DNA from: Chthoniobacterales bacterium
Lineage (GTDB): Bacteria; Verrucomicrobiota; Verrucomicrobiia; Chthoniobacterales; DASVRZ01
Direction of reading: 5' to 3'
DNA length: 64,000 bases
Assembly (NCBI GenBank): GCA_039930045.1
Contig: JBDSQB010000002.1
Coordinates: 186,001-250,000, forward strand
In this document: piece by piece, positions 1 through 64,000 of the stretch
Numbering within the stretch: position 1 is the stretch's first letter
Layout of the letters: the number at the start of each line of letters is the position of its first letter
Notes under the pieces: model-generated
The model's input: only the letters and a program-made list of their open reading frames with translations
Database searches by the model: none
Told to the model about the DNA's origin: nothing
Translations under genes and position numbers: made by a program

Positions 1-117
1 TTGCTGAGAAATGGGGGTTACTCATGCCGGGAACATACGTTCACCAAGCCACGCTGCAAGGGAGGAATGATGAGTCGGTTTTGCAACCTGTGCACAAATC
101 CTGCTATCGTAGAACCC

Positions 118-387
118 ATGCGCAGGATTAAACTCAGCGGCCGCGAGATCAGCATGGTCCGAATCATCGGCTTTGGCATCGGAGCCTCGGGTCAGGAATT
201 GCTGGAGACGACCAGCTACGAAGAGGCGGAACTCGTGGACATGCTCAACGGCATGATGAATGCCGGGTTCGTGGTGACCGTTCCGTATTTGTTGGAAGTG
301 GATGAGGCGCAACTCCGGACGACGCAATTTGAAATCAACTCCGCTTACGCCCACGAGCTGCGCAAGGCGCTGCCAGTGAGATTTTAG
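118..387 (+). CDS. Small hypothetical protein, winged-helix-like
   Basis: I do not recognise the family. From the ATG at 118 it is 89 aa. Residues about 5-55 alternate short helices with an LSGREI segment and a 'GFVVT' strand, which resembles a small winged-helix fold, but this is only a pattern judgement. The frame stays open to the first base of the window, so a longer protein cannot be excluded: ATG codons at 67 and 70 follow a GGAGG at 61-65, but that spacing is too short for a normal ribosome site. The upstream part (with a CNLC pair) looks less coding-like than the part after 118. The next gene is the SWIB protein 100 bp downstream. Confidence 0.5.
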   Translation: MRRIKLSGREISMVRIIGFGIGASGQELLETTSYEEAELVDMLNGMMNAGFVVTVPYLLEVDEAQLRTTQFEINSAYAHELRKALPVRF

Positions 388-486
388 TCCGAAAATGGGC
401 TCAAAAGACGTTTTTCAGAGGGAAATCGTTCTTTGACTGTAAATTTCGATTGCTAACAACGTCCGGGAACACTATTCCAAACAGAT

Positions 487-792
487 ATGGCGACACCTAA
501 ACCGAAAACCCCTGCTAAATCCCCCGCAAAAGCTCCCGCGAAAAAAGCTAACGCTGCTTTCATGAAGCCTGTGCAACCCGATGAACAATTGGCTGCCGTT
601 GTGGGTTCGAAACCGCTCCCACGCACTGAAGTCACTAAAAAAGTGTGGGAATACATCAAGAAAAACAACCTGCAAAACCCCAAGAAAAAAACGGAGATCG
701 TCGCTGACGAAGCTTTGAAAGTTATTTTTGGCGGCAAAAAATCAGTCACGATGTTCGAGATGACCAAGCTCATCTCCGGCCATCTTTCCTAA
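487..792 (+). CDS. SWIB/MDM2-domain protein with basic N-terminal tail
   Basis: The 101-aa protein has a SWIB domain at about residues 28-100, recognised from the segments LPRTEVTKKVWEYIKKNNLQ, NPKKKTEI and VTMFEMTKLISGHL. SWIB domains are chromatin-remodelling modules in eukaryotes and also occur as short stand-alone proteins in Chlamydiae and Verrucomicrobiota. Residues 1-25 are a Lys/Pro/Ala-rich tail (PKPKTPAKSPAKAPAKK) of the kind seen in histone H1-like proteins, which suggests nucleoid or DNA binding. No clear Shine-Dalgarno precedes the ATG. A strong hairpin terminator lies 38 bp after the stop, so the gene is probably monocistronic. The biochemical role in bacteria is unknown. Confidence 0.92.
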   Translation: MATPKPKTPAKSPAKAPAKKANAAFMKPVQPDEQLAAVVGSKPLPRTEVTKKVWEYIKKNNLQNPKKKTEIVADEALKVIFGGKKSVTMFEMTKLISGHLS

Positions 793-830
793 TCAGGTTT
801 TTTTGATTCTAGCAAAAAACTAACACATCA

Positions 831-876
831 AAAAACCGCCACCTGAGGAGATCTCCGCAGGTGGCGGTTTTCTTTT
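831..876 (+). terminator. Rho-independent terminator after the SWIB gene
   Basis: A 14-bp perfect stem (AAAACCGCCACCTG pairing with CAGGTGGCGGTTTT) with a 12-nt loop is followed by TCTTTT. It separates the SWIB gene from the VTT-domain gene. The A-run on the left arm means it could also work on the opposite strand. Confidence 0.9.
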
Positions 877-916
877 GCAGTCGAGTTAGATTCCAATCAC
901 CGGCCCACGCCTCCCG

Positions 917-1651
917 ATGACCACTTCCAACAAGCTCAAGCTCGCCCTCTTCATCCTGCTTCTGGCCGGCATGGCCGTTGGAGCGAAAATTGTCGGGCTG
1001 GCTACAATCAATGCTTGGATGCAAACCTTCATCCACTACGTGCAAGGCCTCGGCTGGTGGGGCATGTTACTCTATGTAGTCGTCTTCGGCATCGTCTGCC
1101 TCCTCGCCCTGCCCGCGATGCCGCTAACCATCGGCGCAGGGATCATTTTCCATTTCTGGATCGGCGTCATCATCACAATTCTCGGCCTCGCGCTGGGTGC
1201 TAGCCTGGGTTTCCTCACCTCCCGCTATCTCGCGCGCGGCATCGTCGCTGAAAAACTGAAGGATAGCCCGAAGTTCAAAGCCATCGACACCGCCATTGGC
1301 AACGAAGGTTGGAAAATAGTCACCCTCCTCCGCATGTGTCCCCTGCCCTTCGGCCTCTCCAATTACATTTACGGCATCACCTCGATTCCCTTCTGGCACT
1401 ACCTCGTGGCCACAGTCGCTGGCGTGTTGCCGAGCACTGCGTTTTTTGTTTATCTCGGGCACGCGGGCCAGGCTGGGCTCGACTCGGCTTCCACCAAAAG
1501 CCCGGCGCTGCTGCTGCCATTGGGGTTGGGACTGATTGCGGGGATCGCCTGCCTGTTCTACGTGGGAAAAGTCGCCCGCCAAGCCGTGGCCAAAGCGACT
1601 CGCGAAACGCCGATTGCACCGCCGGAAATGATCGAGATCGATCCGAGTTAG
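917..1651 (+). CDS. TVP38/TMEM64 (VTT/SNARE-associated) family membrane protein
   Basis: The 244-aa inner-membrane protein has an N-terminal membrane segment at about 8-28 and a VTT (DedA-related) region at about 45-205. The recognisable signatures are the Gly/Ala-rich re-entrant-like stretch after 'LALPAMPLTIGAG' and the 'PFGLSNYIYGITSIPFW' segment, typical of the TVP38/TMEM64 group. Related DedA/VTT proteins act as lipid scramblases or flippases, but the substrate here is unknown. The C-terminal 25 residues are a soluble tail. The start ATG at 917 follows a terminator by 40 bp. The stop overlaps the stop of the convergent DRTGG gene by 4 bp. Confidence 0.88.
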   Translation: MTTSNKLKLALFILLLAGMAVGAKIVGLATINAWMQTFIHYVQGLGWWGMLLYVVVFGIVCLLALPAMPLTIGAGIIFHFWIGVIITILGLALGASLGFLTSRYLARGIVAEKLKDSPKFKAIDTAIGNEGWKIVTLLRMCPLPFGLSNYIYGITSIPFWHYLVATVAGVLPSTAFFVYLGHAGQAGLDSASTKSPALLLPLGLGLIAGIACLFYVGKVARQAVAKATRETPIAPPEMIEIDPS

Positions 1652-2769
1652 GGCGCTATCGGGAGCGAAAGTTTTTCGAGCAGTCGATCTATTTCCACGT
1701 GCTTCTCGATCATCTGCTGAATGGTTTCGATCTTCTGCTGATCGCCCGGCATTGTCTTCACGGTCATCGAATGAATCCCGCTGGCCACGGAATAAGTATC
1801 GAGTGGTGACGCAATCGCCGGGATGCCCGACTCCGCCAGTTGCTCCATGATGCGCGGGTGCGGCAGATGATCCGCCGAAAGAATGAAACCCGCCAGTGGC
1901 AGCGGATGTCCCTCTTCGGGCCGGTGCGAGGAAATGGCTGCGAGAATAATGTCCTCGCGGTCGCCGGGTGTGATAACGAGCGTGCCGGCCTTGAATTGTG
2001 GAAACAGGTTCGTGGGCGTCATCGCGCCGATGATGACTTTTGTGACGTGACGTCGCCCGCAGTTGCGCGTGCCGGAAACGAAGCGGCCCTGAATGCGCTC
2101 GCAGACTTGCTGCAAAGTCGGTTTCGCCAAAATGGAATTGGCCGGGACGACTCCGAGGAGATCGATCCCCAGTCGATGGAGGCCGCGCCGCGCGAAATCT
2201 TCAATGTAGTCCACTTTTTCAGGAAGGACTTTGTTCAGGATCACGCCAACGACTTCGACACCTTGCTGGTCGAACAGGGCTTTGTTCAGCGCGAGATCGT
2301 CGATGGGACGCCCGATTCCGCCTTTGGTAACGATGATCACTTTGCTCGAAAGCAACTGCGCCACGCGCGCATTGGAAAGGTCAAATACCGATCCAACTCC
2401 CGCGTGCCCGGTGCCTTCGATGATCGCGAATTCCTTTTCCCAAGCGGCCCGGTCGAAAGAATTTTGAATGCGGTCGGTGAGATGCTTGATGTTTCCACCC
2501 TCGATATATTGCCGGGTGAAGTCGGGTTCCACGGCAATGGGACTCATGGCCTCCAGCGGCGTGTGGACCTCGTAGGTATTACCGATGAGAACGGAATCCT
2601 CGTCGATTAGCGTGCCCTCAACGTCGATGAAACGCTGTCCAACTGGCTTGATGTAGCCGATGCGGCCCAATCGCTTTTTGAAGGCTGCGAATAATCCCAG
2701 CGAGGTGGTGGTTTTCCCATCGTCCTGGTGGGTGGCTGCGATAAAGATGCGCGGGGTAACGGTATTCAC
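1648..2769 (-). CDS. BioD-like ATPase with DRTGG domain (Pta N-terminal-like)
   Basis: The 373-aa protein has a P-loop of the dethiobiotin-synthetase/cobyrinate-synthase type near residues 13-25 (ATHQDDGKTTTS), followed by an AAA_26-like domain to about residue 205 and a DRTGG-type domain at about 215-320 (the TPGDREDI segment). This architecture equals the N-terminal half of long phosphotransacetylases, but the catalytic acetyltransferase domain is absent. Stand-alone forms are common and of unknown function, perhaps regulatory or nucleotide-sensing. The gene is monocistronic and convergent with the VTT gene. I am confident of the family, not of the role. Confidence 0.85.
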   Translation of the reverse strand: MNTVTPRIFIAATHQDDGKTTTSLGLFAAFKKRLGRIGYIKPVGQRFIDVEGTLIDEDSVLIGNTYEVHTPLEAMSPIAVEPDFTRQYIEGGNIKHLTDRIQNSFDRAAWEKEFAIIEGTGHAGVGSVFDLSNARVAQLLSSKVIIVTKGGIGRPIDDLALNKALFDQQGVEVVGVILNKVLPEKVDYIEDFARRGLHRLGIDLLGVVPANSILAKPTLQQVCERIQGRFVSGTRNCGRRHVTKVIIGAMTPTNLFPQFKAGTLVITPGDREDIILAAISSHRPEEGHPLPLAGFILSADHLPHPRIMEQLAESGIPAIASPLDTYSVASGIHSMTVKTMPGDQQKIETIQQMIEKHVEIDRLLEKLSLPIAP

Positions 2770-2837
2770 CGCTGTTCCATAGCATTTTCACTTCTGGAAG
2801 CAACGCCTCGTTGAGGAGGATTTCCAGATTGCTTCAA

Positions 2838-2872
2838 AAAACAAGAAAGGCGGGACAAAAATCCCGCCTTTC
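2838..2872 (-). terminator. Terminator of the FecR-like gene
   Basis: GAAAGGCGGGA and TCCCGCCTTTC form an 11-bp stem with a 6-nt loop. Read on the minus strand the stem is followed by a T-rich tract. It lies 28 bp beyond the stop of the FecR-like gene. Confidence 0.85.
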
Positions 2873-2899
2873 AGAAGTCCTGTGACTGGTTAGGTGATG

Positions 2900-3925
2900 T
2901 TAGAGGCTAACGTTCGGAATTGAAGAAGCCGGAGGAGGATTTGGCGGGCGCAGGGCGCTGATGCTGTTGCCGGGGCCTTCACCGGGAGCGGCTGGGTCCG
3001 ATTTGCCGTCAGCGAAAGTTTTACCATCAGAGAAGGTCTTGCCGTCGCTGAAAGTTTTGCCATCGCTAAAGGTTTGGGTGTCACTGAAACTGCCTTGCTC
3101 GGAGGAGCCGGTAGTTGCATTCGAATCAGCCGAAGCGAGTTTGTTCGCGGCGACGTCAGCCGGGACAGCGGTTTTATTGCTGGCGATCAACTGGCTCAAG
3201 ACTTGGCGGGCATTCTGGGATGCCTCAGGTGAGATCGTGGTTTCCACCAACAGAACGGTGCCGGCGAAGGTCTGCGCAGACACTTCTTTCTTGGCAACGC
3301 TCTCGGCGAGCATGGTCAACGAATTGGAAGCGGCTTGCACAGCCACGGAATCTTGGGAGATCGGAGAACCTTCGGAAGCGGTCGCATTCACGCCGCAATC
3401 AGAGAGTTTGGAAACCAATCCGCTGGGCAATGTTTTCACATTTCCAGAGAGCAAGCTGATCGATACCTGTCCGTCCACAACGGCGACGGAAGAATCGGGG
3501 CTGCCGACGGAAACGTTAAACAAAGCGTCAGAAGCCTTGATTTCACCTTGGCAGGTGACAACGGCGAAGTCGTTGCTCTTGGCGTATTGCTGATCGAGGA
3601 AGACCGACGCAGAGCCGGATTCGACGGAGACACGGACGTTGCGGCTGGAACCTTCCGCCACTTCGTTCGAGAGCAAGGTGACGTGGCTGCCGGGCTGGAC
3701 TTTCACGATGATGCCCGGAAGCGGGATCAGAGTGGCGCTGTTCACCTTGTCAGTGGTAACGCTGGAACCGACTTGCAGTTGTTGTTCTCCTGCCGACGTG
3801 GTCAGCAAGCGAGCGGCCTTGGCTTCTGCCGAGGCATTGCCAAGGGAGAGGGCGGCGGTGAGTGATAAAACTGCGGCGGAGTAGATTCCGTGCAATTTCC
3901 GAGATGGTCTGAATGATTTTCTCAT
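2900..3925 (-). CDS. Secreted FecR-like protein with hexapeptide repeats
   Basis: The 341-aa protein begins with an n-region rich in Arg/Lys and a signal peptide ending near residue 34 (GNASAEA). Residues about 40-165 match the FecR-type beta-rich pattern (LQVGSSVTT, GSHVTLLSN, VRVSVESGSASVFL, VVDGQVSISLLSGN), which is widespread in Verrucomicrobiota secreted proteins of unknown function. It is not a sigma-factor regulator here because no ECF sigma gene is nearby. Near residues 280-310 there is a perfect short repeat of SDGKTF (four copies, one SADGK-type variant), then a Pro-rich tail. The gene is divergent from the EPS operon with 236 bp between them, so shared regulation or a periplasmic role in EPS export is possible. 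Confidence 0.8.
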   Translation of the reverse strand: MRKSFRPSRKLHGIYSAAVLSLTAALSLGNASAEAKAARLLTTSAGEQQLQVGSSVTTDKVNSATLIPLPGIIVKVQPGSHVTLLSNEVAEGSSRNVRVSVESGSASVFLDQQYAKSNDFAVVTCQGEIKASDALFNVSVGSPDSSVAVVDGQVSISLLSGNVKTLPSGLVSKLSDCGVNATASEGSPISQDSVAVQAASNSLTMLAESVAKKEVSAQTFAGTVLLVETTISPEASQNARQVLSQLIASNKTAVPADVAANKLASADSNATTGSSEQGSFSDTQTFSDGKTFSDGKTFSDGKTFADGKSDPAAPGEGPGNSISALRPPNPPPASSIPNVSL

Positions 3926-4161
3926 ATATGGTAAGTTTACTTGTTACGGAACCAGCTAGAATCCTTAAAACGGTCGGATGTTAACACAGTCGAATCGCTT
4001 GTAAAGAATAAATCGGGTCTTTTTGATTTTGATTTGTATTTGTTCCGGTTTTCCGGAATTCTCGCGCTTAGAATACCTCTTTTGGAAAAAAACTGAGGCC
4101 GGATTTCGCAAACCCGGCGAAAATTGTGGACAAGAATTTTAGAAACTGATAATCGCACTCT

Positions 4162-5478
4162 ATGAGCACCGCCAATTTCCTTTGCAAAACCACCATGCGT
4201 TCAGCGACTTCGCCCAAAGTCATCCTCGCTGTAGCCTCCGCCCTGGGGCTGATCGCCACGACGCAGGCACAGGATATTATTCGGCCTTCCATGACACGGG
4301 CTTATGCGCCGGACAATCGAAAGTTCACCGCCGAAGAACCTAATTACAACATCCGAGTGGGCTCGGTTTCGCTCTTGATGGATGCCTCGGTTTTTGCCGA
4401 ATACAATGACAATGTTAACCTCTCCAATGTTGACAAACAGTCCGACGTCATTATTCGCCCATCCATTGGAGTTACAGCGAAATGGGAACTTTCCGAGTTG
4501 AATTCCGTCACGCTCCACATTGGTGCCGGTTACGCTTATTACTTGAACGACAACAACGGTGGCGGTTCGGGATTCACCCTGGACCCCGGCTCCGAGCTGG
4601 CCTTCAACATCTATTCCGGCGACTTCAAGATTCGCATCTACGACGCTTTTTCTCTCACGGATACGCCGATCGACTCCGTGGGCTTCAGCAACGTGGATAA
4701 CTTCGGCCAATTCTCCAACACCGCCGGAATCGCCGTCACTTGGGACATCTCCGATCTGGCCATCACTGCCGGTTACAGTCACAACGACATCATCGGCACC
4801 TCGGGAAATTACGACTATCTCGACAGCAAGACCGACCAGGTTTATGGCACTATTTATTATGCAATCAACCCGACATGGGGTGTTGGCATCGAAGGTGCTT
4901 ATAGTGCCACTCGTTATGACCAGAATATTCAAAACGACGCCACTGGCTGGAACTTGGGCGCTTTCGTTGAAGGCACGCTTACTGAAAACTTCTCCTTCCG
5001 CGCTGCCGCTGGTTATCAAGCGATTGATTTCGATAATCGCTCCGGCACCGTGGACGTCACCGGGCTCTTGGGCAGTCTTGGAAATGATACCGATAACTTT
5101 GGCGGCATCTACGCCAACGCAGGCATCACGAATCAACTCAACGCCTACATCACACAGGATCTAACCATCGGGCGCGAAGCCATGCTTGGCGTCAACTCCA
5201 ATTACATCGACCTCATTTATGTCCGGCACACCACCAAATGGAGCATCATCAAGGATGTGGACCTTATTACCCGCCTGTTTTATGAGAAAGCCAGTGAATC
5301 AGGAAGCTTCAATGCTGAGGATGCCAAGCGCTACGGCGCATCCATCGGAGCCACCTACCAATTTGCTCCAACTTGGATTCTTTCCGCCGAATATGGTTTT
5401 ATCAAAAAGGATTCAAACCTCGATTTCCGCGATTACACGCAAAACCGGGTTCTGGTTGGCATCACTTACCAATTCTAA
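4162..5478 (+). CDS. Outer-membrane beta-barrel protein of the EPS locus
   Basis: The 438-aa protein has a signal peptide (cleavage after TTQAQ, near residue 36), then a long series of alternating amphipathic strands rich in Tyr, Gly and Asn and a terminal Phe (GITYQF), as in barrel proteins recognised by the BAM complex. Barrels of this kind are encoded in front of Wza/Wzc genes in many Gram-negative EPS loci, where they are thought to help export polysaccharide. An in-frame ATG at 4195 would give a more compact signal peptide and is an alternative start. The next gene starts inside its last codons or directly after the stop, so the two are translationally linked. Confidence 0.82.
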   Translation: MSTANFLCKTTMRSATSPKVILAVASALGLIATTQAQDIIRPSMTRAYAPDNRKFTAEEPNYNIRVGSVSLLMDASVFAEYNDNVNLSNVDKQSDVIIRPSIGVTAKWELSELNSVTLHIGAGYAYYLNDNNGGGSGFTLDPGSELAFNIYSGDFKIRIYDAFSLTDTPIDSVGFSNVDNFGQFSNTAGIAVTWDISDLAITAGYSHNDIIGTSGNYDYLDSKTDQVYGTIYYAINPTWGVGIEGAYSATRYDQNIQNDATGWNLGAFVEGTLTENFSFRAAAGYQAIDFDNRSGTVDVTGLLGSLGNDTDNFGGIYANAGITNQLNAYITQDLTIGREAMLGVNSNYIDLIYVRHTTKWSIIKDVDLITRLFYEKASESGSFNAEDAKRYGASIGATYQFAPTWILSAEYGFIKKDSNLDFRDYTQNRVLVGITYQF

Positions 5479-6187
5479 GCTGACGGCCCGGTTCGGGCAC
5501 AGCATTCTGGCGTCCCTGTTCCTTTTGGGCGCGGTAAATTCCCTGCCCGCCCAGACTCCTCCGCCTCGCCCGGTGATGAGGCAGAATTATCCGACTCCGC
5601 CGACAAATTCCGCCTACAGTGGCGCGGCCTCCACGGTCGCCACCACGACTTCCATGGCGGTCTTGGACAACACCCGCAAGCTCGGCATCGGCGACCAGGT
5701 GAGTTTCCGCGTGGTGGAAGATCGTGATCCGCCGGTGCAATTGCTCATCACCGACTCCGGTGAAATGGAAGTCCCCTACATCGGCCGCGTCAAAGCCGCC
5801 GGACGTTCCTGCAAAGAACTGGCCACGGCGATCAAGTCTTCCTTGGAAGTCGATTATTATTACCGAGCGACCGTCATTGTGGCCTTGGACGCGATCAGTA
5901 CGGCCACTCGTGGTAGAATTACAGTCTCAGGCGAAGTGCTCACCCAAGGTTCTCAAGAGATTCCAGCGACGGTAGATTTCACTGCTAGCAAAGCCATTGC
6001 CAATGCGGGAGGTCCCACCCGGTTTGGAGACACCAGAAGAGTGAAGATTATTCGACAATCTGGCAACGGCGCTCCAAGCATCATCATTTTCGATTACAAA
6101 AAATTTCTCGACGCCAAAGGAGAAGACATCCTCTTGCAACCTAACGACACCATCAACGTCCCGGCTCGCGGCGTCACCTTTTTCTAA
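5456..6187 (+). CDS. Polysaccharide biosynthesis/export protein (Wza-type)
   Basis: The protein carries a polysaccharide-export domain (LGIGDQVSFRVVED, VPYIGRVKAAGRS) followed by one SLBB-like ligand-binding segment (GRITVSGEVLTQG to the end). It is the periplasmic/outer-membrane export component that works with the Wzc kinase encoded next. No ATG gives a signal peptide: a hydrophobic stretch ILASLFLLGAVNSLPAQ is preceded only by non-ATG codons, so I place the start at TTG 5456, with CTG 5480 as alternative. ATG 5576 would lose the signal peptide. With TTG 5456 the gene overlaps the barrel gene by 23 bp. Unlike Wza it has no lipobox cysteine. Confidence 0.8.
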   Translation: MASLTNSKLTARFGHSILASLFLLGAVNSLPAQTPPPRPVMRQNYPTPPTNSAYSGAASTVATTTSMAVLDNTRKLGIGDQVSFRVVEDRDPPVQLLITDSGEMEVPYIGRVKAAGRSCKELATAIKSSLEVDYYYRATVIVALDAISTATRGRITVSGEVLTQGSQEIPATVDFTASKAIANAGGPTRFGDTRRVKIIRQSGNGAPSIIIFDYKKFLDAKGEDILLQPNDTINVPARGVTFF

Positions 6188-6195
6188 CCTTGGCG

Positions 6196-8277
6196 ATGAA
6201 CAAATCTTCCATGACCTCCACAACCACGGAAAAGGCCGAGACTTTTCATGCCCAGTTGCACCGGCTGCGGCAGCAATTTGTCACGCACTGGTGGATTATT
6301 TTTCTCACCATTTCGCTCGGCGTCTTGCTGCAGATCGTGCTGACGATGAAGATGCAGGACTACAAGTTTTCCGAGGGGAAAATCATCTCGTCCTCGCTCA
6401 TTTCCGGGCCCGACAATCAAGGCATTAGCACCAACGGCACGCCCGGTGATTTCTTTGCCACTCAGATCGAGCTTCTTAACGGCTCCGAGATTCGGCGCAA
6501 AGCCGAGGAGCGGGTCAAAATCACCAATCCGGGCCTAACTCCGGACGTGGTCGATCTGGAAGTTGAGCAACCGGCTCACAGCGATATCCTGGTCCTCACC
6601 GCCAAGAGCAAAAACGGCCCCTACGCCCAGGCATGGCTGGGTGCGGTCATGTATGAATATCTGGAATTCCGCAAAATCACCCTTGCTGGCCCTGTCGATA
6701 AAACGGTGGCCGAGTTAAAGAAAGATCAGGTCGAGGCCAAAGAAAAAATCAACAAGCAGATCGACCTGATTGCCGCCTGGAAAAAGCAATATAACGACGT
6801 TGCCCTCGTGGAGCAGGACAACGGAGCCGCGCTCTATCTAGCCAAGTTGAAGCAGACTCTCGCGCAAAATCAGACAGAGTTTCAGCTTCTGGAAATGCTC
6901 AGCGTTGAGCAAACCGTCAAACGCCAGTCCGCCGAACTCACTCCCAACAGCACCAACCCCAACCTCATCGCCAATGTGAACACGAGTCAGGTAAGCGGCG
7001 TGGCCCAGGAATATCTTGAAGCCAAAAAGCAGGTCCAAGTTTTACTGGCCGAAAAAGCCGAACTTAGCCAGGTGCTCAAGCCAAAACACCCGAAGATCGT
7101 CGCCTATAACGAGGAGATCGCGCGCCAGGAAAAGAAGATCGAAATCTTGCGCGAGCAAAGCCGGGAAGAAATCAAAAATCAGAAAGAATCGCTCGGTTTG
7201 CAGATCACGAACAACGAACGCGAAATCAAGGAATGGGAAGTAAAAGCCCGGGAGATCGGCGGCCTTCTCGGAGAATACAAACAACTCCAGGCCACGCTCG
7301 AACAAGCCAACATCGACTACAAAAACATCTCCGATAAAATCTCGACGATCAGCAGCACCCTGCGCACCACTCCCGACTTCATGCAGATCATGGCGCAGGC
7401 CAGCGAGCCGAAACCTTACAAGCGCGGCCTAGTCAAAGCGCTCGTCATCGGCGTGCTCGGCGGACTCGTTGTCGGCATCGGCATTCTCCTGCTCATCAAT
7501 CAGCTCGACGACCGCGTGCGTTCCTTCAGCGAAATGCAGGCCACTTTCGACTACCCGATTATTGGCCACGTGCCGCGCTCGGCCGTCACCGACAAGCCGC
7601 TCATTTCCGAAGACGACGACCGGCACATGCTGCTCGAATCGCTGCGCAACATCCGCTCCTCCATCTTCTTCATGCCTCACGTTGGCGCGAAACCAAAGAC
7701 ACTCCTCGTCACCAGTTCCATCCCGAACGAGGGAAAATCCACTGTTTCCTCCAACCTCGCCGTCACCATGGCGATGTCCGGCGCGAAAACCCTCCTGATC
7801 GACGCCGACATGCGCCGAGGTTCGCTTCACACACTTTTCCAGACGCCTGCCAGTCCGGGTCTGGCCGATTTCCTCACCGAAACGTCGTCTTTGGAAGACG
7901 CCATTTTTACCACCAAGGTCAAAAATCTCAGCATCATGAGCCGGGGACGCGGCACCAATGCAGCCAACGATTTGCTCCTCGGCAAACATACCGACACGCT
8001 CATCAAAAAACTCTATCCAGAGTACGACTACATCATCCTCGACAGCGCGCCCGTCCTCGCTGCGGATGACACCAGCAATCTGGCGCCCAAAGTGGACGGC
8101 GTCGTCTTCGTCCTGCGCGCCTCATTCACTCCCGCCCGACTCGCCCGCCGCACCTTGCAAATCTTGCTCGGCCGTCAGGTGAATATTCTCGGACTCGTCT
8201 TTAACTGCGCCGAGTCCGGTTCAGCCGATTACCCGTACTATCGTTACGAGGAATATCACAAGCATTCTGTAGCCTAG
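6196..8277 (+). CDS. Wzc-type polysaccharide co-polymerase and tyrosine autokinase
   Basis: The 693-aa inner-membrane protein has TM1 near residues 33-54, a periplasmic coiled-coil region to about 390 with a Wzz/GNVR-like part before TM2 (about 412-435), and a cytoplasmic BY-kinase domain. Walker A is SIPNEGKSTVSS, Walker A' is LLIDADMRRGS and Walker B is YIILDSAPVL. The C-terminus is a tyrosine cluster (YPYYRYEEYHKHS, five Tyr) that is the usual autophosphorylation tail. Such proteins set chain length and control export by cycles of phosphorylation. The start ATG 6196 lies 8 bp after the export gene; TTG 6190 is also in frame. Confidence 0.95.
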   Translation: MNKSSMTSTTTEKAETFHAQLHRLRQQFVTHWWIIFLTISLGVLLQIVLTMKMQDYKFSEGKIISSSLISGPDNQGISTNGTPGDFFATQIELLNGSEIRRKAEERVKITNPGLTPDVVDLEVEQPAHSDILVLTAKSKNGPYAQAWLGAVMYEYLEFRKITLAGPVDKTVAELKKDQVEAKEKINKQIDLIAAWKKQYNDVALVEQDNGAALYLAKLKQTLAQNQTEFQLLEMLSVEQTVKRQSAELTPNSTNPNLIANVNTSQVSGVAQEYLEAKKQVQVLLAEKAELSQVLKPKHPKIVAYNEEIARQEKKIEILREQSREEIKNQKESLGLQITNNEREIKEWEVKAREIGGLLGEYKQLQATLEQANIDYKNISDKISTISSTLRTTPDFMQIMAQASEPKPYKRGLVKALVIGVLGGLVVGIGILLLINQLDDRVRSFSEMQATFDYPIIGHVPRSAVTDKPLISEDDDRHMLLESLRNIRSSIFFMPHVGAKPKTLLVTSSIPNEGKSTVSSNLAVTMAMSGAKTLLIDADMRRGSLHTLFQTPASPGLADFLTETSSLEDAIFTTKVKNLSIMSRGRGTNAANDLLLGKHTDTLIKKLYPEYDYIILDSAPVLAADDTSNLAPKVDGVVFVLRASFTPARLARRTLQILLGRQVNILGLVFNCAESGSADYPYYRYEEYHKHSVA

Positions 8278-8328
8278 CTTTTTGCCGGCGGACCATCGAA
8301 CAAGGACCGCACTCACAGGAACCATGGG

Positions 8329-9456
8329 ATGAAGCTGGCGATACTTTGCGGATCATTGGAACCTGGAAAAGACGGCGTCGGCGATTACTCGCGGCAGCTG
8401 GCGAATTATTGCAGAGAGGAGGGACACAGCGTTCTCCTCGTTTCGCTGAATGATTCCTGGGTCGAGTTAGATAACATTGGAACTCAGGAAATGCGTCTTT
8501 CCAGTTCGCAGTCGTGGACGCAGCGCAGCACGACCTTGGAGAAAGCGCTCACCGCATTTCAACCCGACTGGGTCAGCCTCCAATTTGTGCCTTACGCCTA
8601 TCAAAAACGAGGCTTTTGCCAGGAAATGGCGGCGGCGCTGGGAACCTTCGCAAAAAAGTTTCGCTGGCACCTCATGTTTCACGAACTCTGGCTGGGACTC
8701 AATCCGGGCGATTCGCTGAAATACAAAATCCTCGGCTGGTGGCAGCGGCGCGGCGTCCTGCAACTCGTCCGCAGCCTTTCTCCGGCGCTCGTTCATACGC
8801 ACGCCACCGCCTATGCAAATTTTCTCCAGAGCAACGGGATCGCCGCCACGCGACTTCCATTGTTCTCTAACATCGACATCGAACTCGCACCGGATTTTCC
8901 CAAGTTTTACGAATTGCTGGCGCGCCGTGAATGCAATCTAACTCCGCTCAACCGCGAGCACACTTTCGTGGCGATTTTCTTCGGCTCCCTGCATCCAGAA
9001 TGGACTCCCGATGGGCTAATGGAAAAGCTCGCGGGAAAAAAACTCCTCTTCCTCTCCATGGGACGCCTCGGGCACACCGGGACGCAAATCTGGAACGACT
9101 TCGCCGATAAATATGCAACTCGCGCCCAGTTCCTGAACCTCGGCGAACTCTCTGCCTCCGAAATCTCCACCGCGCTGCAATTTGCCGACGCCGGAGTCGC
9201 CGCATCGCCCTGGAACTTGATTGAAAAAAGCGGATCCGTCGCCGCCATGATCGAGCACGGACTCCCCGTGCTGGTGACCCGCAACGATTTCCTCCCGGAC
9301 CAGCAGCTCGAACTCACTCCCACTTTGGCCCGCCACTTGCATCCCATTTGGAAGGACAACGTGAATCAGCTCTCCAAAAACCCGCCCTCGCCCCGGCTGC
9401 CGGAAATTGGTTCCCAATTTCTCGCGGATCTCCACAATCGCGCGCGACTCCCATGA
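8329..9456 (+). CDS. Glycosyltransferase (GT-B fold, family 4-like)
   Basis: The 375-aa cytoplasmic protein starts with a GT-B N-terminal pattern (MKLAILCGSLEPGKDGVGDY) in which the G-x-G-D-Y segment binds near the acceptor site in GT4 enzymes. The C-terminal half has the donor-site region (SEISTALQFADAGVAASPW, then EHGLPVLVTRNDF), but the classical E-x7-E motif is replaced by a shorter loop, so the donor specificity is unclear. The stop overlaps the next start in an ATGA. It is one of three sugar transferases in the EPS operon. Confidence 0.82.
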   Translation: MKLAILCGSLEPGKDGVGDYSRQLANYCREEGHSVLLVSLNDSWVELDNIGTQEMRLSSSQSWTQRSTTLEKALTAFQPDWVSLQFVPYAYQKRGFCQEMAAALGTFAKKFRWHLMFHELWLGLNPGDSLKYKILGWWQRRGVLQLVRSLSPALVHTHATAYANFLQSNGIAATRLPLFSNIDIELAPDFPKFYELLARRECNLTPLNREHTFVAIFFGSLHPEWTPDGLMEKLAGKKLLFLSMGRLGHTGTQIWNDFADKYATRAQFLNLGELSASEISTALQFADAGVAASPWNLIEKSGSVAAMIEHGLPVLVTRNDFLPDQQLELTPTLARHLHPIWKDNVNQLSKNPPSPRLPEIGSQFLADLHNRARLP

Positions 9457-10691
9457 AGCCCGCCATCCTCGTCTCGCATCCTTTTGGAAACGCCAACGTC
9501 CGCCAGGCGGCGCTGGCGTTTGCGGATGCGGATTTTCTGGCCGGTTTCCGCACGTGCATCAACTGGCCCGAGGACGCGCCGCTCGGCCGATTTCTCCCTC
9601 ACTCGATTCTCAGCCAGCTCCAGCGCCGCACTTTTCCCTCGCCCGTTTCCGCCAAAACCCGCACGCAGCCGCTCCGGGAAATGGGCCGCCTCGCCGCCAC
9701 CCGCCTGGGTTGGAACCAATGGATGGAACACGAGACCGGCCCGTTTTCCATCGACCGCGTGACGCGTTGTCTGGACCTGAAAGTGGCGGACGAATTGCTG
9801 CGTTCCGCGACGCCAGCGAATGCGATTTATGCGTATGAGGACGGCGCTTCCGCCAGTTTTGCGGCGGCGAAACAACGGCAGATTCGCTGTCTTTACGATC
9901 TGCCCATCGGTTACTGGCAGTCGTCCAAGGCGATCCAGAGCGAGGAGGCGGAGCGTCAGCCGGAATGGGCCGCGACGCTCACGGCGATGATCGACAGCCC
10001 GGAGAAACTCGCCCGCAAAGACGCCGAGCTGGCGGACGCGGACGCCATCTTTGTCGCCAGCCAGTTCACGGCGCGCACGCTCACCGATTACTCGTATCCA
10101 GCGGAGAAAATTCACATCATTCCCTACGGCTGCCCGGTGCCGGAGAGCGAACCCGCCCCTGCGCACGACGGCCCGTTGCGCGTGCTTTTTGTCGGTTCGC
10201 TCGGCCAGCGCAAGGGCACTTCCTATTTGCTCTCGGCCATTGAGCAACTCGGAAAACACGCCACCCTCACACTGCTCGGCACCAAGCCGATGTCGCATTG
10301 CGCGCCGCTCGAAAAGGCCCTGCAAAAACACCGCTGGCTCCCGTCGCTGCCGCATTCCGAAGTCCTGCGGGAAATGCGCGAGCACGACGTGCTGGTTTTC
10401 CCATCGTTGTTTGAAGGTTTCGGTCTCGTCATCACCGAGGCGCTTTCTCAGGGAATCCCGGTCATTACCACGCCGAACACGTCGGGTCCCGACCTGCTCA
10501 CCGAGGGCGAGGACGGCTACATCATCCCGATTCGGGACGAGGTTTCGATTGCGGAGCGGCTCACTTTTTTGCTAACACACCGCGACCATCTCCAATCCAT
10601 GAAAGCGGCCGCCCTCGAAAAAGCGAAGACGTTCACCTGGCATAAATATCGCACCCGACTCGTGGCCGAGGTCGCCCGCCTTCTCACATGA
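9453..10691 (+). CDS. Glycosyltransferase family 4
   Basis: The 412-aa protein has a clear GT4 C-terminal domain: VLFVGSLGQRKGTSYLL, then the donor-binding E-x7-E in SLFEGFGLVITEALSQGIPV and TPNTSGPDLL. The N-terminal half is unusual, with a 'NANVRQAALAFADADFL' start typical of the group that acts on cell-surface polysaccharides. The ATG at 9453 overlaps the previous stop by 4 bp (ATGA), and its own stop overlaps the next gene in the same way, so the four genes from 8329 to 13365 are one transcription and translation unit. Confidence 0.9.
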   Translation: MKPAILVSHPFGNANVRQAALAFADADFLAGFRTCINWPEDAPLGRFLPHSILSQLQRRTFPSPVSAKTRTQPLREMGRLAATRLGWNQWMEHETGPFSIDRVTRCLDLKVADELLRSATPANAIYAYEDGASASFAAAKQRQIRCLYDLPIGYWQSSKAIQSEEAERQPEWAATLTAMIDSPEKLARKDAELADADAIFVASQFTARTLTDYSYPAEKIHIIPYGCPVPESEPAPAHDGPLRVLFVGSLGQRKGTSYLLSAIEQLGKHATLTLLGTKPMSHCAPLEKALQKHRWLPSLPHSEVLREMREHDVLVFPSLFEGFGLVITEALSQGIPVITTPNTSGPDLLTEGEDGYIIPIRDEVSIAERLTFLLTHRDHLQSMKAAALEKAKTFTWHKYRTRLVAEVARLLT

Positions 10692-12223
10692 ACCCGACTG
10701 CAACCACCATCGCCGCAGTTCCGGCAAGCCGGGCGACTGTGGAAAAAGATCCGCTGCACTGGCTGCGGCTGGCGATTTACGCCTATTTCCTGCTCTGGAT
10801 CTTCGAGGGCACGCTCCGCAAATGGATTCTGCCCGGCCTCTCCGGTCCTTTGCTGATCATTCGCGATCCGGTGCTCGTCTTCATTTATTTCGAGGCGATG
10901 CGGCAGAAGGTGTTCAAACTCAATGGCTTTCTCACCTTCCTGCTTGTCCTGAGCACGCTGTCGGTAATCGTGAGTCTCGGGCTTTTCAAGGCACCGCCAC
11001 TTTACGTCATCGGCTTCGGCATCCACTCAAATTTCCTGCATTTGCCGCTCATTTTCCTCCTCCCGCAAGTGATGACTTACGCCGAGATCAAGAAAATCGG
11101 GCAGATCGTCCTCTGGCTCGCGCCTCCGATGGCGCTGCTGGTCGCCCTGCAATTCATGTCTCCCTCCGGTGCGCGGGTCAATGTCGGTGCGGGCGGCGAG
11201 GGCAAAATGCTGGAGACCGCCTTCGACCGCATCCGCCCGTCCGGCATGTTTTCCTTTACCAACGGACTCGCCAGTTACACCGCGATGCTGGCGGCATTTT
11301 TGTTTCATCATCTGCTGGAAAAAAACATCTTTGCCCGGCTCTCCTTCCTGTTGGCCGCGCCGTCGTTGCTCATCCTGGTCGTCATGTCGGGCAGCCGCAC
11401 CGTCTTTGCCCTGGTCGGGTTGCAAGTCCTCACCGTATTCGTCATCTGGATGGTGAAACCGCGCTTTTTGCAGAGTTCGCTCAAACTCGTCGCCATCAGC
11501 GTGGCAGTCATTTTCCTCATCGGATCGGTCGGCGCGCTGAAGATCGGCATGGACGTCATCATTACGCGCTTCACCTCGAGCGGCGGGGTAAAGGAGGGAT
11601 TCGTCGATCGTTTTCTGGGTGAATTTAAGAAGCCTATCGATGCGGCCTCGCGTGCCGATGCGGCCGGCGTCGGCATCGGCATGGGCACCAATGCGGCCTC
11701 CAGCATGATGTATAAAATGCTGCGCTTTAACCTCGGCGAATCCGAGATGGATCGCATCGTCATGGAGATGGGCCCGTATCTCGGGCTGCCGTATTTGCTT
11801 TGGCGATTTGCCGCGCTCGGCTTCATCGCGCGGATGGCGTGGCTGGCCTTGCGAATGACCAACAACACCCTGCCGCTCCTGCTCACGACGGCGTGCGCCA
11901 ATGACTTGGTCATGGGCCAGTTTGGCCAATCCACCGTGCTCGGTTACGCCGTAATGGCCGCCGGTTTCGCCCTCGCATCGGTCAATCGGCGCGATGAAAA
12001 TCTGCCCGCCGATGCACCTGATCCCGCTCAGGCTCCCGCCGTCCGCACCATTCCCACCTACGCCGACCGGCTGCGGGCGGAGATTGCATTGGAAGCCGGG
12101 TCTTTCCCTGCGGCAACTGCAGGAGAACCGGCCACGGAGGTGATTCAAATGGAAGTCGCCAACATTGTGGAAAAAGCCCGGCCGCGACCGCGGGCAAAGA
12201 AAAAGGCTTCCCCCCGCGAATGA
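10688..12223 (+). CDS. O-antigen ligase/polymerase-like membrane protein
   Basis: The 511-aa protein has about ten predicted hydrophobic segments from residue 28 to 430, with a periplasmic loop around residues 290-360 (GGVKEGFVDRFLGEF, then GVGIGMGTNAASSMM) that fits the Wzy/WaaL-type pattern. The C-terminal 80 residues are soluble, Ala/Pro-rich and end in a basic RPRPRAKKKA tail. In this context it is probably the polymerase of the exopolysaccharide or a ligase. It overlaps both neighbours by 4 bp. The family call rests on topology and context, so moderate confidence. Confidence 0.75.
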   Translation: MNPTATTIAAVPASRATVEKDPLHWLRLAIYAYFLLWIFEGTLRKWILPGLSGPLLIIRDPVLVFIYFEAMRQKVFKLNGFLTFLLVLSTLSVIVSLGLFKAPPLYVIGFGIHSNFLHLPLIFLLPQVMTYAEIKKIGQIVLWLAPPMALLVALQFMSPSGARVNVGAGGEGKMLETAFDRIRPSGMFSFTNGLASYTAMLAAFLFHHLLEKNIFARLSFLLAAPSLLILVVMSGSRTVFALVGLQVLTVFVIWMVKPRFLQSSLKLVAISVAVIFLIGSVGALKIGMDVIITRFTSSGGVKEGFVDRFLGEFKKPIDAASRADAAGVGIGMGTNAASSMMYKMLRFNLGESEMDRIVMEMGPYLGLPYLLWRFAALGFIARMAWLALRMTNNTLPLLLTTACANDLVMGQFGQSTVLGYAVMAAGFALASVNRRDENLPADAPDPAQAPAVRTIPTYADRLRAEIALEAGSFPAATAGEPATEVIQMEVANIVEKARPRPRAKKKASPRE

Positions 12224-13365
12224 GCGACTACCACGTCCTGCTGGTCGGCAACTACCGGCTCGACCACCAGATGAGCATGTTGCGCTACCACGACATGCTG
12301 CTCACCGAGTTGAAGGCGCGCAAAGTCTCCGCGAGTGGCATCGAACCCGCACCCTGCATCGGCCAGCTCTCCGCTGGCCCGCTCACCAAATGGCTGCGCT
12401 ACCTCGACAAGTATCTGCTCTTTCCCCGAGTCCTGAAAAAACACATCGCGCGCTTGGAACGCGAACTCGCCGGACGCCAGTTCATCGTCCACATCACCGA
12501 CCACTCCAACGCGCCCTATCTCGCCTCCGCTGGAAACCACCTCGTCGTCGCCACCTGCCACGACTTGCTAGCCGTTCGCGGCGCACTCGGCGAGGACACC
12601 GATTGCCCTGCAAGTCGGTTCGGGAAAATCCTTCAGTCCAACATCCTCGCAGGCCTGCGCCGGATGCGTCTGGTCATCTGCGTTTCCTCCGCCACCCAGG
12701 GCGACCTCACCCGGCTCGCACCGGAAACGCCATCGACCGTCATCCCCCTCCCGCTCAACCAGCCCTACGGCGTCTTGCCAAAGAACGAAACCGACCGGCG
12801 GCTCGCCCCCTACGAGTTGACTTCCATTCCATTCATCCTCCACGTCGGCTCGTCCCTCACCCGCAAAAACCGCGAAGGCATCCTCCGCATCTTCGCCCGC
12901 ATCGCCGACCAGTTTTCTGGAAAGCTCGTCTTCGCCGGGGAAACCCTGCATCCCGAGCAACGCGCACTCGCCACGCAACTCGGAATCGCCGACCGCATTC
13001 TCGAAATCGACCATCCGCCGACATCCATTATCGAGGCGCTCTACAACCGCGCCCACGCCTTTCTCTTCCCCTCAAAAACCGAGGGCTTCGGCTGGCCCAT
13101 CATTGAGGCCCAAGCCTGCGGCTGCCCCGTCCTCGTCGCGAGAACCACCAGCCTCCCCGAAGTCGTCGGCGACGGCGGCCTCATCCGCGACTTCGCCGAC
13201 GAAGCAGGCTTCGCCGCTGATTTGTTAGCATTGCAGGACGACACCCTTCGCCAACGCCTCATTCAAAGCGGCTTCGCCAATCTGACCCGCTTCGCCACCG
13301 ACAAAGTCATCGCCCAATACCTCGCCACCTATCAATCGCTCGTAAGCGTTTCCTTAGCCGGATGA
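12220..13365 (+). CDS. Glycosyltransferase family 4 (last gene of the EPS operon)
   Basis: The 381-aa protein has a standard GT4 donor domain: FILHVGSSLTRKNREGILR, FLFPSKTEGFGWPIIEAQ (E-x7-E) and GCPVLVARTTSLPEVVGDGG. The N-terminus (VLLVGNYRLDHQMSM) is a Rossmann-type GT-B start. The start overlaps the previous stop by 4 bp. No initiating sugar-phosphate transferase, flippase or exosortase follows; the operon ends here and the next 160 bp lead into the accessory island on the other strand. Confidence 0.92.
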   Translation: MSDYHVLLVGNYRLDHQMSMLRYHDMLLTELKARKVSASGIEPAPCIGQLSAGPLTKWLRYLDKYLLFPRVLKKHIARLERELAGRQFIVHITDHSNAPYLASAGNHLVVATCHDLLAVRGALGEDTDCPASRFGKILQSNILAGLRRMRLVICVSSATQGDLTRLAPETPSTVIPLPLNQPYGVLPKNETDRRLAPYELTSIPFILHVGSSLTRKNREGILRIFARIADQFSGKLVFAGETLHPEQRALATQLGIADRILEIDHPPTSIIEALYNRAHAFLFPSKTEGFGWPIIEAQACGCPVLVARTTSLPEVVGDGGLIRDFADEAGFAADLLALQDDTLRQRLIQSGFANLTRFATDKVIAQYLATYQSLVSVSLAG

Positions 13366-13518
13366 CTGCAATGTTGATCCGCTGCTAGATATTGCGGCGT
13401 TCTTCTTTCCAGAAGCGGCGACTTCGTGTTCGGCGTCTTGGGAAGGCGAGCTGACAAAAAGGATGATCACGTTTGGGGCTACTAATCCACCGAGGAAGCT
13501 TCCTGTCCAATTCTCCAC
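13354..13518 (-). CDS. Possible small single-span membrane protein
   Basis: From a GTG at 13518 a 54-aa frame reads through one hydrophobic segment (GSFLGGLVAPNVIILFVSS) and a Ser-rich tail. It starts 11 bp beyond the DUF4062 stop in the same direction and runs 12 bp into the end of the convergent glycosyltransferase. There is no ATG and no clear ribosome site. It may be the second gene of a small DUF4062 unit, the remnant of a longer gene, or chance. Confidence 0.22.
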   Translation of the reverse strand: MENWTGSFLGGLVAPNVIILFVSSPSQDAEHEVAASGKKNAAISSSGSTLQSSG

Positions 13519-13528
13519 CTTGAAGGTT

Positions 13529-14554
13529 TTATTGGTTCGGTTTCTCTTTGATTGTGCGCACCTGTAACATGACGTCTCTTCCAACCGGCGAGAGAGACCA
13601 AAAAAGGCCCATTCCACCCTTCATGGTTTTTAGGCTTTCGATTTTGATAAAGCCAAGGGCAAGGAGTTGAAGCTTCATCGTAGCGAAAGTTTCACGTTCG
13701 ATACTGACGGAGTGGCCATCAAGTGGAAGCCTCACAGCAATTGATTTCCCTAACTCACTATTGGCTGTCTCTTCGTTCAGTGGCTGAAATAGCTGAGGGC
13801 CGAGTAAGCCTATGATCTCATTCCAACTAATGTCTGTCTCCCAAGAAGCGTCATAGTATCTTGGGTTTCCATGGCTGTCTGAACCGGATCGTTTATAGTA
13901 GCGACCCCTAAGGTGAAAATTTGAGTTGGCAGAGGCTAAATTGAGGGTCTCGTGCGTAGGAGCATTCGCTAAGGCTTTCCGCAGTTCACCTAGGAGTTCA
14001 TCATTCCGTTGCCGCAATTCATTTATTTGTTTAAGGAGTTCGGGATTTGATGCTGAACCACCGCGCACCCAACCGGCCTTTGGAAACGCTTTGATCGCCT
14101 TTGGCAGACTTAAGGCGACTAAGCCCGGGAGTTCAGCAGTATTGCTCCATGGCTTAATCATTCGACTAGCGCTGACTTTCTTGCGAAATGCTTCGAGCCG
14201 TTTACGCGCTTCGGGCTCAATATCCGATTTGCCAAGTGGTATAAGTTCGGGTTGAGCATGAAGAAAAGCAATTACATGAATCCCTATAGACACTGCATAG
14301 TCGTATTCTTTTTCTGTATAGCTAATTCCTTCAGCGGTAGTTGATCCATATCTGCCTCCAATAATCAGAATGTAGTAATCGCAATCATCGATGATTTTAC
14401 GAATAAAGGCCCATTGCTCTTCATCTGCAGCCGGAAATAATTCCATCCCTGCTGGAATGCAGTCCATCTGCATGAGGGTTTGGATCACTTCTTTGCGCTC
14501 ATCAATTAGATCAGTGAACGTAGAACTAAGGAAAACTTGGTAACGGGTATCCAT
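13529..14554 (-). CDS. DUF4062-domain protein
   Basis: The 341-aa protein has a DUF4062 domain at about residues 4-90, recognised from [31 protein letters not shown] and [17 protein letters not shown]4062 is a Rossmann/TIR-like module often fused to STAND NTPases and predicted to belong to conflict systems, but it has no proven biochemical activity that I can cite. Here it is not fused to an NTPase: a short coiled coil (about 180-200) leads to a C-terminal region that looks like a winged helix ([17 protein letters not shown]). Base composition is clearly lower in GC than the flanking genes, which points to recent transfer. It starts 13 bp downstream of a methyltransferase remnant. Confidence 0.85.
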
Positions 14555-14567
14555 GGGAATGGCTGTA

Positions 14568-14807
14568 TTAGTTTTTAGAGACTATCCGCAAAGTGCGAGG
14601 CGTGATCGTCTGTGGTAGTAGAAGCTGCCGGTTTTCTTGAGCACGCGGGCGAGTTGTTCGCAGCGAGGGCGGGTCGATGTAGATCAAGTCCACGGAGGCG
14701 GCGGGCAGCTTTTCGAGTTGCTCCAGGTTGTCGCCGCAGTAGATGACGCGCGTATCGACGAGGGCGGAGGGTTTGCCAGCGGGGGCGAGGGATTTCACGG
14801 CGCTCAT
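14568..14807 (-). pseudogene. Remnant of a beta-class DNA methyltransferase
   Basis: The N-terminus reads as a site-specific adenine/cytosine methyltransferase: TRVIYCGDNLEQLEKLP followed by SVDLIYIDPP, the catalytic D-P-P motif. Directly after DPP the frame turns to nonsense, but the +1 frame reads CEQLARVLKKTGSFYYH, a segment that in intact enzymes lies about 80-100 residues further on, then TDDHASHF. So an internal deletion plus frameshift removed the part between the catalytic motif and this helix, and the rest of the gene is gone. The DUF4062 gene begins right after it on the same strand. Confidence 0.8.
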
Positions 14808-14899
14808 TGGAATCAGAAAATGTGCCCGGCAACGAGTAGAAATCCTCGCGCCGGGCTAAAATGGGGGAGTTGGATGCCATTTCCCAGCTTTCGCCTTTC

Positions 14900-14960
14900 G
14901 TTCCGCAAGTGGCACTTGGGAACACGCTTGGCCCGGCAGTGGCACTGCCTCGGCAAGACT
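14900..14960. repeat. Intergenic hairpin pair of a dispersed repeat family
   Basis: Two imperfect palindromes sit side by side: GTTCC-g-CAAGTG-g-CACTTG-gg-GAAC at 14900-14923 and GGCAGTGGCACTGCC at 14935-14949, followed by CAAGAC. The order (long palindrome, CTTG, short palindrome, CAAGAC) matches the cluster at 16389-16466 although the palindrome cores differ. It occupies the gap between the methyltransferase remnant and the 243-aa gene. Confidence 0.65.
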
Positions 14961-15049
14961 TGGAGGCGTATTGAACTGCGCGAGTTTAACCCTTTTTAAC
15001 GCTTGTCGCGTTCGCGCCGAAAGCAGAAGTGAAGTCAGTGAGCTGGCTG

Positions 15050-15781
15050 TCAGGGAGTGACTGGCGGGACGGTGTCCTTCGGCTTGGCGCTGCGGCGGCC
15101 GAGGGCGGTGACTTGGCGGGCGTTGAACCAGGCGGCGATGAATTCTTTGCCCAAGTCGGTGGTGCAGAATTGGATGATGAGGTCGTCCAGACCGGAAAAT
15201 TGTTCCTCGACGGCCGCGAATTTGCCGGGGAGGGCGCTGGTCTGGCCTTTGCGCCGGGAACGGGCTCCGGCAGGGGCTCCGACGGCGGTGCTGTAGCGCT
15301 CCCAGAGGTCGTCCACTTCGGCGAAGAGGGCGGCGGTGATGCCGGCGTGTTCGCCGGGGGCGGGCTGGCCGGCGGCGGGAGGAAGGGTGAGCGGCTCGGC
15401 GAAGTCGAGGACGGTCTCGCCCAGGCCAGCGAGGATCACGCCACGAGCGTCGTGCAGTTTGCTGGGGTTGAGATCGACTTTGGCGGCGTCCTCGGTGCGG
15501 CCTGCTTTTTTCAGAAACCGAAAGGTGGCCCGGGAGAGGATGTGGAGTTTCTCCTCGAAAGTCTGCCGGAGAAGGCGGAGGGCTTCGGCAGTGCCGGTGG
15601 TGGGGGCGCTTTGCTCGGCTCCAGCGGTGCCGAGGGCCGCCACGGCGGTGCGGACGATGGCCACGTCCTCGGTGAAGAGGAGCGGGGTTTTGTCTTTCCA
15701 GATGGGGACGTAGATCGGGGTATCAAGGACGGCGAAGGAGCCGTTGAAGCTGACGAGTTTGTTGGACAAGGTATCTTTCAT
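15050..15781 (-). CDS. Hypothetical protein, 243 aa, next to the tandem array
   Basis: I do not recognise the family. The sequence is mostly alpha-helical by pattern, without signal peptide or membrane segment. It has a charged N-terminal region with WKDKTPLLFTEDVAIVRTAV, a helix-rich centre (RLLRQTFEEKLHILSRATFRFLKKAG), a Pro/Gly-rich linker near 140-150 and a C-terminus ending TVPPVTP. Base composition and codon use match the host chromosome. The start ATG is 4 bp downstream of the stop of the heptad-repeat frame (15786-16226), so the two could be co-translated. Confidence 0.7.
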   Translation of the reverse strand: MKDTLSNKLVSFNGSFAVLDTPIYVPIWKDKTPLLFTEDVAIVRTAVAALGTAGAEQSAPTTGTAEALRLLRQTFEEKLHILSRATFRFLKKAGRTEDAAKVDLNPSKLHDARGVILAGLGETVLDFAEPLTLPPAAGQPAPGEHAGITAALFAEVDDLWERYSTAVGAPAGARSRRKGQTSALPGKFAAVEEQFSGLDDLIIQFCTTDLGKEFIAAWFNARQVTALGRRSAKPKDTVPPVTP

Positions 15782-15785
15782 AATT

Positions 15786-16226
15786 TTAAGGACGGGTGAC
15801 TGCGGTTTTCTGATTTGGTGGAATACTAAAGGGTCGAAATGGAGGGGTTTGCGGGGCTAAACAGGTTCCAGCCCCCGTGAGCGGTCTTGCAGGGTGGATG
15901 CGGGAGCGTCCAGACGGGATGAGCGGCTTTCCAGTGAGGAAGAGGGACGTTCCAGCCTGCGTGAGGCGTGTTCCAGCCACCGTGAGTGACCTTCCAGACG
16001 TGACGAGGGATGTTCCAACGTCCGTGAGCGGTTCTCCAGCCGACGTGAGGAGGCTTCCAGCTTGCGCGAGCCGGGTTCCAGCGCTGGTGAGTGATCTTCC
16101 AGAGGGCAGCCTGGATGTTCCAGCGGTGAAGCGCGGTGCTCCGGTGAATGGTGCCAGAAGAACGGAAGTCCCTCCCCGGCGCTGGCGGCGGAGCCAGTCT
16201 GTCCGATGCTGAGAGGGTCTTGGCAT
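15786..16226 (-). CDS. Possible heptad-repeat protein encoded by the 21-bp array
   Basis: This 146-aa frame spans the whole 21-bp array and reads as 13 consecutive heptads of the form A/S-G-T/R-x-L-T-x (examples AGTRLAQ, AGEPLTD, SGRSLTV, AGTRLTQ). Gly at heptad position 2 and Leu at position 5 are almost invariant, and the variable bases fall mostly on positions 4 and 7. It starts at ATG 16226, has a basic N-terminal 25 residues and ends 4 bp before the 243-aa gene. Another minus frame also stays open through the array (S-R-x-L-E heptads, 15857-16504), so protein coding is not proven. No signal peptide or known domain is seen. Confidence 0.35.
   Translation of the reverse strand: MPRPSQHRTDWLRRQRRGGTSVLLAPFTGAPRFTAGTSRLPSGRSLTSAGTRLAQAGSLLTSAGEPLTDVGTSLVTSGRSLTVAGTRLTQAGTSLFLTGKPLIPSGRSRIHPARPLTGAGTCLAPQTPPFRPFSIPPNQKTAVTRP
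15866..16159. repeat. 14-copy degenerate 21-bp tandem array
   Basis: Fourteen units of exactly 21 bp follow each other without a single insertion or deletion. On the plus strand each begins TTCCAG (variants TTGCAG, GTCCAG, CTCCAG, TTCCAA) and most have GTGAG or GAGG-like bases at about positions 12-16; the remaining positions vary freely. Together with the hairpins on its 5' (plus-strand right) side it fills the 750-bp gap between the 243-aa gene and the adenosyltransferase gene. There are no spacers, so this is not CRISPR. Confidence 0.9.
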
Positions 16227-16323
16227 GGCTTGTTGTTAACCCGTTTGTTAAGCGGGACCAAGATTATTTTTACCTTTTCATGCAGTTCAAGGGGTAATTT
16301 TCGAGTTACTTTGGGAAATGGTA

Positions 16324-16494
16324 GGCACTTGAGACAAGTGCCCTCCAGTGGCGTTCTCTGGAGGGGATCTGCCCTCGTGGGTTTCACTCGTTCCCAAACT
16401 CCCGTTTGGGAACGCACTTGCTGGGCAAACTCTGTTTGCAGGCGGGGAAACGGAGTTTCCAAGACCAAGGCATTCCCAAACAGGAGTTTGGGAA
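16324..16494. repeat. Cluster of six short hairpins
   Basis: Six palindromes occur in 171 bp: GGCACTTG/CAAGTGCC (16324-16342), CCTCCAG/CTGGAGG (16342-16364), CGTTCCCAAAC/GTTTGGGAACG (16389-16414), GCAAAC/GTTTGC (16425-16439), GGAAAC/GTTTCC (16446-16460) and TTCCCAAAC/GTTTGGGAA (16473-16494). The last four share an AAAC...GTTT core. They resemble the REP-like family whose shadow translation reads SQTPVWER. The stretch 16500-16570 adds copies of a CACGGAG-type repeat that runs into the end of the adenosyltransferase gene. Confidence 0.8.
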
Positions 16495-16532
16495 CGAGAG
16501 GCACGGACCGAGAACACGGAGGAAAAACTAAC

Positions 16533-17102
16533 CTACTCGCTCTCTCCGTGTTTCTCCGTGCCTCCGTGTGACTTTTCCGCCTGCGTCTCGATCCACCGCG
16601 CGTAGAGCCAGCAGAGGTCGGAGAGGCGGTTGAGAAAACGGACGATCTCGGGGTTCACTCCATCCGACCCTAACTCGACCACGCGGCGCTCGGCGCGGCG
16701 GCAGATGGTGCGCGCCACGTCGAGCGCGGCGGAGGCGGAGTTAAAGCCGGGCGTGGCCCAATGCTTGAAACTCACCTGCCGGTTTTTCTCCAGGTCATCG
16801 ATCAACGCGGTGAGCGCATCGACCATTTCCGGCGTTACGAAATCGTAGCCTTTCGCCGCGTAACGCTCGCGATCTTCCGCCGCGACGGCCAGCTCGCCCA
16901 TGAGCGTGACGAGTTGTTTTTGAATCTGAAAAATCGGCTCCGCGATGAAGGGATCATTCACCGTGGCGCGCACCGTGCCGAGGGCGGCATTGAGTTCATC
17001 CACCGTCCCGTAGGCCTCGACTCGCGGGTCGGTCTTGGAGACGCGGCGGCCAAACATTAGCGCGGTCGTGCCGTCGTCTCCGGTCTGGGTGGCTATGCTC
17101 AT
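16533..17102 (-). CDS. Cob(I)yrinic acid a,c-diamide adenosyltransferase (PduO type)
   Basis: The 189-aa cytoplasmic enzyme transfers the adenosyl group of ATP to cob(I)alamin or cob(I)yrinate diamide to make the B12 coenzyme. Family signatures are TQTGDDGTT (ATP-binding N-terminus; usual form TktGDdGtT), SKTDPRVEAYGTVDELNAAL, the RTICRRAERRVVEL segment and RFLNRLSDLCWLYAR near the end. The last 12 residues (SHGGTEKHGESE) are encoded by the intergenic CACGGAG repeat, so the natural end of the gene was probably at or before AEK and the repeat has replaced the stop. The gene is convergent with nothing and divergent from the hydrolase gene, 42 bp apart. Confidence 0.95.
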   Translation of the reverse strand: MSIATQTGDDGTTALMFGRRVSKTDPRVEAYGTVDELNAALGTVRATVNDPFIAEPIFQIQKQLVTLMGELAVAAEDRERYAAKGYDFVTPEMVDALTALIDDLEKNRQVSFKHWATPGFNSASAALDVARTICRRAERRVVELGSDGVNPEIVRFLNRLSDLCWLYARWIETQAEKSHGGTEKHGESE

Positions 17103-17144
17103 GTTAGAAGTTGAGTGGCGGGGCGTTTGGAGTCATGGTGCCGC

Positions 17145-17771
17145 ATGTCCGAGCCCTTCGTCCACCGCTTTGTTCCCGGCGAAACGAGCGCCCCGGTCCT
17201 CCTGCTTTTGCATGGCACTGGCGGCACGGAAAACGATCTGCTCGATCTCGGGCATTCGCTTTTGCCGCAGGCAGCGTTGCTCAGTCCGCGTGGCAAGATT
17301 CTGGAAAACGGGATGCCGCGTTTCTTTCGCCGGCTGGCCGAGGGTGTGTTCGACGAGCCGGATCTGATTCACCGCACGCACGAACTCGCGGACTTCATTC
17401 AGTCTGCACAGACCGACTATTCGCTGGCCGGACGACCGGTGATCGCGGTTGGTTATTCCAACGGTGCTAACATCGCGGCGAGTTTGTTTCTACTGCGGCC
17501 AGAGATTCTGGCGGGGGCGGTTCTCCTGCGAGCGATGGTGCCGCTGGAGCCGGAGATTTTGCCCAAACTCGACCGTCCGGCCATCTTCCTCGCAGGTGGA
17601 AAACGCGACCCGATTATTCCGCCGGAGAATACGCAGCGGCTCGCCACGTTGCTCCAGCGGGCGGGCGCGGAAGTCACGCTGCATTGGACGAACGGCGGTC
17701 ACGAGTTGCATTCCGAGGAAATCGCCGCCGCTAAAAGCTGGCTCGCCACTAGCTTCCCCACTACGATCTAA
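17145..17771 (+). CDS. Alpha/beta hydrolase, phospholipase/carboxylesterase (MhqD-like)
   Basis: The 208-aa enzyme has an alpha/beta-hydrolase fold with the nucleophile elbow GYSNGANIA (Ser), an acid in GGKRDPIIP (Asp) and a histidine in NGGHELH. The oxyanion-loop HGTGG follows the first strand. Length and motifs fit the phospholipase/carboxylesterase family to which Bacillus MhqD belongs. The following gene is an MhqO-like dioxygenase 20 bp away, the same pairing that responds to quinones and diamide in Firmicutes. I start at ATG 17145 because upstream codons add only a non-conserved extension. Confidence 0.88.
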   Translation: MSEPFVHRFVPGETSAPVLLLLHGTGGTENDLLDLGHSLLPQAALLSPRGKILENGMPRFFRRLAEGVFDEPDLIHRTHELADFIQSAQTDYSLAGRPVIAVGYSNGANIAASLFLLRPEILAGAVLLRAMVPLEPEILPKLDRPAIFLAGGKRDPIIPPENTQRLATLLQRAGAEVTLHWTNGGHELHSEEIAAAKSWLATSFPTTI

Positions 17772-17791
17772 CCATTACAACCTAACTCGCC

Positions 17792-18730
17792 ATGCAACTT
17801 CACGGCATTCATCACCTCACGGCGGTCACCGCCAATGCGAAGGGCAATCACCACTTCTACACGCAAGTGCTGGGAATGCGCCTCGTCAAAAAAACCGTCA
17901 ACCAGGACGACGTCTCGGCCTATCATTTATTTTATGCCGATGGACTCGCCACACCGGGCAGCGACCTCACGTTTTTCGACTGGCCAGCACCTCGCGAAAC
18001 TCGCGGTACTAACAGCATCTGCCGCACCGGTCTGCGAGTTGGCAGTGAGTCGAGTCTAACTTGGTGGGCCGCGCATTTCGACGCTGCAAACGTGACGCAC
18101 TCGGGCCTGCTAACACGCGACGGACGACTCACGATCGACTTCGACGATCCCGAGGGTCAGCGCCTGAGTCTGATCAACGATGAAGGCCAGGGCGAGGCGC
18201 ATCCGTGGGAGAAAAGTCCCATTCCAGCCGAGCATCAAATTCGCGGTTTGGGTCCGATCACGATCAGCGTGCCGCGACTCGCGAAGACGGAGGCCCTGTT
18301 GTTAGAACTCCTGCAAATGCGGAAGGCGCGGACCTACTTTCATTCGGATCAAACTCCGGTCACCGTCTATGAAATGGGCGCGGGCGGACCGGCGGCGGAG
18401 TTACATGTCGCCGAGGAACCTAACATCGCCCCGGCGCGACATGGCGCGGGCGGGGTGCATCACGTCGCCTTTCGCACCACGCTGACGGATTACAAAGCGT
18501 GGACGGACCGGCTCACGGAGTTTCGCGTCGCGACGAGCGGACCCGTGGATCGCTTTTATTTCCGCAGCCTCTACTTCCGAGAGCCCAATGGGATTCTCTT
18601 CGAACTAGCCACGGACGAGCCCGGATTTACCGCCGACGAACCTCTGGAAAGTCTCGGCGAACATCTCTCGCTTCCACCATTTCTCGAATCGCGCCGCAGC
18701 CAGATCGAGGCGGGCCTGAAACCAATCTAA
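17792..18730 (+). CDS. Ring-cleaving dioxygenase (MhqO-like, glyoxalase superfamily)
   Basis: The 312-aa protein is a two-module vicinal-oxygen-chelate enzyme. Module 1 begins [20 protein letters not shown] with the metal His, module 2 includes [13 protein letters not shown] and ends with [16 protein letters not shown], whose Glu completes the 2-His-1-Glu metal site. Family members such as MhqO/MhqA/MhqE are thought to open quinone or hydroquinone rings. It lies directly after the MhqD-like hydrolase and 1 bp before corA, so the three may be co-transcribed. No MarR-type regulator is encoded here. Confidence 0.9.
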
Positions 18731-18731
18731 C

Positions 18732-19793
18732 ATGCTCCATTTCAAGTATCATTTGCCCGGCACTGCGCCCGCGACTTTGATTGCGCCTACGACGGTAAAA
18801 CCCGTCGTGCGCCACATCGAGTTCAACAAGGACACCTACGAGGACATCGAGATTCAGGAGATCGAGGACTGCTATCCTTTTCGCGACAACGACAAGATCA
18901 CCTGGATCAATATCGACGGGCTGGGCGATGTCGAATTGCTGAAGAAGTTAGGAGCGCATTACGGTCTGCATCCACTCGCGCTGGAGGATGTGCTGAACAC
19001 CGGCCAGCGTCCGAAGTGCGAGGATTACGGCGACCATTTTTTTATCGTCATGCAGATGGTTTACCGGGGCGAGGGAGAGGATTTGGTCTTCGAGCAACTG
19101 AGTATTTTTGTCGGGAAAGATTTCGTCATCAGCATTCAGGAAACGTGCAGCGACATGTTCAATCCCATTCGACTTCGGCTCTCCCGTGCCGTGGGAAATC
19201 TGCGCAACTCAGGCAGCGATTATCTAGCTTATGCACTGATCGACACCGTAGTGGACTACTACTTTCCCGTGATGGAATGCATGGGCGACCTGCTGGAGGA
19301 AATGGAGGACGAGGTGCTGGAAAGGCCGACGCAGGAATTCGTCAAAAAGCTGCACGAGGCCAAGCGTTCGCTGGTGCATTTGCGCCGGGGCGCGTGGCCG
19401 CAGCGGGAGATACTCAACTCGCTCCTGCGCGACGAGACGGGCATGGTGAAGGACTTTACCAAACCCTTTCTGCGCGACTGCTACGATCACTCGATCCAGA
19501 TCATGGACATTATCGAAAACTACCGAGAGCTAACCTCGTCGATCATGGACATCTACTTGTCGGCAGTGAGCATGAGAACGAATGAAATCATGCGCGTGCT
19601 CACGGTTTTGTCGTCCATCTTCATGCCGCTCACTTTTCTAGTTGGCGTCTATGGAATGAACTTCGACACGAGCGCCGGACGCTGGAACATGCCCGAGCTG
19701 AAGAGTCCTTATGGCTACCCGATTTTCTGGTTAGTCTGCATCGTGCTCGCGACTTCCATGGCGATCTACTTCAAGCGCAAAAAGTGGCTCTGA
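18732..19793 (+). CDS. corA: CorA-type magnesium/cobalt channel
   Basis: The 353-aa protein has the large cytoplasmic N-terminal domain of CorA with LGAHYGLHPLALEDVLNT and DYLAYALIDTVVDYYFP, a long stalk helix, and two C-terminal membrane helices. TM1 ends in the selectivity motif GMN (VGVYGMNFD). The C-terminus is the basic KRKKWL. CorA forms a pentameric Mg2+ channel in the inner membrane that closes when cytoplasmic Mg2+ is high. It starts 1 bp after the dioxygenase and stops 1 bp before the MnmD-like gene, which indicates a single transcript. Confidence 0.96.
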   Translation: MLHFKYHLPGTAPATLIAPTTVKPVVRHIEFNKDTYEDIEIQEIEDCYPFRDNDKITWINIDGLGDVELLKKLGAHYGLHPLALEDVLNTGQRPKCEDYGDHFFIVMQMVYRGEGEDLVFEQLSIFVGKDFVISIQETCSDMFNPIRLRLSRAVGNLRNSGSDYLAYALIDTVVDYYFPVMECMGDLLEEMEDEVLERPTQEFVKKLHEAKRSLVHLRRGAWPQREILNSLLRDETGMVKDFTKPFLRDCYDHSIQIMDIIENYRELTSSIMDIYLSAVSMRTNEIMRVLTVLSSIFMPLTFLVGVYGMNFDTSAGRWNMPELKSPYGYPIFWLVCIVLATSMAIYFKRKKWL

Positions 19794-19794
19794 T

Positions 19795-20607
19795 ATGTTT
19801 GAGTTAGTCGCGCTGCGCGACGGTTTGCACACGCTGCGCGACTTGGAAACCGGGGAAACGTTTCATCCGGTCGTGGGTCCGATGGTGGAGGCGGAGGCGA
19901 TTCACATCGGGCCGCTCGATCTGGAGACGCGGATGTTAGGAGGGGAGGTTTTCACGATCTGGGATGTGGGGTTGGGAGCGGCGGCAAATGCGGTGGCGCT
20001 GCTGGAAAAGCTGGCGTCCATGCGAGTTCCATTTCAATGCAAATTGGTGAGCTTCGATTGCACGCTGGAGCCGCTGCGATTTACGCTGAGTCACGCCGCA
20101 CAACTCACTTATCCACTGCCCTGGCTGGCTCAACTAACAGAGCTGGCAGAGAAGAATGGAACTCGAATCACTTTCGAAAACGGCGGCGTGCTCGACTGGG
20201 AGCTTTGCCTCGGCGACTTCACCACGCTGCCCGCCGCGCCTGCGCCGGACGGCATTATTTACGATCCGTATTCGCCCGCGAAAAATCTCCCGATGTGGTC
20301 GCTGGCGCATTTCTCGGCCTTGCGGAAACGGCTCACGCGTCCTGCGGTGCTGACGAGTTACAGCCGCTCCACAGCGGTGCGAGTGACATTGTTATTGGCG
20401 GGTTTTTACGTGGGCATCGGTGACGCCACGGGCGAAAAAGAGCAGACCACCGTCGCGGCGACCGACCTCGGGTTGTTGAAGAATCCACTTCCAATGCAAT
20501 GGCTGGCGCGGGTCCGCATGTCCACCAGCGCGCGCCCGCTGGGTTCGGCCAAAGGCCCGATCTCCAACGACGATTTGCGGCGGCTCGAAGCGCACCCGCA
20601 GTTCTAG
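19795..20607 (+). CDS. MnmD-like tRNA wobble-uridine methyltransferase
   Basis: The 270-aa protein matches the MnmC methyltransferase domain (MnmD/DUF752): ETFHPVVGPMVEAEAIHI, the SAM-binding WDVGLGAAANAVALL, VSFDCTLEPLRF and DGIIYDPYSPAKNLPMWS. MnmC uses this domain to convert 5-aminomethyl- to 5-methylaminomethyl-(2-thio)uridine at tRNA position 34. The oxidase domain of the bifunctional enzyme is missing, as in stand-alone MnmD. It is the last gene of the hydrolase-dioxygenase-corA run and is convergent with tatC without a gap. Confidence 0.82.
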   Translation: MFELVALRDGLHTLRDLETGETFHPVVGPMVEAEAIHIGPLDLETRMLGGEVFTIWDVGLGAAANAVALLEKLASMRVPFQCKLVSFDCTLEPLRFTLSHAAQLTYPLPWLAQLTELAEKNGTRITFENGGVLDWELCLGDFTTLPAAPAPDGIIYDPYSPAKNLPMWSLAHFSALRKRLTRPAVLTSYSRSTAVRVTLLLAGFYVGIGDATGEKEQTTVAATDLGLLKNPLPMQWLARVRMSTSARPLGSAKGPISNDDLRRLEAHPQF

Positions 20608-21405
20608 CTATTCCAGCGGCAATTTTTCCTGAAGGGCGGCGGCTTTTTTCTCGGTGTATTTCGCCAGAAAAATGCAGATCTCGTAGAGAAAATACATCGG
20701 GAACGCCATCGCGCAGAGAGTGAAGGGATCGGTCGTCGGGGTGATGACGGCAGCCAGCAAAAAGATGATCACGAAGGCGATCATGCGCGTCTTTTTCAGC
20801 ATCGCGTAGTTCAGCACGCCGATTCGCACGAGAAATAGCACCACCAGCGGCAGCTCGAAGGCCAGGCCGAACGACAGCACAAATTGCGTCGTAAACGAGA
20901 AATACGACTGCACGTCCCAGTTCGAGGTCCAACTCAGGTCCTGCTGATCCTTTAGCGCATAGGCCAGCGTCTGCGGCAGCAGCCAGTAGTAGCACGAGAG
21001 CACGCCCGACATGAACAACCCGAGCCCGATAAAGACCACGGGCAGGACGTATTTCTTTTCCGCGAGGGTTAGCGCTGGCAGGACAAATTGCGCGAGGAAG
21101 TAGAGCAAAAACGGAAACGCCAGCACGATGCCCGCGTAAAACGCCAGCGAGAACGAGATCGCGATTGAATCCATCGGCCCGCGCGCCCGCAGCGTGGAAA
21201 TGAAATTCGGATTCACCGCCACCAGCGGATGCTGGATGACGTTCACGAGCGTGTTGCGGTAGCAAAAGGCCAGGCCCATCGCCAGAAACAGCGTCACGGC
21301 CATTTTAATCGAAGTCCACCGCAGGTCCTCAAGGTGATCGAGAAAGGGTTTCACCGACGCTTCGTCCGGCTCGCGAAATTTGAAAATCTTGTCGGTCCAA
21401 CTCAT
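20608..21405 (-). CDS. tatC: Sec-independent protein translocase TatC
   Basis: The 265-aa inner-membrane protein has six hydrophobic segments. Signatures are FLDHLEDLRWTSIKM in the cytoplasmic N-terminus (family: HLxELRxR, here E-D-L-R), and SYFSFTTQFVLSFGLAFELPLVV in TM3-TM4. TatC recognises the twin-arginine signal of folded proteins and assembles the pore with TatA. No tatA or tatB is seen in the window. The protein ends in a helical basic/acidic tail KKAAALQEKLPLE. Confidence 0.95.
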   Translation of the reverse strand: MSWTDKIFKFREPDEASVKPFLDHLEDLRWTSIKMAVTLFLAMGLAFCYRNTLVNVIQHPLVAVNPNFISTLRARGPMDSIAISFSLAFYAGIVLAFPFLLYFLAQFVLPALTLAEKKYVLPVVFIGLGLFMSGVLSCYYWLLPQTLAYALKDQQDLSWTSNWDVQSYFSFTTQFVLSFGLAFELPLVVLFLVRIGVLNYAMLKKTRMIAFVIIFLLAAVITPTTDPFTLCAMAFPMYFLYEICIFLAKYTEKKAAALQEKLPLE

Positions 21406-21543
21406 TCGCGCACAATTTATCCACGATCGGGTGCGAATAAACAGTTATCAATGAATCGGGCCATTTTTCCATGCGCCTGAAACGAAACAGCAGAATCCCA
21501 GTTTACGAGTCCCCTTCCCCGGCGAACTTTACCCCACCCACCC

Positions 21544-22503
21544 ATGATCAAGACCCTCCTCCTCTCGGCCGCCACCGGCCTCACCCTCGCCTGCACCGCC
21601 CTCGGCTACGGCAACGCCGGACATCAAGCCGTCGGCACCATCGCCGAGCATTACCTCGAAGGCACCCGCGCTGGAAAAGAAGTCCACGCCCTCCTCAACC
21701 GCGATGAAGCCCTCGACCGCGCTGCCACCTGGGCCGACCGCGCGAAGCTCCCCGATCAATATCTCAACCCCGAGATGAAAGACTTCGTCGCCAATAACCC
21801 CGGCCATCACGGCTACCATTATTGCGACATTCCGTTTCAGGAAAAAGCCTACAAAGACGGCCTCACCGGCACGAACGATCACGACATCGTCCACACCCTG
21901 CGCACCTGCATCGAGGTCCTTCAAAAGCCCGACGATGTCCGCGACAACCCGCTCAAGATCAACAAGCGCGTCGCCCTCATGCTCATCGCCCACTACCTCG
22001 GCGACCTTCACCAGCCGCTCCATGTCGGCTGCAGCTACGTCGATGACCAGAACCATTTCGCCGATCCCGAGACCGGCGTGAAGACTTACCCCGACGCGGG
22101 CGCGAATAATTTCAAACTCACCACCCGTAGCACTCTGCACGGGTATTGGGACACGCAAACCGTGAAACTCGCCCGCGACCAGGCCGGGTCGGAGGATTTC
22201 ACCAGTTGGCTGATCGCGAAGAATCCGCCCCAACCCGACTGGAAAGCCACCGGCCCCGTCGGCACCTGGCCCGAGCAATGGGCCACCGACACGCTGCACC
22301 TTTCCGCCGCCTGTTTCGACGGCGTGAAACTCGGCCAGCGCTTCACCGTGCCCAAGGACGACAAACACGACGAGCATTTCGAATGGGCCATCACTTTGCC
22401 GCCCGGCTACGACGAAAAATCCCGCGACACCGTCGAAGTCGAGCTCTCAAAAGCCGGCTACCGCCTCGCCGAATTGCTCAAAGCCATCTGGCCGGAGAAA
22501 TAA
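21544..22503 (+). CDS. Secreted S1/P1-type nuclease
   Basis: The 319-aa protein has a signal peptide to about residue 21 (ACTALG) and is then a zinc-dependent single-strand nuclease/3'-nucleotidase of the S1-P1 family. Conserved zinc ligands are GH at mature residues 5-6, the Asp in TWADRAK, the His of HYCDIP, AHYLGDLHQPLH (three ligands) and the LHGYWDT pair. In most members the mature chain begins with Trp, whose amino group binds zinc; here the equivalent residue is Tyr (YGNAGH). It acts in periplasm or outside and probably salvages phosphate or nucleosides. The gene stands alone with 138 bp to tatC. Confidence 0.92.
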   Translation: MIKTLLLSAATGLTLACTALGYGNAGHQAVGTIAEHYLEGTRAGKEVHALLNRDEALDRAATWADRAKLPDQYLNPEMKDFVANNPGHHGYHYCDIPFQEKAYKDGLTGTNDHDIVHTLRTCIEVLQKPDDVRDNPLKINKRVALMLIAHYLGDLHQPLHVGCSYVDDQNHFADPETGVKTYPDAGANNFKLTTRSTLHGYWDTQTVKLARDQAGSEDFTSWLIAKNPPQPDWKATGPVGTWPEQWATDTLHLSAACFDGVKLGQRFTVPKDDKHDEHFEWAITLPPGYDEKSRDTVEVELSKAGYRLAELLKAIWPEK

Positions 22504-22598
22504 ACTAGCGGAGTTTGAGTCGTTCGGGAGCACACGCGTCTGGCCGAAAAGCCTGGAAACGCTCCCCCTCAATAGAAATCCAACATCGGAAGTTGGTT

Positions 22599-22674
22599 GG
22601 AGTGAGCGGCGTGGGGCTGCATGAAAAGCTCGCCCATTCACGCCGCCGCACTCCAAGGTGGAGCGCAGCGCACT
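22599..22674. repeat. Dispersed GC-rich hairpin repeat
   Basis: GGAGTGAGCGGCGTG (22599-22613) pairs with CACGCCGCCGCACTCC (22639-22654) around a 25-nt loop, followed by GGTGGAGCGCAGCGCAC. I recall very similar GGAGTGCGGCGGC / GCGCTGCGCTCC elements between genes of Verrucomicrobiota and planctomycete genomes. It lies downstream of both convergent flanking genes and could end transcription of both. Confidence 0.65.
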
Positions 22675-24328
22675 ATTTATGTGTGTCGCTGCGGAGAATC
22701 TGGATCGCCAGGATGAGGCCGCCGGCGGTGGCGATCAGAAAAAGGAGCATCGCAAAGCCGGGGTAGCCGAAGATGCGGAAGCTGGTTTCCACTCGCATGA
22801 GGAGCGACGCCCCGAGGATCAGGGAGCCGAGAATGAGCCCGAGCGTGATGCGGTTGGCGACTTTTTGCAGGCCGGTCATGAGGTATTCCTCGTCGATGGT
22901 GTCCACCTGCATCTTGAGTTTGTTCGTTGCGAGAAGTTCGAGGAATTGATTGATCCGAGACGGGAGTTTTTCGATGAGTTCCTTGGCCTCGAGCAGGGTG
23001 GTGAGGAGGTTGCCGGGCGAGAGGCTTTTTAGTGTCCGCTTCCGCATCAACTCCGAGGCGTTGCGGCGGATGGATTCATTGGGATCAAACTCCGGGCTGA
23101 GCGTGCGTCCGATGAGGTCGAGGTTGAGCAGGGTTTTGCCCAGCATGGTGAGCTCGGAGGGAACAGTGAGCCCCGTTTCGGCGGAAATGCGGGTGATTTC
23201 CATGATCACCTTCCCCGTTTGTAACGTCTGAATCGACGCGTCCTGCTGCTGGCTGAGGAGGTCGCCCATGTCGCGCTTAAAGCGCACTTCGTCGAACCCC
23301 TCGCGCTCCTCGCCCATGCGCTGCGCGATCTCGCTGGCGCGGTCGCTCTGGCCCTCGGACATGGCGAGCAGGAGGCGCAAAATCTGTTCCTGCATATTCG
23401 GCCCGATGCGCGCGGTCATACCCAAGTCGAGCAGCGCGATGCGGTGATCGGGCGTGAGCAGGATGTTACCCGGATGCGGGTCGGCGTGGAAAAATCCGGT
23501 GATGAGGATCTGGTGCAGGTAGGTTTGGAAGACGGCTTCCGCGAGGCCGGCGCCGTCGATTTCGAGGAAGGTGACTTTGTTCAGCTTGGTGATTTTTTGA
23601 CCCGGCACGTACTCCATGGTGAGGACGCGTCCGGTGCAATAATCGTCCACTGGCGCGGGCACGAGAATCTTCTCAAACTCGGCCAGGTTGCGGCGCATGA
23701 GGCGCAAATTGTCGGCCTCCAGACGATAATCGAGCTCGCGCAAGAGCGACTTGCGGAGTTCCTCGATCATGGCGGCAAACTGGTAGCGTTTCCCGGCGTC
23801 GGTGTGCTCGTCGAGCATGGCGGCGATTTCAGCGAGCGCCTCCAAATCCTCCGAGACGGTCTCGCGCACATCGGGGCGCTGGATCTTTACCGCGACGATC
23901 TGACCGCTCCGCAACACCGCGCGGTGGACCTGCCCCAGCGAGGCGGCGGCCATGGGAGTTGGATCGAATTCCTGGAAAGCCCGGCTGATGCGGGCGCCGA
24001 GTTCGACCGAGACGATGGCCTCGATTTTCTCATACGGAAACGGCTCGACGTTGTCCTGCAACCGGGTGAGAGCCTCCATGTAAGCCGCCGGAACGAAGTC
24101 GGACCGGGTGGAAATAAGCTGGCCGAGTTTGATGAAAGTCGGGCCAAGTTTTTCGAGGTCGTCGGCGAGTTCCTTCGCCTCGGGCGGAATGGGCGGGGAG
24201 GCCTCGTAGTCGAGCGGATCGTCGATCACCGCCGCCTGGCGGACGAGGTCGCCGTGTCCGTATTTGATGAGCAGGCTGGCGACGTCTTTGTAGCGTTTGA
24301 GGTGACTGGGTTTGAGAGAAAAGGCCAT
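22673..24328 (-). CDS. AarF/UbiB (ABC1/ADCK) family atypical kinase
   Basis: The 551-aa protein has the UbiB/ADCK kinase-like core: the KxGQ-type FIKLGQLISTRSDFVP, the Ala-rich loop MAAASLGQVHRA, Lys in VAVKIQRP, catalytic GFFHADPHPGNI and the DLG of LLDLGMTARI. Two C-terminal membrane helices (about 500-545) follow. UbiB proteins bind lipids and support ubiquinone or menaquinone synthesis as an ATPase. I start at ATG 24328 (MAFSLKPSHLKR), since the upstream codons are not typical of the family. No other quinone gene is adjacent. Confidence 0.93.
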   Translation of the reverse strand: MAFSLKPSHLKRYKDVASLLIKYGHGDLVRQAAVIDDPLDYEASPPIPPEAKELADDLEKLGPTFIKLGQLISTRSDFVPAAYMEALTRLQDNVEPFPYEKIEAIVSVELGARISRAFQEFDPTPMAAASLGQVHRAVLRSGQIVAVKIQRPDVRETVSEDLEALAEIAAMLDEHTDAGKRYQFAAMIEELRKSLLRELDYRLEADNLRLMRRNLAEFEKILVPAPVDDYCTGRVLTMEYVPGQKITKLNKVTFLEIDGAGLAEAVFQTYLHQILITGFFHADPHPGNILLTPDHRIALLDLGMTARIGPNMQEQILRLLLAMSEGQSDRASEIAQRMGEEREGFDEVRFKRDMGDLLSQQQDASIQTLQTGKVIMEITRISAETGLTVPSELTMLGKTLLNLDLIGRTLSPEFDPNESIRRNASELMRKRTLKSLSPGNLLTTLLEAKELIEKLPSRINQFLELLATNKLKMQVDTIDEEYLMTGLQKVANRITLGLILGSLILGASLLMRVETSFRIFGYPGFAMLLFLIATAGGLILAIQILRSDTHK

Positions 24329-24435
24329 ACCCCTTATTCGCAGGCCACTTCTGAAGTGTTTGCCATTAAAACAGCGCACTCCCACCCTGTCAGGATCGCT
24401 CCCAGCGAATCGGAGCGGACCTTACCGGACGTCAC

Positions 24436-27400
24436 TCACGGGCGAGGCGATTGATCGAGTGTCTCACGGATTTTGCGCATGAGTGCCGTCGGGCTGAAGG
24501 GTTTTGGCAGGAAGCCGCCGTGGGCTCCGGTGGCATCCGCTTGGTCGGACGTGTAGAGGACAGCCGCACCGGGGTGGTGTGCAAGGACGTGGGCGGCGAG
24601 AGTTTCGCCAGCCATGCCGGACAAGGCCATGTCGGTAACGAGCAGATGGATCGGCCCTCGATCCGGGCGCTGCGCCAGACTCCAGGCGGCCTGCCCGCTG
24701 GCGGCGGTGAGCACGGTGTAACCCACCTTCCCGAGCAGGATGCCGGACATCTCGCGCAAGGCGGGATCTTCCTCCACCAGCAGGATGGCTTCCGTGCCCC
24801 TGGCGGCGGGCGATGCGGGCGCGGGTGAAACTTCGAGGGAACTCGCCTGCGCGAAGCTGGGAAGGTAGATTTGGAAGCTGGTCCCTTCCCCGGGAAGGCT
24901 CTGGACGGCAATGTGCCCCCCGCTTTGTTTGATGATGCCGTAGCAGGTGGCGAGCCCGAGGCCGGTGCCCTGGCCCACGCCTTTGGTGGAAAAGAAAGGC
25001 TCGAAAATGTGGCGGCGGGTCGTCTCGCTCATGCCGATGCCCGTGTCGGTGATAGCGAGCATGACGAATTCGCCTGGCTTCAATTCGGGGAAGCCGCTCA
25101 CAGCATTTGGATCCAGCGCGACGCAGGAAGTTTCTAGCGTCAGTCTGCCTCCATTGGGCATGGCGGCGTTGGCGTTTAACACCATGTTGACGATGACCTG
25201 CTCGATCTGCCCGACATCCGCCCGCACAGGTTTTAATCCGCAGCCCGGCACGAGGCGCAAATCCACGTTTTGGCCGATCAGGTGGCGCAACATCATTTCC
25301 CTGTCGAAGAGGACGGCATTGAGATCGAGGATTTCCGGACGGAGAATCTGTTTGCGTCCGTAGGCCAGCAGTTGGCGCGTGAGAGCGGCGGCGCGGTCGG
25401 CGGCCTTGCGGATTTCGGTCGCGTTGGTTACGAGCGGATTTCCCGGGGGCAGATCGTGGAGCAGCAATTCACTCTGGCCGATGATGGCCGTCATGATGCT
25501 GTTGAATTCGTGGGCGATGCCGCCGGCCAGCTTGCCAACCGTCTCCAATTTTTGAGATTGAAACAATCTGGCCTCCGCCTCTTTCAGAGCGGTGACGTCC
25601 TTGGAGATGCCGAAGGTGCCGATGATTTCACCGTCTTTGTCGCGGAACGGCATTTTGGTCGTGAGCACCCAGGATTCGCGACCATCCTGCCAGACCTCAT
25701 TTTCCATTTTGTTGATCAGCGGCTGGCCGGTGCGGATGATTTCCTGTTCGTCCTCAAAGGCCGGACGGGCGTGTTCCTCGGAGAAGAAATCGAAATCCGT
25801 CTTGCCTTCCATGTCGTCGGAAGAGGCCAGGCCAAACAGCCGGGCCTGGGCCTCGCTGGCCTTGATGAAGCGGGATTGGGTGTCCTTGAAATAAATGTGG
25901 TCGGGCGAATGATCCAGCAGCGTCCGCAACAGATCGTGTCCGTAGGCCGCCTCTTTTTCCGCCAGCTTGATGGCGGTGATGTCCTTGGAAATGCCGAAGG
26001 TGCCGATGACGTTGCCGTCCTTGTCGCGAAAGGGCAGTTTGGTGGTGAGGCACCACGACTCCCGGCCATCCGGCCAGATCTCTTTTTCCACTTTGCCAAT
26101 CATCGGCTCGCCGGTGCGGATGATTTCCTGTTCGTCCTCAAAGGCGGGACGGGCGTGCGCCTCGGAGAAGAAATCGAAATCCGTCTTGCCCACCATGTCG
26201 TCGGGGGAGGCCGCGCCAAACAGCCGGGCCTGTGTCTGACCCGCCTTGAGAAAACGGGACTGGGTGTCTTTGAAATAAATCTGGTCGGGCGAATGATCCA
26301 GCAGGGTCCGCAACAAATCGCGCTCGTAGGCCAGTTTCACTTCCGCCTGTTTGCGGTCGGTGATGTCGCCGAAAGCACCAATCACCCGAGTGATGATGCC
26401 ATCGGCATCCCGCTCCGCCTCCCCCGCGATGCGCGCCCAAATCTGCCGCCCGTTGGCCTCTTTCATCTCCGCATCCATGTCGAATGCAGTGCCCTCCGTG
26501 GCACAAAGCGCGATGGCCGCGCCGAGCTTTTCGCGGCTGTCCGGGGTATAGAGGTTCAACGACTCTTCCAGGGAAGGCTCTTCTCCGCGCTGAAAGCCCA
26601 GGCTTTCCCAGACTTCGCTGGACCAAAAGACGACGTTGTCCGGCACCGTGACCGCCCATCCTCCGACGCGCGAAATTTTACTCGCAATGCGCAACAACGA
26701 CTGATTCTGCAGCAGCTTGTCCTCGATGGCCTTCCGCTCCGTGATGTCGCTGGCCAGGCCCGTGAGGCGCACCAGTTTGCCCGCGGCGTCGCGCACTTGA
26801 AAGCCGCGGTCGTGAACCCAGCGGACGGTGCCATCGGGACGAGCGATCCGATACTCGACGCTCACCCGCGGCTCGTTGGCCATGAGCGTGCCAAAGACCG
26901 CGAGGACGTTGTCACGATCCTCCGGGAGGATGGTTTCGATCCACTGGTGAGGACGGGCATACAAGCTCTCCATCGAACGTCCCCAAATCATTTCATAACC
27001 CGCACTGACGTAGTGCATGATCGTCAAATCCGGCGAAGTGATCCAGAAGACGTCGGTGATGTTATCCGCCAGCAGGCGGAATTTCTCCTCGCTTTCACGC
27101 AACGCCTCGCTGGCCTGCTTCACGTCGTGCATGTCGGTGCAGGTGCCAAACCACCAGCGAATCGCGCCGGCTTTATCGCGCTGCGGGACTCCACGAACGA
27201 GGAACCAGCGATAACCGCCAAGGTGATCGCGTAGTCGGACCTCCAGGTTATACTCTGCGCCATTCTCAGTGGCGTTTTTCCACGCATTTGTGGCACGTTG
27301 CCGATCGTCGGGATGAAACGGCTGACTCCAACCGTGCCCGGAACTCTCCTCCAGTGTCAGACCTGTGTAATCCACCCAGCGTTGATTGAAGTAAACGTTC

Positions 27401-29103
27401 CATCCATCAGGCCGGCACTTCCACACCATTTGCGGCATGGACTCCGCCAGTGCCCGGAACTCCTGCTCACTTTCCCCCAAGGCTTCCTCCGCCCGCTTGC
27501 GCTCGGTGATGTCCTCCTGAACCGCAAAAAAACGGCGCTTGCCGGCCAGCTCGAAAGCACTGATCTGCGCCTGCGCGATGAACGTCGTGCCGTCTTTCCT
27601 GCGCCGGATGACTTCCCCCACCCAACTCGATCCATGTTGCACAGCAGCCATTGTTTCGGAGGTAACCCGCCGACCTTCCGCCTCATCCAGATCGCGCAGC
27701 ACAGAAACATTCTGGCCGATTAGTTCCCCGCGTTCATAACCAAACATGCCGTCACACGCCGGATTTGTGGTGATGATCTGGCCATCTTCGTCGGCAACGA
27801 TCACCGCCTCGGTCATGCTCTCCATCACATGGCCCTGCATTTGCAGCGTGTCGTTGGAATGGAGCAACTCCGCAGTGCGTTCAGCCACGCGCACCTCAAG
27901 TTCATCGCGGTCCCGGGATAAGGCGGTGAGCTGCTGCTGGATTTGGTCGGCCATCTGGTTGAACGCCGCCGCCAAGTCGCCAATCTCATCGCTGGAATTG
28001 ACATGGGCGCGGCGGGTCGTTTCCCCTGCGCTGAATGCGCGCGTGGTTTGGGCCAGGACGCGGAGGGGCGCAGCGAGATAACGGGCGACCAGCGGGGCCA
28101 GCAAGGTGATCAAAAAGAGAATCGCCGTTCCCAAAACGAGGTACAGCTTGCTCAAGGCGCGAATGGGCGCAAAGGCCTCCGCCGCGTCCAGTTTGACGAC
28201 CAGACCGCAGCGGAGCGTCGGGAGATATTTCCAGGCCGCCAGCACTTCCTTCCCGCGATAGTCCACGACCTGGCCGATGCCGTTGTTACCGTGAACGGCC
28301 TCGTGCAAGGGATGCCCGTTGCGCACACCGCCGGAAATAGACCGGCGAAAGGCGGCCTGCGGGTCGTGGCGGGTCGGGGTCATGAACATGATGGAGTTGC
28401 CGTTCAAGCGTCCGATGACGGTCTCGCCCGTCTCGCCCAGGCCGGTGTAGTCCTTCGCGATCTCAAACAGTTCCCTATTATTGATCCGCAGCATCAGCGT
28501 GCCCACCAGCAAGCCATTCTTGAAGATGGGCGCGGCGACGAATGCCTTCTGATCGCCGGTGGCGGCATCTACCGCGTAATCGGAGATCTCCGTCGTTAGG
28601 AGCAGGCTGACGTTTTCAAAAACATTTCCCAGCGGGGTGTCTTGATACGGTGCCGTGCGCAGGTTGGCCCCCAGTTCGGCGGTGGGAAAGTGGGAGAAAA
28701 TGACATCGCCGCTGGCGTCAACCAGCAGGACGTTGTCATAATTATTCAGTTCCACGTAAGGCCGGAAAGAAATCCCGGCATTGCGGGCGGCGGCCGTGTA
28801 TTCGGGAGAATTTCTGTCTTTGTGAAAGGTGTTACTCAACTCATCCAGATGGGCGAGCAGGCTCGGGCGCCGCGAGTTCCCTGTGACATCCACGATCCGC
28901 GAGACCAAATAATCTTCGATCCGTTGCGCCTTGCTGTCGGCGACGACCTGGAGGTTGCTCATGACTTGTTGCCGCAGGCTCCGGCTGGCGTAATTGAAGG
29001 CCAGCGAACCGGTGATGAGCAGGGGCAGCAACCCGATCAGGATAAAGAACGCCGCCAGTTTGGCGTCCATCCGGGTCAGCTTTGGAAAAGATATTTTGTT
29101 CAT
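24436..29103 (-). CDS. Hybrid histidine kinase, dCACHE-HAMP-six PAS-HisKA-HATPase-REC
   Basis: The 1555-aa membrane sensor has TM1 near residues 16-37, a periplasmic dCACHE-like sensor to about 295, TM2 (LGTAILFLITLLAPLVA), HAMP, and six PAS/PAC domains starting at about residues 410, 535, 665, 790, 920 and 1050. The phosphoacceptor His is in GGIAHEFNSIM (about 1198), then N- and G-boxes (VLNANAAMPNGG, DTGIGMSE, GQGTGLGLAT), and a REC domain whose Asp is in LLVTDMALSG (about 1490) with Lys in PKPFS. PAS5 and PAS6 are near-identical tandem copies. I use ATG 29103; ATG 29109 is also possible. It follows the UrtA-like gene by 14 bp and is probably co-transcribed with it. Confidence 0.93.
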   Translation of the reverse strand: MNKISFPKLTRMDAKLAAFFILIGLLPLLITGSLAFNYASRSLRQQVMSNLQVVADSKAQRIEDYLVSRIVDVTGNSRRPSLLAHLDELSNTFHKDRNSPEYTAAARNAGISFRPYVELNNYDNVLLVDASGDVIFSHFPTAELGANLRTAPYQDTPLGNVFENVSLLLTTEISDYAVDAATGDQKAFVAAPIFKNGLLVGTLMLRINNRELFEIAKDYTGLGETGETVIGRLNGNSIMFMTPTRHDPQAAFRRSISGGVRNGHPLHEAVHGNNGIGQVVDYRGKEVLAAWKYLPTLRCGLVVKLDAAEAFAPIRALSKLYLVLGTAILFLITLLAPLVARYLAAPLRVLAQTTRAFSAGETTRRAHVNSSDEIGDLAAAFNQMADQIQQQLTALSRDRDELEVRVAERTAELLHSNDTLQMQGHVMESMTEAVIVADEDGQIITTNPACDGMFGYERGELIGQNVSVLRDLDEAEGRRVTSETMAAVQHGSSWVGEVIRRRKDGTTFIAQAQISAFELAGKRRFFAVQEDITERKRAEEALGESEQEFRALAESMPQMVWKCRPDGWNVYFNQRWVDYTGLTLEESSGHGWSQPFHPDDRQRATNAWKNATENGAEYNLEVRLRDHLGGYRWFLVRGVPQRDKAGAIRWWFGTCTDMHDVKQASEALRESEEKFRLLADNITDVFWITSPDLTIMHYVSAGYEMIWGRSMESLYARPHQWIETILPEDRDNVLAVFGTLMANEPRVSVEYRIARPDGTVRWVHDRGFQVRDAAGKLVRLTGLASDITERKAIEDKLLQNQSLLRIASKISRVGGWAVTVPDNVVFWSSEVWESLGFQRGEEPSLEESLNLYTPDSREKLGAAIALCATEGTAFDMDAEMKEANGRQIWARIAGEAERDADGIITRVIGAFGDITDRKQAEVKLAYERDLLRTLLDHSPDQIYFKDTQSRFLKAGQTQARLFGAASPDDMVGKTDFDFFSEAHARPAFEDEQEIIRTGEPMIGKVEKEIWPDGRESWCLTTKLPFRDKDGNVIGTFGISKDITAIKLAEKEAAYGHDLLRTLLDHSPDHIYFKDTQSRFIKASEAQARLFGLASSDDMEGKTDFDFFSEEHARPAFEDEQEIIRTGQPLINKMENEVWQDGRESWVLTTKMPFRDKDGEIIGTFGISKDVTALKEAEARLFQSQKLETVGKLAGGIAHEFNSIMTAIIGQSELLLHDLPPGNPLVTNATEIRKAADRAAALTRQLLAYGRKQILRPEILDLNAVLFDREMMLRHLIGQNVDLRLVPGCGLKPVRADVGQIEQVIVNMVLNANAAMPNGGRLTLETSCVALDPNAVSGFPELKPGEFVMLAITDTGIGMSETTRRHIFEPFFSTKGVGQGTGLGLATCYGIIKQSGGHIAVQSLPGEGTSFQIYLPSFAQASSLEVSPAPASPAARGTEAILLVEEDPALREMSGILLGKVGYTVLTAASGQAAWSLAQRPDRGPIHLLVTDMALSGMAGETLAAHVLAHHPGAAVLYTSDQADATGAHGGFLPKPFSPTALMRKIRETLDQSPRP
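25590..26341 (-). repeat. Tandem duplication of a PAS domain inside the kinase
   Basis: Two copies of a 384-bp unit (128 codons) follow each other. Each encodes LLRTLLDHSPD, YFKDTQSRF, DFDFFSE, ARPAFEDEQEIIRTG and GTFGISKD with few changes. The similarity extends to the third codon positions, so the duplication is recent compared with the other PAS domains of this protein. Confidence 0.85.
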
Positions 29104-29117
29104 GCGCATCTCGCAAG

Positions 29118-30365
29118 TTACGGGCTGGCCCACGCGCCGCCCCAGCCGTTTTGCATTTCCACCAGAAACGCGTCCCACTCGGATCGCGAGCGGAACGCAG
29201 GATAAGGAATTGGCCGGATGGGATCGTTGGAACTCCAGACGATTTCAAACTGGCCGTCCACCCGGATTTTGCCAATCCGCACGACTTTCCAGGTGTGCTG
29301 CGTGGCCGCGTCAATCGTGATGATGCCCTCCGGCGCGGCGAGGCTTTGGTTGCGTAGCGCCTTGCGCACCTCGGGCACGTCGGTTGTTCCCGCAGCGGTT
29401 ACCGCCCGCGCCCAAAGCTGCACACCGAAATAGGCCGCCTCCATCGGGTCATCCGTCACGCGATTCTGACCGTAGCGAGTGCGGAACGCTTTCACGAAGC
29501 TGCGGTTTTCCGGGCTGTCCACGCTCTGAAAATAATTCCAGGCGGCGTAATCGCCCGCCATCGTGCGCGCGTCCATATGGCGCAACTCATCCTCGGCCAA
29601 GCTGAACGAGACCGTCGGGATCTGCGCCGGCGTGATCCCGGCGCGGCGCAGCGCCTCGAAGAAGGCCACGTTGCTGTCGCCGTTGATGGTGTTAAGAATC
29701 ACGGTGGGCTGCGTCTGCTCGATTTTTTGGACGACGCCCGTGACGTCGCGGCTGCCTAGGCGGAGATATTCCTCCCCGACGATCTCCCCGCCCAGCGCCA
29801 GCACCTGCGCCTTGATGATGGCGTTGGCGGTGCGCGGGAAAACGTAGTCCGATCCGACCAGAAAAAATCGTTTGCCCAGATGGTCGAAACTCCATTTCAC
29901 GGCGGGGATGATCTGCTGGTTCGGCGTTGCGCCTAGATAGATGATATTGGGTGATTGCTCCAAGCCCTCGTATTGCACCGGATAAAAGAGCAGGTGGTTG
30001 TGTTTCTCAAACACGGGCTTGACGGTCTTGCGGCTGGCGGACGTCCAGCAGCCGAAGACGACCGCGACCCGCTCCTGCGTGATCAGCCGCTCGGCCTCGC
30101 GGGCAAACGTCGGCCAGTCGGACCGGCCATCGGCGACGACGGGCTCGATCCGTCTGCCCAGCACACCGCCCCGGGCATTGAGTTCTTCAATGGCCAACAA
30201 AGTGGCGTCTCGAACGGAGGTTTCGCTGATGGCCATCGTGCCAGTCAGCGAGTGAAGAATCCCCACTTTGATCGGTTGCTTCTTGGCGCTCCAGCCCACC
30301 CACACGCCCACGCCGACCGCGATCAAGAACATTACCAGCCCGGCGGTGATGAGGATTTTTTTCAT
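29118..30365 (-). CDS. UrtA/FmdD-like substrate-binding protein, probably membrane-anchored
   Basis: The 415-aa protein belongs to the type 1 periplasmic binding proteins of the urea/amide group: VGILHSLTGTMAISETS, VVFGCWTSASRKTVKPVFE, HLLFYPVQYEGLEQSPNI and GSDYVFPRTAN are all typical of UrtA. Residues 5-25 are a strong hydrophobic segment without an obvious cleavage site or lipobox, so it may stay anchored in the inner membrane. No permease or ATPase gene of a Urt transporter is near; it sits directly upstream of a large hybrid histidine kinase and downstream of another. This suggests a role in signal detection rather than uptake. The ligand could be urea, a short amide or an amino acid. 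Confidence 0.85.
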   Translation of the reverse strand: MKKILITAGLVMFLIAVGVGVWVGWSAKKQPIKVGILHSLTGTMAISETSVRDATLLAIEELNARGGVLGRRIEPVVADGRSDWPTFAREAERLITQERVAVVFGCWTSASRKTVKPVFEKHNHLLFYPVQYEGLEQSPNIIYLGATPNQQIIPAVKWSFDHLGKRFFLVGSDYVFPRTANAIIKAQVLALGGEIVGEEYLRLGSRDVTGVVQKIEQTQPTVILNTINGDSNVAFFEALRRAGITPAQIPTVSFSLAEDELRHMDARTMAGDYAAWNYFQSVDSPENRSFVKAFRTRYGQNRVTDDPMEAAYFGVQLWARAVTAAGTTDVPEVRKALRNQSLAAPEGIITIDAATQHTWKVVRIGKIRVDGQFEIVWSSNDPIRPIPYPAFRSRSEWDAFLVEMQNGWGGAWASP

Positions 30366-30463
30366 GTTCTGTAATGTGTATTTACCGGATGATTGCGAAG
30401 TCTTCAGACAGCTCCAAGTCTTGCCCGCAGGAAACTACACACCGAAGACCTCCAATGATTCTG

Positions 30464-32422
30464 TTATGGAGTTTTCCCTTCGTTCGCCGGAACTGGCCCA
30501 TCCAGCATCTCGCGCACTCGCTGGATGAGAATGGAGGTGGTGTAGGGTTTGGGGAGAAAATGAACGCCCGTCTCTAGCACGCCGTGCTTCGCAATGGCGT
30601 CGTCCGTATAGCCGGAGGTAAAAAGGATTTTGATGTCCGGATAGGTGGCCTGGAGCCATTCGGCCATCACTTTGCCTCCCATTCGCGGCATGATGACATC
30701 CGTCACCACCAGGCTGATGGGCTCTCCTTTGTGCTCACGCGCCATGTGCAACCCATCCTGGCCATTATTGGCCCGCAAAACCGTGTAGCCTTGCGCCTCC
30801 AGCACACTGGCGGCGAGATGGCGCACGGACGGTTCATCCTCGACCAGCAACAACGTTTCCGTGCCGCGTGGCAGCGGACCTTCCATGAGCTGCTCCGCCG
30901 AGATGGTGAGAGGTTGCTCGACCACCGGGAAATAAACCCGAAATATCGTGCCCTGACCCAGCCTGCTCTCCACAGCGATAAAGCCGTTGGATTGTTTGAC
31001 GATGGTCTGGCAGGTGGCCAGGCCCAAACCCGTGCCCTGACCCTTCGGCTTCGTCGTGAAAAAGGCCTCGAACAACCGCTCCTTGACTTCATCCGTCATC
31101 CCCGTTCCCGTGTCGCTAACTGTAAGCAGCACATAATCTCCCGGTTCCATTCCCGGTTGGTTGCGAGCCTTGTCCTCACCAAGCGTGACGTTGCTGGCGG
31201 CGATCTTCAGCTTTCCGCCGTTGGGCATGGCGTCACGGGCATTGACGACCAGATTCATCAAGACCTGCCCCACCTGACCGGCGTCGGCCTTGATGTGTCC
31301 GATCTCCGGCACGGGAAGAATGGTGAGCTCAATATTTTCATCAATGAGCCGTCGCAGCATTTTATCGAGGTCTTCGATCACCCGATTCAGGTCAAGCACC
31401 ACAGGCTGCACGGTTTGTTTGCGGCTGAAAACCAAGAGTTGCCTTGTCAATGCGACCGCGCGTTCCGCAGCCTGCTGGATTTCCTCGGCACATTTGCGCG
31501 GAAAACCATCGGGAGCTAGTTCCAGCATCATCAAATTTCCGTAGCCCATGATGACGGCCAGGATGTTGTTGAAATCGTGCGCCACGCCGCCAGCAAGCTG
31601 GCCAATGACCTCCATTTTTTGCGCCTCGACAAATTGCGCCTCAAGTTGCTTGTTCGCGGTGATGTCTTGAATCTGGGAAATGAAATAAAGCGGCTCGCCT
31701 AGGGGGTTGCGCACCAGGGAAACACTCAAAAGAATGGTGACCGCGCGCCCATCCCGATGCAAATAGCGCTTCTCCATCTGGTAGAAACGGGTTTTGCCCT
31801 CCAGCAATTGCCTCATATGCTCCATATCCGCCTCCAGATCCTCTGCGTGGGTAATGTCCTGAAATGTCCGCGAGAGCAATTCCGCCTCGGAATAACCGAC
31901 TGTCTCGCACAGCGACCGATTGACTTTGAGAAACTGTCCGTCCGGGGAAGCCAGCGCCATGCCAATGGGCGCATACTCAAACGCATTGGCGAAACTTTGC
32001 TCGCTCGCCTCCAACTCACTCTCCACCTGGCAGCGTTTCGCGCGTTCGTCCGTTTCTCGCATGGCCCGGCGCACTGCGGGAGCCAGGCGGGAGAGGCGCT
32101 CCTTCAAGACATAATCCGTGGCACCACTCTTCAGCGAATCAATGGCCCGTTCCTCCCCCAGCGTCCCGGAAACGAAGATTAGTGGGATGTCCGGCCATTG
32201 GGCGCGCACAATTTCCAGGGCCGACAATCCATCAAATGCGGGCAGCGAGAAATCCGATAGAATCAGATCAATGCCTCCGCGTTTGAGCGTGGCCAAAAAA
32301 TCCACACGATTTTCCACACAGGTGGTCGCGCAGACAATGCCTCCGGCTTCCAAGGCGGCTTGAACGAGCGCGGCATCCTGAGGATCATCTTCCAGATGCA
32401 GAATATTTAAGGGGGATTTCAT
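30464..32422 (-). CDS. Soluble hybrid histidine kinase, REC-PAS-HisKA-HATPase-REC
   Basis: The 652-aa cytoplasmic protein has an N-terminal receiver (ILHLEDDPQDAAL; phosphoacceptor Asp in LILSDFSLPAFDG), a PAS/PAC domain at about 140-265, HisKA with GQLAGGVAHDFNNIL (His about 283), HATPase with VVNARDAMPNGGK, DTGTGMTDE and GQGTGLGLAT, and a C-terminal receiver (LLLVEDEPSVRHL, Asp in LVVTDVIMPRMGG, Lys in PKPYT). There is no membrane segment, so input must come through the first receiver or the PAS. It lies 98 bp upstream of the UrtA-like gene on the same strand, which suggests a phosphorelay with the other kinase. Confidence 0.93.
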   Translation of the reverse strand: MKSPLNILHLEDDPQDAALVQAALEAGGIVCATTCVENRVDFLATLKRGGIDLILSDFSLPAFDGLSALEIVRAQWPDIPLIFVSGTLGEERAIDSLKSGATDYVLKERLSRLAPAVRRAMRETDERAKRCQVESELEASEQSFANAFEYAPIGMALASPDGQFLKVNRSLCETVGYSEAELLSRTFQDITHAEDLEADMEHMRQLLEGKTRFYQMEKRYLHRDGRAVTILLSVSLVRNPLGEPLYFISQIQDITANKQLEAQFVEAQKMEVIGQLAGGVAHDFNNILAVIMGYGNLMMLELAPDGFPRKCAEEIQQAAERAVALTRQLLVFSRKQTVQPVVLDLNRVIEDLDKMLRRLIDENIELTILPVPEIGHIKADAGQVGQVLMNLVVNARDAMPNGGKLKIAASNVTLGEDKARNQPGMEPGDYVLLTVSDTGTGMTDEVKERLFEAFFTTKPKGQGTGLGLATCQTIVKQSNGFIAVESRLGQGTIFRVYFPVVEQPLTISAEQLMEGPLPRGTETLLLVEDEPSVRHLAASVLEAQGYTVLRANNGQDGLHMAREHKGEPISLVVTDVIMPRMGGKVMAEWLQATYPDIKILFTSGYTDDAIAKHGVLETGVHFLPKPYTTSILIQRVREMLDGPVPANEGKTP

Positions 32423-32492
32423 TATTTAAACTCTCTTTCCACCAAGGAATGAACCGCTCAGTTCCCAGGCGAATCTTTGCTATTGGTATGGA

Positions 32493-32719
32493 TCATAAGG
32501 CGGCGGTTTTATTGAGCCCGACCCAGAAGAAGCCGAGCTGCTCCACCGCCTTGCTGAACTCGGAAAAACTGACTGGCTTCACAGCGTAGGCATTGACTCC
32601 GTGTTTGTAAACTTGCGGGAAATGGAATAACTAAACGCCTCCAGGTCCTCATTGGCGGTGAGCAATTGCGCCGAGCGCATGGCCTGATTGGTGACCATGT
32701 CGAGAAAAAGGACTCGCAT
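32493..32719 (-). pseudogene. Fused scar of a histidine kinase and a response regulator
   Basis: From 32719 the frame reads MRVLFLDMVTNQAMRSAQLL then TANEDLEAFSYSISR, the start of a HisKA helix (normally ...SHDLRAPL). The next bases jump to another gene in another frame: QVYKHGVNAYAVKPVSF, then FSKAVEQLGFFWVGLNKTAA and a stop at 32493, which is the C-terminal end of an Rcp1-type single-domain response regulator. A deletion between CGC and AAG joined the two and removed the kinase core and most of the regulator. The following 190 bp up to the Nudix gene hold further degraded sequence with no frame I can name. Confidence 0.75.
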
Positions 32720-32911
32720 CCGTCACCCGCCCCGTCTCGACTTCCAAATAAGAATGCCATCCTGTTTCCGCTCCGCCACGCGCTGCGAGAATGCCTGCAT
32801 CGTTGGCCCGTGATGTGGTTGGCTCCGGTACTAAAGAGTCCTCTGGCACTGCGACGCACACCCTCGTCCCATCGCACTGGGACACAAGGGAAGTTTCAGC
32901 ATATTGTGAAA

Positions 32912-33550
32912 CTAAATCAATCCCATGGTCACGAGCCGCGCAAAGGCGGCGAGGGTGTTCGCGTCGCGAATCTCGGCGCTGGCGATCATCTGGCGAAACT
33001 CGTCCGGGGTGAAGGAGCGGCATTCCACGATGCTTTCCGCCTCGTCGTGCTGGGCTCCATCGGCATGGGGCACTAGCTGGTCGGCGAGAAAAAGATAGCT
33101 GTGCTCGTCGGTGAATCCGGCCGACGGAAAGAAAACCCCGAGCGGAGTTAGAGTCGTATCTGGGCCGGCGGCGTAGCCTGTTTCCTCGCGGAGTTCGCGC
33201 CAGACGCTCTGCTGCTGCAGCCCGGTGAAATCGCCCGCTTCCATTTCGATCTGACCCGCCGGAAATTCCCAGATCGCCTGCCGGATGGCGATGCGCTCCT
33301 GGCGGATGAGCAGCCAGCGATCGTCCACGGTTTTCGCGGCGACGACGACGGCGTTTTTTCGTCTTACCACCGTCCAGGAAATGCCCTCGGGCCGGGTAGG
33401 AGTGACGACCAGTTCATGGTAAACCTTGGCAAATGGCCCGTCGTATTCCAGCGTGCGCTCCAGAGTGTGCCATCCGTCGTGATCGGCGGTGATGTTCGCC
33501 GCGCCGGGCAATGTCGGATCGCTCGCCCAGTTTCCAGAGGTGTCGCTCAT
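32912..33550 (-). CDS. Nudix hydrolase (ADP-ribose pyrophosphatase-like)
   Basis: The 212-aa protein has the ADP-ribose-pyrophosphatase layout: a beta-rich N-terminal dimerisation part ([14 protein letters not shown]), then WEFPAGQIE and the Nudix helix end [12 protein letters not shown]. Between the first Gly (PAGQIE) and RELREE there are 18 residues instead of 13, and the middle Glu of the Nudix signature is not at its normal place, so the box carries an insertion (about AGDFTG). Catalytic REUXEE residues are kept. I start at ATG 33550 (MSDTSGNW); the longer frame overlaps the promoter region of the divergent gene. It is 88 bp from the divergent ATP-grasp gene. Confidence 0.88.
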
Positions 33551-33638
33551 TCGCGATGGCTTAGCAGAGCGGTTCTTTTTTGTTAAGCCGAGTTTTTCGT
33601 TGCCACGAGAAAAAGGCTGTATAAATCTGGCCATCAGC

Positions 33639-35129
33639 ATGGGAAACTTCTTCGACGATTACCAAACGGACGGGTTCTACGATGAAATGTTTGAGTCGCC
33701 CGGAGTGGTGCGTCCTCACTATCAAAAACTCCTCGCGCGCTTTAACGAGCTGGGGCCGGATGAGATCCAGAAAAAAATGGAAGTCGCCGAGAAATCATTT
33801 CTCACCCAGGGCGTCACTTTCACGGTTTACAACAACGACGAGGGCACGGAACGCATCTTTCCGTTTGACCTGATTCCGCGAATCATTCCCGCCGACGAAT
33901 GGGCGCATGTCGAGCGCGGCTTGGAGCAGCGGTTGCGGGCGTTGAATATGTTTTTGCACGACGTCTATCACGAGCAGCGCATCATTAAGGAAGGCATCGT
34001 GCCGCGGGAAGTCGTCGAGAGCGCGGTGCATTTTCGGCCCGAATTCATGGGCATCGATGTGCCGAAAGACATCTACATTCACATCTGCGGCACGGACCTG
34101 ATTCGTGACGGTAAGGGTGAATATTTCGTGCTGGAAGACAATGGCCGCTGTCCGTCGGGCGTGAGTTATGTGCTGGAGGGACGGCAGGCGATGAAGCGGG
34201 TGTTTCCAAAATTGTTTGCCAAATATCCGGTGCGTCCGGTCGATGGCTATTGTCAGGATTTGCTGAACTTGCTGCGCTACATCGCGCCCGATGGAAACCC
34301 CGATCCGACTATCGCTTTGCTCACACCCGGCGTGTATAACTCGGCCTACTTCGAGCATAGTTTTCTAGCTCGCTCCATGGGCATCGAAATCGTAGTCGGC
34401 CAGGACTTGGTCGTGCAAGGCTCGGAGGTTTTCATGAAGACGACGCGCGGCTTGAAACGCGTAGATGTCATCTATCGCCGCATCGACGACGACTTCCTCG
34501 ATCCGACGGTGTTTCGCAAGGATTCCGTGTTAGGAGTGCCCGGCATCGTCGAGGCTTGTCGCAAGGGTCGCGTGAGTCTGGCCAATGCGATTGGCACCGG
34601 AGTCGCCGACGACAAGGTCACCTACTACTACGTGCCCGACATGATTCGCTTCTATCTCTCCGAAGAACCAATTCTTCCTAATGTCCCGACCTATCTCACT
34701 GGCAACGAAAGCGACCGCGCTTATGTTCTCGAAAACATAGAAAAATTGGTCGTTAAATCCGCCAACGAGAGCGGCGGTTACGGCATGTTGATCGGACCGC
34801 ATTCCACCAAGGAGCAGTGCAATCAATTTCGCGAAGCCATCAAAGCCAACCCTCGCAACTATGTCGCGCAACCCGTGGTGCAACTTTCCCGCTCGCCATC
34901 GCACTGCGACTCCGGCGTAGAGGGCCGTCATATCGACTTGCGGCCCTATGTTTTGTTTGGCGAAAAGGTTAGTATCGTTCCGGGCGGACTAACACGCGTT
35001 GCGCTACGCAAAGGCTCGCTGGTAGTGAACAGCTCACAAGGCGGCGGCAGCAAGGACACCTGGGTGCTCGACCATGAACCTAACAACGAGCCCGATCAGC
35101 ATCAGACTCAATTCCAAACCCTCTCCTAA
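33639..35129 (+). CDS. Circularly permuted ATP-grasp type 2 protein
   Basis: The 496-aa protein starts [18 protein letters not shown] and carries [46 protein letters not shown] and [17 protein letters not shown], the set of motifs of the circularly permuted ATP-grasp family (formerly DUF404/DUF407). The family is predicted to form peptide or amide bonds with ATP, perhaps on small peptides, but no substrate is proven. It is always or mostly followed by an alpha-E protein as here (6 bp gap). In many genomes a transglutaminase-like protease and a proteasome-like hydrolase gene complete the set; none is seen here. Confidence 0.93.
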
Positions 35130-35135
35130 CCATTT

Positions 35136-36122
35136 ATGTTAAGCCGAGTCGCAGAAGCCATTTACTGGATGAACCGCTACATCGAGCGGGCGGAAAGCAA
35201 TGCCCGAATGCTCGATGTGAACATCCAGGTAATGCTCGACTTTGAGATGAATGGAGAGCGCGCCGCCCATAAGCATTGGAACCCGATCATCAGCACTCTG
35301 GAGGACCACGAGTTGTTTGCAAAACTCTATCCCGAGATGAATGGCGACAACGTGGTCGACTTCGTGACGTTCCAAAAAAAAAATCCGAACTCGATCTACT
35401 CCTGCATCGCCTACGCCCGCGAAAATGCCCGCACCGTGCGCGAGCAAATCTCCAGCGAGATGTTCGAGATTCTAAACAAGCTTTATCTCTTCATTCGCTC
35501 GGAAGACGCTCGGAAACTATTCCGCAACAGCTCCTACGAATTCTTTAACTACATCGTCGAAGGCTCGCATCTTTTCCAAGGCACCACCGACGCCACGATG
35601 ACCCACGGCGAAGGCTGGCACTTCGGCCAGGCCGGACGTTTCCTGGAGCGCGCCGACCGCACTTCGCGCTTGCTGGATATGAAGTATCACGTGCTGCTCC
35701 CGAGCGGCGAGCAAGTTGGCGGAAACGTCGATACCGTGCATTGGATGGGCGTGCTGCGCTCGTGCAGCGGGCTGGAGGCGTATCGCAAACTTTACGTCGA
35801 CCAAGTCGCGCCTTGGAAGGTGGCGAAATTTCTCATAACCGACGCCAGTTTCCCGCGCTCGATTAACTTCTGCGTGCGCGAACTGGACCGCGCGATCCAC
35901 CGCATTTCCGGCCTGCCCATTGGACAATATCAATGTGAGCTGGAACAACTTTCCGGCCGGCTGCAAGCGGACCTCGGCTACGTTTCGATCGACGAAATTT
36001 TCAAATTCGGGCTCCATCAATATCTGGACCGCATTCAACTACGGCTCATCGCCATCGCGGCAGCGTTGAGCGATGAATATTGCGACTGGCAGGTACCGGA
36101 AGTCGAGGCCGAGGCGGCTTAG
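35136..36122 (+). CDS. Alpha-E domain protein (DUF403)
   Basis: The 328-aa all-helical protein begins MLSRVAEAIYWMNRYIERAE, the hallmark of the alpha-E (DUF403) family, and contains DRTSRLLDMKYHVLLPS and VLRSCSGLEAYRKLY, all typical. The function is unknown; it is the regular partner of the circularly permuted ATP-grasp protein and probably acts with it in the same peptide-modifying system. The 170 bp after the stop show no gene. Confidence 0.93.
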   Translation: MLSRVAEAIYWMNRYIERAESNARMLDVNIQVMLDFEMNGERAAHKHWNPIISTLEDHELFAKLYPEMNGDNVVDFVTFQKKNPNSIYSCIAYARENARTVREQISSEMFEILNKLYLFIRSEDARKLFRNSSYEFFNYIVEGSHLFQGTTDATMTHGEGWHFGQAGRFLERADRTSRLLDMKYHVLLPSGEQVGGNVDTVHWMGVLRSCSGLEAYRKLYVDQVAPWKVAKFLITDASFPRSINFCVRELDRAIHRISGLPIGQYQCELEQLSGRLQADLGYVSIDEIFKFGLHQYLDRIQLRLIAIAAALSDEYCDWQVPEVEAEAA

Positions 36123-36291
36123 TAACTTCCTCCTCTGTCTCGCGATGTGTCCGAAGCAAATCTTCAAACGCTACCTTGCGTGAATCGGGGAAGCTGTTAG
36201 TGCGTTTTCGAGAAATCATGGAAACTGCTGACCTCAAATGAGACCAAGGACTAACTAGGCGATGCGGCGCGCGCTCCGGGTTCGTCTCTGT

Positions 36292-37458
36292 CTAAGTTAA
36301 CTGGAGAATTTCGCGGAATTGTGCGCACCAGTCGGGTTGCGTGCGCATGAGTTCCGACCAAGCCGGGAGGGGAACGGGGGTGTTTTCCAGGGGGCGATCC
36401 AGCACGGCGGAAAACTTCTCAACTAACATCGTTTCCTCGTCCTCGGGAAAATGCAGTCGGTTGAGCAAGGCGACGTGACGATAGCGACGGAGGGTGTGCC
36501 TCGCGGAGTGTTGGTAGGCGCTGCGCAAGGCTTGCAAGAAATCGGGGGTGAGGCGCATTCCTTCCCGCGCAAGATGGTGCAGCAGGCAGGAGCTAATGTC
36601 GGCGGCCAGTCGAGTTAGACCGCTATCTGCACGGCCATCTTCTAACACTTGATGCTTGTGCTCGTAGTTGGAGCCGAGGTCGATCTGCGCGACGGCTTCC
36701 GGCGGCAGGGCGCGGTGCACGGAGCAGAGAAGATCCATTTCCAATCCCCAGGCATCGGAGAGGGAAAATTGGGCCAGATCGGAGAGCCGCCCGCCAAATT
36801 CCCCGGCGAGCGGGTAGCGAAAACTATCGAGGAAATCGAGCAGCGGAGAGTGGCCCTCGACCCGCACGAGGGCGCGCAAAAGCGGGCCGACGAATAGGCG
36901 GGTGACGCGTCCGTAGAGCTGACCCCGTTCGCCTCCGTGTCGCGGGTAATAGCCCTTAATGAAGCGGTAGCCGAGAGCCGGGTCGAGCAGCGGCCAGGTG
37001 AGGAGGGCGGGCAGTTCGCGCGAGTAATGGAGGATGTCGCAATCGTGCGTGATGACGCATTCGCAGCCGCCCCGGAGGATGAGCCAGCCGAGGGCGGTCC
37101 AGAGGTTGAAGCCCTTGCCGGAGCGCGGTTCGGGGAGGAGGGCTTGCAGCGCGGGATCGTCGTTCCAGAGAAGAGTGATGCGCGGGTGATCGGCGAGTTG
37201 GGCGCGAATGTCCGGGAGGTCGTCGGCGGTGGCCTGGTTGAGGCTGACAACGATCTGGGAAAGATAGTGGGCGTGCCGGATTTCCGCGAGAATGGAGCGC
37301 ATCGCCGGACGTCGGAAGTCGTCCAGCGTGCAGGGTAATATGAGCGCAGTGCCATGCGACTCGGCGAGTGTCTCCAATTGCCTCTCCAATTCCTCCAGCG
37401 GGGTCGTATTCAGCCGGGGCAGCGTGCTGATGAGGCCACGCTGATGGAAGTCGCTCAT
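36292..37458 (-). CDS. Glucosyl-3-phosphoglycerate synthase-like glycosyltransferase
   Basis: The 388-aa protein has a GT-A fold with ALILPCTLDDFRRPAM, an acceptor-loop SGKGFNLWTALGWL, the metal-binding D-x-D in THDCDILHYSRE, and FIKGYYPRHGGERGQLYGRV followed by YPLAGEFGGRLSDL. These fit the GT81 group (GpgS and relatives), which makes glucosyl-3-phosphoglycerate, a precursor of glucosylglycerate osmolytes or polymethylated polysaccharides. Its ATG overlaps the stop of pssA by 4 bp, which places it in a phospholipid operon and leaves open an action on a lipid. No phosphatase gene (GpgP) is adjacent. Confidence 0.8.
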   Translation of the reverse strand: MSDFHQRGLISTLPRLNTTPLEELERQLETLAESHGTALILPCTLDDFRRPAMRSILAEIRHAHYLSQIVVSLNQATADDLPDIRAQLADHPRITLLWNDDPALQALLPEPRSGKGFNLWTALGWLILRGGCECVITHDCDILHYSRELPALLTWPLLDPALGYRFIKGYYPRHGGERGQLYGRVTRLFVGPLLRALVRVEGHSPLLDFLDSFRYPLAGEFGGRLSDLAQFSLSDAWGLEMDLLCSVHRALPPEAVAQIDLGSNYEHKHQVLEDGRADSGLTRLAADISSCLLHHLAREGMRLTPDFLQALRSAYQHSARHTLRRYRHVALLNRLHFPEDEETMLVEKFSAVLDRPLENTPVPLPAWSELMRTQPDWCAQFREILQLT

Positions 37459-38300
37459 GAAACCGGCGTTCCGGATGAAGCGGCAGGCTCCTCGTCGTCG
37501 TCATCATCGTCCTCCTCGATTTCCCGCCGCCAGCTTTTGGAAACGAAAGGACGGAAGAATCCGTAGAGCAGGTAGCTGATGAAGAGGACCGCGGGCATGA
37601 CGCTATAGTAGCGGACCGTGAGCAGTATGATGACGATGACGCCGAGCAGGCGCGGGAGGGATTTCTGCGTGCGCCAGTTCACCGCCTTGAAGCTCGGGTA
37701 TTTGAAGTGGCTGAACATCATCCACGAGAGAAACAGGAGCAACGGCGGAAGCAGGAAACGCCAGCGTCCGATCTCGTGGTCGTGTTCCTGCAGGCCGAGC
37801 ATGAAGAGCGTGATCGACGCGGTCACACCCGCTGCGGCGGGAATGGGGATGCCGGAAAAATCCTTGTCCACGGGCTCGCCCGCTTGCTTGGCGGCGGCGA
37901 TGCAGTTGAAGCGCGCCAGCCGCAACGCTCCACAGACTAGATAAACCGAGGCCACCAGCCAGCCGGGATCGAAGTCGCGCAGGACGATCCGATATACCAG
38001 CAACGCCGGGGCGACGCCGAAGGAAACGATGTCGGCGAGGGAGTCAAACTCGCGTCCAAAGGGGCTTTCCGCCCCAGCCATCCGGGCCATGCGGCCATCG
38101 AGAATATCGAAAACGCAGGCACCCAAAATGAGCAGGATGGCTTCGCGATAATAGACAAACGGATTTCCCAGAATGGGATCGCTTTGGACTTGGATCAGCG
38201 CGCCCTCGATGATGCGCAGGATCGCCGTGAAGCCGCAGAATAAATTTCCCGCCGTCATCAGGTTCGGCAGGAGATAGATTTTGGGTTCGCCTTCGCGCAT
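37455..38300 (-). CDS. pssA: CDP-diacylglycerol-serine O-phosphatidyltransferase
   Basis: The 281-aa inner-membrane enzyme has the CDP-alcohol phosphatidyltransferase signature D-G-x2-A-R-x8-G-x3-D-x3-D in FDILDGRMARMAGAESPFGR followed by EFDSLADIVSF. It joins CDP-diacylglycerol and serine to make phosphatidylserine. The N-terminus is typical of the type II enzymes (IYLLPNLMTAGNLFCGF) and seven to eight membrane segments follow. The C-terminus is acidic (EEDDDDDDEE). It lies 12 bp after psd, the next enzyme of the pathway, and overlaps the GpgS-like gene. Confidence 0.95.
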   Translation of the reverse strand: MREGEPKIYLLPNLMTAGNLFCGFTAILRIIEGALIQVQSDPILGNPFVYYREAILLILGACVFDILDGRMARMAGAESPFGREFDSLADIVSFGVAPALLVYRIVLRDFDPGWLVASVYLVCGALRLARFNCIAAAKQAGEPVDKDFSGIPIPAAAGVTASITLFMLGLQEHDHEIGRWRFLLPPLLLFLSWMMFSHFKYPSFKAVNWRTQKSLPRLLGVIVIILLTVRYYSVMPAVLFISYLLYGFFRPFVSKSWRREIEEDDDDDDEEPAASSGTPVS

Positions 38301-38312
38301 GGGAGTCAGGTT

Positions 38313-38969
38313 CTAATCGGCCAGCTCGGCGATGGGAGTGGTGCCGCATTTCACCCGATCTCCGATCTTCACGAGCAATTTCGCGTCAAGCGGCAGATAG
38401 ACTTCCGTGCGCGAGCCGAAGCGGATCATGCCAAAGTGGTCGCCTTTTTTCAGTTCGTCGCCAACCGCGCTCCACGGAACAATGCGCCGCGCGATGGCCC
38501 CGGTGATCTGGCGGACGACGAAGGTGACCCGGGAATTTTGGAAGCCCCAGGTGATGTATTCGTTGAGCGTGGTGGCGTCGGGATGGCGCGCGTCGAGCAT
38601 TTTGCCGAGGTGATGCGCCCGGTGGATGACGCGTCCGGCGAGCGGAGCCCGGTTCGTATGGACGTCGAAAACGGAAAGAAAAATGCCGACGCGCTGCATT
38701 TTGGAATTGGTCACTTCGGGCTCGAGCATTTCACCCACAATATCGGCCACGACCCCGTCAGCGGCCGCCACAACGAGCGAATCGCCGGGAGGAATCACTC
38801 GAATCGGGTCGCGAAAAAAGTAAAACACGTAAATGATGAGGAGCAGCCACAAGCCCACGAGCAAGGTGCCCAGAATGGCAAACCAGATGCTTAAAATTGC
38901 TGATCCGACCGCCAGAGCGACCACAATTGCCAAGATCCAACGAGCCTCATAGATAGTTTGCCAGCGCAT
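38313..38969 (-). CDS. psd: Phosphatidylserine decarboxylase (short, PSD-A type)
   Basis: The 218-aa protein has a double membrane hairpin at 11-50 and a cytoplasmic domain with VAAADGVVADI, FLSVFDVHTNRAPLAGRV and the self-cleavage site G-S in IRFGSRTEVYLP. Cleavage before Ser yields the pyruvoyl cofactor. It makes phosphatidylethanolamine from the product of PssA, encoded just downstream. It is the first gene of the three-gene minus-strand operon. Confidence 0.95.
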   Translation of the reverse strand: MRWQTIYEARWILAIVVALAVGSAILSIWFAILGTLLVGLWLLLIIYVFYFFRDPIRVIPPGDSLVVAAADGVVADIVGEMLEPEVTNSKMQRVGIFLSVFDVHTNRAPLAGRVIHRAHHLGKMLDARHPDATTLNEYITWGFQNSRVTFVVRQITGAIARRIVPWSAVGDELKKGDHFGMIRFGSRTEVYLPLDAKLLVKIGDRVKCGTTPIAELAD

Positions 38970-39066
38970 AAGCCCCTAGTCTCGACACGGAGAAACCAGC
39001 GTCAAGCGTAAGTTCCCGGATCGAGATCGGTTCAGCAGCCAAGTTAGATAGTTTGCTCCTAATTCA

Positions 39067-39095
39067 TTGACAAGACAGGCGCATCGTCTTAATGC
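39067..39095 (+). promoter_or_regulatory. Possible sigma-70-like promoter for the secreted repeat protein
   Basis: TTGACA at 39067 is a perfect -35 box. At 17-bp spacing lies TAATGC, a weak -10 (CATACT occurs a few bases later). It is 120 bp upstream of the 39216 start. Only the -35 match is good, so the call is tentative. Confidence 0.25.
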
Positions 39096-39215
39096 CATAC
39101 TGATTGAAGCGATGCCGATCAGCGGGCTCGCAGATGCCCCTTTAGCGTAACTTTCACCCCCCCAAGCCTCTTTTCCTGGAAGGCACCCACTAAAAAGGCG
39201 AAAGCCAACCAATTT

Positions 39216-40403
39216 ATGAGACTCAACCCATTTATCGCGACCTGCCTCGGAATCCTTCTCGCATGGTCATCCGCCCAAGCGCAAACGCAGCAAGTGCCTG
39301 CTAATGATAACTTTGCCAATCGCGAGGTTATTTATGGCACCAACCACATTAGTTTTGGAAATAATGTTCTAGCTACCACAGAAACAAACGACCGGGGTTA
39401 TTCCATCAGCTCTGTGTCACACACAGTGTGGTGGAGCTGGACTGCGCCGGTGGATGGGGTCGTTACCATTGATACGAATGGAAGTAGTTTCGATACGACC
39501 ATGGCGGTTTTCACAGGCAATTCCCTGTCAAATTTGTTCATTGTAACCGAAGTTCAAGGCAACCAGCTTTACTTTGCAGAGGATGATGATGCCGGGATTG
39601 GCTTGGCCAGTTTGGTCACATTCACGGCTCAAGCCGGGGTTACCTATCAAATTTCCATCGATGGGTTTGTCGGAAACATCGGCTTCATCGAGTTAAATCT
39701 GGCCATGAAGTTTACGCCTCCCAGCAACGATAATTTTGCCAACAGGCAGGTTGTGAATGGCGCTGGAGCAACCATCTCTGCCACCAATGTGGGTGGCACT
39801 AGAGAATTTGGTGAGCCAAATCACGCTGGCAATGCGGGGGGCGAATCCCTCTGGTACAGCTGGACGGCACCCCGAACGGGCTTGGTGCAGATAAAATCCA
39901 CCGGTACAAACTTCGATACCATTTTGGGAGTGTATGTCGGTGATGGCTTGGGTGCATTGTTCGATGCCTCGAGCTCTGCGAATTCTGGCGTAATAAATTC
40001 GACCCCAAACGAACTCGATTTCAAAGTCATCGGCGGGGAGACTTATGCGATTGCGGTAGATGGCATGGACGGGCGGGTGGGATCGTTCACGCTGACGGTG
40101 GCCCAGGGACCCGCAATTTCATTAAGCGGCGTCCTCAATTATGGCTCTCGCAAAGTTAAGTCGAAGACCACTCTCACGTTGAAAATAGTGAACACCGGCA
40201 CAACGACTTTAAAAATTCGTGGCATCGACTGTCCATCTGGCTACGAAGCCCGATATAGCGGCAGTCTTGCTCCCGGAAGGAGTAAATCGGTGCGCGTAAT
40301 CTTTTCCCCAAACCGAAAGGGCACTTTTAACAGTTACTTGACTGTCAGAAGCAATGCCGCTGCCGGAAATAATAAAAGGCGCTTGACTGGCACAGGCTAC
40401 TAA
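39216..40403 (+). CDS. Secreted protein with two beta-sandwich repeats and an ASH-like domain
   Basis: The 395-aa protein has a signal peptide (cleavage after SSAQAQ, near residue 23). Two similar domains of about 130 residues follow. Each starts N-D-N-F-A-N-R (residues 29-35 and 172-178), then has a W-x-W/W-Y-S-W-T-A-P segment and an F-D-T-x-x-x-V-y-x-G-d segment, the pattern of secreted PPC-like beta-sandwich modules. Residues about 300-395 resemble an ASPM-SPD-2-Hydin or 'choice-of-anchor D' domain (GSRKVKSKTTLTLKIVNTGT, RVIFSPNRKGTF). It is probably exported and surface-exposed. Its GC content is lower than that of the neighbours. No known enzyme motif is seen. Confidence 0.78.
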   Translation: MRLNPFIATCLGILLAWSSAQAQTQQVPANDNFANREVIYGTNHISFGNNVLATTETNDRGYSISSVSHTVWWSWTAPVDGVVTIDTNGSSFDTTMAVFTGNSLSNLFIVTEVQGNQLYFAEDDDAGIGLASLVTFTAQAGVTYQISIDGFVGNIGFIELNLAMKFTPPSNDNFANRQVVNGAGATISATNVGGTREFGEPNHAGNAGGESLWYSWTAPRTGLVQIKSTGTNFDTILGVYVGDGLGALFDASSSANSGVINSTPNELDFKVIGGETYAIAVDGMDGRVGSFTLTVAQGPAISLSGVLNYGSRKVKSKTTLTLKIVNTGTTTLKIRGIDCPSGYEARYSGSLAPGRSKSVRVIFSPNRKGTFNSYLTVRSNAAAGNNKRRLTGTGY

Positions 40404-40425
40404 AGCCCCCGCTGGGCTTTAGTAG
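40397..40425 (+). terminator. Strong hairpin at the stop of the secreted-protein gene
   Basis: CTACTAAAGCCC and GGGCTTTAGTAG form a perfect 12-bp stem with a 5-nt loop; the left arm includes the stop codon. No T-run follows, so it may be a weak terminator or mRNA-stabilising element. Confidence 0.55.
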
Positions 40426-40520
40426 ACAGCTCCAGCCATAGGCTTGAGTGCTTCGGAGTATATTTGAGCTATGCGGCTGCTTCCGCAGAGGTGATAGCGA
40501 CGTATGGCCAGACAATCTGA

Positions 40521-41654
<1,134 letters not shown>

Positions 41655-41670
41655 TTTAGATCCAACTCCG

Positions 41671-42885
41671 ATGGCCAAGAAAGACATCCGCGACATCAAA
41701 GTCACCGGGAAACGCGTCCTCGTGCGCGTCGATTTTAACGTCCCGCTCGACGACAAACCCGGCGGGATGGTCATTACCGACGACACCCGGATCAAGGAAA
41801 CGCTGCCCACGCTGCGCTACCTCGTCGAGCAGGGCGCAAAAGTCATCCTTTGCAGCCATCTCGGACGCCCAAAAGGCCAGGTCGATCTCAAGCAAAGCCT
41901 GCGTCCCGTCGCCGCACGACTGGCGGAAATGCTCTCCATCCCGGTGGCATTTTCCAGTGTTTGTGTTGGACCCGAAGCCGTCGAAAAATCGCAGGCGCTC
42001 GATCCGGGTGAGATTCTTCTCTTGGAAAATGTCCGCTTCATGCCGGGTGAGGAAAAGAACGACCCCGCACTTGCCAAGCAGTTTGCCGAGCTCGCCGACA
42101 TCTACGTCAACGACGCTTTCGGCTCCGCCCATCGCGCTCACGCCTCCACTGAGGGCGTTGCCCACCTCGTTCCGATTGCGGTTTCCGGCCTCCTCATGGA
42201 AAAGGAACTCCACTTCCTCGGCGACGAACTGCAAAACCCGGCCAAACCCTTCGTCGTCATCCTCGGCGGCGCGAAAGTCTCCGACAAAATCCAAGTCATC
42301 GATGCGCTGCTCGAAAAAGCCGACACCATTCTCATCGGCGGCGGCATGGCTTATACCTTTGGCCTCGCCCTCGGCAAAAAAATCGGCAAATCCCTCTCCG
42401 AGCCCGACAAGGTGGACACCGCCAAGCTCGCGCTCGCCAAAGCCAAGGCCAAGGGAGTTAAATTCCTATTGCCGGTCGATAACTACATCGTCGAAACCCT
42501 CGATTTTAAGAACAAAACCGTCAGTCCCGGCAAAGTCACTGCGGTGGGCGAGGACATTCCCGATGGCTGGGAAGGCGTTGATATCGGACCTGAAACCATC
42601 AAATTGTTTTCCGCCGAAATCGCCTCCGCCAAAACCGTCCTCTGGAACGGCCCCATGGGCGTCTTCGAGATCAAAGATTGCGCCAAAGGCACCTTTGCCC
42701 TCGCCGAAGTCATCGCGCAAAATCAGTCCGCCAAAACCATCATCGGCGGCGGCGACAGCGTGAAAGCCGTCAAACGTGCGGGCGTTTCCGACAAAGTCAC
42801 CTTCATTTCCACCGGCGGCGGTGCCTCGCTCGAACTTCTCGAAGGCAAAGTCCTCCCCGGCGTCGCCGCTCTGGCCGACAAATAA
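41671..42885 (+). CDS. pgk: Phosphoglycerate kinase
   Basis: The 404-aa monomeric enzyme transfers phosphate from 1,3-bisphosphoglycerate to ADP. Signatures are the N-terminal GKRVLVRVDFNVPLDD, LCSHLGRPKGQVDLKQSL, LLENVRFMPGEEKND, the substrate-binding YVNDAFGSAHRAHAST and the nucleotide-binding GGGDSVKAVKRAG and STGGGASLELLEGK near the C-terminus. Length is normal. The tpiA start follows 13 bp after the stop. Confidence 0.98.
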   Translation: MAKKDIRDIKVTGKRVLVRVDFNVPLDDKPGGMVITDDTRIKETLPTLRYLVEQGAKVILCSHLGRPKGQVDLKQSLRPVAARLAEMLSIPVAFSSVCVGPEAVEKSQALDPGEILLLENVRFMPGEEKNDPALAKQFAELADIYVNDAFGSAHRAHASTEGVAHLVPIAVSGLLMEKELHFLGDELQNPAKPFVVILGGAKVSDKIQVIDALLEKADTILIGGGMAYTFGLALGKKIGKSLSEPDKVDTAKLALAKAKAKGVKFLLPVDNYIVETLDFKNKTVSPGKVTAVGEDIPDGWEGVDIGPETIKLFSAEIASAKTVLWNGPMGVFEIKDCAKGTFALAEVIAQNQSAKTIIGGGDSVKAVKRAGVSDKVTFISTGGGASLELLEGKVLPGVAALADK

Positions 42886-42898
42886 CACTGCAACTCGA

Positions 42899-43669
<771 letters not shown>

Positions 43670-43698
43670 TCCCGCCAGAACTGAGTTAGACTCCGCTC

Positions 43699-44025
43699 AT
43701 GCGAGATGTCTTTGTGAACCAGGACCATGCGCGGGTGGGATTTTACAAATCCGTGCTGGAGGAGGCGGGAATCCCGAGCTTCATTCGCAACGAATTCAGC
43801 AATAACGGCCTGACTGAAATGCCGTCGGGCTTGTTTTTCCCGACTCTTTGCGTGGTGAACGATGAGGATTACGACGAGGCCATGCGGATTCTGGGGCCGA
43901 TATTTTATGGCAGTCCGTCGGCGCTGCCGGATTGGGTCTGCGCGAAATGCCAGGCCGAGGTGCCTGGAAATTTCGACGCTTGCTGGCGATGCGGTGAGTT
44001 CCGAGTGGCCGAGGAACCGGTCTAA
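43699..44025 (+). CDS. DUF2007-type signal-transducing protein with a zinc ribbon
   Basis: The 108-aa protein has a DUF2007 domain (about 1-72; RDVFVNQDHARVGFYKSVLE, PSFIRNEFSN, TLCVVNDEDYDEAMRIL), a ferredoxin-like fold that is annotated as a putative prokaryotic signal transducer of unknown ligand. Residues 77-100 are a four-cysteine zinc ribbon (C-x2-C-x9-C-x2-C in CAKCQAEVPGNFDACWRCGE). Such two-part proteins are common in Verrucomicrobiota. The gene is 30 bp after tpiA, perhaps on its transcript. Confidence 0.82.
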   Translation: MRDVFVNQDHARVGFYKSVLEEAGIPSFIRNEFSNNGLTEMPSGLFFPTLCVVNDEDYDEAMRILGPIFYGSPSALPDWVCAKCQAEVPGNFDACWRCGEFRVAEEPV

Positions 44026-44095
44026 AAGATTCGACTGCAACTCCGCTCAAAAAGTTTCCCAACATCGCAAGCCGGGATGTGCTACGTTTCGCGCC

Positions 44096-44827
44096 ATGAA
44101 TAAAGTGGCCACGGTGACGCTCTCGTTTTGGGTGATGAAAATCTGCGCCACCACCCTCGGCGAGACGGCAGGCGACCTCCTTTCGATGACGCTCCATGTC
44201 GGCTACGCCATCAGCTCGCTCATTCTCATCGGCCTGTTTGCGATCTCGCTGGTGGCGCAGCTTCGGGCGAAGAAATTCCATCCCTGGCTCTATTGGACCG
44301 TGATCCTGACCACCAGCACGGCGGGCACCACGATGTCGGATTTCATGGATCGCACCCTTGGGCTGGGCTACGCAAAAGGCTCGCTGCTGATCGTTTCCAC
44401 GCTCATCGCCATCCTCGCGGCCTGGCGGCTGACGGAGGGTTCGCTGCGGGTGGATCACATCGCCTCGCGTCGGGCGGAAATGTTTTACTGGTTCGCCATT
44501 CTCGTCTCCAACACGCTCGGGACGGCGCTGGGCGATTATCTGGCCGACGATTCGGGTCTCGGTTTTCTCGGTGGCGCGGCGTTGATCGGCGGTTTGCTCG
44601 TGATAGTGGCGCTGGCGTATCGGCTGACACCGCTCAGTCGGGTGCTGCTTTTCTGGGTGGCGTTTGTGCTCACGCGTCCTTTTGGAGCGACGTTTGGCGA
44701 TTTGTTGACGAAGCCGCTCGCAAAGGGCGGGCTGAATTTCGGCACGATCGGCAGTTCGGCGATCCTGTTCGTGATCCTCGGGGCACTGATTTTCTGGACA
44801 CACCGCAAGGGAACGGACACCGCTTAA
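44096..44827 (+). CDS. COG4705/DUF347-type membrane protein
   Basis: The 243-aa protein consists of four similar repeats of two membrane helices each, with the recurring motif T-x-G-x-T/A-x-x-D (TTLGETAGDLLS, TSTAGTTMSDFMD, SNTLGTALGDYLA, TRPFGATFGDLLT). That is the DUF347 repeat of COG4705 membrane-anchored proteins. The conserved Asp residues in membrane helices suggest metal or ion transport, for which manganese has been proposed in some members, but no function can be assigned here. The start ATG 44096 is preferred over upstream frames that overlap the DUF2007 gene. Confidence 0.85.
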   Translation: MNKVATVTLSFWVMKICATTLGETAGDLLSMTLHVGYAISSLILIGLFAISLVAQLRAKKFHPWLYWTVILTTSTAGTTMSDFMDRTLGLGYAKGSLLIVSTLIAILAAWRLTEGSLRVDHIASRRAEMFYWFAILVSNTLGTALGDYLADDSGLGFLGGAALIGGLLVIVALAYRLTPLSRVLLFWVAFVLTRPFGATFGDLLTKPLAKGGLNFGTIGSSAILFVILGALIFWTHRKGTDTA

Positions 44828-44832
44828 GCAAC

Positions 44833-45366
44833 TCAGCGCACGGGCTTTTCGCGGCGAAAATTCTCCGTGACCTGCGCCAGAACGATCCCGGCCTTGCTGA
44901 TCGTCGAGTGATTCAAAAGGGTGCGGCCGTCGGGCTGCAAATACATCCACTGGCTCATGCGCACGCGAGTGAGAGGGTTCCCCGGCGACAGCTCCAGCGT
45001 GAAGCTCCAATGGAAAACATGGCCCGCCGCCTCGCCGTGGATGAGGCCGATAATGTCGTTGGCCCGCCCCTCGAAGTGATGCGCGTCGATGCGCCGGAGC
45101 TGCCACGAGCGATGCTGTTTTTTGCCGTCGCTGAATTGCAGATCCTGCTCCAAGTGGAGTGTGTCGGCGGTGATGGTGCCTCGCGTTTGCGTGGCGACCT
45201 GCTGCGTCGGCTGCCCGCGTCGGTTCTCCAAGACTCCGATGGAACTTGACTGGCCGGTAAAATATTCCACTGGGTCTAGCGTCGGTTTTCCTCTGGCAAA
45301 ATCGGAGGGGCGCATCCCGGCGCAGGCGGAAAACAACGTGGCGAGGAGGAGCAGGACGAGTCGCAT
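44833..45366 (-). CDS. DUF3833-type lipoprotein
   Basis: The 177-aa protein has a lipoprotein signal peptide with a lipobox L-F-S-A-C (Cys 15) and the DUF3833 pattern: [54 protein letters not shown] and [23 protein letters not shown]3833 proteins are lipocalin-like and are often found with lipid or fatty-acid enzymes; the role is unknown. The gene is convergent with the DUF347 gene (5 bp gap). Confidence 0.88.
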
Positions 45367-45444
45367 GGCACTCAGGCTACGTTTTTCGCGAATGGACGGC
45401 TGCCCGTTCTTGCACGCGGGAATTTTTTATCGTCAAGTTGGCCC

Positions 45445-46920
45445 ATGACCGACCCTGTTCCCTTCGCCAAAGGCACCACCCTGCACAGTCTCCTTCCCCG
45501 CATGGCGAATCGCCACGGACTCATTGCCGGCGCGACGGGCACGGGAAAAACCGTTACGCTGCGAGTGCTGGCGGAGCGGTTTAGCAACATGGGCGTCCCG
45601 GTTTTTCTCGCCGATGTGAAAGGCGACGTCTCCGGCATCGGCCAGGCGGGAGCCGCGAATGAGCGGCTCGATCAGCGCAAAAAAGATTTGGGTTTGAAGT
45701 CGCTCACGTTTCAGGAATTTCCCGTGCGCTTCTGGGATATTTTCGGGGCAGAAGGTCATCCGGTGCGAGCGACCGTTTCCGAGATGGGACCGCTCCTAAT
45801 GGGGCGTTTGCTCGGGCTGAACGAGGTGCAGGGCGGCGTGCTGAGTCTGGTTTTCAAGATTGCCGACGACCAGAAATTGCTCCTGCTCGACCTGAAGGAT
45901 CTGCGCGCGATGCTCACTCATGTGGCGGAAAACGCGGCCCAGTATCAGACGAATTACGGCAATGTCTCCTCGGCCAGCGTGGGCGCGATTCAGCGCGGCT
46001 TGCTGGCGCTGCAAAGCCAGGGCGGCGATCAGTTTTTTGGCGAACCGGCGCTCAATCTCGACGACCTCATGCAGGTGGAAAATGGCCGGGGTGTGATCAA
46101 TCTGCTCGCGGCGGACAAGCTGATCAACTCGCCGAATCTCTACGCGACGTTCCTGCTCTGGCTGATGTCGGAACTGTTTGAGCGCCTGCCCGAGGTGGGC
46201 GATCCGGACAAGCCGAAGATCGCATTTTTCTTCGACGAGGCGCACTTGCTTTTCAATGACGCGCCAGACTTTCTTCAGCAAAAGATCGAGCAGGTCGTGC
46301 GGTTGATTCGCTCGAAAGGCGTCGGCATTTACTTCGTGACGCAGAGCCCACTCGACATCCCGGAGTCAGTGCTGGGCCAACTCGGCAACCGCGTGCAACA
46401 CGCCTTGCGCGCCTTCACACCGCGCGACCAAAAGTCGGTGCGGACGGCGGCGGAGACGTTTCGCGCGAATCCAAAACTGAACACAGCGGAAGTCATTACG
46501 CAGCTTGGCGTGGGCGAGGCGCTCGTCTCGACGCTCGATGAAAAAGGTACGCCCGAGATCGTGGATCGATGCCTGATTTATCCGCCAGAGTCGCGTCTGA
46601 CTCCGCTCACGCCCGAGGAACGCAAGGCGGCGATCCAAGCGAGCGATCTTTTTGGGCATTACGAAAAAGCCGTGGACCGCGAGTCGGCCTACGAGGCTTT
46701 GCAGGCCAAAACCGTTGCGAAAACAGCCGAAGCTCCTGCCGAGGCGCCAGCCAAAGCGGAAAAGCCCTCGGAGTTTGCCAAGATAGCGACCAGTGTCGGC
46801 ACGAGCGTTTTGCGTGCAATGGGAACGCAGATGGGCCGGCAAATCGTGCGCGGCGTCCTCGGCAGCATCATGGGCGGAGTGCTGGGCGGCACGGTCCGGC
46901 GTTCGTCGCGGCGCTATTAG
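45445..46920 (+). CDS. HerA-like ATPase (helicase HerA-like, DUF853)
   Basis: The 491-aa protein is a P-loop ATPase of the FtsK/HerA group in its short DUF853 form. Walker A is [18 protein letters not shown] (residues 25-42) and Walker B is [13 protein letters not shown]. Other family segments are [36 protein letters not shown] and the arginine-finger-like [20 protein letters not shown]. No NurA nuclease or DNA-methylase gene is adjacent, so a DNA-repair role cannot be assumed. The tail after residue 420 is Ala/Glu-rich and ends Gly-rich ([15 protein letters not shown]). Confidence 0.92.
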
Positions 46921-46926
46921 AAGCTC

Positions 46927-47478
46927 ATGTTTTCTCTGCTCGGACTGAGTCTGCTCGTTTCCGAGATAGTGCTCGGACTCCGCCGCCGGTCGCAGACGGG
47001 AGCGGAGAAAAAAGACCGCGGCACCCTGCGAATGCTCTGGGTGATCATTCTTCTGTCCATCGCGAGCGGGTATCTCGCTGCCCAACTCGACTTAGGCCCG
47101 CACCTGCCCGGTGAGCGGAGTTGGATCGTTATCGGTGTCGTTCTTTTCGTGCTCGGCGCGACGCTCCGCTGGTGGTCGGTGCTGCATCTGGGGCGGTTTT
47201 TTACGGTGGATGTCGCCGTCGCCAGCGATCATCGCCTGATCGACAACGGCCCCTATCGGTTCGTCCGCCATCCGTCTTATACCGGGCTTTTGCTCGAATT
47301 CACTGGTCTGGCTTTTTGCCTCGGGCACGTCGTCAGCCTGGCGGTCATTCTCCTTCCAATTTTTTTTGCCCAACGTCGCCGCATCGAGGTCGAGGAACGC
47401 GCCTTGCAGGAAAAACTCGGCGAGCCCTACCACCAATACTGCGCGCGCACAAAGCGCCTCCTTCCATTTCTCTACTAG
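46927..47478 (+). CDS. Isoprenylcysteine carboxyl methyltransferase family protein
   Basis: The 183-aa inner-membrane protein has about five hydrophobic segments and the ICMT/PEMT signature NGPYRFVRHPSYTGLLLEF followed by RIEVEERALQEKLGEPYHQY, the SAM-binding region. Bacterial members methylate unknown, probably lipid or phenolic, substrates. The stop is directly followed by the convergent tRNA gene (no spacer) and the gene starts 6 bp after the ATPase, so the two are one transcript. Confidence 0.9.
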   Translation: MFSLLGLSLLVSEIVLGLRRRSQTGAEKKDRGTLRMLWVIILLSIASGYLAAQLDLGPHLPGERSWIVIGVVLFVLGATLRWWSVLHLGRFFTVDVAVASDHRLIDNGPYRFVRHPSYTGLLLEFTGLAFCLGHVVSLAVILLPIFFAQRRRIEVEERALQEKLGEPYHQYCARTKRLLPFLY

Positions 47479-47551
<73 letters not shown>

Positions 47552-47775
47552 GTTGCTAGGAGAATTATCTCGCCCCAGAGGTTGCCCTGTTTTTTCTCCG
47601 GGCGCAGCCATGAAAAGCTCGGAAAAAACGCGGCTGCGAAATCTGGTGCGTCATAAGTCTGGAATTGATTATGCCAGAGCATTCGCCAGCGGAAAAGAAG
47701 TTTGGCGGTAGGTGGCGTTCCTCTTTTTCTTGCGCGTATGGCCTGCCACCGAGACGGATTAAGGTGACGAGAAGT

Positions 47776-48534
47776 TCAGGAAACCGTGTGAACTTTGACT
47801 CCGAGAGCCCGCAGGCTTCGCACATCCTTTGGTGCGAGTTTCGTATTGGTCACCCAAGCATTGAAGTCGCTCAATGGGGCAAAATGGATGGTGCTCGAGT
47901 GCGGCCATTTCGTGGCATCGGCCAGGAGGATTTTTTGTTCGCAACGTTCGAGGATGGCCTTCTTCATTTCTGCCTCAGAAACCTCGGTTGTCGAACAACC
48001 CTCGAGGGTAACGCCGGATGTTCCGATGAAGGCGAAGTCAGCGCGAATGAGGGAGAGAACACCGAGGGCGCTTCCCCCAACCAGCGCACCACTGACGCGA
48101 CGAAGTTCCCCGCCAATGCACAGAAACTCTGCTTCGCCGTGGAGGGAGAGTGCGGTGAGGGCGACGGAATGCGTGATGATTCTCACATCCTTCCGGCTGA
48201 GGAGGGCTTTGCCGGTTTCGAGACAGGTGGAGCCCGCATCGATGAAAACGCTGGAGCCGGGTGGAATGAGCGAGGCGGCCAGCGAGGCAATCGCTTTTTT
48301 GGCGGCGTGATTTCGCAGCAATCTCTCGTCGAAGGAAATCTCTGCCCGCGCATAAGCGGGATCGAGCACTCCGCCATGCACGCGCAGGATGTCGCCGCTT
48401 TTCTCCAAGTCGGTCAGGTCGCGCCGCAGCGTGGCTGGGGAGACTTTTACCATGGCCTGAAGGTCGGCGAAATTCAGCCGGCGGTGTTCCCGGACCATCT
48501 TGCGAATCGCGCTATGTCGTTCGTGGGCGAACAT
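47776..48534 (-). CDS. DeoR-family transcriptional regulator
   Basis: The 252-aa protein has a DeoR-type helix-turn-helix (residues about 5-58: RRLNFADLQAMVKVSPATLR, then RDLTDLE, a segment near the usual VS..TIRRDL) and a C-terminal sugar-phosphate-sensing domain (VFIDAGSTCLETGKAL, DFAFIGTSGVTLEGCSTTE). DeoR regulators repress sugar-catabolic operons and release DNA when a phosphorylated intermediate binds. It is the last gene of the minus-strand sugar operon, starting 2 bp after the FAD/Fe-S dehydrogenase, so it probably controls it. Start chosen at ATG 48534 (MFAHERHSAIRK). Confidence 0.92.
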   Translation of the reverse strand: MFAHERHSAIRKMVREHRRLNFADLQAMVKVSPATLRRDLTDLEKSGDILRVHGGVLDPAYARAEISFDERLLRNHAAKKAIASLAASLIPPGSSVFIDAGSTCLETGKALLSRKDVRIITHSVALTALSLHGEAEFLCIGGELRRVSGALVGGSALGVLSLIRADFAFIGTSGVTLEGCSTTEVSEAEMKKAILERCEQKILLADATKWPHSSTIHFAPLSDFNAWVTNTKLAPKDVRSLRALGVKVHTVS

Positions 48535-48536
48535 AG

Positions 48537-51512
48537 TTAAGGCGTTTGCGCTGGGCGGAGCACGTCGAAAAGGATCTCGGCTGGATGCTTCGCCGTACGT
48601 CCGGTTCCATCGTGAATTTGATGCCGGCAGGATGTTCCGGGCGCCGCGACAATGACTTCGGCGGGCAACGCGCGAACGGTGGGCAGCAGAACCAGTTCGC
48701 CGATTTTCATCGAAACATCGTAGTGCTCGGCTTCGTAGCCGAATGAGCCGGCCATTCCGCAACAACCGGACGCGATGAGGCGGACGTCGTGGCCGACGGG
48801 CAACTCGAGTGTGCGGACGATGGGCGTCTGCGAGGCGAGTGCTTTTTGAAAGCAGTGGCCATGAAGACGAATTTCACGCGAGTTAGAATCGAATGCGTCG
48901 CGACGAATGCGGCCGGCGTCGGCTTCCTTCATGATAAACTCTTCAAACATCAGACAATTTTTTGCCAGGGTGCGAGCGGTGTTTCGGAGTTCCGGGGGCG
49001 CGAGGTCAATGTATTCATCGCGAAAACTCAGAATGGCGGAAGGCTCGATTCCGATCAAGGGCGTTTCCTCGGAGATGAGCGGGGCGAGACGCCGGATGTT
49101 TTCGAGTGCGATCTTTCGGGCATCACGGAGAAGGCCTTTGGAGAGCTTCGACCGGGCGCTTTCCAGATGATCCGGAATGATGACTTCGTAGCCGAGCGCC
49201 TCCAGCAGCCGGATGGTTTTTTGCCCGATGGGCACGTCGTTATACTCGGTGAATTCGTCGCAGAATAAATAGACGCGGCGAGACGTGCCCGACAGCTTTG
49301 GTCGCCGCGCACGATGCCAGCGAGACAGAGTCGTTTTGTGGAGCAGCGGAATCGTGCGATCGGGATGGAACCCAGTGAGTCGATTGAGCAAACGACGGAT
49401 CGCCACAGTGCCGAAAAGGGAATTCCAAATCCACGGAGCGAGAGAAGCCATGCGGCTGGATTGGGCAAAGCCAGCAATCAGCCGCGTGCGCAGCGAGAGG
49501 CCATGGGCATCCTGGTAGTGTTGAAGGAACTCGGCCTTGAGCTTGGCGATATCCACATTGGAGGGGCACTCCGATTTGCAGGCCTTGCAGGAGAGGCAAA
49601 GATCCATGACCTCTTTGATCTCGTCGTTGTCGAATGGATTCAAAGCATCGCGAGGATGCAGCAACGCGTGGCGTAAAATATTGGCGCGGCCACGGGTCGT
49701 ATGTTCCTCAGAGCGCGTGGCCATGTAGCTGGGACACATCGTCCCGCCGGCGAGGTGGCCCTTGCGACAATCGCCGGACCCGTTGCACTGCTCGGCCGCG
49801 CGGAGAAATCCGAGTGTGGAGGAGAAATCCAGAATCGTATCTAACTCCGGCGACTTTTGGCCGGGGCTGTGGCGCAGGGAAGAATCCATCGGGGGGGTGT
49901 CGATGATTTTTCCGGGATTGAAAGTCCCGAGCGGATCGAAGACGTGCTTGATTCCGCGCATCAGGGCATAGCATTCCGGTCCGACCATGAACGGAATAAA
50001 TTCGCCGCGCAGACGTCCGTCGCCGTGTTCGCCACTGAGTGAACCGTCATATTTTTTAACGAGAGCAGCGATGTCCTCCGCCACGGCGCGAAACATCTTC
50101 AAACCCTCTGGAGTTTTGAGATCAAACATCGGGCGGGTGTGAAGTTCGCCCGTGCCGGCATGTGCGTAATAGACGCAGGCGATCCCGTATTTGTCGCGCA
50201 TGAGAGCGTCAAATTCGGCAATGTAGGCGGGCAGATCGCGGACATCCACTGCCGTATCTTCCACGACTTCACGGGGTTTGGCATCGCCGGGGACATTGCT
50301 CATCAGTCCCTGACCGGCCCGGCGCAATTCCCAGACATTATTTTGCTCGGCCCCTTTTAGAATCGGATAATGATAGCCGAGTCCCGCCTGTTTCAGATCG
50401 GTAATGAGGCGCTCCACCACTGAATCGGTCTGCGCGATATTGTCGTGGCGAATCTCGATAACCAGAACAGCGCCGGGATCGCCTTGGATGAAGAATCGGT
50501 TTTTCGATTGTTCGATGTTCCGCTTAGTCGCCTCCAAGATGTGATGATCGATGAGTTCCACCGCATAAGGCGAATGCGGCAGCGCATGGATCACGGCTCG
50601 GAGGGCCTCATTCACCGTAAGAAAATGGGCGCAAACCAAGGCGCTTTGCGACGGCGGCAAAACGCTGACATTTAACTCAAACTCGACTCCAAAAAATAAC
50701 GTGCCCTCAGACCCGGCGATGAGTTTGCAGAGATTGAAAGGACGGTCGGAATCTGGTGTGAAGACCCGCGAATCCATCAGCAGGTCGAGAGCATATCCGG
50801 TGTTTCTCCGCGGAATGGATGCCTTGGGAAAACTCCTTCGGATCAACGCCCGATTATCGGGGTTCCCAAGCACATCTCGACAATGACGATAAATGCGGGC
50901 TTCGAGCGAATCCTCCGGACCCGCACATTTGGCCGCAAACTCTTCCTCGGACAGCGGGCCAAATGTCACCTCCGAACCATCGCTTAGAAAACCTCGCGCC
51001 GAGACGAGATGCTCGCGAGTCGATCCATAGATGATCGAGTTTGAGCCGCAGGAATTATTGCCGACCATGCCTCCGATCATGGCGCGATTGGCTGTGGATG
51101 TTTCCGGTCCGAAGAACAGGCCGTGAGAGAGCAGAGTTTGATTTAACTCGTTTCTAACTACTCCAGGCTGGACGCGCACCCGTCGATTGGGACCGTCCAC
51201 TTCCAAGATTCGATTCATGTGGCGTCCGATATCGACGACGATGCCGGAACCGACGACCTGCCCGGCCAGCGATGTGCCGGCGGTGCGCGGGATCAGGCCG
51301 ATGTGATTCCGCGCAGCGAGTTGGATCAAGGCAACGATGTCTGCTTCCGACTGCGGAAACGCGACGGCGATTGGAAGTTCCTGATACTCGGAAGCGTCCG
51401 TGGCATAGAGTTTTCGCAGGAGCGAGCCTGTCTCCAAGGTCCCATCCATTTGGGCGGCGAGACGGCGGATCTCGCGCTCCAGAGGTGCCAAGTCTTTAAG
51501 GGAACTGGACAT
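48537..51512 (-). CDS. FAD-linked oxidase fused to a 4Fe-4S/CCG domain protein (D-2-hydroxyacid dehydrogenase type)
   Basis: The 991-aa protein joins a GlcD-type oxidase to an Fe-S partner. An FAD_binding_4 domain (about 50-270) has GLIPRTAGTSLAGQVVGSG, followed by a FAD-oxidase_C domain to about 545. A Cys-rich part with CNGSGDCRKGHLAGGTMCPS and CLSCKACKSECPSNVDIAK (about 595-670) binds Fe-S clusters, and a CCG-type domain ends with GHCFQKALA and SGCCGMAGSFGYE. Such fusions oxidise D-lactate, glycolate or other D-2-hydroxyacids and pass electrons to quinone. The exact substrate is unknown. It overlaps the PfkB gene by 17 bp when started at ATG 51512. Confidence 0.93.
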   Translation of the reverse strand: MSSSLKDLAPLEREIRRLAAQMDGTLETGSLLRKLYATDASEYQELPIAVAFPQSEADIVALIQLAARNHIGLIPRTAGTSLAGQVVGSGIVVDIGRHMNRILEVDGPNRRVRVQPGVVRNELNQTLLSHGLFFGPETSTANRAMIGGMVGNNSCGSNSIIYGSTREHLVSARGFLSDGSEVTFGPLSEEEFAAKCAGPEDSLEARIYRHCRDVLGNPDNRALIRRSFPKASIPRRNTGYALDLLMDSRVFTPDSDRPFNLCKLIAGSEGTLFFGVEFELNVSVLPPSQSALVCAHFLTVNEALRAVIHALPHSPYAVELIDHHILEATKRNIEQSKNRFFIQGDPGAVLVIEIRHDNIAQTDSVVERLITDLKQAGLGYHYPILKGAEQNNVWELRRAGQGLMSNVPGDAKPREVVEDTAVDVRDLPAYIAEFDALMRDKYGIACVYYAHAGTGELHTRPMFDLKTPEGLKMFRAVAEDIAALVKKYDGSLSGEHGDGRLRGEFIPFMVGPECYALMRGIKHVFDPLGTFNPGKIIDTPPMDSSLRHSPGQKSPELDTILDFSSTLGFLRAAEQCNGSGDCRKGHLAGGTMCPSYMATRSEEHTTRGRANILRHALLHPRDALNPFDNDEIKEVMDLCLSCKACKSECPSNVDIAKLKAEFLQHYQDAHGLSLRTRLIAGFAQSSRMASLAPWIWNSLFGTVAIRRLLNRLTGFHPDRTIPLLHKTTLSRWHRARRPKLSGTSRRVYLFCDEFTEYNDVPIGQKTIRLLEALGYEVIIPDHLESARSKLSKGLLRDARKIALENIRRLAPLISEETPLIGIEPSAILSFRDEYIDLAPPELRNTARTLAKNCLMFEEFIMKEADAGRIRRDAFDSNSREIRLHGHCFQKALASQTPIVRTLELPVGHDVRLIASGCCGMAGSFGYEAEHYDVSMKIGELVLLPTVRALPAEVIVAAPGTSCRHQIHDGTGRTAKHPAEILFDVLRPAQTP

Positions 51513-52518
51513 GGCCGTGTTCGTGGCCGATCGCCAAACAATTTTCCAATCCAGAGACTCCTCCTGAAGTACTGGCGGCCTGAAGGCAGGCGGCAGCGGC
51601 ACAGACGCCGCTCATGAGATTCTCGGCCATCGGACGATTCTCGTGCAACCCTAGCAACACACCAGCCGCAAATGCATCCCCTGCCCCTACGGTGCCGACG
51701 ATTTTGTTCGCCGGCAAGTTGACGCGGCCCTGCCAAACTTCCTCCCCTGCCGAGGAGCGCGCGTAGGCACCTTCCGGCAAATGGATCACGACCCAATCTC
51801 GAACTCCGCGGCCCAACAGGACCTTCGCCGCTTCGCGCAGACCGTCCGTCAAATGCTTCTCACTGCCATCGCGCACCGGAATATCGGTGACACGCGAGGC
51901 TTCCAATTCATTGCAAATCAGCAGATCGATTTCCGGCAGCGCAGGATTGACGATCTCGCTATAATCCGGTCGTTCGACACTAACCAGATCCACGACTCGA
52001 TAGAAACCGTGAAGCCTGGCCGATTTCAAAATCCCGGCTGCCACCGTGCCGTGAATGGCGTGCGGCTCGTCCATGGCATCGAGCAGAAGCAGATAGCCTA
52101 GATAAAGAATGCGTCCTTGCATTTCTTTCCAACGAAAGTGCTCGGGCCCGAGAAAACGATTCGCACCTCGCTGATGGAAAAACGTGCGTCTTCCGCTGGA
52201 GCGGACACTCATCACGTCGGTGTAAGACGTGGGAGCCGACTCATGCCGCCAAAGATGCTTGGTGTCAATCGACCTCGTTTGACATTGATCGACAATCCAG
52301 TCGCCTTCCGAATCCTGACCAATGGAGCCCAACGCACGAAGCGGGAACTGGGCACCGAGCTGAAAGAGATCGACGAGGATGTTAAAAGGCCCGCCGCCAT
52401 TGTTGCGTTCTTCGCTCTCGATGTTAGCCAGCGTGTCTTGCGAAGGATAGACGTCGATGATTTTCGTCTTGTCCACGATCCAATTTCCCGCGCCGATGAT
52501 GCCGGAAGACAAATTCAT
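51496..52518 (-). CDS. PfkB-family carbohydrate kinase
   Basis: The 340-aa kinase has the ribokinase fold with the N-terminal Gly-rich motif NNGGGPFNILVDL and the C-terminal signature GTVGAGDAFAAGVL, whose Asp is the catalytic base. It phosphorylates a sugar, probably the ketose made by the isomerase encoded just upstream, whose stop overlaps its start (ATGA). A 'RNNGGGPFNIL' pattern is shared with kinases of unusual sugars. Specificity cannot be read from sequence. Confidence 0.93.
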   Translation of the reverse strand: MNLSSGIIGAGNWIVDKTKIIDVYPSQDTLANIESEERNNGGGPFNILVDLFQLGAQFPLRALGSIGQDSEGDWIVDQCQTRSIDTKHLWRHESAPTSYTDVMSVRSSGRRTFFHQRGANRFLGPEHFRWKEMQGRILYLGYLLLLDAMDEPHAIHGTVAAGILKSARLHGFYRVVDLVSVERPDYSEIVNPALPEIDLLICNELEASRVTDIPVRDGSEKHLTDGLREAAKVLLGRGVRDWVVIHLPEGAYARSSAGEEVWQGRVNLPANKIVGTVGAGDAFAAGVLLGLHENRPMAENLMSGVCAAAACLQAASTSGGVSGLENCLAIGHEHGHVQFP

Positions 52519-53090
52519 TTCGACTGCTCGCTAACCAGTCGCACAGTGACGGGTTCGTCTTCTTCAATGCCAGGATATCGCCCGATGTTAGGATCGACAA
52601 AAAAGTTGTCGTGAAGGTCGTCGTTGGCCGTGGAGACTTCCCCAATGATGCATTCCTCCGAAAGCGGGTAGAATGCGTGATAGATCCCCGGAAACAGAGT
52701 CACGCGAGATCCGGCCTCCAGCGTTATCACCTCGCCCGAGACGCACTTTCGCGGCTCGTGATTCACAGGAATAGAAAATTCGACTCCCTCCGTTTCCTTG
52801 GGAAAACCAGACCAAACCTGCACAGCGAGTTGGCCCCAACGGCAAATGATGTCTTCCTTCTTCTGGCGATGCGTATGGGCGGGAGTCGTCATGCCTTTTT
52901 GAGCATACATGAGCTTCTCACAGTATTCTGGCTCCTCCGCCAGATTGACTAAGACGAGGCCAGATCGGCGCCAGTCACCTAACCCAAAATCCGTGAGATC
53001 CCATCGAGGGTTGGGAGGAAGAGCCCAGCCATGGGCTTGGTAACAATGTTCGGCGGACCGGATGAGGTAGTTGATTTCGCTGCGTTTCAC
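52515..53090 (-). CDS. D-lyxose/D-mannose-family sugar isomerase (cupin, DUF1498)
   Basis: The 191-aa single-domain cupin is of the D-lyxose ketol-isomerase family: KRSEINYLIRSAEHCYQAHG at the N-terminus, MTTPAHTHRQKKEDIICRWG (H-x-H and Glu metal ligands), EAGSRVTLFPGIYHAFYP (third His). These enzymes interconvert aldoses and ketoses with a divalent metal. I place the start at GTG 53090, since it gives the expected M-K-R-S-E-I-N beginning; an in-frame TTG at 53117 would add nine non-conserved residues. It overlaps the kinase gene. Confidence 0.9.
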   Translation of the reverse strand: MKRSEINYLIRSAEHCYQAHGWALPPNPRWDLTDFGLGDWRRSGLVLVNLAEEPEYCEKLMYAQKGMTTPAHTHRQKKEDIICRWGQLAVQVWSGFPKETEGVEFSIPVNHEPRKCVSGEVITLEAGSRVTLFPGIYHAFYPLSEECIIGEVSTANDDLHDNFFVDPNIGRYPGIEEDEPVTVRLVSEQSK

Positions 53091-53214
53091 GGAGTAAAAG
53101 AAAGAAGTTAAGACCAACCGGGCCAGAGGGTGAGATGTTTAACTCGTCCAATGCACATTGCCACGAAGGCTGAGGCGATGACCGAAGTTTTCATTCGAGT
53201 TAGATGGATAGCTT

Positions 53215-54342
53215 CTACACTAACTCGATGGCGCGCTTCTCTGCGTGCGATTGCAGAGCCGCGTCAAAAAGACAATGACTCTGGACCGCCTCATCAGGCG
53301 TCACGCAACCAAAACGACCATCGAGTTTGCCCGCCCGTTCCGCGAGATAAGCCGCCCACATTTGCATAAAACAATCGGGAAATCCGGGCTCAAAGATACC
53401 ACCCGTAATGGTGGGAAAAGGCCCATGAAAGCCAAGGTCGGTGCGCTGCCAGATTTGCTCCTTGCCGCGTTGGAAAGTCCAGAGTGACTTCGGTTCCTTG
53501 GTGCTATATTTCACCCCGCCCTCGGTGCCGAGAATTTCGAGAAACCAAGTGTTAGTTTCGCCGGGGGCGAGTCGCTTCATCTCGAAACGCACGGGCACTT
53601 CGCTGCCGTCCACCTCGACATCGGTGTGGAGCAAGGCGTTATCCCAAGTGTCGCACGGTGCCATGCCGCCTTTGCCGTCAGGACGTTCGTGGTAGATTTT
53701 TTGCAACTGCGCATAGACGCGTTTTGGCTTCCATCCAATTCGGAAAGGCACGTGGACAACATGCATTCCCAGATCTCCCATCACGCCAATCTCGCCACAG
53801 GTTCTAACCTGGCGTTTCCAATTGACGGCCTTGGTCGGGTCGAGATCGCTGCTGTGATGAAAACCTGAGCGGACTTCGAGTAATTTCCCGAGCTGTCCGC
53901 CGAGGGCGACCTGATAGGCGCGCTGGGCTCCGGGCAGGAAAGGAAACTCGGAGCTGCATCTAACAAAACGACCGGAAGCCCTGGCTGCTTCCGCAATGGT
54001 GCGGGCCGACTTCAAGTTGATGCCGAAGGGCTTTTCCGCGAATAAATCTTTACCCGCCTTCAACACATCGAGATAGAGGGCCTCATGCAAGTTGTGTGGA
54101 ACTGCCACGTAAACCACATCGACTTCGGAACTAGCCAGCAGTTCATGATGATCCGCTGTTAGTAATTTGATCGTCGGAATCTGCCGAAACCATTCGCGTT
54201 GTTTCTCAACCAAATCGCAGACGGCAGTTAGCTCCGCTTTGACCGGAAAACCATCCAGGACAAACCAGCGGGCCAATGCGCTGGCTACTTCACGTCCCAT
54301 TAATCCGCCGCCGATAATGCCAATCCTAACAGTGTCGTTCAT
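53215..54342 (-). CDS. Gfo/Idh/MocA-family oxidoreductase
   Basis: The 375-aa protein has an N-terminal Rossmann fold with GIIGGGLMGREVA, the E-K-P signature in LFAEKPFGINLKSA and a C-terminal alpha/beta domain with GVMGDLGMHVVHV. The family oxidises or reduces sugars and inositols with NAD(P), and some members act as hydrolases or isomerases. The substrate is probably the sugar of this operon. Between its stop and the isomerase start are 124 bp without a gene. Confidence 0.92.
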   Translation of the reverse strand: MNDTVRIGIIGGGLMGREVASALARWFVLDGFPVKAELTAVCDLVEKQREWFRQIPTIKLLTADHHELLASSEVDVVYVAVPHNLHEALYLDVLKAGKDLFAEKPFGINLKSARTIAEAARASGRFVRCSSEFPFLPGAQRAYQVALGGQLGKLLEVRSGFHHSSDLDPTKAVNWKRQVRTCGEIGVMGDLGMHVVHVPFRIGWKPKRVYAQLQKIYHERPDGKGGMAPCDTWDNALLHTDVEVDGSEVPVRFEMKRLAPGETNTWFLEILGTEGGVKYSTKEPKSLWTFQRGKEQIWQRTDLGFHGPFPTITGGIFEPGFPDCFMQMWAAYLAERAGKLDGRFGCVTPDEAVQSHCLFDAALQSHAEKRAIELV

Positions 54343-54347
54343 GGATG

Positions 54348-55178
54348 TTAGTTAAGAAATTTTGCGGCTTCGATGGCCGTGGCTCCGTCGTGAACAATAG
54401 CCATTAAAGCTTTTGTCATTCCAGTTGGATTCGTATGTTGAATGACGTTGCGCCCGTAAACAATGCCGGCCACGCCTTGTTGAATCAATGCTTCGGTGCG
54501 TTCGAGGATTTCCTTGTCCGGAGCCTTGCCGCCACCACGCACCAGTACCGGGATGCGCCCGGCTATCTCCACGACTTTGTGGTAGATACTCACATCGTCA
54601 GTCGGATCGGCCTTGATGATGTCGGCTCCCAGTTCCACCGCCTGGCGAACGAGCGGAAGGATTTTTTCCAAGTCCCCATCGACCATGTAACCACCCGCCT
54701 TCGCATTTGCCTGGAAGACCAATGGTTCAATCATCAGAGGCATGCCATAACGATCGCAGTCGGGTTTGATCTTCAGAATATTTTGCATGCACTGATCGGC
54801 GACTTCCGGTTCACCGGGAATGCGAAAGAGATTCACCACCACGCACGTGGCATCGAGCCGCAGCGCCTGCTCGACCGGGTTCTCGATCATGCGGCTAAAA
54901 AGCGTGCGGGGTAAGTCTTTCCCGTAAACATTGGCGACATCCGTGCGAAGAACCAGGGAAGGTTTCTGCCGCCCGGCGATCTCTTGGAGAAGTGGCGCCT
55001 GCCCGATAGTTAGCTGGATCGCATCTGGAGCTGCGTCCACCAGCGTCGTCACCGCTGCGGCCAGATTTTCGATACCAGAAAGAAATCCGTATTCATTGAA
55101 AAAACCATGATCGATCGCGACATCGAAGCAGCGGCGGGACTTGGCGTTAAAGAGGCGGTTAAGGCGATATATTTTCAT
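54348..55178 (-). CDS. DeoC/LacD/LsrF-type class I aldolase
   Basis: The 276-aa TIM-barrel protein belongs to the DhnA/LsrF/LacD group: CFDVAIDHGFFNEYG, LMIEPLVFQANAKAGGYM, LGADIIKADPTDD with the Schiff-base Lys, PVLVRGGGKAPDKEIL and GIVYGRNVIQH. It cleaves or condenses phosphorylated ketoses to dihydroxyacetone phosphate and an aldehyde, or handles a related keto compound. As the first gene of the operon, 5 bp before the Gfo/Idh gene, it completes an isomerase-kinase-aldolase set. Confidence 0.9.
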   Translation of the reverse strand: MKIYRLNRLFNAKSRRCFDVAIDHGFFNEYGFLSGIENLAAAVTTLVDAAPDAIQLTIGQAPLLQEIAGRQKPSLVLRTDVANVYGKDLPRTLFSRMIENPVEQALRLDATCVVVNLFRIPGEPEVADQCMQNILKIKPDCDRYGMPLMIEPLVFQANAKAGGYMVDGDLEKILPLVRQAVELGADIIKADPTDDVSIYHKVVEIAGRIPVLVRGGGKAPDKEILERTEALIQQGVAGIVYGRNVIQHTNPTGMTKALMAIVHDGATAIEAAKFLN

Positions 55179-55190
55179 ATTGAAGGGTTG

Positions 55191-55232
55191 ATCACTAATG
55201 ATTTATTTCGCTTATATCGCTCACCGCGTCAA
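55191..55232 (-). promoter_or_regulatory. Possible promoter/operator of the sugar operon
   Basis: On the minus strand TTGACG (55227-55232) and an AT-rich AAATAA (55203-55208) are 18 bp apart, and a partly symmetric ATCA-CTAA-TGAT element (55191-55202) lies between them and the aldolase start. An operator for the DeoR regulator could sit here. The boxes are weak matches. Confidence 0.25.
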
Positions 55233-55293
55233 GTAATGAAACTCATCGAGCCAGCCGCTTCTCGCCCAAGCCGACTTCCATTGCGATGAAAAC

Positions 55294-57081
55294 TCAAGTC
55301 GTGCAGCGGTGCTCGGCGGGGCCATGGGACGCGCTGAGATTGAGCGCGGTATTGATCAGCCCGACGTGGGAAAAGGCTTGGGGAAAATTGCCGACCTGAC
55401 GTTTTTCCACGGGATCGTATTCCTCTGATAACAATCCAAGTGGACTGCAAATTTCGAGGAGCCGCGTGAACCAGGCCCGTGCCTCGTCGTGGCGACCGAG
55501 CATTTCCAGACAATCCGCCAGCCAGAAGGAGCACGGCAAAAACGCGCCCTCGCCCGGCGGTAGCCCATCGACGGACGCCGAGTTGGCAGGGTGATAACGC
55601 AGGACAAAGCCGTCCACGACGAGCGTGCGTTCGATGGCCTCGATCGTGCCGCGCACCCTTGGATCGTCCGCCGGGAGAAAGCCCACCAGCGGGATCATGA
55701 GCAGGCTGGCGTCGAGCTGATCGGAGCCGAAAAACTGAGTGAACGTGCCGCGAGTTGCATCGTAACCTTGCGCGCAGACGGCCTCGTGAATCTGGTCGCG
55801 GAGTTGTCTCCAGCCCGCCACATCGCCCTGGAGCCCGAAGGTTTCCCCCGATTTGACCGCCCGATCCACGGCGACCCAAGCCATGACTTTGGAATACGTG
55901 AAATGACGGCGCGGGCCACGAATTTCCCAGATGCCCTCGTCAGGTTCCTGCCAGCGCGCGGCGACGGCCTCGATGAGCTGGCGTTGCAGTGCGTCGAAGG
56001 CGTCATTTGGCGGCAAACCGGAGCGCCGGGCCTGATACATTGCGTCCATAATTTCGCCATAAACATCGAGCTGGAATTGCTCCGAGGCGGCGTTGCCGAC
56101 GCGCACAGGACGGGAGTTTTCGTAGCCGGCGAGGTGATTCAACTCAAACTCCGGAAGCTGTCGTTCTCCGGCGGGGCCGTACATGATTTGCATCTGCGAG
56201 ACGTTGCCAGCGATGGCGCGTAGGAGCCAGTCGCGCCAGGCGCAAGCCTCGTCGGTGTAGCCCGCGAGCGTCAGCGCATAGAGCATAAACGTGGCGTCGC
56301 GCAGCCAGACGTAGCGGTAATCCCAGTTGCGAATGCCACCGACCTTCTCGGGGAGCGATGTGGTGGCGGCGGCGATGACGCCTCCGGTCGGTCCGTAGGT
56401 GAGCGCTTTTAGCGTGATGAGCGAACGGACGACCTGCCCGCGCCATTCGCCCTCGTAGGTGCATTTCGCCGTCCAGTCGCGCCAGTATTTCTCGGTGGCG
56501 ATGATGCTGCGATGCGGATGCGCGGGCTCGGGCGGCTGCAAATGCGAGGGAAACCAGGTGAGAACGAAGCTCTTTTTCTCGCCGGCGCGGAGAGTGAAAG
56601 TCGCGATGGTGGAGAGGTTTTCGCCGTGAGTTGCCACGTCGCAACGGAGGAGCATTCCATTGGGACCAGCGATGGCAATGAGGTCGTCGCCGTTTCGAAA
56701 AACCCAGGGAACGGCGAGGCCGTTGTCGAAACGGAGGACGAGTTTCATCGCGATCTCGACCTCCCCGTGAACGCCCTCGACCACGCGGACGACGTCGGGA
56801 TATTCCCCGCGTGGCGGCATGCAATCGGTGAGTCGAATGTAACCCGACTCGGTCTCAAACTCCGTCTCCAGCACGAGCGTGTCCTTGCGATAACGCTGGC
56901 TGGCCCGATGCGGGGCGGTGGGAGCGAGTTTCCAGCAGCCGTTTTTTTCGTCGCCGAGCAGCGCGGCAAAACACGCCCCGGAATCGAATCGCGGGACGCA
57001 AAGCCAGTCGATGGAGCCATTTTTTCCCACCAGCGCGCCGGTCTGAGTGTCGCCGATAAAGCCGTAATCCTCGATCCTCAT
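55294..57081 (-). CDS. Glycoside hydrolase family 15 protein (glucoamylase/trehalase type)
   Basis: The 595-aa protein has the GH15 N-terminal beta domain (IEDYGFIGDTQTGALVGKNG, SIDWLCVPRFDSGACFAALLGD) and the (alpha/alpha)6 barrel with GGIRNWDYRYVWLRDATFML and LSEEYDPVEKRQVGNFPQ, where the second conserved Glu region is a catalytic acid/base candidate. There is no signal peptide, so it acts in the cytoplasm, on starch- or trehalose-like oligosaccharides. Family members of this non-secreted type include trehalases. The gene is separate from the sugar operon (115 bp from its promoter region, same strand). Confidence 0.93.
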   Translation of the reverse strand: MRIEDYGFIGDTQTGALVGKNGSIDWLCVPRFDSGACFAALLGDEKNGCWKLAPTAPHRASQRYRKDTLVLETEFETESGYIRLTDCMPPRGEYPDVVRVVEGVHGEVEIAMKLVLRFDNGLAVPWVFRNGDDLIAIAGPNGMLLRCDVATHGENLSTIATFTLRAGEKKSFVLTWFPSHLQPPEPAHPHRSIIATEKYWRDWTAKCTYEGEWRGQVVRSLITLKALTYGPTGGVIAAATTSLPEKVGGIRNWDYRYVWLRDATFMLYALTLAGYTDEACAWRDWLLRAIAGNVSQMQIMYGPAGERQLPEFELNHLAGYENSRPVRVGNAASEQFQLDVYGEIMDAMYQARRSGLPPNDAFDALQRQLIEAVAARWQEPDEGIWEIRGPRRHFTYSKVMAWVAVDRAVKSGETFGLQGDVAGWRQLRDQIHEAVCAQGYDATRGTFTQFFGSDQLDASLLMIPLVGFLPADDPRVRGTIEAIERTLVVDGFVLRYHPANSASVDGLPPGEGAFLPCSFWLADCLEMLGRHDEARAWFTRLLEICSPLGLLSEEYDPVEKRQVGNFPQAFSHVGLINTALNLSASHGPAEHRCTT

Positions 57082-57228
57082 TTGCGCGCCGCCATACTAG
57101 CAAATCGAAATCCCTTAGGGCTTGGCCTTATTGGAAAAAACTGGCCAGTTCCGAGTGCATCGAAGTCTTGACCTCGCCGCAAACGGCCAGTTACGCTGGC
57201 GATTCGACCTTTAACTGGAGAACATATT

Positions 57229-57672
57229 TTGGAACTCAAAGACATCAAATCCCTCATCGATCTCATGAAGAAAAACGACCTCTCGGTCTTCAAAATGGAG
57301 AACGAAGGCTTCAAGATCACCCTGAAAAAAGGATCGGACTTTCAGCCGAATGTCACGTATTCCGCCCCCGCTCCCGCCGCGCCAGCAGCCCCGGTAAGCG
57401 CACCGTCCGCCGCTCCCGCAGCCGAGGCCAAGCCCGTCGGAAAAGAGATCGTCTCGCCGATGGTCGGCACGTTTTATCGCTCGCCCGCACCCGACGCGCC
57501 GCCGTTCGTCGAAGTCGGCGACGAGGTCACCGAGGACACCGTTGTTTGCATCATCGAGGCCATGAAAGTGATGAATGAAATCAAAGCCGAATGCCGAGGC
57601 ACCGTGCTCGAAGTCGCCGCCGAAGTCGGCAAGCCCGTGCAATTTGGTCAGGCGCTATTCCGCATTAAATAA
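57229..57672 (+). CDS. accB: Biotin carboxyl carrier protein of acetyl-CoA carboxylase
   Basis: The 147-aa protein ends in a biotinyl domain with the biotin Lys in [15 protein letters not shown] and a typical Ala/Pro-rich linker (residues 45-75). The N-terminal [20 protein letters not shown] helix is standard for AccB. The only suitable start is TTG 57229, supported by GGAG at 57214-57217, 11 bp upstream, a good ribosome site for this genome. accC follows after 7 bp. The pair makes malonyl-CoA for fatty-acid synthesis with the carboxyltransferase encoded elsewhere. Confidence 0.97.
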
Positions 57673-57679
57673 AGTTCCG

Positions 57680-59035
57680 ATGTTTCGCAAAATCCTGATC
57701 GCCAATCGTGGCGAAATCGCCCTGCGAGTCCTGCGGGCCTGCCGCGAACTCGGCGTCAAAACCGTCGCCGTTTACTCTGAAGCGGACGTCGATTCGCTCC
57801 ACGTTCAGCTGGCCGACGAGGCGATTTGCATCGGCTCGGCACCGAGCGCGGATAGTTATTTGAAGATCGACCGCATCATCAGCGCGGCGGAAATCGCCGA
57901 CGTCGATGCGATCCATCCGGGTTACGGTTTTCTGGCGGAGAACGCCCATTTCGCGGAGATCTGCGAGAGCTGCAACATCAAATTCATCGGGCCCAAACCC
58001 GCCACCATCCGCGCGATGGGCGACAAGGCCACGGCCCGTGCCAACGCCATCGCCGCCGGCGTCCCCATTTCTCCCGGCAGCGACGGGATCGTCGAGACCG
58101 AGGACGAGGCTCGCGCCGTGGTCAAGCGCATTGGTTTCCCCGTCATGATCAAGGCGGTCGCCGGCGGCGGCGGGCGCGGGATGCGCATGGCTCACAACGA
58201 AGTCAGCCTCATCCAAGGTTTCCATGCCGCTCGCATGGAGGCCGACAAAGCCTTCGGAAATCCGGCGGTTTATATCGAGAAATTGATCGTCAACCCGCAC
58301 CACATCGAGTTCCAAATCATGGCTGACTCGCATGGGCAGGTCATCCATTTGGGCGAGCGCGATTGCTCCATCCAGCGCCGCAACCAGAAAGTCGTCGAGG
58401 AATGTCCCTCGCCGCTGATGACTCCCGAATTGCGCAAGAAAATGGGCGATTCCGCCGTCGCGCTGGCCAAAACCGTTGGCTACGAAAACGCCGGCACCAT
58501 GGAGTTTCTCGTCGATGACAACGGCGGCTTCTACTTCATGGAAATGAACACCCGCATCCAAGTCGAGCACCCGGTCACCGAGGAAGTCTATGGCTGCGAC
58601 CTCGTGAAGGAGCAGATCCTCATCGCGGCGGGCGAACACCTTTCCGAGCACGTCGTCAACGCCACCCCACGTGCGCACGCCATCGAATGCCGCATCAACG
58701 CCGAGGACCCGGCGCACAATTTCCAGCCTTCGCCGGGCAAGATCGAACTCTACTACGCCCCGGGCGGACGCGGCGTCCGCATCGACTCCCACGTCTATGC
58801 CGGCTACTCGATCCCGCCAAATTACGACTCGATGATCGGCAAGCTCATCACGATTGGCGCCAACCGGCACAACGCCGTCCTACGGATGCAGCGGGCGCTC
58901 AGCGAATACATCGTCAGCGGCATCAAGACCACCATCCCGTTCCAGCTCGAGATCATGAAAAACCCGGATTTCCTCCGGGGCACCTACGACACCGGCTTCA
59001 TCGAGAAGATGCTCGGCAACAAGCTCGTCCGCTAG
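57680..59035 (+). CDS. accC: Biotin carboxylase subunit of acetyl-CoA carboxylase
   Basis: The 451-aa ATP-grasp enzyme carboxylates the biotin on AccB with bicarbonate and ATP. Signatures are [37 protein letters not shown], the Gly-rich loop [34 protein letters not shown] and [20 protein letters not shown]. The start is ATG 57680; the upstream frame is a shadow of accB. It is 19 bp before thiE. Confidence 0.98.
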
Positions 59036-59054
59036 TTTTCCAATCGAGTTCCAT

Positions 59055-59678
59055 ATGACTCTGGCCCGCGCCACGCTCTACGGAATTTTAGATTTGGGTT
59101 ACATCGCGGTCTCCCAGACCGCTGACTTCGCCCGAAAAATGATCGCCGGCGGCGTCGATGTCGTTCAACTCCGGGCCAAGAAACTCTCGTCCGAAGAGTT
59201 CGCCCAGATTGCGATGGAACTCGTCCCGCTTTTTCAAGCTGCCGACATCCCCTTCATCCTCAACGACCACCCGGAACTCGTCGAAAGCACTGGCGCGAGC
59301 GGCGCGCATGTCGGACAAGACGACCTCAGCGTCGCCGAAGCCCGCCAGCTCGCCGGCCCCGGCGCGATCATTGGGAAATCCACCCACTCCGTCGCCCAAG
59401 CCATCGCTGGAGCCGCAGAAGCGGATTACATCGGATTTGGCCCCCTCTTCGCCACCCCCACCAAGCCCGATTACACCCCCGTCGGACTCGACGACATCCG
59501 CACCATCCACGAATCGACTGAAACTCCGATCTTCTGCATCGGCGGCATCAAACTGGACAATCTCCCCACCGTTCTCTCCGCTGGCGCGCGTCGCGTCGTC
59601 ATCGTCTCTGGCCTCCTCCAAGCCCCGGACGTCGTTACCTATTGCCGCGCCGTCAGACAGCTTCTGCCAGAACTCTGA
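59055..59678 (+). CDS. thiE: Thiamine-phosphate synthase
   Basis: The 207-aa TIM-barrel enzyme couples the HMP-pyrophosphate and thiazole phosphate halves of thiamine. Segments are DVVQLRAKKLSSEEFAQIA, IPFILNDHPELVESTGASG, AHVGQDDLSVAEARQLAGPG, ADYIGFGPLFATPTKPDYTP and IFCIGGIKLDNL with VVIVSGLLQ. Pyrophosphate-binding Lys and Asp residues are present. It follows accC by 19 bp, but its product is unrelated to fatty-acid synthesis. The stop is followed after 14 bp by a 21-bp tandem array. Confidence 0.95.
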   Translation: MTLARATLYGILDLGYIAVSQTADFARKMIAGGVDVVQLRAKKLSSEEFAQIAMELVPLFQAADIPFILNDHPELVESTGASGAHVGQDDLSVAEARQLAGPGAIIGKSTHSVAQAIAGAAEADYIGFGPLFATPTKPDYTPVGLDDIRTIHESTETPIFCIGGIKLDNLPTVLSAGARRVVIVSGLLQAPDVVTYCRAVRQLLPEL

Positions 59679-59692
59679 TCTTACCAAGAGCA

Positions 59693-59755
59693 CTTCGGCA
59701 GGTGTTTGAACCACTCCGACGGGTGTTCGAAATGCTCCGCCAGGTGTTTGAAATT
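59693..59755. repeat. Three-copy 21-bp tandem repeat after thiE
   Basis: Three units of exactly 21 bp begin CTTCGGCAGG, CTCCGACGGG and CTCCGCCAGG and contain GTGTTTGAA or GTGTTCGAA. A fourth, degenerate unit (CGGGAGG...) may follow. In one plus frame they read L-R-x-V-F-E-x heptads. Unit length and lack of indels match the array at 15866-16159, but the consensus is different. Confidence 0.7.
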
Positions 59756-59837
59756 CGGGAGGCCAGAGTGCTATGGAACTCCGCTGAAAAAACATCCAGC
59801 TTGACCGATTCCGGGCGGCTCCGACACGCTGGGCGGC

Positions 59838-60752
59838 ATGTCCATTTTGATTGTTGGTTCCATTGCGCTCGATTCGGTGATTACTCCCGTGGAAAAGCAC
59901 GACGATCTGCTCGGCGGGTCGGCGTCGTATGCGGCGGTGTCGGCAAGTTTCTTTTCCCCGGTGAATCTGGTGGGAATCGTGGGGGCGGATTTCCCTCCGG
60001 CGCATCTGAATTTTTTCCGCTCGCGGAAGATCGATCTGGCGGGGTTGGAGAAGGCGGAGGGCGAGACGATGCGCTGGACGGGCGAATACGAGTGGGACTT
60101 GAATGTGCGCCACACGCGCTCGATCGCGCTGAATGTATTTGAGACGTATGCGCCGACGATTCCCGTTGCGTATCAGAAGCCGGAGATCGTGCTGCTGGCA
60201 AACATCGCGCCGTCGTTGCAATCGCATGTGCTGGATCAGATCGAGCGTCCCCGGTTCATTATTGCCGACACGATGGATCTCTGGATCAACATCGCGCACG
60301 GCGATCTGCTGACGCTGTTGCAGCGGGTGGATCTCCTGATTTTAAATGACAGCGAGGCGCGGCTGCTGACGCAGGAGACGAGTCTGATTCGAGCCGGGAA
60401 GAAGATTCAGGCGCTGGGGCCGAAGTATGTGGCGATCAAGAAGGGCGAGCACGGCTGTCTGCTTTTCGGAGAGGAGGAATTCTTCAGTTGCGGGGCATAT
60501 CCGTTGGAGGACATCCACGATCCGACGGGCGCGGGCGACTGTTTTGCAGGTGGGTTTGCGGGGTATCTGAATAGTCTGTCGGTGGAGAAGATCACGTTTC
60601 AGGAGATGAAACGGGCGGTGGTTTACGGCAGTGTGATGGCAAGTTTCAACGTGGAGGCGTTCAGTCTGGAGCGTCTGCGGACGCTGGACTTTGGGAAGAT
60701 CGAGGAGCGTTACCGGATGTTCCGAGCAATGACGCAGTTTGAGCAGATCTAG
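59838..60752 (+). CDS. PfkB-family sugar kinase
   Basis: The 304-aa protein has the ribokinase fold with LLGGSASYAAVSASF at the N-terminus and DPTGAGDCFAGGFAGYL (catalytic Asp) at the C-terminus. It phosphorylates an unknown sugar or nucleoside. It lies after the short 21-bp array and is not linked to the sugar operon. Its stop overlaps the stop of the convergent serine hydrolase by 4 bp. Confidence 0.9.
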   Translation: MSILIVGSIALDSVITPVEKHDDLLGGSASYAAVSASFFSPVNLVGIVGADFPPAHLNFFRSRKIDLAGLEKAEGETMRWTGEYEWDLNVRHTRSIALNVFETYAPTIPVAYQKPEIVLLANIAPSLQSHVLDQIERPRFIIADTMDLWINIAHGDLLTLLQRVDLLILNDSEARLLTQETSLIRAGKKIQALGPKYVAIKKGEHGCLLFGEEEFFSCGAYPLEDIHDPTGAGDCFAGGFAGYLNSLSVEKITFQEMKRAVVYGSVMASFNVEAFSLERLRTLDFGKIEERYRMFRAMTQFEQI

Positions 60753-61903
60753 CGCGAGTAGAGGGCGTAGAGGGCATCGACGAGGCGGAGGGATTTGGCG
60801 TTGGGAAAGATGCCGAGTTCCATTTGATTCATGACGTAGGCAAAGGCGAGGCCGTTTTCCGGGTCGGCAAAGGCGTGGCTCCCGCCCGCTCCGGGGTGAC
60901 CGAACGCGCGCGGCGATGGTCCGTAAAGTGAGCGGAGTTTCATTCCATTGGCGTCGATCGGGTCGAGCATGAAGCCGCAGGAAAAGGCGGTGTGCTCGAG
61001 GGTCACGCGGTCGTCGCCTTGGGAAAGGATGCGGCTCATTTGAGCGATGGTTTCTGGAGAAAAATAGCGCTGACCGTCCATTTCGCCGCCATTGGCGAGC
61101 ATGGCGTACCATTTCCCCAAGGCATGCGCGGTGCCGATGCCGCCAATGGCCGGGAGCGAGGCGAGGCGCGCCGCCGGGGTGTTCATGGAAGCGATGCTGG
61201 CGAGTCCGGCCGGCGTGGAAAAGGCGAGCCGGGTGAGCGAATCGGGGGCGGCCATGGCGCGCCAGAAGGCGTTGTCGGGCAGGCCGCCGGAGTTGCGGGC
61301 TGGAAAAACCGGGGCGATGGAATCGAGGCGTTCCGCGGGAAGTCCGATCCAGAGGTCGAGTTCCATGGGATCGCCGAAGATGGTTCGCCACATCGCGCCC
61401 AAAGGCTGGCTTGTGAGGCGGCGAACGAGTTCATCCAGCAAAAACCCGAAGGTGCGCGTGTGATACCCATGGAACTCGCCCGGTTTCCAGAGGGGGGTCT
61501 GATTGGCCAGTGCATTGCAAACGGCTTCGTGGTCAAAAACGGAGATCGCCGAATCGAGCAGCCCGGGCAATCCGGCCTGATGCGAAAGGAGTTGGGCAAG
61601 AGTGATTTCCCTTTTCCCAGCGGCGGCGAACTGTGGCCAGAAGTCGGCGACATGGCGCTCCAACTCGATGTCTTCCTCCTCCAAAACCGCGAGTAACGTC
61701 CCAGCGGCGAGAGCTTTGGTCGCCGACCAGATGAGAACGGGGGTGTCGGCGGTCCATGGCTGGGTTTTCTGGCGATCCTGGAAACCAGCGGCGAGCGAGA
61801 GGATTTCGCGGCCCTCGCGCCAGATGGAAACGGATGCACCGAGTTCGCCGAGTTCGGTAAAATTTTCCTCGAAAAGCAATTCGAGTTCGGGCGCGATGTC
61901 CAT
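60749..61903 (-). CDS. Serine hydrolase of the class C beta-lactamase/EstB family
   Basis: The 384-aa protein has the beta-lactamase-like serine motif S-x-x-K in LIWSATKALAAG. The second motif, normally Y-x-N, reads Y-H-T in GYHTRTFGF, and the third motif region is HPGAGGSHAF (H-x-G type). So it is more likely an esterase or peptidase than a beta-lactamase. There is no signal peptide, which suggests a cytoplasmic enzyme. It starts directly after the stop of the TPR gene on the same strand. Confidence 0.88.
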   Translation of the reverse strand: MDIAPELELLFEENFTELGELGASVSIWREGREILSLAAGFQDRQKTQPWTADTPVLIWSATKALAAGTLLAVLEEEDIELERHVADFWPQFAAAGKREITLAQLLSHQAGLPGLLDSAISVFDHEAVCNALANQTPLWKPGEFHGYHTRTFGFLLDELVRRLTSQPLGAMWRTIFGDPMELDLWIGLPAERLDSIAPVFPARNSGGLPDNAFWRAMAAPDSLTRLAFSTPAGLASIASMNTPAARLASLPAIGGIGTAHALGKWYAMLANGGEMDGQRYFSPETIAQMSRILSQGDDRVTLEHTAFSCGFMLDPIDANGMKLRSLYGPSPRAFGHPGAGGSHAFADPENGLAFAYVMNQMELGIFPNAKSLRLVDALYALYSR

Positions 61904-62368
61904 TCAGACTTCCTGCCAGATGGCACTCAGATCGGGATCGTGCTCGGCGATTTCCCGGAACTTTTTGTTCATCTTGAAGCTGGTTTTGAGATAAGCGCGG
62001 GCCTGCTGCATTTCGCCGAGGACGGCGTTGTAGCAGGCGAGATTGTAATAATACGTCGCCTCTTCGAGCAGCGAGGCCGGGCCGGCGATGAGGGCTTCGC
62101 GAGCCTCCAGGGTCTGTCCGAGTTCGTGCAGGCAAAAAGCGACGTGAATGAAGCCGATAGGCAGACCAGGATGCGACTCGCAAAGCTGCCGGCTGACTTC
62201 GAGGGCGCTTCGGAATTGTTTGAATTGCAGGAGGAGAAAGAGCCGCGCCTGCTTCACGCGCAAGTCGTCCTGCTGTTGCGCGGGCAGTGACGCCAGCTCC
62301 GCGAGTGCCTCATCAAACATGCCGAGTTCGCCGTAACCCTCGGCGGCTTGGAGAGTGCGATCCATCAT
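61904..62368 (-). CDS. Tetratricopeptide-repeat-like protein
   Basis: The 154-aa protein is made of helix pairs with TPR-type spacing (AAEGYGELGMFDEALAEL, LLLQFKQFRSALEVSRQL, VAFCLHELGQTLEAREAL, YYYNLACYNAVLGEMQQARA). It has no signal peptide and probably forms a protein-interaction scaffold. The start could be ATG 62368, ATG 62365 or GTG 62374. Its stop abuts the start of the serine hydrolase gene, so both are in one transcript. Confidence 0.82.
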   Translation of the reverse strand: MMDRTLQAAEGYGELGMFDEALAELASLPAQQQDDLRVKQARLFLLLQFKQFRSALEVSRQLCESHPGLPIGFIHVAFCLHELGQTLEAREALIAGPASLLEEATYYYNLACYNAVLGEMQQARAYLKTSFKMNKKFREIAEHDPDLSAIWQEV

Positions 62369-62507
62369 GGCCACTTAATCGCCTTTTTGGGGTTGAGAAG
62401 TCAACCGGAAGGTTGTTTTTCGAGGCCCAGCAACGATCCCGCGGCCTTGTCTAAAAAAAAACACGGTGTGTTTAGCTGGAACTGTGTTATCCTGCCAGTC
62501 CAAAATT

Positions 62508-62843
62508 ATGCAAAAGAAAAGCGCTTTTTCACGTCGTCTCCCTGACTTGGTAACAGAAGAATTGGTCAATGTTCTTACTTCCAAAAATATCTATGAATTT
62601 AAAGAACTCTTTGAGGTCGTTCATGAAAATTTGAAGGCTCGCAATGCCGCCAGCGGTGGAGAGGAAATGCTCCGTCTCCGCGCTTACGAAAAATTGCAGA
62701 ATCTCGTAAACCGTGGCGCGGTGAAGAAAACCCTCAAGAAATACAAGGGTGTTCCTGAAGAATTGGCCAAGGTCGTGCCGATCGTGCCGCACATTCCCGG
62801 CACTGCTCCAACGGCACCCGCTGCCGAGCCAGCCGCCGCCTAA
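62508..62843 (+). CDS. Small conserved hypothetical protein (111 aa)
   Basis: I do not recognise the family. The protein is helical and basic in its first 85 residues (KKSAFSRRLPDLVTEELVNV, EKLQNLVNRGAVKKTLKKYK) with an Ala/Pro-rich tail ending AAAEPAAA-like. The length and the basic helical body with a flexible tail resemble small nucleic-acid-binding proteins, but this is inference. A strong terminator follows 15 bp after the stop, so it is monocistronic, which suggests a highly expressed small protein. Confidence 0.75.
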   Translation: MQKKSAFSRRLPDLVTEELVNVLTSKNIYEFKELFEVVHENLKARNAASGGEEMLRLRAYEKLQNLVNRGAVKKTLKKYKGVPEELAKVVPIVPHIPGTAPTAPAAEPAAA

Positions 62844-62857
62844 ACAACTCAAGTTAG

Positions 62858-62894
62858 AAAAATACCGCCGCACCCAATACGCGGCGGTATTTTC
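62858..62894 (+). terminator. Rho-independent terminator
   Basis: AAATACCGCCGC and GCGGCGGTATTT form a 12-bp stem with a 9-nt loop, with T-rich ends on both sides. It follows the 111-aa gene and precedes the secreted coiled-coil gene. Confidence 0.88.
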
Positions 62895-62941
62895 GTGTAC
62901 GGACGGCGAGGCTTGGCATAGCCGATGCTTTATGAGGAGGC

Positions 62942-63394
62942 ATGAAGATATTTCTCATTGGCGCCTTCGTTTTGTCTCTCGCTGTCAGCAGCCACGCGGC
63001 GGATGGCGAAAAATCCGTCCAAGAATTGCGAGACGAGATCGCGCAATTGAAACGCAGCCTCGCCAAGGCGCAGGATCAAAGTGTGACAAATTTCTCGGCT
63101 TCGGTCGAACTCCGCTCCCGTTACGAGGCGGCCATTCAGCGCATCAATGAGGCCAATGACGTGGCTCGCCAATGGCGCAATCAGGCGATTAATCTGAAGC
63201 ACGAGCTGACCTACACGAAAGCTATCGCACAGTCGGGCGCTGCAGGAGACACGGTGGATCTGGTGAAGGTGTATGCGAAATCCAACGTGCCCCATTTCCG
63301 GATCTCTGATATTCCGAGCCGCGAGGTACCGGCTCCAGTGACGATTACAAACACGGATGTGATTATTTCGCCGACTTACATCAGCATGCGCTGA
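62942..63394 (+). CDS. Secreted coiled-coil protein
   Basis: The 150-aa protein has a signal peptide (VSSHAA, cleavage near residue 20) and a long coiled coil at about 25-100 (SVQELRDEIAQLKRSLAKAQ, RYEAAIQRINEANDVA). The end is a short beta-like stretch (TITNTDVIISPTYISMR). It may be a periplasmic or envelope scaffold. The start is supported by a good Shine-Dalgarno GAGGAGG just before ATG. No homologue is recognised. Confidence 0.78.
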   Translation: MKIFLIGAFVLSLAVSSHAADGEKSVQELRDEIAQLKRSLAKAQDQSVTNFSASVELRSRYEAAIQRINEANDVARQWRNQAINLKHELTYTKAIAQSGAAGDTVDLVKVYAKSNVPHFRISDIPSREVPAPVTITNTDVIISPTYISMR

Positions 63395-63421
63395 ACCGGG
63401 AAGAGCGGAGTTCCATCGAAA

Positions 63422-63859
63422 TCAGCGACGGCGGAGCGTGATCCGCTTCACCGGAATGTTGCCCTGCGGGCTCTCACTTTTGACGAATGGATCGTCCTTG
63501 AACGCGTTGTGGATGAGGCGCCGGTCGTAGGCGTTCATGGGATCAAGAGTTACCGTGCGACCGGTGCGTCGAACGGTTTCCGCCATCAACTGCGCCCGTG
63601 CGACCAGTTTGTCGTCGCGCATGGAGCGGTAATGCTCGATGTCGAGGTGGACTTTGGGCGCGTTCTTGTCTTTGGCCTGGCAGACTTTGTTGACGAGGAT
63701 TTGCAGGTTTTCCAGCGTCTCCCCGTTGCGCCCGATCAGGAGCCGACTCTCGTGGGTGTAAACTTGCAGATTCGTGCCGTGCTCGTCGGGCGTTTCGGTG
63801 ATCTCGAAGGCGAATCCTAGATAACCCAGCATGGTGTCGAGGGTGTCTTTCGGATTCAT
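63422..63859 (-). CDS. KH/R3H-domain RNA-binding protein (Jag/KhpB type)
   Basis: The 145-aa protein has a KH domain (about 35-70; SRLLIGRNGETLENLQILVN) followed by an R3H domain (about 80-145; TLDPMNAYDRRLIHNAFK, with R-x3-H in RRLIH). The Jag N-terminal domain of the longer proteins is absent. Jag/KhpB homologues bind RNA and are encoded next to yidC/oxa1 in many genomes, as here: yidC ends 12 bp upstream on the same strand. The two are probably co-transcribed. Confidence 0.93.
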   Translation of the reverse strand: MNPKDTLDTMLGYLGFAFEITETPDEHGTNLQVYTHESRLLIGRNGETLENLQILVNKVCQAKDKNAPKVHLDIEHYRSMRDDKLVARAQLMAETVRRTGRTVTLDPMNAYDRRLIHNAFKDDPFVKSESPQGNIPVKRITLRRR

Positions 63860-63871
63860 AAGCGAGAAAAG

Positions 63872-64000
63872 TTAACGTTTGGCTTTGGCGAGTTTGGCGT
63901 TGGCTGGCACCGAGTTGACTTTCACGAGCTCGGGCAGCGGTGCGTTGCGAGTGAGATACAACTGCACGATGGAGAATATATTCTGAACTGTCCAGTAAAG
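63872..64000 (-). CDS. yidC: Membrane protein insertase YidC (3' end only, cut by window edge)
   Basis: The last 42 codons read YWTVQNIFSIVQLYLTRNAP, then a basic tail ending NAKLAKAKR and a stop at 63872. 'YWTVQNIFSIVQ' is the conserved end of the last membrane helix of YidC (usual LYWxxxNxxSxxQ). The rest lies outside the window. YidC inserts inner-membrane proteins with or without SecYEG. The next gene downstream is the Jag-type RNA-binding protein, its usual partner. Confidence 0.88.
   Translation of the reverse strand, partial: LYWTVQNIFSIVQLYLTRNAPLPELVKVNSVPANAKLAKAKR

Follow-up and report, generated by a model that had tools for sequence, protein, structure and literature searches.

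As a rule, it is the sequence that identifies a DNA element from one genome to another. Iterons and the ParR/parC partition centromeres consist of short direct repeats spaced by about two turns of the helix, which lie beside a small gene and are bound cooperatively; their unit is fixed and recognised by Rep or ParR, and an initiator or an NTPase is the partner. Repetitive extragenic elements of the REP type are palindromes.

The nearest described array is BrickBuilt of Porphyromonas gingivalis, a MITE minisatellite with a fixed 23-nt unit and with a leader and a tail that bear terminal inverted repeats (PMC4596501). For a row of sites in helical phase, the ptx promoter provides an example: BvgA~P dimers occupy six weak, degenerate sites, spaced by 22 bp on one face of the helix, and these sites have been deleted in 22-bp steps, keeping the phase (PMC7250471). 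Here, an array of 21-bp units is described from a stretch of 64,000 nucleotides of a Chthoniobacterales genome (the window), together with related arrays in Verrucomicrobiota.

The locus and its array

The features of the locus are as follows.
15050 to 15781, minus strand: family-1 gene of 243 aa, all-helical with a Pro-rich C-terminal tail (family alignments; AF2 pLDDT 90.9)
15782 to 15865, minus strand: leader from the array to the start codon, presumed site of the 5' untranslated region
15866 to 16159, minus strand: 21-bp array of 14 units, read in the gene-sense direction
16263 to 16290, minus strand: sigma-70-like match TTGAAC-16-AATAAT (9 of 12; 0.1 expected)

The array flanks the minus-strand gene at 15050-15781 on its 5' side, 84 bp from the start codon, and this gene is the 3' half of a cassette of array and gene. 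Its product has zero Pfam or NCBIfam matches. A sigma-70 scan from the array to the ATG gave no strong match. The sigma-70-like match at 16263-16290 is the sole one nearby and lies 5' of the array; it is no general trait of array loci, and its bearing on this array is uncertain.

As the first-pass annotation had proposed, fourteen 21-mers abut with zero indels. Self-identity of the array is 0.54, 0.57 and 0.55 at lags of 21, 42 and 63, and at most 0.38 at every other lag up to 69. Over 210 bp the lag-21 peak reaches 0.581, against a mean of 0.37 and a maximum of 0.405 in 60 first-order Markov simulations (z 17.7), and nowhere else within the 64-kb window does lag-21 identity exceed 0.42. The units are about 55% identical, with partly constrained columns and no spacers. 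The two blocks that had been singled out as kept, TTCCAG and a GTGAG-like one, are recognisable by column: columns 2 and 4 show no variation, 13 of 14 units agree in columns 3, 5 and 6, and the GTGAG block (columns 14-16) is kept in 10-12 of 14. The exact word TTCCAG is found in only nine units; the remaining five boxes are one or two bases off (TTGCAG, GTCCAG, TTCCAA, CTCCAG and CTCCGG). The final unit, at 16139, is weak. On the gene-sense strand the unit opens with CTGGAA, which is the TTCCAG box, and carries a CTCAC block, with a single AT-containing box for every two turns of the helix.

Several further elements lie in the surroundings. Two REP-like palindromes, TTCCCAAAC-N4-GTTTGGGAA, are located 5' of the array at 16391-16412 and 16473-16494 (0.01 expected), and sequences resembling this pair also border family copies at L237 and L087. 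ORFs that resemble a Y1 transposase lie close to the arrays L095 and L217. On the 3' side of the family-1 gene are a DUF4062 protein and the apparent start of a truncated DNA methyltransferase (13529-14554 and 14571-14807); the resemblance of the latter was judged by eye, Pfam giving no match, and the two are possibly a decayed defence locus. At 59692-59754, a short 21-bp array of about three GTGTTTGAAATGCTCCGCCAG-like units sits between ORFs that by eye resemble a thiamine-phosphate synthase and a PfkB-type kinase; it is possibly a young or a decayed array. A 384-bp tandem duplication with 85% matches (TRF) occupies 25589-26332.

Two gene families preceded by arrays

A search for the TTCCAG/21-bp pattern in genomes of the same order returned diverged arrays, one of which adjoins a homologue of the window family-1 gene, and a protein search with the product of this gene yielded homologues down to about 25% identity. 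Most of these have an array of exact 21-bp period directly upstream, with units that are mutually dissimilar (for example AATCGCNCGTTAC..., CTGTCAATG... and TCTCACCCTACTGCAACAGCC). An array just upstream, with a best lag of 21 or 42, is present at 27 of 43 family-1 loci in Verrucomicrobiota genomes, 40 of which had enough upstream sequence and three too little; about one third of the assessable loci are without one, and these other, array-less loci comprise fragments as well as intact genes. In the window's own genome, each of the four family-1 copies has the upstream array. At L124 (G611:C75), a 21-bp array lies 3' of the family-1 gene, at about 900-1180 bp counted from the start of the gene.

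The arrays are roughly 9-25 units long. Lag 42 often beats lag 21, which indicates a tendency of the units to alternate pairwise. The consensus unit is specific to each array, while the period stays at 21 bp. Arrays with a 21-bp period and TTCCAG boxes had been named as the thing to search for in relatives. The period recurs there, but TTCCAG is particular to the window array, other arrays have other boxes, and only a weak oriented motif is common to them (5.87 bits; the maximum in three orientation nulls of 60 is 5.69). The orientation of this motif relative to the gene is coherent across arrays.

In the same genome, two arrays located away from family 1 lie ahead of genes of a further undescribed family, here termed family 2, with a Pro-rich N-terminus and long helices. 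An upstream 21-bp array is present at 10 of 12 assessable family-2 loci and at three more in a further set, in which five loci, several of them fragments, have no 21-bp signal or an ambiguous one. The two families tend to occur together. Among 97 relatives, all six family-2 genomes fall within the 11 family-1 genomes (p = 4.7e-7), and in a class-wide sample of 286, five of ten family-2 genomes are among 14 family-1 genomes (p = 2.9e-5); both p values assume independent genomes and take no account of relatedness and genome size. Profile comparison between the families (63% probability and an E of 7e-5 in one comparison) suggests a remote homology, to be taken with caution as both are all-helical.

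The predicted structure of family 2 is helical and, at a pLDDT of 87.1, confident like that of family 1. Searches of the PDB by sequence and by fold gave no significant match to either family, nor did the viral models of BFVD to family 1. Nothing convincing was found for family 1 in Pfam, NCBIfam, PHROGs and PADLOC, and Pfam had no match to family 2. Neither set of proteins contains a known DNA-binding domain or an HTH, and family-1 members are mostly acidic (pI 4.8-6.9).

Conservation and copies of the cassette

Three close pairs indicate what is conserved. L231 and L237 are recent family-2 copies in the window's own genome, 90% identical, with homology that sets in about 180 bp ahead of the array, on its 5' side, and runs as far as the final sense codon. 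Their sole gap within the array is exactly 21 bp long, whereas the gaps outside it, in the leader and at the upstream edge, measure 1, 13, 1 and 3 bp. The family-1 paralogs L086 and L087 (contigs 16 and 10) align without a gap over about 1 kb, from within the array to near the gene's stop, with 24% of sites diverged in the array and 35% in the leader. In the orthologs L056 and L127, from two genomes of one genus, 447 bp of array align gap-free with 23 substitutions; the sequence from the array to the ATG, in contrast, defies alignment. As the array differs by 5.1% and the gene has a dS of 0.107, the array is conserved, changing about half as fast as synonymous sites. The first-pass annotation had spoken of free sequence drift, and this is too strong. 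It had also pointed to period-breaking indels in relatives as an observation that would speak against its reading. None is present in the three close pairs; a few arrays do show shifts, 16 in 559 units of 40 arrays and mostly at array edges, a count that is biased since the arrays were detected by autocorrelation, which favours indel-free ones.

In recent copies, array and gene are held in common and the outer flanks are unrelated; the homology does not go beyond the final sense codon, with flanking DNA completing the stop codon. Together with several copies per genome, a sporadic distribution, broken copies and the lack of common neighbour genes around family loci, this could mean that array and gene form a mobile or duplicating cassette, in which the array serves the mobilising machinery for recognition or recombination and is not a regulator. 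We regard this as rather unlikely. Inspected by eye, the edges of L231/L237 and L086/L087 revealed no terminal inverted repeats, target-site duplication or transposase, and there were no matches in phages, plasmids and IMG/VR. The gene of L086/L087 has a dN of 0.074 and a dS of 0.63; the resulting dN/dS of about 0.12 indicates purifying selection, which fits use, though mobility is compatible with it as well. Mobility of the cassette and a role of the array as a row of phased sites are, moreover, compatible readings.

Coding capacity, RNA and DNA shape

The exact phase had been presented as a choice between translation (21 bp being seven codons) and DNA geometry (two helical turns). The dilemma was well posed, and the evidence favours its second branch, by the 21-bp recurrence and the 21-bp indel. 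In support of a translated heptapeptide repeat, four of six frames are stop-free across the core of the window array, in agreement with the earlier count of at least three; open frames summed over 40 arrays number 89, against 66 in column shuffles; and a HlyD-like ORF (L087:11254-12399) illustrates that coding heptads can yield a 21-bp periodicity. The excess of open frames is attributed to the relatedness of the units, and a residue of coding may be contained in it. However, the drift per frame, which had been proposed as a check, does not bear out coding: substitutions by codon position are 16/28/17 in the L086/L087 array (p = 0.11) and 8/8/7 in L056/L127, without bias in paralogs or orthologs. 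Furthermore, the arrays L109, L158, L168, L169, L175 and L217 are not open throughout in any frame, and array ORFs gave no above-cut-off match to a protein family. A translated array is therefore disfavoured, and we judge it very improbable.

A role at the RNA level has to be considered too: the array could be transcribed as a long 5' leader that carries protein-binding motifs at 21-nt spacing. The coherent orientation relative to the gene speaks for this possibility, as does the sigma-70-like match 5' of the window array. Against it, promoter matches 5' or 3' of arrays are not above chance, folding of both strands of 20 arrays showed no consistent signal beyond unit-order or column shuffles, some arrays lie between convergent genes, and a flexible RNA offers no obvious reason for a spacing of exactly 21.0. 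An RNA-level element seems improbable. A structured RNA family was rejected as well, folding not being below shuffles and tRNA being the only match in Rfam.

As to the DNA itself, the autocorrelation of WW dinucleotides is 0.42 at 21 and 0.46 at 42, and no signal appears at 10-11. This points to one box per two turns rather than to intrinsic bending; curvature by A-tract phasing at 10.5 bp was discarded for lack of this 10-11 bp signal. Palindromic operator units were set aside likewise, since the dyad score exceeds a z of 2 in just nine of 40 arrays (mean z 0.64).

Arrays throughout the genome

In 1.30 Mb of the window's own genome there are 17 non-coding 21-bp arrays. Outside long ORFs, the same 1.30 Mb contain none with a period of 11, 13, 16, 17, 19, 20, 22, 23, 25, 26, 27, 29 or 31 bp; the few non-21 matches, at 12, 15, 24 and 30 bp, are all multiples of three. 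Two genomes without family 1 had 0 arrays in 0.36 Mb, a small sample. Eleven of the 17 arrays adjoin neither family 1 nor family 2.

These data bear on the question of whether the arrays are neutral or nearly neutral minisatellites, with 21-bp units that are a product of the amplification mechanism. Three arrays (L118, L047 and L169) are almost homogeneous, and amplification therefore happens; L231 and L237 differ by a whole unit gained or lost, and arrays exist away from the family genes. A neutral origin is nevertheless unlikely in view of the 21-bp period across unlike sequences, with no non-coding arrays at periods indivisible by three, the strong association with two gene families, the slow change of the array beside an unalignable leader and the weak oriented motif that arrays have in common.

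Some arrays are found near genes related to defence. L169:1360-1702, L191:19558-19831 and L168:4787-5056 adjoin MmeI-type restriction-modification genes (two genomes) or precede a large protein with a weak, sub-threshold resemblance to NACHT. L168:4787-5056 and L169:1360-1702, about 16 kb apart in the window's own genome, have nearly the same unit and are the sole pair of this kind noticed among arrays away from family genes. A general association with defence is not proposed: MmeI-type, weak NACHT-like, FRG or DUF4062 genes lie by some arrays and not by most family loci.

A proposed array of weak sites in helical phase

The explanation that we tentatively prefer, with a confidence not far below even, is that the array lines up weak DNA sites in helical phase on a single face of the duplex, is bound cooperatively and forms the 5' half of a cassette with a gene. 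The array would be non-coding and would present a weak site every two helical turns, with the AT-containing box facing the same side of the duplex each time. The cassette would consist of this array, on the 5' side, and the gene of a small helical protein from one of the two families. On the array, a DNA-binding protein would assemble cooperatively and control the cassette gene; this protein would be the cassette product or a factor shared by the genome. Selection would hold the phase, as one base gained or lost turns all later sites to another face, and drift of the sequence would be tolerated, each site being weak and contributing little. Binding by a protein, cooperativity, regulation and the identity of the binder are here what we infer. 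Several results count against this reading: the family proteins, most of them acidic, are devoid of known DNA-binding domains, about a third of the assessable family-1 loci have no array ahead of the gene, promoter matches by the arrays stay at chance level, and a few arrays show phase shifts.

The arrays away from both families suggest a shared factor, or further partners, as the binder, which may thus be encoded elsewhere than in the family genes. With 11 of 17 arrays off these genes, and some between convergent genes, promoter control alone is insufficient as an explanation. The constant 21-bp spacing of unlike units, usually just ahead of genes of the two families, suggests an unrecognised system of gene control or DNA packaging. 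It is possible, albeit with considerable doubt, that Verrucomicrobiota have a genome-wide nucleoprotein-array system, in which locus-specific two-turn arrays of weak sites and two co-occurring, perhaps remotely related helical protein families form self-propagating cassettes that are read by geometry and not by sequence.

Relation to known systems

No description of such arrays was found in the open-access literature, and none of the known families fits, in line with the initial remark that no named element has these properties. What is invariant here is a length, 21 bp or two turns, and the sequence varies by locus; consequently, such elements escape ordinary repeat searches, and TRF alone recovers just 2.7 of the 14 units in the window. 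Should a protein read the phase, DNA recognition based on geometry would have a natural example here. The arrays also give a first handle on two undescribed, co-occurring protein families with the same array arrangement.

CRISPR loci differ in having near-identical repeats, unrelated spacers and cas genes; the present units abut, are about 55% identical and have no shared neighbour genes. With REP/RAYT systems there is a likeness in the dispersed intergenic repeats of the window's own genome and in the Y1-type transposase-like ORF near some loci, but the arrays are made of direct repeats with little dyad symmetry. Unlike iterons and partition centromeres, they have no adjacent Rep, ParR or NTPase gene, as judged by Pfam for both families and by the neighbouring genes, are chromosomal and multicopy, and have a locus-specific unit. 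BrickBuilt is similar in being an intergenic tandem array without spacers, with short units, many copies per genome and both conserved and variable positions. It uses, however, a single 23-nt unit for all copies, has inverted ends and lacks a partner gene family, whereas the arrays described here each have their own 21-bp unit, show no inverted ends and are followed by a gene family. The BvgA~P row on the ptx promoter resembles them in having sites spaced by two turns of the helix ahead of a gene. That row consists of few sites ending at the -35 element, without a visible tandem array, and is bound by a response regulator; the arrays in Verrucomicrobiota, in contrast, extend over about 9-25 units, precede a gene family with no HTH match and occur at other loci too.
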